A stretch of 24,419 nucleotides of DNA from a virus, in the IMG/VR virus record IMGVR_UViG_3300009127_000179, positions 1 through 24,419 of that record; one strand, given 5' to 3'. Below the pieces are notes generated by a model, which saw only the letters and a program-made list of their open reading frames with translations, made no database searches and was not told where the DNA came from. Position 1 is the first letter of the stretch. Each line of letters starts with the position of its first letter. The translations under genes were made by a program, and so were the position numbers. Positions 1 through 24,419 of the stretch are shown here, piece by piece.

Positions 1-2
1 AG

Positions 3-743
3 GATGATATTGTCAAGAAAATATCTGATGATAGTGATATGTCATACGATGACACAAATAATTTCATTCACCAATGGGCTGAATCTTCCAATGATGATGA
101 CTTACGCTCATTGGCGATTCAGCGAGATACGGCGGCGGAGTTTAGAGTTGAACTTTCAGGGTTTACAAATGACCGCATATCTGAAATGAATGTGGAACGA
201 GAGGAATTTGAAGTAAAAATGCGTAAGCGAGCTAGAAGACAGTTTCGGTCAGAACTAGAAAGTGGAGCAATGACCGAATCACAATTTCAGGCTATAGCGT
301 CAGAATGGATCGCCGATACACTATCGGATGTTCACCCTAGACTTCTTCCATTAACTGAGCCAAAGGCTCAGCGTCAAATCCTCCGCGCAATGTATGACAA
401 TACACAAGCCAGATTACGTGATGCCGGCCTGAAGGCGGGAGATACAATTAGGCTTTATCGAGGGACAAGACTGCCTGACAAAGTTGCAGCAGACTGGAAA
501 CTCGGCGATGTAGTGTCTGTTGTAGGTAATGCGCTGGAGAGTTGGTCATTGAGTAAAGAAGTAGCTGACAAATTTGCTAGAGGTAGTTTTGCTCAGCCTG
601 ATGTTCGTGGTATCATTTTTGAAATGGACATTCCAGTTGAGGCAATTATTGGGTCAGCCCGAACGGGCTTTGGCTGCTTGACAGAAGGTGAATTTGTTGT
701 GTTGGGTATACCTGGTGATGCACAAGTTGAACTGAATTTCTGA
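3..743 (+). CDS. ADP-ribosyltransferase-domain protein, 5' partial
   Basis: The reading frame is open to the left edge, and the first ATG (39) has no ribosome binding site, so the protein very probably starts upstream of the window. The C-terminal part carries the R-S-E signature of arginine-type ADP-ribosyltransferases. Numbering from Met39, LYRG gives Arg141, ESWSLS gives the Ser motif near 168-170, and EGEFVVLG gives an E216-x-E218 pair. ExE is typical of enzymes that transfer ADP-ribose from NAD to arginine. The N-terminal part is helical and charged. In phages such domains are often fused to the C-terminus of a MuF/gp7-type portal-associated protein, and the gp10-like gene just downstream fits that setting. 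Whether the missing N-terminus is MuF-like is inference. The transferase call itself rests on three spaced motifs. Confidence 0.72.
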   Translation, partial: DDIVKKISDDSDMSYDDTNNFIHQWAESSNDDDLRSLAIQRDTAAEFRVELSGFTNDRISEMNVEREEFEVKMRKRARRQFRSELESGAMTESQFQAIASEWIADTLSDVHPRLLPLTEPKAQRQILRAMYDNTQARLRDAGLKAGDTIRLYRGTRLPDKVAADWKLGDVVSVVGNALESWSLSKEVADKFARGSFAQPDVRGIIFEMDIPVEAIIGSARTGFGCLTEGEFVVLGIPGDAQVELNF

Positions 744-750
744 GGTAATT

Positions 751-915
751 ATGAAACGTAAGGCAGTTATAAACATCGGCGACACTGATGAAAATGCCGA
801 TTGGATAAAGACGCCAGAGAATATCGCACGTGAGCGCGAGATATATGAACGACTGAAACGCGCGATAAAATCAATAAAGGCACGCGATGCGAAGAAGGGC
901 AAAAGAGAAAAGTGA
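751..915 (+). CDS. small charged hypothetical protein (54 aa)
   Basis: This short gene begins 7 nt after the previous stop. Its ribosome binding site (GAGGT at 742-746) overlaps that stop codon. The product is very lysine/arginine rich (about 16 K/R), with an acidic DTDENADW patch near residues 11-18 and a helical basic tail (RLKRAIKSIKARDAKKGKR). I recognise no family. Its position between the ADP-ribosyltransferase protein and the gp10-like gene suggests a small virion or nucleic-acid-binding accessory protein, which is inference. Confidence 0.6.
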   Translation: MKRKAVINIGDTDENADWIKTPENIAREREIYERLKRAIKSIKARDAKKGKREK

Positions 916-927
916 ACAGAGGAAATA

Positions 928-1461
928 ATGGCAGGCGTCATAACCATCAAGGTTGAGGGCCTAGAGCAAGTACAGCGCGCGCTTGTGGTTGCGCCACAGA
1001 TTGCTATGCCTCCCATCAAGCGGGCAACTGAACAATCCCTTCTCTTGATTCAGGGCAAAGTGCAACCGTATCCAAAACAGCCGAGCCGATTCAGGGCTAA
1101 AACATTCAATGTCTACGTTCGAGGCTTAGGCCACATGACCCGCGCCTCATTTGACGATGGCGGCAATTGGCTGGGACCGCGTGAAGGGCCGCGAGGTGGG
1201 CAGCCGCGCTTTACCTCTGAGGATTTGGGCCAAAAGTGGACGACAAAAGTGCAAGTGATGCCGCGCGGCTTTCTCGGTATCTTAGGCAACACTGCCAGCT
1301 ATGCCGAGGCTGTCCAAGGTGAGAAGCAAGCGCCCTATCATGCACAAACTGGATGGGTAAAATTGAGCACTGCTGCCAGACAGATGACGGGCAAAATTCA
1401 GCAGTTATTCAACAATGCGGCAATGGCGATTGCAAAGGCGCTGCGCCGCGCTATGATGTAA
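928..1461 (+). CDS. HK97 gp10-like head-tail/tail completion protein
   Basis: The 177-residue product opens with ITIKVEGLEQVQRAL, the usual start of HK97 gp10-like neck/tail proteins (a beta strand, then a helix). It ends with the family-typical stretch around residues 118-145 (GNTASYAEAVQ, then APYHAQTGW, then a helix). Such proteins sit at the head-tail interface or tail end of siphoviruses. A ribosome binding site (GAGGAAATA) precedes ATG 928. Its place is odd: in HK97-type operons gp10 lies between the gp6-like connector and the tail tube gene, whereas here it is upstream of the whole capsid module. Family assignment is fairly firm; the exact structural position is not. Confidence 0.72.
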   Translation: MAGVITIKVEGLEQVQRALVVAPQIAMPPIKRATEQSLLLIQGKVQPYPKQPSRFRAKTFNVYVRGLGHMTRASFDDGGNWLGPREGPRGGQPRFTSEDLGQKWTTKVQVMPRGFLGILGNTASYAEAVQGEKQAPYHAQTGWVKLSTAARQMTGKIQQLFNNAAMAIAKALRRAMM

Positions 1462-1476
1462 AAGGAGGAGGATGAT

Positions 1477-1779
1477 ATGAGCAGCGCAATGATGGCAGTA
1501 GTAGTCTCAGTGGATACCACCAGGCAGATTCCCATATTGCCCCCTACATCAGAGGAAATCTTGCGGGCGGCAAGAATGTACTGGCCAGAAGTCAGTGAGA
1601 AAACACTAATGATAGCAATGGAATGTGAAGCGGTTGAGATTCCAACTATAACACAAGAATTTGAGTGGCTGATAGAACGCATAGCGTTGGAGAAATTGCT
1701 TGTCTTTGCTGGCGACCGAACTCAAAAAGTGATGATGGGCTATGGCCCACACAGCAATGTGCTGGCGGTGAGGATATAG
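1477..1779 (+). CDS. hypothetical protein (100 aa)
   Basis: A strong AAAGGAGGAGG site at 1461-1471 precedes ATG 1477. The product is acidic to neutral and mostly helical after residue 25. It has the aromatic/hydrophobic segment AARMYWPEV and a central run EFEWLIERIALEKLL. I see no signal peptide, membrane segment or catalytic motif, and I do not recognise a family. It is transcribed with the gp10-like gene, and its stop abuts the next start directly (TAG then ATG). Confidence 0.65.
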   Translation: MSSAMMAVVVSVDTTRQIPILPPTSEEILRAARMYWPEVSEKTLMIAMECEAVEIPTITQEFEWLIERIALEKLLVFAGDRTQKVMMGYGPHSNVLAVRI

Positions 1780-1962
1780 ATGAGTCAATCTGCTTCTATT
1801 CTTGAACGGCAACTTCTCACCCCCGCTGCTCTTATGGTATTACAGCGTCTATCCCAGCTCCCTAATGGACGAGTTTACAATTTCAGGCTGCTGAAAATGG
1901 GTGACAGGTGGGTGTTGTGGATGGAAGACGCAAAGGGGAAAAAGGCGGAGGTGTGTAAATGA
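1780..1962 (+). CDS. hypothetical protein (60 aa)
   Basis: The start codon follows the previous stop with no gap. A purine-rich GTGAGGA site lies at the end of the preceding gene. Residues 1-30 look like one amphipathic helix (LERQLLTPAALMVLQRL). Residues 31-55 look like a beta hairpin (RVYNFRLLKMGDRWVLWME). The last residues, EVCK, are encoded by a repeated stop/start cassette that also carries the next gene's ribosome binding site. No family is recognised. Confidence 0.6.
   Translation: MSQSASILERQLLTPAALMVLQRLSQLPNGRVYNFRLLKMGDRWVLWMEDAKGKKAEVCK
1947..1962 (+). promoter_or_regulatory. repeated RBS/stop/start coupling cassette, copy 1
   Basis: The 16-mer GGAGGTGTGTAAATGA encodes the terminal residues EVCK and the stop of one gene while supplying the Shine-Dalgarno sequence and the ATG of the next (ATGA overlap). 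An identical 16-mer lies at 2162-2177. Confidence 0.7.
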
Positions 1963-2177
1963 GAAAGATGACAGCAGCAGAATTGCGCCAAGTTAAAGTA
2001 GGCGTCGCTCCATGTCAACGGTGTGGGGGATGGGCGCAAGTGATTGGTAATTCAGATGAAGATGTTGTATGTGCATTGTGCCTTCAGTTGGCAGAATTGC
2101 TGCCTAAGTATCTCCAACGTGAGGGTGGTCGTGCCTGGGTATTGAAGCTGCTGGATGAAGTGGAGGTGTGTAAATGA
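1959..2177 (+). CDS. small zinc-ribbon protein (72 aa)
   Basis: The product carries two CxxC knuckles: C19-x2-C22 within PCQRCGG, and C38-x2-C41 within VCALCLQL. About 15 residues separate them, giving a compact treble-clef or ribbon zinc site. A hydrophobic/basic helix follows. Many phages encode such tiny zinc proteins next to head genes or as transcription or nuclease modulators; nothing here decides between them. The ATG overlaps the previous stop (ATGA), and the ribosome binding site is the GGAGG of the repeated cassette. Confidence 0.65.
   Translation: MRKMTAAELRQVKVGVAPCQRCGGWAQVIGNSDEDVVCALCLQLAELLPKYLQREGGRAWVLKLLDEVEVCK
2162..2177 (+). promoter_or_regulatory. repeated RBS/stop/start coupling cassette, copy 2
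   Basis: Exact second copy of the 1947-1962 16-mer. It again closes one small gene (EVCK then stop) and opens the next at ATG 2174. Exact identity in otherwise unrelated genes suggests duplication of the junction or insertion of genes at it. Confidence 0.7.
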
Positions 2178-2359
2178 CAACAGTTTGCAGTCGCGGCTGC
2201 TGTAAGGGACGGATAACTTATATAAGGGCGCTCTGTGTAGACCATGATAGCGCGGACTTTGGCAAGTCCATTAAAATAGAAATACCAGATGGATACGTGA
2301 TGCTTCCCACGTTTGGGCGTAAAATGCAACCGTCAGGTCATCGGTTACTTGGATTGTAG
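2174..2359 (+). CDS. hypothetical Cys-rich small protein (61 aa)
   Basis: Starts by ATGA overlap with the preceding zinc-ribbon gene. The N-terminus has four cysteines (C5, C9, C10, C21) within CSRGCCKGR and RALCVDH. With His23 these could form a small metal site, though spacing is not that of a classical ribbon. The rest is short beta-like segments. No family is recognised. It is the last + strand gene before the opposing - strand operon; the convergent gap is only 13 bp and holds no clear terminator. Confidence 0.5.
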   Translation: MTTVCSRGCCKGRITYIRALCVDHDSADFGKSIKIEIPDGYVMLPTFGRKMQPSGHRLLGL

Positions 2360-2372
2360 CCATTTTTGTCTC

Positions 2373-2771
2373 CTATAGGTCAATTACAGTCTGGTCTGCG
2401 GGCAATGCACGCTTGACGATGCGCACGGGCGGCGGCAGCACCGCTACAGACGGTAGTTCTTGCTTCTGGCGTAGCGCGTGGTGGACGTGTACTTTCAGAT
2501 CAGCCGCATTGCTCCCCGCCTTTGCCACCTCCTTGACGCCCATCCCGATGCCATCTACGACGCCAGCCGCATAGCGCAGCGCCAGCCGCCAGGTGGTCCA
2601 GGCCGTCACAGGAAGCATACCGGTCGCCACCAGTGCCCACACTCGCGCGGCGTTGCCACTCACCGCTAACATTACTTGCCAGGCCAGCCAGCATGCGCCG
2701 TATACAGCAGCCAGGCCCAGCGCCACCAGCAGCAGCCAGGCGCAAACTCGTTGTGTCGTTACACTCATCAT
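2373..2771 (-). CDS. two-helix membrane protein (132 aa)
   Basis: Last gene of the leftward operon. ATG 2771 is preceded by GGGAGGCAACGAG, nearly the same leader as that of the 272-residue membrane protein gene at the other end of the operon. Two hydrophobic helices lie at about residues 9-38 and 43-71. They are followed by a soluble, basic tail ending in a proline-rich stretch (AVLPPPVRIVKRALP). Position downstream of the FtsK-like gene suggests a partner in membrane-associated DNA transfer or maintenance, as small membrane proteins are in integrative-element transfer modules. That role is inference; no family is recognised. Confidence 0.6.
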   Translation of the reverse strand: MMSVTTQRVCAWLLLVALGLAAVYGACWLAWQVMLAVSGNAARVWALVATGMLPVTAWTTWRLALRYAAGVVDGIGMGVKEVAKAGSNAADLKVHVHHALRQKQELPSVAVLPPPVRIVKRALPADQTVIDL

Positions 2772-2796
2772 CTCGTTGCCTCCCTTTTTTGTATGT

Positions 2797-2902
2797 GGGC
2801 GGGCGGGTTATCGGTACTCTCTCTCTGACAAAAAACTCTGTTTTACTTTCTCGCGCGGGCTTCTTGCCCTGAGAGAGTATGCCACCGGCCCGCCCGCCCG
2901 CC
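2797..2902. repeat. long imperfect inverted repeat between FtsK-like and membrane protein genes
   Basis: The left arm contains GGGCGGGCGGG (2797-2807) and TACTCTCTC (from about 2815). The right arm contains GAGAGAGTA (2871-2879) and CCCGCCCGCCC (to about 2902). The arms run about 30 nt with two well-paired blocks, closing a stem-loop of about 100 nt directly after the FtsK-like stop codon. A smaller GGGC...GCCC hairpin lies inside. No T-run follows, so I do not call it an intrinsic terminator. An RNA-stabilising, attenuating or protein-binding role is possible. Confidence 0.55.
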
Positions 2903-4287
2903 TACCACGTATCTGCGTAGATACGCTGCGAATCACCGCCGTTGCCGCGTTCGTGTAGCGCGTAACCGTGAGCCATCAGACTGTCGGTCACCGTCGCAGC
3001 CTCTTTGATGCACCTCTTGGCCCTGGCGCTTCCCAGGGGGTTCAAGTCCCACTTGTCGAATCTGGTGTTCATCAACCGCCGTCCCTCGCCGTGGGCAGCC
3101 GCTACGAGGGCGCAAGCCTTTTCGTCTGCCGTGAACGGGCGGGCCACGTTGGGCAAGTCCTGGCCGATATTCTCAGGCTCGTAGTCGGGCCAGGCTGTAA
3201 ACCTGTGCTGGCCGCCATCCAGCGCCCCGAAGTCCGATTCGTCCACGTATACGCCTTGCGCCCTATGGCAAGCGCCGGGCTTGATGACATAGCAATCTCC
3301 ACGTCCCAGCAGCCGATCAGATCGCGGCGTGTTGCCGCCGACTGCCACACGGCTACTATCGGGGTCATCTACCCGAAAGGCAACCTTGCCCGTAAGATTG
3401 CGCCGCGTCGAGGGGTCATTGAACATTCCAACGGTCGGATGCTGGGTTGAGGCAAGTAAATGGCATTGCGCCGCTCGCCCTTGCGCTGCGAGTTTGCGCA
3501 ACAGATCGGCAAAGATGCTATCCGTGGTCAGTTCTTGAAATTCATCCACCACTACGATGAGACGGCCATCTTGTCCACCGGCTACGTAGCGTCTGCGCAT
3601 CTCTGAGCATGCCCAGCCCAGCGCCGCCACCGCTGTAGGCCCATCTACCGCAACAGGCCCTAACACACCAGGCAGATGCTCCACTGCCTTGAGTGATTCA
3701 CCTGCCTTGCCGTCCACCAAGACGGCTTGGTTGTTGGGGTCGGCCAGCAGTTGCACCAGCGCCGCTCGAAGCGACACTGACTTGCCTGACCCAGTACAGC
3801 CAGCCACCAGGAAATGGGCGCTTTCATCACTGAATGACGGCCTGATCACTACGCCGTTTTCACTTATGCCAGCCGTCCACCGGCCTTCACCTGGCGGGTT
3901 TTTAGAAACATCTGCCAACCTGATCATGTCCTGTGTCAGATCAGAGGGCCAACCCGCCTCCAGGCGCAACCAGCGCCCGTTCCACAATGTTAGCGGATCG
4001 CCGACAAACTCCCACGGTATCATCTGACGCAGACTGGCGCAGCTGTCACGAGTAAGAGCCTTGAGCAAGTGGCGCGTCTGTAGACCGGCCATCAACTCAA
4101 TTGCGCCAGCACGCGGGCCGGGGATGTATTCGACGTTGGTGAGGGCCACTGGCTTGCCAGTCAATACGCCACTGCTGGCGTTCTTGACGATGTAGCCCGC
4201 CCATTGCACGAGCAAGTCATCTCGTTTCTGTTGCATCGCCTCCGATGCTTGCCATTCAGCTTGCATGGCTCGTTGCCTGGTCGTCAT
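2902..4287 (-). CDS. FtsK/SpoIIIE-family DNA translocase
   Basis: The 461-residue product has Walker A GCTGSGKS (163-170) and Walker B LIVVVDEF (243-250). It also has the family stretch LASTQHPTVGMFNDPSTRRN (278-297), followed by GKVAFRVDDPDSSR and RLLGRGDCYV. These are diagnostic of the FtsK/SpoIIIE hexameric motor that pumps double-stranded DNA using ATP. It lacks the long N-terminal membrane domain of chromosomal FtsK and matches the size of short plasmid/integrative-element translocases of the TraB/TraSA kind. The neighbouring small membrane proteins could anchor it. ATG 4287 has a good site (AAAGGAG) and overlaps a degenerate upstream frame by ATGA. DNA transfer, partition or packaging are all possible; no terminase is visible here to compare. 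Confidence 0.88.
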   Translation of the reverse strand: MTTRQRAMQAEWQASEAMQQKRDDLLVQWAGYIVKNASSGVLTGKPVALTNVEYIPGPRAGAIELMAGLQTRHLLKALTRDSCASLRQMIPWEFVGDPLTLWNGRWLRLEAGWPSDLTQDMIRLADVSKNPPGEGRWTAGISENGVVIRPSFSDESAHFLVAGCTGSGKSVSLRAALVQLLADPNNQAVLVDGKAGESLKAVEHLPGVLGPVAVDGPTAVAALGWACSEMRRRYVAGGQDGRLIVVVDEFQELTTDSIFADLLRKLAAQGRAAQCHLLASTQHPTVGMFNDPSTRRNLTGKVAFRVDDPDSSRVAVGGNTPRSDRLLGRGDCYVIKPGACHRAQGVYVDESDFGALDGGQHRFTAWPDYEPENIGQDLPNVARPFTADEKACALVAAAHGEGRRLMNTRFDKWDLNPLGSARAKRCIKEAATVTDSLMAHGYALHERGNGGDSQRIYADTW

Positions 4288-4380
4288 GTCACATCTCCTT
4301 TACTCGTAACCACACCTCTGGTATTAGACAACCTGCCCGTTACTGGCAATCGTAACGCCAGGGCCTCCTTTACCACCGCC
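4284..4380 (-). pseudogene. degenerate second copy of the 80-aa gene's 3' half
   Basis: Read leftward, one frame gives KEALALRLPVTG, which matches KALALRLPAAG of the intact neighbour at 4525-4767. A different frame then gives PEVWLRVKEM, which matches PEVWLQEVEEV of the same neighbour. At the DNA level the blocks AGGCCCTGGC and CCAGAGGT-TGGTTAC are shared. The segment between them is 12 nt here against 17 nt in the intact copy, a net 5-nt loss that explains the frame change. This copy is therefore a tandem duplicate broken by at least two indels. No start codon serves the ALALRLP frame. Confidence 0.6.
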
Positions 4381-4528
4381 GTGACCTGGCGCGATGGATT
4401 TTGTTCAACTCTACTGCATCTGTCGTCGCTTGCGCCTCACTCGCGCAGGTCTTGGCGATGCGCCCCGTCTGGGTGTCGAAAATGTGCCGGCCTCTCCGAA
4501 TATACCGCGTTCGCGTTTTTGTTTTCAC
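4370..4528 (-). CDS. small basic protein (52 aa), possibly the truncated front of the duplicated gene
   Basis: Starts at GTG 4528 by GTGA overlap with the preceding stop and has a strong GAGGAGGTGATAAC site, so initiation here is well supported. The product begins KTKTRTRYIRRGRH and continues IFDTQTGRIAKT, a basic N-terminus followed by a short strand/helix. It stops just where similarity to the neighbouring 80-residue protein begins in another frame, so it may be the front part of a frameshifted gene rather than an independent one. I recognise no family. No classical slippery heptamer is visible that would argue for programmed frameshifting. Confidence 0.45.
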   Translation of the reverse strand: MKTKTRTRYIRRGRHIFDTQTGRIAKTCASEAQATTDAVELNKIHRARSRRW

Positions 4529-4767
4529 GTTATCACCTCCTCAACTTCTTGTAACCAAACCTCTGGCAGCAAGATGCCGCCGTTGCCCGCCGCTGGCAGC
4601 CGCAAGGCCAGGGCCTTGACTGCTTCCCGCGCTGCGCCGACCTCTGTCGGATTGACTACGACGCCGACCGGCAGCCGCCCCCGTCTGCGGTAGTAGTCTG
4701 CCACAGCCGTCTTGATTCTGACCTCAATTGCGCCGCCGCCGTTTCGGTAAACCAGTAGTTTTTTCAT
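4525..4767 (-). CDS. hypothetical protein (80 aa)
   Basis: Begins at ATG 4767 by ATGA overlap with the preceding small membrane protein, which supports this start over longer upstream options. The predicted fold alternates strand and helix: KKLLVYRN, IEVRIKTAVADYYRRRGRLP, VGVVVNPTEV, AREAVKALALRLP, then an acidic tail LPEVWLQEVEEV. The segment GRLPVGVVVNP followed by a helix could be a small binding domain, but I recognise no family. A broken tandem copy of its 3' half lies just downstream (4284-4380). All genes of this operon appear translationally coupled through overlapping stops and starts. Confidence 0.62.
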   Translation of the reverse strand: MKKLLVYRNGGGAIEVRIKTAVADYYRRRGRLPVGVVVNPTEVGAAREAVKALALRLPAAGNGGILLPEVWLQEVEEVIT

Positions 4768-4973
4768 AATGTCACTCTCAAAAGTTCTGCTACGTAGATT
4801 AGCAGACATGTACCCAGCCCACCCACCAAAACGACGACCATCACCACACGGCGGCGGCGTTCTCTCCAAAGCCTCGCCTTTGCTCTGGTCCGCTTCTCCC
4901 GCTCTTTCCGCCTCGACTGCGACACGACACCACGTCGGCGCCGAGGGCGGTTTGTCTGTACCGTGATTCTCAC
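4764..4973 (-). CDS. small single-pass membrane protein (69 aa)
   Basis: GTG 4973 is chosen because it overlaps the preceding stop as GTGA and sits 7 nt from GGGAGG; a GTG five codons earlier is less well placed. The first 42 residues are extremely basic (RPRRRRG, REKRTRAKARLWRERRRR). One membrane helix follows at about 43-62 (VVMVVVLVGGLGTCLLIYVA). The positive-inside rule puts the basic N-terminus in the cytoplasm, where it could bind DNA or RNA. Together with the FtsK-like motor this suggests a membrane-anchored DNA-handling complex; that is inference. Confidence 0.6.
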   Translation of the reverse strand: MRITVQTNRPRRRRGVVSQSRRKEREKRTRAKARLWRERRRRVVMVVVLVGGLGTCLLIYVAELLRVTL

Positions 4974-5788
4974 GGTAACACCTCCCACCCCTGACCATTG
5001 CTGCGCAGCCTGCCCGCCGCCTGTAGTTCCGCAATGTAGTTGTACACGGTATTCCTGTGCACTCCTACGAGACGGGCAGCCTCAGAAGCGCCCAGCTCAG
5101 GGTTGCCCTCGTAGGCGTCCAGAAGTGCACTCGTAATTTGCTGCTTTCGTTCCCGTCTTGTGCGGTTTATGGCGTCAAAAACGTTGACTTGTGCGCCTTC
5201 CTGTGCAACCTTGCCGTTGCCCTTGTGCACGTCTTGTGCATCATTCCTGTGCACTCGTTGTGCACTTCTCTTGTGCAACCTTGCCGCCTTGCGCTTGGCC
5301 TTTTCTGCCTCCACGTCGGCCTCTCTCTTGAATTGGGCCGTCCGTTCGGACGTTACCACCGTGCTGATCACCTGTGCCAGAGGGAAAAGCAGCGCCGCCC
5401 AATGCACCGGGTTGACCAGTGCTTTAGGAACTTGTAGCGTCGCAATCAGTGTAAAGTCGGTCACAAAATAGCCGACTGTCATGGCCAGGGCCAACAGTTC
5501 ATTAGCCTTTGGGTCAGTCTTGCGCTTGCTCTTATTCCATTCCTTTGCCCGCAGCCAGGTAGCCGTAACGCTCTGGCCGACCAGTTCCAACGCTATCGCA
5601 GACGCTACCGCTGCCCCTGGGGACAACTCGAATATCACCTCACAAGATCGGCTTGTCAGCATGATAGTGGGGATACTGGCAACCCATCCCGCAAGCCTAC
5701 ACGTAGCAGCTAACGCTATGGCCTCCAGTCCACCGGCCACTGTGTCAACCGTCCTTGCTCCACTTTTTACTCGCTCTGTCATAGTCAT
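4970..5788 (-). CDS. multi-pass membrane protein with C-terminal helix-turn-helix
   Basis: The 272-residue product has a hydrophobic N-terminal half with probable helices near 20-43, 57-78, 98-120 and 127-147. A charged linker follows (150-215). The C-terminal helix-turn-helix (about 217-265) contains GASEAARLVGVHRNTVYNYIAEL, whose layout fits a sigma-like or homeodomain-like DNA reader. The linker holds an eight-residue repeat (HKRSAQRV, HRNDAQDV) encoded by TGTGCA-rich DNA. A membrane domain joined to a DNA-binding domain next to an FtsK-like gene is seen in transfer modules of actinobacterial integrative elements; I note the likeness but cannot assign the family. ATG 5788 follows AAAGGGAGGCAACTAGA. 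Confidence 0.68.
   Translation of the reverse strand: MTMTERVKSGARTVDTVAGGLEAIALAATCRLAGWVASIPTIMLTSRSCEVIFELSPGAAVASAIALELVGQSVTATWLRAKEWNKSKRKTDPKANELLALAMTVGYFVTDFTLIATLQVPKALVNPVHWAALLFPLAQVISTVVTSERTAQFKREADVEAEKAKRKAARLHKRSAQRVHRNDAQDVHKGNGKVAQEGAQVNVFDAINRTRRERKQQITSALLDAYEGNPELGASEAARLVGVHRNTVYNYIAELQAAGRLRSNGQGWEVLP
5188..5280 (-). repeat. TGTGCA-rich tandem repeats inside the membrane/HTH gene
   Basis: GTGC cores on the + strand begin at 5191, 5203, 5225, 5236, 5249, 5260 and 5273. The last five alternate 11 and 13 bp spacing, giving a 24-bp unit. Translated on the - strand, the unit yields degenerate octapeptides of the form H-[KR]-x-x-A-Q-x-V. The repeats could be a simple coding duplication in a linker, or iteron-like sites near one helical turn apart. 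Confidence 0.55.
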
Positions 5789-5848
5789 TCTAGTTGCCTC
5801 CCTTTATATTTAACACTTTCGTTAACTATCTGCAAATAAGAGAGGGCG

Positions 5849-6040
5849 CTATGGTTTACGCTCCTCTAAAAACTGCCGCGCTATGTGGTCGGGAATTAGC
5901 CACGCGGGGCCACGCTTTTCGCCATCTAGCGTACCGTCCAACAGTAATTGACGGATTCGTGAGGGGTTGAGCCCCGCTGCTTCTGCGAGTTCCTTAACCA
6001 ACCAACCGCCTGTCTTGTTGTTCTCTTTTTCATCGGGCAT
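5849..6040 (-). CDS. excisionase/MerR-like helix-turn-helix protein (63 aa)
   Basis: First gene of the leftward operon. The motif GGWLVKELAEAAGLNPSRIR is a winged-helix/HTH reading head. It is followed by QLLLDGTLDGEKRG and AWLIPDHIARQFLEER, the usual wing and second helix of the small excisionase/DNA-binding (xis/MerR-like) group. ATG 6040 is preceded by AAGGAG. The gene sits 37 bp downstream of a consensus promoter, and its 5' region carries an inverted TTAACG repeat, so autoregulation of the divergent control region is plausible. It may be a repressor, directionality factor or transfer regulator; the sequence does not decide. Confidence 0.75.
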   Translation of the reverse strand: MPDEKENNKTGGWLVKELAEAAGLNPSRIRQLLLDGTLDGEKRGPAWLIPDHIARQFLEERKP

Positions 6041-6052
6041 TTATTCAACTCC

Positions 6053-6077
6053 TTAACGCTACTAACATTACCGTTAA
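6053..6077. promoter_or_regulatory. inverted TTAACG repeat, candidate operator
   Basis: TTAACG (6053-6058) and CGTTAA (6072-6077) form perfect 6-bp inverted arms 13 bp apart. They lie between the leftward -10 box and the HTH gene. A third CGTTAA lies at 5820-5825, upstream of the membrane/HTH gene. The position suits binding by the adjacent HTH protein; no direct evidence exists. Confidence 0.4.
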
Positions 6078-6105
6078 TTATAACAGACTGCGCTGCTGTT
6101 GTCAA
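6077..6105 (-). promoter_or_regulatory. leftward consensus sigma70-type promoter
   Basis: On the - strand TTGACA (6105-6100), a 17-bp spacer and TATAAT (6082-6077) match the full bacterial consensus at both boxes. It faces the HTH gene at 6040 and should drive the leftward operon. Confidence 0.85.
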
Positions 6106-6149
6106 TACTTTGGATATGTATTTTGGTGTCCAGCCGGCTCGGTATTGCA

Positions 6150-6166
6150 GAGGCCGCAACGGCCTC
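6150..6166. other. perfect GC-rich hairpin/palindrome between the divergent promoters
   Basis: GAGGCCG-CAA-CGGCCTC gives a 7-bp stem with a 3-nt loop. It lies midway between the leftward (-35 at 6100-6105) and rightward (-35 at 6218-6223) promoters. It may be an operator or a structural spacer. Confidence 0.4.
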
Positions 6167-6217
6167 CTTTGCTGTCTGTCATGCTGCCCTGAAAGCAAGT
6201 TATAGGCGAGTGGGGTA

Positions 6218-6246
6218 TTGACAACGACGCCAATTTGTTGTATACT
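6218..6246 (+). promoter_or_regulatory. rightward consensus sigma70-type promoter
   Basis: TTGACA (6218-6223), a 17-bp spacer and TATACT (6241-6246), one base off consensus. The -35 context GTATTGACAAC is identical to that of the opposing promoter. Transcription would start near 6253 and run toward the late genes. Confidence 0.85.
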
Positions 6247-6252
6247 AGACAC

Positions 6253-6380
6253 TGAGGCAGAAATCATATATTGAGTAAAAACTGAATAACTGCTGGCAAC
6301 CATACCAGCGGCGCGTGAAACGATAAAACGTAAGTTTGTGACACACGGGCCATCTCTCTACGGAGAGGTGGTCCTTTTTT
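6253..6380 (+). ncRNA. predicted short leader/terminated transcript
   Basis: A transcript from the rightward promoter would meet an intrinsic terminator after about 130 nt and before any convincing gene. It could be a small RNA or an attenuated/antiterminated leader of the late operon. I see no good open frame in it. Existence of the RNA is inferred from promoter and terminator only. Confidence 0.45.
6347..6380 (+). terminator. intrinsic terminator upstream of the late operon
   Basis: GGGCCATCTCTC (6347-6358) pairs over 12 bp (two G-U) with GAGAGGTGGTCC (6363-6374) around a TACG tetraloop. Six T follow immediately (6375-6380). The loop and T-run make this a strong rho-independent terminator, only 18 bp before the protease start codon. 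Confidence 0.85.
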
Positions 6381-6397
6381 GTTTATAGGAGGCTGGC

Positions 6398-8254
6398 ATG
6401 CCTTGGAAAATCGAGAAGCGGGACGGCGGAGCCCGTGTCGTTGAGAAGGACGGCGAAGAGGTTATGTGCTACACTGGCGACGGCGCAGAGGAAAAAGCCG
6501 AGCGTCTGATGGCTGCGCTATATGCTAGTGAACCAGGGGCGGCTGGCAAGGCTGCTGAGGATGAAACCCGCACCTGCGAATGCCTAGATTGTGATCATAC
6601 GGTAGAGACAAAGGAACATTGCGCTGATGTGAAATGTCCTGAGTGTGGCGGTGAAATGCGACGCCAAGAGAGGCCAGGGCCAGGTAAATCTACTGGAAGC
6701 AAACAGGAAAACAAAAATAGCTGTGTTTGCCCTAAATGTGGTGAGGTAGTCCCGCGAGAACCAGGTACAGTATGTGCACTGGTTAAATGTAAAAAGTGCA
6801 AACTTCCACTGATTGCCAGAATTGGAGGTAAAAAAGAGGAGGATGCAGAGGAAGAGAAGCGATGGGTTACTATCAGTGGTAGGCGAGTCTTTATAGCGAG
6901 AGGCGGCGGTCGAGGTGGAGGGAGCGGCCCAAAGCCAGTAACGGGGTATGAAAGTCTTGCAGACCGGACGGATGATGATCTAGCCAAATCAGCAGGCATT
7001 TATTCAAATGTTGCTGGCAACAAAGACTTGCCAGCAAATATTAGGTCGGAGTATGAGGGCGCGCTGGAAAATGTTCAGCGTGAGATTGATTGGCGCAAGG
7101 CGCATCCTGAACCCAAGAAGGGGACAACCGAGGAAATTATCAAGCGCGTTGAGGTGCTAGAAGATACCATTCGCGTGCGTGTGCGCAATCCTGACAAGTT
7201 CCAAGAAGATTCTTTCCGCACCATCGTGCTGTCCGAAGATGAAGGCATTAAGGCGGTGGTGGGGCGACTGACAGGTGAGGAAAGTACAACGGTTCAGACC
7301 TATATTTTTGACAAGGACAAGTGGGATTCCAAACGGGCGCAGGCTTGGGTGAAGAAGAACAAGAAGGCCACCAGTCTTGACCAGCAGCGGCAACAAGTTT
7401 CTGCTGCTTGGCGGGCCAAGTTTGTTAGACGTGGTGGCGTTCCTATGACTGATGATAGTTACTGGCCCAAAGAGGTCTTTGACAAATATCTGATTGTTGA
7501 GGCTCCTGATGGGCTGTATTCTTATCCTTATACTATTGCTGAAGGTGGTGAAGTTGAATTTGGTGATCCTGTGAAAGTGAAGGTTGAATATGTGCCGATT
7601 GCCCCGTCCACCAGATCAGTGAATTTCGCCGTCAAGTCTCTAGGTGAGACTGAGAAAGCCTACATCGTCGGTGGCTATGGTATTGCATGGGGTGATGAAA
7701 AGCAGCGCGACTTGTCTCCCTGGCCCAATGCTGATGGCAGCAAGGGCGAGTTCTTCACTCCTGCTACTGCTGGTCTTGATGACATCCCCGTGAAGGTGAT
7801 GACGTTTGAGCATGATAAAGACCAAGATGAAAGCGGTGAGCCCATCAAAGAGGCTCTGGGTCACACTATCTTAGAGCGTGATGATTTGCGCGGTCGCTGG
7901 ATTGAGGCACAAATTGAGAAGGGCCGTCGCTATGCTCAGTACGTGATGGACTTGCTCAATCGGGGTGATTTGTACTTATCCAGTGAGACTGCTTCTCACT
8001 GGCGCGATGTGGCGGACAATGGCGAAATCAAACGCTGGCGCACGGCAGGCTATACGTTTACTACACACCCGATGGAACCAAGAATTGGTAGTGTTGACGC
8101 CCTCAAGTCCTACTATGTGGGCGCTAATCTGGCTTTCCCTCCTGATGACAGTGACGATGGCAAAGTGGATGCGGGGGCATCCAGCCAAGATGCTGAAAAG
8201 GTGAAAGCTTTGACTGAGATTGAGCTTGAGTTAATTGAACTTGCGCGGAGGTAA
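6398..8254 (+). CDS. XkdF-like prohead protease with N-terminal zinc ribbons
   Basis: The 618-residue protein is modular. Residues 1-45 (PWKIEKRDGG...ALYASE) match a leader common in phage head proteins. Two zinc ribbons follow: C62xxC65/C80xxC83 and C111xxC114/C131xxC134. A motif around WVTISGRRVFIARGG (156-170) and the segment IRVRVRNPDKFQEDSFRTI (258-276) with VQTYIFDKDKW come next, typical of XkdF-type phage proteins. The C-terminal third (about 410-585) resembles prohead serine proteases, with histidines near EHD (471-473) and GHTI (488-491) and serines in LYLSSETASHW. It should trim the capsid scaffold domain during head maturation. ATG 6398 has AGGAGG at good spacing. Catalytic residues are inferred, not proven. 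Confidence 0.72.
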   Translation: MPWKIEKRDGGARVVEKDGEEVMCYTGDGAEEKAERLMAALYASEPGAAGKAAEDETRTCECLDCDHTVETKEHCADVKCPECGGEMRRQERPGPGKSTGSKQENKNSCVCPKCGEVVPREPGTVCALVKCKKCKLPLIARIGGKKEEDAEEEKRWVTISGRRVFIARGGGRGGGSGPKPVTGYESLADRTDDDLAKSAGIYSNVAGNKDLPANIRSEYEGALENVQREIDWRKAHPEPKKGTTEEIIKRVEVLEDTIRVRVRNPDKFQEDSFRTIVLSEDEGIKAVVGRLTGEESTTVQTYIFDKDKWDSKRAQAWVKKNKKATSLDQQRQQVSAAWRAKFVRRGGVPMTDDSYWPKEVFDKYLIVEAPDGLYSYPYTIAEGGEVEFGDPVKVKVEYVPIAPSTRSVNFAVKSLGETEKAYIVGGYGIAWGDEKQRDLSPWPNADGSKGEFFTPATAGLDDIPVKVMTFEHDKDQDESGEPIKEALGHTILERDDLRGRWIEAQIEKGRRYAQYVMDLLNRGDLYLSSETASHWRDVADNGEIKRWRTAGYTFTTHPMEPRIGSVDALKSYYVGANLAFPPDDSDDGKVDAGASSQDAEKVKALTEIELELIELARR

Positions 8255-8258
8255 TCAA

Positions 8259-9638
8259 ATGAACGAATGGGAGAAACTCTTTAAGCAAGCTGAGGAAAAG
8301 CTGGTGGCAGCTAAGGCGCTGCTTGAAAGTGATGAAGTTGACATGAAGCAGGTCAATGACTTGCGTAGTGCGGCCAAGTCGCTGCGCGAGCGTGCTGAGG
8401 CAATGAAGGTCACTGAGGAAGAACTGAAGGCCATGCGGGAGCCTGTGATGCCCGCTGATTTGCCAGTTGCCCCTGAAGGTGATGGCGGCAATGGTGAAGA
8501 GAATCGCGCTGAATCTATTCGGAAGGCCATCAATGTCATCCGCTTTGGTGCAATTGACGCGCCAACCGATCTGGTGATGCGCGAAGTCTATGGTGGTGAC
8601 TATCGCCAAATCGTCTTTGAACAGACCAAAGCATTCGACCATTTCCTGCGCACAGGGCGTGCCGATAAGAAACTGGATCGTCAGCTTTGGAGCATCGGTG
8701 ATGTGCAGACCATGCTCAAGGATGGCCTGGATGTCCGAGAAATCAAGGCTACGATGGTAGAAGGTGAGGATGTTCTCGGTGGCTACGCTGTTCCGCCAAC
8801 TGTGGCGGCTGGCGTCATTGAGCGCATTCCTGGCCTCACAGCCGTGCGCGGCGGCGGGGCGCTCATCGTCCAGTCTGCTAGTAAAGTCATTGAGTGGCTG
8901 AAGGTCACTGGCGGCAACGATCAGTATCTCAGTGGAATGCGCGGCTTGTGGGGCGCTGAGACTGAAAGCCCGACTGAGGATGACTTTACCCTGGGGCTGG
9001 TGCAGATTCCAGTCCACGTCTATACCTATAAGGTATCTATGTCAGTCTCTCTCTTGGAGGACGCAACCAACATCGTTACTATCTTCACCCGTCTCGTGTC
9101 TGACACGCTGGCGATTGACGAGGATGTGGCTTTCCTGACCGGCGACGGCGCGGGCAAGCCTCACGGTATTTTGCCTAGTTCTGGCAATGGGCGCAGTCTG
9201 ACCGAAGTGATCACTGGTGACGCAGACGAGGTGACTTGGGATGGCCTGCGTAACCTGCGGCGTGGAATCGCCACACAGTACCGGGCACGTGGCCGCTCTT
9301 CTTGGATCGCCAACTCCGACACTGGCGGCAGCATTGAAGAAATGCAGGATGGCGAGGGGCGCAACTATGTTGAGAACGCGCTGGTGGTCGGCGATGAGTT
9401 CCAAGGTGCAATCTGGCGTGAAAGTGAAGCTATGCCAGATGAAGCTGCGAATGCCTATCCTATGATCTTTGGTGACCTGTCAGGGTATGCCATTGTGGAG
9501 CGGTTGGGTATGGCTGTCCAGCGGTACAACGACTCCAACACTGGCATCAACGTGGTGGAGTTCCACATCCGTCGTCGCCTGGGTGGTGACTTGATTGAGG
9601 ATTACAAGTTTGCAGTCAACAAATGCTCAACCACATAG
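8259..9638 (+). CDS. HK97-fold major capsid protein
   Basis: ATG 8259 is chosen over an in-frame ATG at 8235, because GGAGGT lies 6 nt upstream and the earlier codon is inside the protease gene. The 459-residue product has a helical, charged N-terminal scaffold (delta) region of roughly 150-170 residues (LRSAAKSLRERAEAMKVTEEEL). The capsid core follows, starting near EDVLGGYAVPP, with family segments AFLTGDGAGKPHGIL, WIANSDTGGSIEEMQDGEG and PMIFGDLSGYAIVERLGM. These are characteristic of the HK97 gp5 family. It forms the icosahedral shell and is presumably cut by the protease encoded just upstream. Confidence 0.92.
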   Translation: MNEWEKLFKQAEEKLVAAKALLESDEVDMKQVNDLRSAAKSLRERAEAMKVTEEELKAMREPVMPADLPVAPEGDGGNGEENRAESIRKAINVIRFGAIDAPTDLVMREVYGGDYRQIVFEQTKAFDHFLRTGRADKKLDRQLWSIGDVQTMLKDGLDVREIKATMVEGEDVLGGYAVPPTVAAGVIERIPGLTAVRGGGALIVQSASKVIEWLKVTGGNDQYLSGMRGLWGAETESPTEDDFTLGLVQIPVHVYTYKVSMSVSLLEDATNIVTIFTRLVSDTLAIDEDVAFLTGDGAGKPHGILPSSGNGRSLTEVITGDADEVTWDGLRNLRRGIATQYRARGRSSWIANSDTGGSIEEMQDGEGRNYVENALVVGDEFQGAIWRESEAMPDEAANAYPMIFGDLSGYAIVERLGMAVQRYNDSNTGINVVEFHIRRRLGGDLIEDYKFAVNKCSTT

Positions 9639-9677
9639 GATTGCAGACCTTGACAGCAGATAAGTAGGAGGTAAGAA

Positions 9678-10154
9678 ATGGGTATGGGACGCATGGGGCA
9701 AATTCTTGCCCACAGTTTGGAGTTCTTCAGCGGACACGGCGCGACTGGGGCTCACCAGCTTCACGATGTACTGGTGAATAACGAATACTATCCTGAGTCG
9801 GGGTCATTTGTGGACGTTTCTGGTCACGAGCGGGTGCATGTTTTGATCCTGCTCGGCGAATTGGCCGACGCGATCACGTTTGAAATCTATGAATCTGATG
9901 CCGTTGGTGGCACGGAAGATCAGATCAGCGCGACGTACTGCAAGCACACCTGTGCCGCTGACGATGACAATGAGTTTGTGGCATTCACTATCGAGGTGGC
10001 AAAGCTGAGCCTTGACCACCACTTCCTGACCTGCAAGGTTGGGGCAGTGAGTGGTAGCAACTATGCGGCTATTTTCTTCCTGCCGGAAGGATTGCAGTTG
10101 CCGACCACCTCTGATGCACTGCCAGCAGCGTCACAGCACGAGTATGTTGGATAA
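9678..10154 (+). CDS. probable capsid decoration/accessory virion protein (158 aa)
   Basis: Follows the capsid gene with a strong TAGGAGGTAAGAA site. The product is beta-rich, without signal peptide or membrane helix. It has a patterned core (VDVSGHERVHVLILLGELADAI) and ends LPAASQHEYVG. Direct succession to the major capsid gene suggests a head decoration or stabilisation role, as in many siphoviruses. I do not recognise the family, so this is inference from position and composition. Confidence 0.5.
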   Translation: MGMGRMGQILAHSLEFFSGHGATGAHQLHDVLVNNEYYPESGSFVDVSGHERVHVLILLGELADAITFEIYESDAVGGTEDQISATYCKHTCAADDDNEFVAFTIEVAKLSLDHHFLTCKVGAVSGSNYAAIFFLPEGLQLPTTSDALPAASQHEYVG

Positions 10155-10167
10155 AGTCCAGCAAGTG

Positions 10168-10203
10168 GGGCGGGTGGAGTTTCCTCCTTTCCTCTGCCCG
10201 CCT
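10168..10203 (+). repeat. GGGCGGG/CCCGCCT hairpin in the intergenic gap
   Basis: GGGCGGG (10168-10174) pairs with CCCGCCT (10197-10203), 7 bp with one G-U, around a pyrimidine-rich loop that itself contains GGAG/CTCC. No T-run follows. It may be an mRNA-stability or processing stem between capsid-accessory genes and the anchored protein. Confidence 0.45.
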
Positions 10204-10236
10204 CGCTGATGTAAGATGTAATTTGGAGGTAAGAAC

Positions 10237-10938
10237 ATGATGAAAGAAAAGCGGACAAAAAGAGTTTGGAGGGTCATCGCTGTCATTGCGTTGGCACTTT
10301 CTATGCTCATTTCACTTGCGGCTTTCACAGCATGCTCTGTTCCTGCTGAGGAGCCTGTGGCGCGTAGTTACCAGACCAAGTGCTATGCTACAAACGGCGG
10401 GGACAAATGGGTGTGCGCTGATGGCGGTGAGATGGAGTTTCAGAGTGGTTCAACGCTTGACATTCAAAGTACTGCCGTCATGACCATAGGTGGCGGTCTT
10501 GCAATTGACGGAGCCCTTGATCTTGACGGTGAATTGTCAAGTGGGACGGGTTGCATCACCGTTGCGGATTGTCTCAACACAACTGGCGCGGTTGACTTTG
10601 ACGGTACTCTGAATGTGGATGGGGCAACAACGGTGGCAGATGATTTCATCGTGACGGCACAGACGGCGGTGAGTGTGACAGCAGAGGGAGGGGTAATCAC
10701 GCCAACGGGGACGTATCAGCCCCTGGAAAGCGCTGCTGACTATTCAAGTACGCTTTCCACGGATGGATTCACTGCTGGGACACTACTGGTATTGGTCAAT
10801 ACGGTGAGTCACCGTCTCGGCATCACTGACACTGGTGCAGTCAAACTGTCTGGCAATTTGTACCTTGACCAATACGACAGCGCAATTCTATGGTTTGATG
10901 GGACGAATTGGATACAACTGGCAGAGTCAGATAACTAA
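10237..10938 (+). CDS. signal-anchored beta-repeat virion/surface protein (233 aa)
   Basis: GGAGGTAAGAAC precedes ATG 10237. Residues 1-10 are basic, and 11-31 form a hydrophobic export signal ending in a possible lipobox (FTAC, not ideal at -3). SVPAEEPVARSYQ follows. The middle (about 65-140) is a run of short beta repeats of the type IDGALDLDGELSSG and FDGTLNVDGATT, as in beta-solenoid fibres. The C-terminal domain (about 150-233, GTLLVLVNT and LDQYDSAILWFDGTNWIQL) looks like a phage fibre beta domain. An export signal on a fibre-like protein is unusual for a virion part, which normally stays cytoplasmic. Surface display on the host is possible. Confidence 0.6.
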   Translation: MMKEKRTKRVWRVIAVIALALSMLISLAAFTACSVPAEEPVARSYQTKCYATNGGDKWVCADGGEMEFQSGSTLDIQSTAVMTIGGGLAIDGALDLDGELSSGTGCITVADCLNTTGAVDFDGTLNVDGATTVADDFIVTAQTAVSVTAEGGVITPTGTYQPLESAADYSSTLSTDGFTAGTLLVLVNTVSHRLGITDTGAVKLSGNLYLDQYDSAILWFDGTNWIQLAESDN

Positions 10939-10973
10939 GTGCTGTAGATAGTGCGTGTCACAGGCGAGGCAAT

Positions 10974-11567
10974 ATGCAAAAAGTCTTTGCCTACTGCGCT
11001 AAGTCTTTTGAACGATCTACGAGGCGGGCGGCGGATGTTCGATCAGTTACTTGCCCGCCCGCCTCATCGGATACGTTCAACCCGCATTGGTTGGCGGGGA
11101 GACGGTTGCTATATTTTGACCTGCATGGCAGGCCAGGCGCTGGCTTTTGGCATGGTGATGATGGCATTGTCGCGCTGACTGCTGAGCAGGTGCGGAGTGT
11201 TGATCTTGGCGGCGCAGTGGTATTCGCGCTCAATTGCTATCTTGCGGACTCGTGCTCACCTATGATGGATTCTCTACTTGACGCTGGAGCTAGCTATGTC
11301 ATTGGCGGTGATGGGCAAAACTGGGCAGGAACTTCCTCTGCTCTCTACGGCGCGTCTCTCTTGGGCCTCTGGTTTCGGCGCTTGTTTATGATAGGCGTAC
11401 CGCCGCTAAAAGCTCTTGCGGTTGCCAAGCGCGCTATCTGGTGGCAACTGCGCTTGGGGCGACGCTTGGAAGGTGCGGCGCGGGGGATGGGTACGAAGGC
11501 GCGCATAGAGGCAGCCCAAGATACTTTGATGTTTCGCGCGTATTACAAGGAGAAAACTCATGTCTGA
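10974..11567 (+). CDS. caspase-like/CHAT-type cysteine peptidase (197 aa)
   Basis: The core reads RRLLYFDLHGRPGAG (strand then His51-Gly) and VVFALNCYLADS (strand then Cys88). SLLDAGASYVIGG, a downstream helix and ALAVAKRAI follow. This order (beta-strand HG, beta-strand NC, AGA-xx-VIG strand, then helix with alanine-rich end) is that of the CHAT/caspase-like clan CD peptidases, where His and Cys form the dyad. The domain is stand-alone and compact. The start has a modest site (GCGAGGC), and the first 35 codons overlap a strong GC hairpin (11021-11065). It lies between two membrane-anchored beta-rich proteins that share an EP[VI]ARS motif. Clan CD enzymes often cut after basic residues, so those proteins are candidate substrates. 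Fold call is by motif only. Confidence 0.6.
   Translation: MQKVFAYCAKSFERSTRRAADVRSVTCPPASSDTFNPHWLAGRRLLYFDLHGRPGAGFWHGDDGIVALTAEQVRSVDLGGAVVFALNCYLADSCSPMMDSLLDAGASYVIGGDGQNWAGTSSALYGASLLGLWFRRLFMIGVPPLKALAVAKRAIWWQLRLGRRLEGAARGMGTKARIEAAQDTLMFRAYYKEKTHV
11021..11065 (+). repeat. 11-bp GC-rich hairpin in the 5' part of the peptidase gene
   Basis: GAGGCGGGCGG (11021-11031) pairs perfectly with CCGCCCGCCTC (11055-11065) around a 23-nt loop. It is the third GGCGGGC-type stem-loop in the window (with 2797-2902 and 10168-10203). Lying inside codons 16-31, it could slow translation or halt transcription. Confidence 0.6.
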
Positions 11568-12057
11568 GGAAAAAGTAAAGAATCTTCTCACCGCAGGCGT
11601 CTTTGTGCTTTTGATTGTTGCTATCATTTTTGTTTTGAGAATGCCGGCGGAGCCAGTGGATGAACCAATAGCCCGTTCCAGTAGCAATTATGGCTGGCTC
11701 AAAGTTGAGGATATTGTCCTCTCAGGCACGGGGACAGAAGGCGCGGTGAGCGACAGTGAACCTACCAGCGCATTCGTGCGCGGGCATCTCTATGCTGTGC
11801 ATCTGGATTTTAACACTAGTATCACAAACACGACAGATTTTACTCTCACGCAAGCCTCTCCCGCCTTGACGGTCTTGCAACTCACGAATTATTACACTGA
11901 CACTTGGTATTATCCAGCGGCGCAACAAACAGGATCAGATGGGGCTGGCGTAGGCACTTATGATCAGTTGTTGGTCAATGACCAACTTACCGCTGAGGTC
12001 GGAGAGACTATCTCAAGTACAAATATTATGACGGTGACTGTGTACTGGGGTGAGTGA
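11560..12057 (+). CDS. membrane-anchored beta-rich protein (165 aa)
   Basis: Overlaps the peptidase gene by 8 nt; ATG 11560 follows AAGGAG. A single hydrophobic helix at about residues 9-26 (NLLTAGVFVLLIVAIIFVL) is followed by RMPAEPVDEPIARSSS. The remaining 120 residues are threonine/serine rich and beta-patterned (GHLYAVHLDF, TTDFTLTQASPALTVLQL, TVTVYWGE). That is the look of small phage head or tail adhesion domains. The N-terminus is a type II-like anchor that would leave the beta domain outside. It shares the segment PA-E-x-EP[VI]ARS with the protein at 10237, at a similar distance after the membrane segment. I recognise no family. Confidence 0.6.
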   Translation: MSEEKVKNLLTAGVFVLLIVAIIFVLRMPAEPVDEPIARSSSNYGWLKVEDIVLSGTGTEGAVSDSEPTSAFVRGHLYAVHLDFNTSITNTTDFTLTQASPALTVLQLTNYYTDTWYYPAAQQTGSDGAGVGTYDQLLVNDQLTAEVGETISSTNIMTVTVYWGE

Positions 12058-12149
12058 TGAAAGCGGCAGATTTTAATTGGACGCAGGCGCGCGCCGAGGC
12101 ACAGACACAGCAGGCACAACTGAAGATTGCCATAAGCAGAGGAGGACAC

Positions 12150-12563
12150 ATGAAAGTCAGGATTTTGCGTGCAGGTAAGTACAGTGATTTTAGTACACCA
12201 CCACGAGTGAGAAGCAAGAAGCTGATAGTGGGGGATGAAGCAGAATTTCCTGGCAAGTATGCTGAGAGTCTTATTGAAAAGGGTTATGCTGAGCCTGTAG
12301 CAGAAGAGCCATTTGAAACCGAGGGGCTTGTCGCTGCATTCAAGGAACTTGACGCTTCACTTAAAGCGGGCGCCGAGGGAGCAGAGGCAGAAGGGGAACT
12401 GGTAGAGCCTGATGTACAAGAACCAGAGATTGACGCTACGCCTAGAGGCGCGTTTCTAGCGAGGGAAAAAGGGCTTGATCTGCGTTACATTGCTGGCACG
12501 GGACGTGGGGGCCGCATCACGGCGAAGGATGTTCGGGAGGCTATAAGTGGGGCAGGCGCGTAA
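12150..12563 (+). CDS. phage protein with peripheral subunit-binding (E3-binding) domain
   Basis: ATG 12150 has the strongest site (AGAGGAGGACAC). The frame is open back to a GTG/ATG at 12054-12057 that overlaps the previous stop, so a form 31 residues longer is possible. The N-terminus (MKVRILRAGKYSDF, LIVGDEAEFPGKYAESLIEKGYAEPV) resembles short phage neck-region proteins. An acidic linker (about 51-94) leads to residues 95-132, IDATPRGAFLAREKGLDL and GTGRGGRITAKDVREA. This closely matches the PSBD of 2-oxoacid dehydrogenase E2 subunits (A-x-P-x-x-R-x-LA, then D, then GTG-x-x-GRI-x-x-DV). In E2 it docks E1 or E3; here the partner is unknown. Confidence 0.68.
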   Translation: MKVRILRAGKYSDFSTPPRVRSKKLIVGDEAEFPGKYAESLIEKGYAEPVAEEPFETEGLVAAFKELDASLKAGAEGAEAEGELVEPDVQEPEIDATPRGAFLAREKGLDLRYIAGTGRGGRITAKDVREAISGAGA

Positions 12564-13431
12564 TCTTTACGTTTTGCTGTATAACCTCAAGGCAACGATA
12601 GGTCTTGATCAGACGGATACTGACGAGGATGATCTATTGGAAGGTTTCTGCTTCACTGCTAGCAGAATGTGGGAGGGTGCAACGCGGCGCAAATTTTACC
12701 CGCTCTTGGCAGCCAGATATTATGATCTCCCTGAAGATACCGCTTTACTGAAATTGGATGAGGACTTGCTGGAGGTGACAGTCTTCACGACGCAGAATGG
12801 TGAGGAAAGTGTAGCCAGCGCGGACTATTATCTGAGATGTGGACATTCTTATAATTTGATGCCCTATGACCGCATTGAGATGTTAGCCAATGGTGATATG
12901 CCTGTTCTGCTGTTTACTGGAATAATGCAGAAGTCCCAGGCGGTGACTGGTTATTGGGGCTACCATGAGGATTATTCTAATGCCTGGCAGGATAGTGATG
13001 ACGCACTGGCGGCGGATGCAACGGCCTCGGCTACCACGCTCACTGTGAGTGATGCGGACGGGACTGACATCTATGGCGTCACGCCGCGATTCAAGGCAGG
13101 GCAATTGCTTCGCGTAGTGACTGGTGATGATACTGAGTACATCTATCTGGTATCAATAGATACTACCACAAATATACTAACAATCATTCGCGGTGTCAAT
13201 GGCACAACAGCGGTCGCTCACGATGAGGATGACCAGATTGACGTGTATATGCCAATGGGCGAGGTAGTGCAGGCGGTGACACGCTTGGCTGCTTGGCTTT
13301 ATGGTCAAAAAGACGCGCCTTTCACGGCGGAAGTTGCAACTGCGGTGGCGGGGGTTACTATCACAATTCCACCATCAGCGCCAGCGGATGTGATTGCAAT
13401 GGCGGCAATTTATAAGAGAGTTGATCTGTGA
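12547..13431 (+). CDS. gp6-like head-tail connector
   Basis: GTG 12547 follows GGGAGG by 6 nt and overlaps the previous gene. The N-terminal third (YNLKATIGLDQTDTDEDDLLEG, then FTASRMWEGATRRKFYP) fits the helical start of HK97 gp6/SPP1 gp15-type adaptors (Phage_connect group). These form a ring beneath the portal. At 294 residues it is much longer than the usual 100-150. The middle (about 150-235) is a beta-rich insert (ADATASATTLTVSDADGTD to GVNGTTAVAHDEDDQI) similar to common phage beta domains. The C-terminus (VVQAVTRLAAWLYGQKD) returns to the family helix. Assignment is good for the ends; the function of the insert is unknown. Confidence 0.68.
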   Translation: MGQARNLYVLLYNLKATIGLDQTDTDEDDLLEGFCFTASRMWEGATRRKFYPLLAARYYDLPEDTALLKLDEDLLEVTVFTTQNGEESVASADYYLRCGHSYNLMPYDRIEMLANGDMPVLLFTGIMQKSQAVTGYWGYHEDYSNAWQDSDDALAADATASATTLTVSDADGTDIYGVTPRFKAGQLLRVVTGDDTEYIYLVSIDTTTNILTIIRGVNGTTAVAHDEDDQIDVYMPMGEVVQAVTRLAAWLYGQKDAPFTAEVATAVAGVTITIPPSAPADVIAMAAIYKRVDL

Positions 13432-13883
13432 GTATCTCAACTGTCACAGGGGCTTGCGCCACAATTCAAGCTGACATCACAGGTGTCAGCAAAGCATTTG
13501 AGTTTAGCAATACGCCAGATTCACTCAAAACGGCGACGTTGCCTTGCTTCACGAACTTTCCAGGAGCAGCAACGTATGCAGGCGATGGCACGCAGCAAGC
13601 AACTGAAACACGCACTTATCAGATCATCCTCTGGATCGCGCCAGTCAATCGGCCAGCGGACGCGGCGCGACATGCCGAGGAAATTGAGGGCTACATCAAC
13701 TTGGTACGCAATGCTTTTCTGGACAGGCCAGGATTGGGTGGGCTGGCCTATGTGAGAAGTTCCACGCTGACAGGGGATGGCGGGCCAGTGGTACAGGCGT
13801 ATGCTGGCATTGATTATCTATCCATCGTATTCAATTTGGAAGTAACAGAGATTGCAGAGGTGACCTATGCAGACAATAACTGA
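13428..13883 (+). CDS. tail terminator/tail completion-like protein
   Basis: GTG 13428 overlaps the connector stop (GTGA). The 151-residue product has an alpha/beta pattern. Central strands (ATETRTYQIILWIAPVNR) are followed by a helix (DAARHAEEIEGYINLVRNAF) and more strands (AYAGIDYLSIVFNLEVTEI). That is the layout of tail-terminator proteins such as lambda gpU or SPP1 gp17, which cap the tail tube. Position directly after the connector and before the tube gene agrees. Sequence similarity alone is weak, so this rests on pattern and context. Confidence 0.5.
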   Translation: MSISTVTGACATIQADITGVSKAFEFSNTPDSLKTATLPCFTNFPGAATYAGDGTQQATETRTYQIILWIAPVNRPADAARHAEEIEGYINLVRNAFLDRPGLGGLAYVRSSTLTGDGGPVVQAYAGIDYLSIVFNLEVTEIAEVTYADNN

Positions 13884-14127
13884 GATTCCGTGCTCTGAAT
13901 GTGGAACAGTTCTGAGAATGGAGCCACACGGTGAAGGGCGCGTGAGGGGGATTTGTACTAATGTGGCTTGCCCCTACTGTGGGCGGGCGGTTGTTGAGTT
14001 TAATTTGCCACCCGTGCCTCCTGTTGAAAAGAAAGAAACTAGGGCAAGGAAAAAGACCAGAGTTGATACTGCGCAGCTATATCCATCCGAGAGGCTATCA
14101 GGGGCAGGGGAAGAAGAAGGAAAGTGA
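13867..14127 (+). CDS. zinc-ribbon protein (86 aa)
   Basis: Overlaps the preceding gene by 17 nt; GAGGTGACCT lies before ATG 13867. CSECG (C9, C12) and CPYCG (C35, C38) form a zinc ribbon in the first 45 residues. A proline-rich linker (PPVPPVEKKE), a basic patch (RARKKTR) and a short acidic tail complete it. Such proteins may bind nucleic acid or act in assembly. It is coupled to the following methyltransferase gene by a GTGA overlap, and I cannot say more about its role. Confidence 0.62.
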   Translation: MQTITEIPCSECGTVLRMEPHGEGRVRGICTNVACPYCGRAVVEFNLPPVPPVEKKETRARKKTRVDTAQLYPSERLSGAGEEEGK

Positions 14128-14777
14128 AGTCTGCTGGATACTACCAGATGGTTCGGCCCTATATACTGGAATTGATACCAAGAACGGCGCAGCACATTCT
14201 TGATGTAGGTTGCGCCGCAGGGACGCTGGGTCGCGCCATCAAGGAGCGACAGAATTGCAAAGTTGCTGGCGTTGAGATTGTGCCAGAGCAGGCTGAAAAG
14301 GCAAGGGAAGTATTGGATACCGTGTTTGTTGGTGATGTAGCCAAGCTGGCCCTTACGCTGCTGGAGAATTATTACGATTGCATCATCTTGGCTGATGTGC
14401 TAGAGCATTTACCAGACCCAAAGAGTGTGCTTAAAATGCTGCAACTGTCTTTGATTGCGAGCGGCGTTATGGTCATTAGTATTCCCAATATACGGTATTG
14501 GCCTGTGGTGCGTGGCTTGATAGAGGGGCACTGGGACTATGTAGAGGCTGGGCACTTGGACAACACGCATCTGCGCTTTTTCACGCGGGAGAGTTTTGAG
14601 CGGTTGTTATGCGAGGTAGGATTGCGACCAGTGCGTCGGGGAACTACCCACATTCAGGGAGATGCTGCAATACCGCAAGCAATCATCGCTGCCCTTGCCG
14701 CTGCTGGTTTGAATGTGGAGACATTGCGTGAAGAGGCGCAAGTTTATCAATATCTTTATGTAGTTCAACAGACTTAA
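14124..14777 (+). CDS. SAM-dependent class I methyltransferase (217 aa)
   Basis: GTG 14124 overlaps the previous stop (GTGA). Motif I is ILDVGCAAGTLG (residues 25-36). The acidic end of strand 2 is in VAGVEIVPEQAEKA, and motif IV is in CIILADVLEHLPDP. SIPNIRYWPVVRGLIEGHW follows. This is the Methyltransf_11/23 arrangement of small-molecule and sugar methyltransferases seen in glycan clusters. The segment GHLDNTHLRFFTRESFERLL is frequent in methyltransferases paired with glycosyltransferases. Its neighbour is an 882-residue glycosyltransferase fusion, so methylation of a sugar chain or lipid-linked glycan is the likely role. Confidence 0.82.
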   Translation: MKSAGYYQMVRPYILELIPRTAQHILDVGCAAGTLGRAIKERQNCKVAGVEIVPEQAEKAREVLDTVFVGDVAKLALTLLENYYDCIILADVLEHLPDPKSVLKMLQLSLIASGVMVISIPNIRYWPVVRGLIEGHWDYVEAGHLDNTHLRFFTRESFERLLCEVGLRPVRRGTTHIQGDAAIPQAIIAALAAAGLNVETLREEAQVYQYLYVVQQT

Positions 14778-14793
14778 GGAGACTATAAGGAAT

Positions 14794-17442
14794 ATGCATC
14801 AGTCGTGTTTAGTTTTTGGAAAAGCGCATCTGATAAAAAGCGACATTGAGGATGCCGCAGTCCTTGAGGTGGGGGCGCGCAATGTCAATGGTTCACTGCG
14901 CAGCTATGTGGAATCACAGAAACCTGCCAGTTATGTTGGCACGGATATTATGCATGGACGGGATGTTGACATCATCTGTGATGCTGTAGATTTGGTAGAA
15001 CGGTTTGGCGCAGAGAGTTTTGATGTAATGATTTGTACATCAACACTGGAGCACATTGAAAACTGGAAGGGGGCAGTTAGCAACCTTAAGCGCGTCCTGA
15101 AACCTGGCGGCATCTTGCTGTTGACTACGCAATCACCAGGGTTTCCATATCACAATCCGCCTGACTACTGGCGCTTTACCGTTGCTGATATGCGTGCTAT
15201 TTTTGCCGATCTTGACATTGAGACACTGAAGCCAGACCCGCAAGTGCCTGGCGTGTTCATCAAAGCACGGAGACCAAGGGACTTTACAGAGCGTGATTTG
15301 GATTTGTTTGATTACCGTGTGCGGGAGGTAGAAAAGCCTGAATTAACGTCTATTATTATTCCAGTTCATAATTTGCGGGATATGACGGCGCAATGCCTAG
15401 ATAGCATTGCTCGCTGTACCTATATGCCGTATGAGATCATTCTCGTAGATAATGGCTCAACGGATGAAATGCCTGAGCACCTGCTTCATACTGAACAGTA
15501 TCCGTTGCTCATTCTTGCGAATGACGAAAACCAGAGCTATGCCGCTGCCTGTAATCAGGGATTGGAACAGGCGCAGGGAGCATATATTGTCTTTCTTAAC
15601 AATGATACTGTTGTTACAGATCAATGGCTAATGCGCATGCTGGCAGTCTTCCGCCGCAACCCCGATGTGGGCATTGTGGGACCAATGTCAAATTGTGCAA
15701 TGGCAGCTCAATTGATTGAGGACATACCTTACAAAGAAGACTTAATCGAACTGCCTGCATTCGCAGCACAGCATTATGCTGAGAACATGTCATTGAGTGC
15801 TGAGGTTCCCTTTCTGGTAGGCTTCTGTCTGTTGGTGAAGCGCAATGTGATAGATGAAGTTGGTAACTTTGATGAGGCATTTTCAAATGCCTATGAGGAA
15901 ATAGACTTTTGCTACCGTGCGCGGGGAGCGGGTTATAAATGTCATATAGCCGAAGATGCATTTATTCATCACTGGGGCAGTGCCACATTCAGACTCTTGG
16001 GCAGCAAAGAGGATTATCGGGCTAACATTGATGTCCATCAAGAGTTATTTGAGGAAAGGTGGGGAAATTGGGGAAATGAGCCGCCGATGTTGATTGAACC
16101 ACTCTGCCTGCAAGAGGCGCCAGTTGATAAAGCGCCTGAGTATCTCATCACTGGCACGGGGCGCTGTGGTTCCCGCTTCATGGCAAAGGTTTTTGCCAGC
16201 GCGGGTGTCCCCTGTGGACATGAGGCAATTTTCTCAGTGGGGGGACTAGAAGAGGCATACGGGCGAGTAAAAGGCACACCAGCAGAATCAAGCTGGATGG
16301 CTGCGCCATACTTGGATGATCCATTGCTAAAAGATGCTACTATTGTTCATCTGGTGCGTCATCCCAAACATGTAATTCAATCATGGAAGCTCTTTGCAGA
16401 TGATACACAATCAGCGAATCAGGAGTATGCCGATCTCGCTTATCGCACCATGCCAACTTTGCGGGAGTATGACAATCCATTTGATCGCGCCGCTATGTTT
16501 TACGTGCGATGGAATCAGATGATTGAGAAGTTAGCTGGTGATCGGCTGACTCGCTGGCGGGTTGAGGATGATCCGCAGGGGCTTATGGATGAGTTGGGAA
16601 TAGACACACAAGAGCGCAGGCTCTACGCTAATGTGCGAGAACACACGTATGCATCGGCGGGGCCGCTGGTGAGGTTTGAGCTTGATAAGGTGTCTAATCC
16701 TGAGATACGAACTGAGTTGCTTGAGATGTGTGACCGATATGGATATGACTTTGACGATCCGCCTTTGCCGCCGCCACAGGTCTATTGGGCTGTGCTGGTG
16801 GAGCGCGTCATTCACAATCACGCCTTGACTGGCCTGCTTGATGTAGCAATGGCTGCTGGTGCACTTGGTTATCTGCGTATCGGCACACTGTATAGCCGCA
16901 CGGACGCAGTGCGTAATTTGATTGTGCGGATGTTCCGTCAACTATCGCGCAATCCAGACGATACAATTGTGATGTTAGACTGTGACCATGTGCATCCGCC
17001 AGATATCGTTGAACGCCTGGCGGCACGCAAGGAAGGAGTGGTGGCTGCGCTGGCCTTCCGTCGTGGACCAAATTTTGAGCCAATGTTTTTCATACGCCAC
17101 GAAGATGGGCGTTTACTGAAACCTGCAACTTTTGAGCGCAAGGTCTATGAATGTGATGCCGTAGGCCATGCTGCCATCGCTATCAAGCGGTGGGTTTTTG
17201 ATGAGATACAAGAGAAACAAGACGCCAACTACTTTTGGCGTTATACCTATACTGACACCGATTGGAGCAGCAGTGAAGACATGCATTTTTGTAAACTGTG
17301 TGAAGATAGCGGTATCAAGGTGCATTGTGATTGCTCACTAGAGACGCCACACCTGCGAATGGAGCACGTTGACAGCAGCGTATGGTTCAAGCATCGAGGT
17401 GCTCATCCAGAGTTGATGAGAGAGATAGTTTCAGAATCATAG
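14794..17442 (+). CDS. four-domain glycan enzyme: methyltransferase, GT2, sulfotransferase, GT-A glycosyltransferase
   Basis: Domain 1 (about 1-160) is a SAM methyltransferase: VLEVGARN (23-30), DVMICTSTLEHIENW, and LKPGGILLLTTQSP. Domain 2 (about 184-430) is a family 2 glycosyltransferase: TSIIIPVHN, IILVDNGSTDE, FLNNDTVV (metal site near N269-D271), and NAYEEIDFCYRA. Domain 3 (about 448-655) is a sulfotransferase: GTGRCGSRFM (454-463) is the 5'-phosphosulfate loop, and VHLVRHPKHVIQSW supplies Arg522 and Ser530 of the 3'-phosphate site, eight residues apart as expected. Domain 4 (about 660-870) is a GT-A glycosyltransferase with VMLDCDHVHPP (729-732 DxD) and SSSEDMHFC. One polypeptide could add, methylate and sulfate sugars. 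It lies among tail genes, so virion or cell-surface glycans are likely targets. Confidence 0.8.
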   Translation: MHQSCLVFGKAHLIKSDIEDAAVLEVGARNVNGSLRSYVESQKPASYVGTDIMHGRDVDIICDAVDLVERFGAESFDVMICTSTLEHIENWKGAVSNLKRVLKPGGILLLTTQSPGFPYHNPPDYWRFTVADMRAIFADLDIETLKPDPQVPGVFIKARRPRDFTERDLDLFDYRVREVEKPELTSIIIPVHNLRDMTAQCLDSIARCTYMPYEIILVDNGSTDEMPEHLLHTEQYPLLILANDENQSYAAACNQGLEQAQGAYIVFLNNDTVVTDQWLMRMLAVFRRNPDVGIVGPMSNCAMAAQLIEDIPYKEDLIELPAFAAQHYAENMSLSAEVPFLVGFCLLVKRNVIDEVGNFDEAFSNAYEEIDFCYRARGAGYKCHIAEDAFIHHWGSATFRLLGSKEDYRANIDVHQELFEERWGNWGNEPPMLIEPLCLQEAPVDKAPEYLITGTGRCGSRFMAKVFASAGVPCGHEAIFSVGGLEEAYGRVKGTPAESSWMAAPYLDDPLLKDATIVHLVRHPKHVIQSWKLFADDTQSANQEYADLAYRTMPTLREYDNPFDRAAMFYVRWNQMIEKLAGDRLTRWRVEDDPQGLMDELGIDTQERRLYANVREHTYASAGPLVRFELDKVSNPEIRTELLEMCDRYGYDFDDPPLPPPQVYWAVLVERVIHNHALTGLLDVAMAAGALGYLRIGTLYSRTDAVRNLIVRMFRQLSRNPDDTIVMLDCDHVHPPDIVERLAARKEGVVAALAFRRGPNFEPMFFIRHEDGRLLKPATFERKVYECDAVGHAAIAIKRWVFDEIQEKQDANYFWRYTYTDTDWSSSEDMHFCKLCEDSGIKVHCDCSLETPHLRMEHVDSSVWFKHRGAHPELMREIVSES

Positions 17443-17452
17443 GAGGTTTGAT

Positions 17453-18292
17453 ATGGCAGCGACACCAGAAGAAATCAGAAGTGGGGTAGGACTACGACAT
17501 GTCCAAGTATTGGCGCTGAATGCTACGGGGTATCCAGCGGGGACGCAACAGACCACGGCCTATCAGGGCGTGACGGTCTCAGGAGCTGTGTCATTTGGAC
17601 TGGAAGACCCAGAGCCGCAGCAGATTGTCCATCGAGGTGATGACCGCGTTTTTGCGCTGGATGTTCTACCACCGACTGAGCCAATCAGCGGCGAACTGAC
17701 AGTAAGCAAAACCAATGATGACATTGATGCCGTGCTCACGGATGATAATATTGTCACTATCGGCCAAACTAAGTTCTTTGGTCTTGGCACAGACAACCGA
17801 GGCGATGAAAATCAGGTCTGCGTGCTGGCATTTCAGCAGAGTGTAGATACTGACCCAGCCAGCACCGATTTTGGCGCACGTCGTTGGGGTTCACGCTTAA
17901 TTCCAAAGTGCTATGTTATCCCCCGCGCCACAGGGTTTGAGCAGGACACGCCCACAAATCGAGGTTACACTGTGCGTCCCCTGTTCGTCAAAAAATACCC
18001 GTGGGGCGAGGCGTTCACCACCGGCACTGAAGGCTTTGAACAGGGTCAAATGCTTCGTGGGATAAGCCAATACAAGCCGAAGATTATCGCGTTTGCAGGT
18101 GGCAGCAATGCTGCTGAAGTCCGTACCAATTTCCCGTCTGGTTTTCCAGCGGCCACAACGGACAAAATCAAGTGCTGGATTGATGGGACCGTGAGCACGG
18201 CAGAGAGCATTGAGACATCTGGTATGACGTGGACGACCGCTGCTGGCGCAACCACTGGCGCGATGCTGGTTGTGTTCTACGAATATGAATGA
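17453..18292 (+). CDS. major tail tube protein
   Basis: TAGGAGGTTTGAT precedes ATG 17453. The 279-residue product is beta-rich with few cysteines. It has recurring glycine/threonine turns (GYPAGTQQTTAYQGVTVSG) and a long central region, ending in a beta domain (AATTDKIKCWIDGTVSTAES) and a C-terminal MLVVFYEYE strand. It is immediately followed by the overlapping tail-assembly chaperone pair and then the tape measure, the order tube-chaperones-tape measure of nearly all siphoviruses. The call rests mainly on that order. Confidence 0.72.
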   Translation: MAATPEEIRSGVGLRHVQVLALNATGYPAGTQQTTAYQGVTVSGAVSFGLEDPEPQQIVHRGDDRVFALDVLPPTEPISGELTVSKTNDDIDAVLTDDNIVTIGQTKFFGLGTDNRGDENQVCVLAFQQSVDTDPASTDFGARRWGSRLIPKCYVIPRATGFEQDTPTNRGYTVRPLFVKKYPWGEAFTTGTEGFEQGQMLRGISQYKPKIIAFAGGSNAAEVRTNFPSGFPAATTDKIKCWIDGTVSTAESIETSGMTWTTAAGATTGAMLVVFYEYE

Positions 18293-18302
18293 AGGGAGCT
18301 AG

Positions 18303-18740
18303 ATGCCTGAGCGCATAACATTCAGCGGGGGGCAGACTGAAAATGTTTACTGTGTGCCCCAGTTTATGCTTGCCGATTTGGAGAAGTTGCCTGAATATCA
18401 AGAAACGCTGGACGATTCTCCAGAAGTGGCAGAGGCCAAAAAAGAGGCATTAGCAGAGGCCAAAGAGCGGGCGGGGCTTCTGGATGCATTCAGAGACACA
18501 AAAGTGCCAAAAAAGTGGCAATTTCCCAAATCGGCGGAAGCTGAAGGGCTGAAACCAACGCCTGGCGACCGTGGGCGGATGTATGACTATATCCGGCACG
18601 GCCTACTTGTCACATCAAGGGACATACAGACTGCCCAAGCCGCGATGTGGGGACTGACAAACGAGGAGGTTAAGGCCGCCGAGGCCACGTTTTGCGCTCG
18701 CCGTCGCTGTGTTTTCCGGCGAAGAAAAGCCATTACCTGA
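18303..18740 (+). CDS. tail assembly chaperone, upstream frame
   Basis: GGGAG precedes ATG 18303. The product is helical and charged (EVAEAKKEALAEAKERAGLLDAF). It has a conserved-looking core DRGRMYDYIRHGLLVTSRDIQ and then ATFCARRRCVFRRRKAIT. That arginine-heavy tail is unlike the rest and suggests the main functional reading leaves this frame near 18690. Position between tube and tape measure genes and the overlapping second frame fit the lambda G/GT-type chaperones, which bind the tape measure during tail assembly. Confidence 0.72.
   Translation: MPERITFSGGQTENVYCVPQFMLADLEKLPEYQETLDDSPEVAEAKKEALAEAKERAGLLDAFRDTKVPKKWQFPKSAEAEGLKPTPGDRGRMYDYIRHGLLVTSRDIQTAQAAMWGLTNEEVKAAEATFCARRRCVFRRRKAIT
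18687..18696 (+). other. candidate +1 ribosomal frameshift site
   Basis: Zero-frame codons read ACG TTT TGC GCT. Slipping forward one base on TTTT keeps TTT paired and continues GCG CTC GCC. This leaves the arginine-rich zero-frame tail and enters the frame that encodes the conserved-looking extension. Phages SPP1 and PSA use +1 shifts in structural genes; this exact site is inferred. Confidence 0.5.
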
Positions 18741-18948
18741 GCCACCAGAGAGTGAAGAGGAAGCTGCGCTTCCTAAAATTCGCGTTTCAATGGCGCATGA
18801 AGAGATGGGGGCCGCGCTGGCCTATGGCATAACACCAGAGGCTTGGTATGAGATGCCAAGATGGAGCAGGTGTGCGGCTGTGGCATATTTGCGGTGTCAG
18901 AGAAAAATCTCACGGTGGCGAGAGATTTGGAGCAAAACAGAAAAGTAA
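18691..18948 (+). CDS. tail assembly chaperone extension, +1 frame (G/GT-type)
   Basis: Downstream half expressed by probable +1 frameshift: after ...EVKAAEATF the +1 frame continues ALAVAVFSGEEKPLPEPPES. It then gives IRVSMAHEEMGAALAYGITPEAWYEMPRW and a basic end. The only start candidate of its own is GTG 18709, which has no ribosome binding site. The +1 frame is open from 18658. The fused product would be about 214 residues, a normal size for G-T style proteins. A separately initiated protein is less likely. Confidence 0.65.
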   Translation, partial: FALAVAVFSGEEKPLPEPPESEEEAALPKIRVSMAHEEMGAALAYGITPEAWYEMPRWSRCAAVAYLRCQRKISRWREIWSKTEK

Positions 18949-18971
18949 TCTCACTGGTGCTGTGATGGATG

Positions 18972-19490
18972 TCAAATATGCTTCCAAGAGTTGCGATTGA
19001 GAATGGAGCCAATATTGCGCTTGCAAACATTGAACATTTTGGCAAGCTGCTTGTGGGTGTACTTACCTGTGGTATAGAGACGTCTAATCTCTTTGACCTG
19101 CTGCCGAGTCAGCTTTGCTCCTCCGCCTTTTTCGCCCCTTGGTCCTTTCCATTGGCGTCCCAATGTATCATAAGAATGTTTCATGTTTTCAGAGAGTGTG
19201 ACCCATTCCAGATTGCTTGGTCTATTGTCTCTCTTTTTGCCGTTCTTATGATTGACACACAAACCCTCTGGGCGTGCCCCGATAAATGCTTCAGCTACAA
19301 GCATGTGAATGCGCCTGGTTTGACACCAACTATTTCGGCACAGGATAACGTGAAGATAATCTTTATCTTGCGCTGGCTTCAAAATGTGACCAGCCCTTGC
19401 GCCTCTTCCTGGCTTGATTCTCTTCACTCGCCCTTCATTACTGACTTGATACCATCCTTCATAGCCAATCACGTCACGCCACTCTTCCAT
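18972..19490 (-). CDS. NUMOD4-HNH homing endonuclease, antisense (172 aa)
   Basis: ATG 19490 is chosen from two adjacent ATGs (19493, 19490) for its 7-nt spacing from GAGG. The N-terminus EEWRDVIGYEGWYQVSNEGRV is a NUMOD4 module. Next is an HNH_3 core, IHMLVAEAFIG, VNHKNGKKRDNRPSNLEWVT and LSENMKHSY. The C-terminal helix-turn-helix (AKLTRQQVKEIRRLYTTG, then KQLAKMFNVCKRNIGSILN) reads target DNA. Such free-standing enzymes nick or cut DNA and spread by repair-based homing. It lies opposite to all its neighbours between the chaperone and tape measure genes, a common insertion spot. Its own promoter and a structured leader lie upstream. Confidence 0.88.
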   Translation of the reverse strand: MEEWRDVIGYEGWYQVSNEGRVKRIKPGRGARAGHILKPAQDKDYLHVILCRNSWCQTRRIHMLVAEAFIGARPEGLCVNHKNGKKRDNRPSNLEWVTLSENMKHSYDTLGRQWKGPRGEKGGGAKLTRQQVKEIRRLYTTGKYTHKQLAKMFNVCKRNIGSILNRNSWKHI

Positions 19491-19634
19491 CATTTCACCT
19501 CTTGGATAAACGAGCAATGCCCTGCATACTTGCTAATGGTTCAACTCGCTAAGGGTTGCAATCCATCAAACAAGCACGCAGGGCATTGCCCGCAAATATC
19601 TTTTATGGATGTAAAAGGATTGCAGCCCCTTAGC
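19491..19634 (-). ncRNA. structured leader RNA with pseudoknot topology upstream of HNH gene
   Basis: On the - strand the transcript would start near 19634. Helix A pairs 19634-19617 with 19564-19548: 8 bp, a 2x1 internal loop, then 8 bp. Helix B pairs 19589-19571 with 19532-19514: 19 bp, perfect when two G-U pairs are allowed. Both wobbles are G-U on the - strand but A-C on the + strand, which points to a - strand RNA. Helices A and B interleave (A, B, A', B'), so they form a pseudoknot or are mutually exclusive. A small hairpin (UUUUA...UAAAA) lies inside. The leader ends about 10 nt before the HNH ribosome binding site. No known RNA family is assigned. Confidence 0.55.
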
Positions 19635-19640
19635 AACTTT

Positions 19641-19669
19641 ATTATATCACGTTCTGTCGTGGGGGTCAA
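19641..19669 (-). promoter_or_regulatory. leftward promoter of the HNH gene
   Basis: On the - strand TTGACC (19669-19664), 17-bp spacer, TATAAT (19646-19641): one base off consensus. It ends 5 bp before the tape measure start codon and fires away from it. It explains independent expression of the antisense endonuclease and its leader. Confidence 0.75.
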
Positions 19670-19673
19670 CTAG

Positions 19674-22130
19674 ATGGCTCAACCAAAGATCGCTGTTCAT
19701 CTAACAAGTGTGACCGCTGGCTTCCAAAAGGGATTCAAGGAAGCCACTGGCGCGCTCAAAGGCTTTGGTGCTACCCTCAAGAGTGTAGCTACCTTCGCTG
19801 CGGGTCAAATCGTGGCGCGTGCCTTCATAGGCATGTTCCGCAAAGTGACACAACTGGGCAAGGGCTTCATCATGTCTGCTGCCCGCGTAGGTGAGATGAC
19901 GGGTGTGTTGCGTCATCTTGGTGAAGCACATGGTTACACCTCAAAACAGATGGATGATTTTGTTGAATCCGTCAGGGAAGTAGGCGTCCGGGCCAGTGTA
20001 GCACAAGACCTGATATCACAATTCATAAAAGCCGAGTTAGATTTAGCACAAGCGGCAGATATAGCCAAAGTAGCTTTGGATGCTGGCGTGTATGCGTTTG
20101 CTGATTCCTCTGAGACATTAGCACGTCTCACGTATGGTATTGCGACTCACAATACACTGGTGCTCCGCACTGCTGGTGTGATGATTAATGCTCAGCAAGC
20201 CTATACTGAATATGGCAAGACGATTGGCAAGACAGCAAAACAACTCACCGAAGCCGAAAAAACACAGGCCATGATGAACGCCGTACTGAAAGAAGGTGAG
20301 AATATTGCGGGTACTTATGATGCTGCAATGGCAGAACCCGCCAAGTTACTGCGTTCATTTCCGCGCTATTTTGAGGATATTGGGATCGCTGTAGGTAAAT
20401 CATTTATAAAGCCATTTGGACAGGCTTTGTTCACGGCCAAAGAGTTTACAAAAGCATTGCAGACAGCAGTCAGTGAGGGTGGCAGTCTTGCTCCTGCGCT
20501 GGAAAAACTTGGTCAGATAGCTGCCGACTTAATGGGAAATTTGGTAAAGTGGGCCGAACTTTGGCTTGAGAAGTTACCACAGACTGAGGAAGAATTTGAG
20601 GCAGTCGCCACCAGCATTGAGGGATTCAAGCAGAGCATCAAAGACACGGGTGATGCTGTTGTGCTCTTTGCCGCTGATGTAGCAGGGGTGTTCAATGTGC
20701 TGCGCCACGGCTTCAGGGCATTGCATGCGCAGGCGGAAGCCTGGGGTGAATTCATGCTGGGATTGTTCCCCGCGCTAGGTGACGGTGTTACAGCTTTAGC
20801 TTCTGGCTTTCAAGGTATCGGCGCAGCAATACAGGGCAATCGTGAGGAAGCGCTAGACTATCTGCAAACGATGTATGATTCCTTTGGCAGAATGCGTGAC
20901 TATGTCAGTTCGGTTGCACAACATCAAGTAGATGCCTTTGCTGCCGCCGGAACTGCGGTGAATGACGCCTTTGGTGAAGGCCAGCAGGCAGTCATGGAGC
21001 GGTTCTGGCGCACGGCTACCGATGAAGCTGAGCAGTCTGCACAGGATATGGCCCGCGCGGTTGATGCTGCCGCTGCTCGTATTGAGCTTGCCAATCAAGA
21101 AATGGCAGAGAAGATTGAGGAGATCAATACAGAAGTTCAGCAGAAAATCGCCGCCATCACTGTCCGTGAGACCTGGAAGGCGATAGATGCACAGATAGCA
21201 GCGCAGCGTAAACTGATTGATGAGGAGCGGGCGACAGCCAAGCGTCGAGCACAGATTCAGCAGCAATTCACCGCTGCGATGGCTCAGGCGCAAGCGCAGT
21301 ATAGCGCGGCTACCACGCAGGCTGCCAGGGACAGGGGCGAGCGGCTGGCTGATATTGAATATGAATATCAGAAACGCCTACGTGATATCCAGCGCAATTA
21401 TCAGCAATCAGCAGAAGAAGCTATCCGCAACCGTGATGCGCGCGCCCTCATGGAGGCTGGACGCCAGCGCGACCGCGAGTTGCAAGAGGCAGGGGAAGCG
21501 CGGGATGAGCAAAACGCCGAGGCGCAAAGTCAATATCAGAAACAGCTTGAACAAGCGCAAATGGCATTGCAACAACAAGAGGAAGCGGCCCGTGAGGGCC
21601 TGCGTAAGCAGCAAGAAGAACTAGCAGCGGCGCTGGCAGAGAGGGCAGAGGAGGAACGCATAGCTGAACAGCGCGCCGCCGAGGATGCTGAGCGGGCGCG
21701 GGCACGCGAGATGGGGGCAATCAGAACGTGGCAGGGCCAGGTGCTCGGAGAAGCCATGACTGCACATCAGGCAGAACTCACTGAGTTGCAATTACATCAT
21801 GGCAAAATGTTGGCTGAAAGGAATCGCTATCTTGCTGCGTTTGGTGTTAGACCAAGCGGGCGAACAAGTGTGCAGGAGATGCAATATGGCGGTTCTGGCA
21901 TCGTCACTCAACCCACTGTATTCGTAGCTGGTGAGGCAGGCCCAGAGCGGTATTCCTTCACACCGCTGGGAGGGGGGGGAGGTTTTTCTGGTGGCGCAGG
22001 CGGCAGCCGCATGACTGTGAATCAGAACCTTAACTTCTCTGGTCCTATTGGCGCTGATCAGATGACACAACTGCGAGAGATGATGCGAGAAGCGTCAGAA
22101 GAGGCAGTTGCGGGGATGTTGGGAGGCTGA
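19674..22130 (+). CDS. tail tape measure protein (818 aa)
   Basis: The N-terminus AQPKIAVHLTSVTAGFQKGF and FIGMFRKVTQLGKGFIMSAA, then a helical region with SKQMDDFVESVREVGVRASV, are typical of TMP-family phage proteins. Residues about 445-690 are an alanine/glutamine/glutamate/arginine coiled coil (LQEAGEARDEQNAEAQSQYQ and EERIAEQRAAEDAERAR). The C-terminus has VTQPTVFVAGEAGPER, a common TMP end motif, a glycine-rich linker and an amphipathic helix. Tail length tracks its length; at about 1.5 angstrom per residue a tail near 120 nm would follow. The start has only GGGGGT as a weak ribosome binding site, perhaps because the endonuclease unit inserted just upstream. Confidence 0.88.
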   Translation: MAQPKIAVHLTSVTAGFQKGFKEATGALKGFGATLKSVATFAAGQIVARAFIGMFRKVTQLGKGFIMSAARVGEMTGVLRHLGEAHGYTSKQMDDFVESVREVGVRASVAQDLISQFIKAELDLAQAADIAKVALDAGVYAFADSSETLARLTYGIATHNTLVLRTAGVMINAQQAYTEYGKTIGKTAKQLTEAEKTQAMMNAVLKEGENIAGTYDAAMAEPAKLLRSFPRYFEDIGIAVGKSFIKPFGQALFTAKEFTKALQTAVSEGGSLAPALEKLGQIAADLMGNLVKWAELWLEKLPQTEEEFEAVATSIEGFKQSIKDTGDAVVLFAADVAGVFNVLRHGFRALHAQAEAWGEFMLGLFPALGDGVTALASGFQGIGAAIQGNREEALDYLQTMYDSFGRMRDYVSSVAQHQVDAFAAAGTAVNDAFGEGQQAVMERFWRTATDEAEQSAQDMARAVDAAAARIELANQEMAEKIEEINTEVQQKIAAITVRETWKAIDAQIAAQRKLIDEERATAKRRAQIQQQFTAAMAQAQAQYSAATTQAARDRGERLADIEYEYQKRLRDIQRNYQQSAEEAIRNRDARALMEAGRQRDRELQEAGEARDEQNAEAQSQYQKQLEQAQMALQQQEEAAREGLRKQQEELAAALAERAEEERIAEQRAAEDAERARAREMGAIRTWQGQVLGEAMTAHQAELTELQLHHGKMLAERNRYLAAFGVRPSGRTSVQEMQYGGSGIVTQPTVFVAGEAGPERYSFTPLGGGGGFSGGAGGSRMTVNQNLNFSGPIGADQMTQLREMMREASEEAVAGMLGG

Positions 22131-22132
22131 CA

Positions 22133-22747
22133 ATGCCACTTTTTAGTTACGAGATCGGCACAGAATTCACGGCAACGGGTACTGCTCAGTCTACTGCTGC
22201 ATCAAAGGCAGTCGCGGGCACAGCCACATCATTTGACACCGAGTTTGAGGCTGATGACCTCATCATAATTTCTGGTGAGACACGAGTTGTAGATACTGTG
22301 ACTGACGCTACGAATTTGGGTGTTACTGAGAATTTCACTGTTGGTTCTGGCGGGGGAGCAGTAGCGTTTACTGGTGTGGACTTAACCAATGTTGAGAGCT
22401 TATTGAGTACGACAAACCCAGGTGATCAGGCTGCGCCGCGTTCATTTTTCACTGAATTCAGCAAGATGATACCTTTGGGCAATGGGCGCGTGCGAGGTTT
22501 GGGCTGGTCACAAGTTTTATGGAAGTGGGGTTTCCTGAGCCAACTGTTGAGAAATGCTCTACGAACCTATTGCACGACGGCATCAAATGCAGTTTATATT
22601 CGCAGCCGCGAGGATGATACCAGTCGAGCGTATCAGTACTATTCGTGTACTATGATTTGGCCGACAGGAAAGGAAGATAACCAGGTGGGCCGGGTGTTAA
22701 ACTTTACACTGGCATTTTCTAATGCAGTTGAGGTGAGTGTGGCGTGA
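22133..22747 (+). CDS. minor/distal tail protein candidate (204 aa)
   Basis: GGGAGGCTGACA precedes ATG 22133. The 204-residue product begins with a beta/threonine-rich section (TATSFDTEFEADDLIIISGE, VDTVTDATNLGVTENFTVG), which looks like a repeated phage beta domain. The rest is FFTEFSKMIPLGNGRVRGLG, WKWGFLSQLLRNALRTYC and LNFTLAFSNAVEVSVA. The C-terminal half has the length and order of a distal tail or tail-completion protein placed just after the tape measure. Family identity is not certain. Confidence 0.5.
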   Translation: MPLFSYEIGTEFTATGTAQSTAASKAVAGTATSFDTEFEADDLIIISGETRVVDTVTDATNLGVTENFTVGSGGGAVAFTGVDLTNVESLLSTTNPGDQAAPRSFFTEFSKMIPLGNGRVRGLGWSQVLWKWGFLSQLLRNALRTYCTTASNAVYIRSREDDTSRAYQYYSCTMIWPTGKEDNQVGRVLNFTLAFSNAVEVSVA

Positions 22748-23532
22748 ATGAGAGACTTGGACAATACACCCTAGATGAAATATATGTTGGTGAATGTAGA
22801 GAACTAATGGCCTATTTGCCTGATAATTGTATTGATTTGGTGTTCACCAGCCCACCTTATTACAACGCTAGGGAATATGCCCAGTTTGCATCATACAGTG
22901 AGTATCTTGCTTTTCTTAAGTCTTTTCTGATTAGCACATTGCGGGTGCTAAAAAAGGATTGTCCATTAGTGTTGAATGTTTCGCCTGTGATTGTGCCTAG
23001 AAAATCACGGCAGTATGAGTCTAAGAGGCTACCCATCCCTTTTGATGCTGCGACTCTTGCGCAGCAAGTTGGGTTTCAATTTGTGGATGATATTATCTGG
23101 GTGAAGCCTGATGGAGCAAGTAGTAGGGCAATCAAATTCGCTCATCATCGGCGGCCAGTTGCCTATAAGCCATTCGCGGTGACAGAATATTTGCTTGTTT
23201 TCCGCCCTCAAGGAGCGCCTTTGATTGATATGGTTATTAGAAGACATACAGGTGAGCAAATTAAGGCATCACTTGTACAAAATGGCTATGAACGTACTAA
23301 TGTTTGGGAGATAGCACCAGAGACACGGAGAGAGCATCCTGCGCCATTTCCTGAAGCATTAGCAGAGAGAGTTGTGCGTTACTACAGTTATGTCGGTGAT
23401 GTAGTGCTTGATCCGATGGCAGGTAGTGGAACGACATGTAAAGCAGCAAAACAGTTAGGACGGCAATGGCTAGGTTTTGACATATCACCCAAATATGTTG
23501 AATTTGCACAAAGAAGGGTAGGGCAATCATAA
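22744..23532 (+). CDS. DNA methyltransferase, beta class (N4-cytosine/N6-adenine)
   Basis: GTG 22744 overlaps the preceding stop (GTGA). Motif IV is TSPPY (residues 35-39) and precedes motif I, LDPMAGSGTTCKAAKQLG (from 222). The C-terminal GFDISPKYVEFAQRR supplies the rest of the SAM site. Order IV before I defines the beta class, and SPPY favours N4-cytosine over N6-adenine, though both occur. No restriction enzyme gene accompanies it, so it is an orphan enzyme, probably protecting phage DNA from host restriction. It sits inside the tail genes with an overlap of 1 nt at its end with the next gene. Confidence 0.85.
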   Translation: MNERLGQYTLDEIYVGECRELMAYLPDNCIDLVFTSPPYYNAREYAQFASYSEYLAFLKSFLISTLRVLKKDCPLVLNVSPVIVPRKSRQYESKRLPIPFDAATLAQQVGFQFVDDIIWVKPDGASSRAIKFAHHRRPVAYKPFAVTEYLLVFRPQGAPLIDMVIRRHTGEQIKASLVQNGYERTNVWEIAPETRREHPAPFPEALAERVVRYYSYVGDVVLDPMAGSGTTCKAAKQLGRQWLGFDISPKYVEFAQRRVGQS

Positions 23533-24419
23533 TGGCTAGAGACTTGACTGACGCGGAAGAAATACTTTTGAGGAGCGATTCACAATTCGCGCTGCTTTAT
23601 TTGAGCGTCCTCATCCCAGCTACTGTCTTTGAATGTCGCGTTGATGGTACGCCGTCAGACCTAGACAAATTGGCAATCTTTGATTTTGACGGCGGTGACG
23701 GCAACTCTGCAAATTGCATCGCTGGGCAGACTGTCTACTTCGGGACTTCTGCCGGCGCGTATGACATCGGGATGGCGAGATTACGTGCAGTGCCAGGCGG
23801 GGATAGCGGCAGCGGTGCGAATGGTTTCAAGATCGGTGAAGAGAGTGAACTTAACCTTGTAGACGACCACTACGTGACAGTCGTTGATGAATTCGCACCT
23901 TGGCCGAAGCACCTGCGGATAGACAGTGCTGGTGAGAGTTTCATGGATTATGACGTGGACTATGTAGATCAGCACGCCGTCTGTGCACCCGCCGTGGTCA
24001 TGGGGCCTCCAGGTGTGGTGTGGTTGCAAAGTGGGACGCAAACTATCCTTTTTGAAGCAAGTGACACCTGGTCTCCCAGCGGCTCACCCTCAACCTACGC
24101 ATGGACGGCAATCAGGTGCGCAACGAACGCCGCCGCTGGCAGTTGGGATGACAATACCTCGGCGACGCCTACGCTGACGCTGGCAACTGCTGATCTGGGC
24201 ACTGTGCGCGTGAGTTGTGCAGTTACGATGGATGATACCGCAGTCGCTACAGGTTACCGTTACATTTTTGTCTACAATGATGAAGGGGATAGTCCCACGC
24301 TGCCAACAACCTACTTCACTATGGACAGTTGCTCTGGCGATTGGGGCACTGGCGGCTGGTCATTCAGAGTGACAATGTATGATGAGGCGCTGCTGACAGA
24401 AGTCCGCAATCGAACAATG
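23532..24419 (+). CDS. large tail/baseplate protein, 3' partial
   Basis: ATG 23532 overlaps the methyltransferase stop (TAATG). The frame is open to the right edge (296 codons). The N-terminal part (ARDLTDAEEILLRSDSQFAL) is followed by beta-rich segments. Around residues 155-255 is an Ig/PKD-like region: VVMGPPGVVWLQSGTQTILF, ASDTWSPSGSPSTYAWTAIR, LATADLGTVRVSCAVT, GYRYIFVYND. Such domains decorate long phage hub, spike or fibre proteins that contact the host. The following gene end is outside the window, so length and exact role remain unknown. Confidence 0.6.
   Translation, partial: MARDLTDAEEILLRSDSQFALLYLSVLIPATVFECRVDGTPSDLDKLAIFDFDGGDGNSANCIAGQTVYFGTSAGAYDIGMARLRAVPGGDSGSGANGFKIGEESELNLVDDHYVTVVDEFAPWPKHLRIDSAGESFMDYDVDYVDQHAVCAPAVVMGPPGVVWLQSGTQTILFEASDTWSPSGSPSTYAWTAIRCATNAAAGSWDDNTSATPTLTLATADLGTVRVSCAVTMDDTAVATGYRYIFVYNDEGDSPTLPTTYFTMDSCSGDWGTGGWSFRVTMYDEALLTEVRNRTM

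Follow-up and report, generated by a model that had tools for sequence, protein, structure and literature searches.

Few selfish genes of phages are commoner than those for HNH homing endonucleases, yet what is known of how their expression is controlled comes mainly from the T-even phages, in which RNA structure in the leader of homing endonuclease messages controls translation (PMC2988022). The T-even leaders are single hairpins that mask the ribosome site on read-through messages and are removed by late promoters. The hairpin of seg43(25) is very stable and lies just upstream of a free ribosome site, where its effect was left undetermined (PMC2988022). Another described structure, the int-alpA RNA (RF02996), has a 5′ helix and an apical loop that pairs with a strand located a short distance upstream of the start codon. 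In the 5′ leader of T4 gene 32, an autogenous mRNA pseudoknot controls translation. We found no description of structured leaders of NUMOD4-HNH genes in the open-access literature.

Here, we analyzed a 24,419-base IMG/VR virus record with a tailed-phage late region (the whole stretch is called the window below). An HNH gene lies on its minus strand at 18972 to 19490 and encodes 172 amino acids from the ATG at 19490, with a second in-frame ATG at 19493. The protein matched phrog_59 (HNH endonuclease; 2e-48), and its closest solved structure was that of an HNH homing endonuclease (PDB 1u3e; 3.5e-16). Pfam found only NUMOD4 (1.2e-12) and HNH_3 (6.1e-14) above the cut-off and no RuvC, in agreement with the first-pass annotation, which had described a small NUMOD4-HNH enzyme without a RuvC domain. 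The gene is antisense between a tail chaperone-like gene (18709 to 18948) and the tape measure gene (19674 to 22130). Two relatives whose tail tube genes are 55 to 56% identical to that of the window (L005 and L006) lack an HNH gene ahead of the tape measure gene. The window gene is thus an insertion, with the DNA at 18949 to 19673 as the extra segment by this comparison. Judging by its domains and its insertion, the gene is a free-standing NUMOD4-HNH homing endonuclease, for which DNA cutting is predicted.

Several other features were recorded. Overlapping ORFs ahead of the tape measure gene of the window (18303 to 18740 and 18709 to 18948) possibly encode a tail assembly chaperone via programmed frameshifting. 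An 882-amino-acid late-region ORF (14794 to 17442) reads like a methyltransferase-glycosyltransferase fusion, parts of which are 32 to 50% identical in the relatives L004, L005, and L006. Near the left end, a gene for an FtsK/SpoIIIE-like translocase (2902 to 4287, minus strand) is oriented opposite to the structural genes. On a single viral contig, L002, four NUMOD4-HNH matches form a tandem array (2440 to 4325).

The HNH gene of the window has its own predicted sigma-70-type promoter. The −35 element TTGACC (19664 to 19669, minus strand) and the −10 element TATAAT (19641 to 19646, minus strand) are separated by a 17-bp spacer, match 11 of 12 consensus bases, and point at the HNH gene. This pair had been reported previously, and we found in addition that the −10 element is extended (TG). 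Promoter calls based on six-base patterns are approximate. The predicted transcript start is at ∼19635. From there, the minus strand carries, in order, A, a small hairpin, B, A′, B′, a Shine-Dalgarno (SD)-like sequence, and the ATG at 19490. The 5′ strand of helix A (19617 to 19636), located at the predicted transcript start, pairs with A′ (19546 to 19564), which lies in the apical region of the B hairpin, to give 10 plus 8 bp around a 2×1 internal loop (−31.8 kcal/mol). The small hairpin between A and B (19600 to 19616, minus strand; UUUUA/UAAAA) appeared in the folds of nascent prefixes. B (19569 to 19593) pairs with B′ (19510 to 19534), which ends 19 nt before the ATG, in 25 consecutive pairs that include five G-U pairs and no mismatch; the B strand can also fold on itself (GGGC AAU GCCC). 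The SD-like AGAGGTG (19496 to 19502, minus strand) lies 7 nt downstream of the B hairpin. Both of the inverted repeats that the first-pass annotation had placed upstream of the HNH gene in A-B-A′-B′ order were confirmed, and the observation proved stronger than claimed. For helix B, the 19-bp core with two G-U pairs was retained, while 19 bp as the full length gave way to 25 bp with five G-U pairs.

The longest helix on the plus strand of the leader was 12 bp, compared with 25 bp on the minus strand, and the longest among 1,000 dinucleotide shuffles was 16 bp. The minus strand of the leader had a folding z-score of −5.3, compared with −3.9 for the plus strand, and the interleaved helix pair beat 40 of 40 shuffles. 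Helix B was similarly asymmetric toward the sense strand in other leaders (33 versus 13 bp in L061 and 27 versus 10 bp in L082), and in eight leaders taken together it contained 31 G-U pairs and zero mismatches.

A DNA search for the window leader in phages and for the 17-mer of A′ in viral contigs returned no copies, and the window HNH used alone as bait in genome contigs retrieved no confirmed relative. In a first set of homologues (L008 to L018), folding z-scores revealed no clear window-like leader, and L007 and its relatives were the first to give the signal. Of the HNH relatives found, the nearest were L248, whose HNH is 49% identical to that of the window, and L363, which is 79% identical to L248. 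Their HNH genes are likewise antisense to their neighbors, and promoter, A at the transcript start, B, A′, B′, SD, and ATG follow in the identical order with other sequences. L248 has the promoter TTGACA-N16-TACAAT, a 16-bp helix A (GGUUGUCACACAUCGG/CCGAUGUGUGACAACU), a 13-bp helix B (AGCGCCAUUGGCA/UGCCAGUGGCGCU), and the SD AAAGGAG, whereas L363 has the promoter TTGACA-N17-TAGAAT, a helix A of 19 bp, and a helix B of 10 bp; p was 0/200 shuffles for the interleaved helices of each. The position of A relative to the −10 element is common to the window, L248, and others. Between L248 and L363, helix A differs by three compensatory pairs with zero mismatches, a result that 56 of 500 shuffles reach, and these changes, which come from two distinct sequences, are supportive only.

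A sister group (L061, L082, L230, and L122) could be aligned by sequence. In this alignment, helices A and B were paired in 99.1% of cells, and 14 of 28 pairs had changed on both sides, which none of 500 shuffles reached. Sliding the partner strand by 1 to 3 columns destroyed the pairing (a shift of one column reduced it to ∼43%). As read from these substitutions, the alignment shows that both interleaved helices are kept at the RNA level in the sister group. Base-by-base alignment of the window leader was possible with no other leader, so its helices rest on architecture and not on covariation of their own; the location of A′ within the apical region of B recurs across leaders. The first-pass annotation had proposed that the HNH strand encodes a real RNA, naming loss of the helices among HNH relatives as a result that would count against it. 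We found instead that the plan recurs in HNH relatives and covaries in the alignable groups, which upholds the proposal.

To survey the feature more widely, we collected 240 non-redundant HNH leaders from phages, viral contigs, and bacterial genomes. Each was scored by its best interleaved helix pair in the 180 nt before the start, relative to 40 dinucleotide shuffles, which is a coarse test. All 40 shuffles were beaten by 41 of the 240 HNH leaders but by only 12 of 209 leaders of other genes, 10 of 236 upstream control stretches, and 8 of 230 downstream control stretches (30/675 for the pooled controls; Fisher, 5e-9). Most HNH leaders were without the feature by this test. A canonical geometry filter (loop L1 of at most 45, loops L2 and L3 of at most 15, and the B′ end 3 to 35 nt before the start) retained 26/240 HNH leaders and 2/209 other-gene leaders, although the Fisher value (6e-6) is optimistic because the filter was chosen after the first cases. 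No antisense leader that beat all shuffles had the canonical geometry. Under a stricter control, in which leaders had at least 90 nt free of ORFs, the counts were 17/88 for HNH genes and 0/40 for the controls (Fisher, 0.0014). Presence of the leader did not cluster on the HNH tree, which was poorly resolved and based on few columns (31 changes, compared with 33 for shuffled labels). Clade-restricted inheritance was thus not supported, and the interleaved leader could have several origins.

In 15 of the 26 canonical leaders, a −10 element (TATAAT type or TATATTTG) was located 0 to 14 nt before A. The expectation was 4.3 at random positions and 1.1 from other HNH leaders, and none of 2,000 draws reached 15; therefore, the RNA typically starts at A. 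The sequence TATATTTG, which resembles the −7 promoter element of Bacteroidota, was present in 25 of the 240 HNH leaders (3.2 expected), and this excess suggests that many HNH genes carry their own promoter.

According to nearest-neighbor folding, which is blind to pseudoknots and proteins, A and B as whole helices compete in the window. When the growing transcript was folded, A-A′ formed once A′ had been made and was replaced by B-B′ at ∼65% of B′; in the full-length transcript, B-B′ alone was stable (−70.6 kcal/mol). Because of the order of synthesis, A-A′ is the first fold and B-B′ the later one, and the same succession was predicted for L061, L082, L230, and L122, while the two folds were close to balance in L248 and L363. 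In L061, L082, and L230, 0 to 2 nt separate A from a B of 24 to 33 bp, so the complete helices can hardly coexist there. Thus, the interleaved order described in the first pass was retained, but one static pseudoknot of full A and full B is unlikely and was rejected on loop lengths for these three leaders.

The SD of the window was predicted to be largely open in both folds (accessibility, 0.60 and 0.55), and SD masking was rejected for this leader. Elsewhere, keeping B from B′ lowered the predicted SD accessibility from 0.77 to 0.05 in L122, from 0.74 to 0.33 in L082, and from 0.87 to 0.33 in L230, an effect of pairing between the SD region and B′ or its flank. Three further leaders (L036, L062, and L077) are small pseudoknots in which a hairpin loop pairs with the SD. 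Their last 50 to 70 nt before the HNH start contain a 10-bp hairpin with a 7-nt loop perfectly complementary to the SD (CUCCAAU/AUUGGAG and CUCCAAC/GUUGGAG are pairs of this type), and in L036 and L062 a −10 element stands just before the hairpin. A T-run of at least 4 was present at the B′ end in 12 of the 26 canonical leaders (1.8 expected; 0 of 2,000 draws). In the window, B′ is followed by TTATCC with a T-run of 3 across the stem end and no run of at least 4, so the hairpin-then-T-run arrangement of a transcription attenuator is absent. With the SD open in both folds and no T-run, the window leader by itself shows no switching output, and any output there must differ from the translational switch that can be read in the relatives.

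Our computations thus established a promoter, interleaved helices on the sense strand, a recurring plan, and covariation in the alignable groups. The window element is probably a cis-regulatory two-state leader that limits the HNH endonuclease, although we infer both the effect and its direction. It would be the 5′ leader RNA belonging to a selfish endonuclease gene that inserted antisense into a late operon of the phage, with A and B as alternative folds that act as a switch or kinetic timer, keeping the nuclease low or restricting its timing. A-A′ would form first on the nascent RNA, after which B-B′ would replace it or a partial pseudoknot would hold both. The output would differ from one branch of the family to another. 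In L122, L082, and L230, the state that forms first may hide the SD: the B′ left free by A-A′ is predicted to make the SD less accessible, and pairing of B with B′ to release it. In L036, L062, and L077, a hairpin loop would itself pair with the SD. About half of the canonical leaders have a B that looks like an intrinsic terminator. For the window, the effect might come from the very stable hairpin next to the ribosome site, from RNase processing, from a protein that binds the leader, or from transcription. A bistable or pseudoknotted leader that restrains the endonuclease is the reading we consider best and reasonably likely, with its output in the window a matter of conjecture. The switch between two folds or autoregulatory leader raised in the first-pass annotation gains support from the recurring plan in HNH relatives and from covariation in the alignable groups. 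Moreover, the recurrence of one plan in different letters suggests a widespread undescribed RNA switch for such genes, and phages of several bacterial phyla carry two-helix leaders with promoters of their own, which points to self-restraint as a general property of these genes.

We consider it unlikely, if still worth weighing, that the leader is a static protective or processing element, in which the 25-bp B hairpin stabilizes the 5′ end of the message or serves as an RNase III site and no switching occurs. Long perfect duplexes commonly serve as substrates of RNase III, B-B′ is the only stable fold of the full window transcript, and the open SD in both folds is equally compatible with a static hairpin. 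However, a simple hairpin needs no helix A, which is conserved and covaries independently, nor the recurrent placement of A′ in the apical region of B.

Somewhat less probable is that the window leader is a divergent int-alpA RNA, with the same fold and job and a sequence that has drifted past detection. The leaders we collected include long-B forms (the window, L248, L363, L061, L082, L230, and L122) and int-alpA-like forms (L011, L032, L041, L057, L058, L079, and others), the latter with the plan A-UA-P2-GAA-P3 (loop = B)-CU-A′-B′. L011, from Deep-sea thermophilic phage D6E, aligns with RF02996 over its full length and scores 31.2 bits, slightly under the gathering threshold of 35.8. A model (R1) built from five HNH leaders that fit this plan (L011, L032, L041, L057, and L079) and three Rfam-type sequences showed covariation in 12 of 14 pairs and found two further HNH leaders out of sample at the expected place (L322, E 4e-6; L080, E 0.007). 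RF02996 itself occurs directly upstream of an HNH endonuclease in L329 (1501 to 1565; 51.9 bits). The window leader, in contrast, scored with neither RF02996 nor R1. It shares with int-alpA the interleaved A-B-A′-B′ order ending shortly before the start codon but lacks the UA, GAA, and CU junction letters, the first two of which are present in L011, L032, L041, L057, L058, and L079. Further, RF02996 adjoins prophage ORFs, directly upstream, at loci L333 to L354, and it was found in 30 of 229 sampled genomes from the class of G001 (the genome of L179, Pseudomonas japonica). Because it stands directly before prophage ORFs, whose start codon comes soon after the pseudoknot strand, RF02996 has the appearance of a 5′ leader. 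The link to HNH leaders thus gives RF02996, which is listed as an sRNA, a plausible role as the 5′ leader of mobile-element genes.

A separate trans-acting small RNA with its own promoter and terminator, for instance, a partner of the HNH enzyme or an RNA directed against incoming relatives, is improbable. The promoter and the terminator-like end of 12/26 canonical leaders are in keeping with it, and there is a precedent in RAGATH-18, a structured RNA beside TnpB that proved to be a guide RNA (PMC11061315). Yet small NUMOD4-HNH enzymes are built to bind DNA and lack RuvC, the window RNA is directly followed by the SD and ATG without a T-run, and int-alpA RNAs precede unrelated genes. We give very little credence to release of the leader as an RNA that acts in trans with the HNH enzyme itself, as partner, guide, or immunity RNA; if true, NUMOD4-HNH homing endonucleases would be a new kind of RNA-associated nuclease. 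Least probable of all is a DNA-level element (an operator, an endonuclease site, or a cruciform), since the near-palindromic character of B and B′ (GGGCAATGCCC) and the recurrence of A-like motifs in the window leader are outweighed by G-U pairs that, in window helix B, all favor the sense strand and none the other and that accumulate without mismatch in the B helices of the eight leaders.

Compared with known systems, the leader resembles HEARO and the IscB omega RNA in being a structured RNA upstream of an HNH-domain gene. A likeness to HEARO had been noted in the first pass and a guide-like RNA or ribozyme suggested, with group I intron models named for comparison. An Rfam search of 18900 to 19800 up to E = 10 gave two chance matches and no HEARO, group I, or ribozyme match, and across the window, curated and permissive thresholds gave chance matches only (mir-95 and sR42). 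The 172-amino-acid protein has neither RuvC nor a bridge helix, and no guide-like variable end was identified in the window RNA; these readings were not supported. Like the window leader, int-alpA RNA has the interleaved order, and in our data it directly precedes HNH and other prophage genes. It differs in its three-way junction, conserved UA, GAAAA, and CU letters, and short helices, none of which the window has, and by its sequence the window leader is not a detectable int-alpA member. The T4 gene 32 pseudoknot also sits in a 5′ leader; the window helices are much longer and partly exclusive, with no protein ligand known. Closest in setting are the T-even leaders (I-TevI, I-TevII, I-TevIII, segB, Aeh1 mobE, and Aeromonas phage 25 seg43), which, like the window, place a structured RNA upstream of the start of a mobile endonuclease, with a promoter near the endonuclease gene in both. 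The T-even pattern of a masked SD was found in L036, L062, and L077. In the window, unlike the T-even phages, the RNA starts at its own promoter, two helices are interleaved, and the SD is not masked. Thus, structured leaders of homing endonucleases are already known, and what differs in the window is the combination of its own promoter with interleaved helices.
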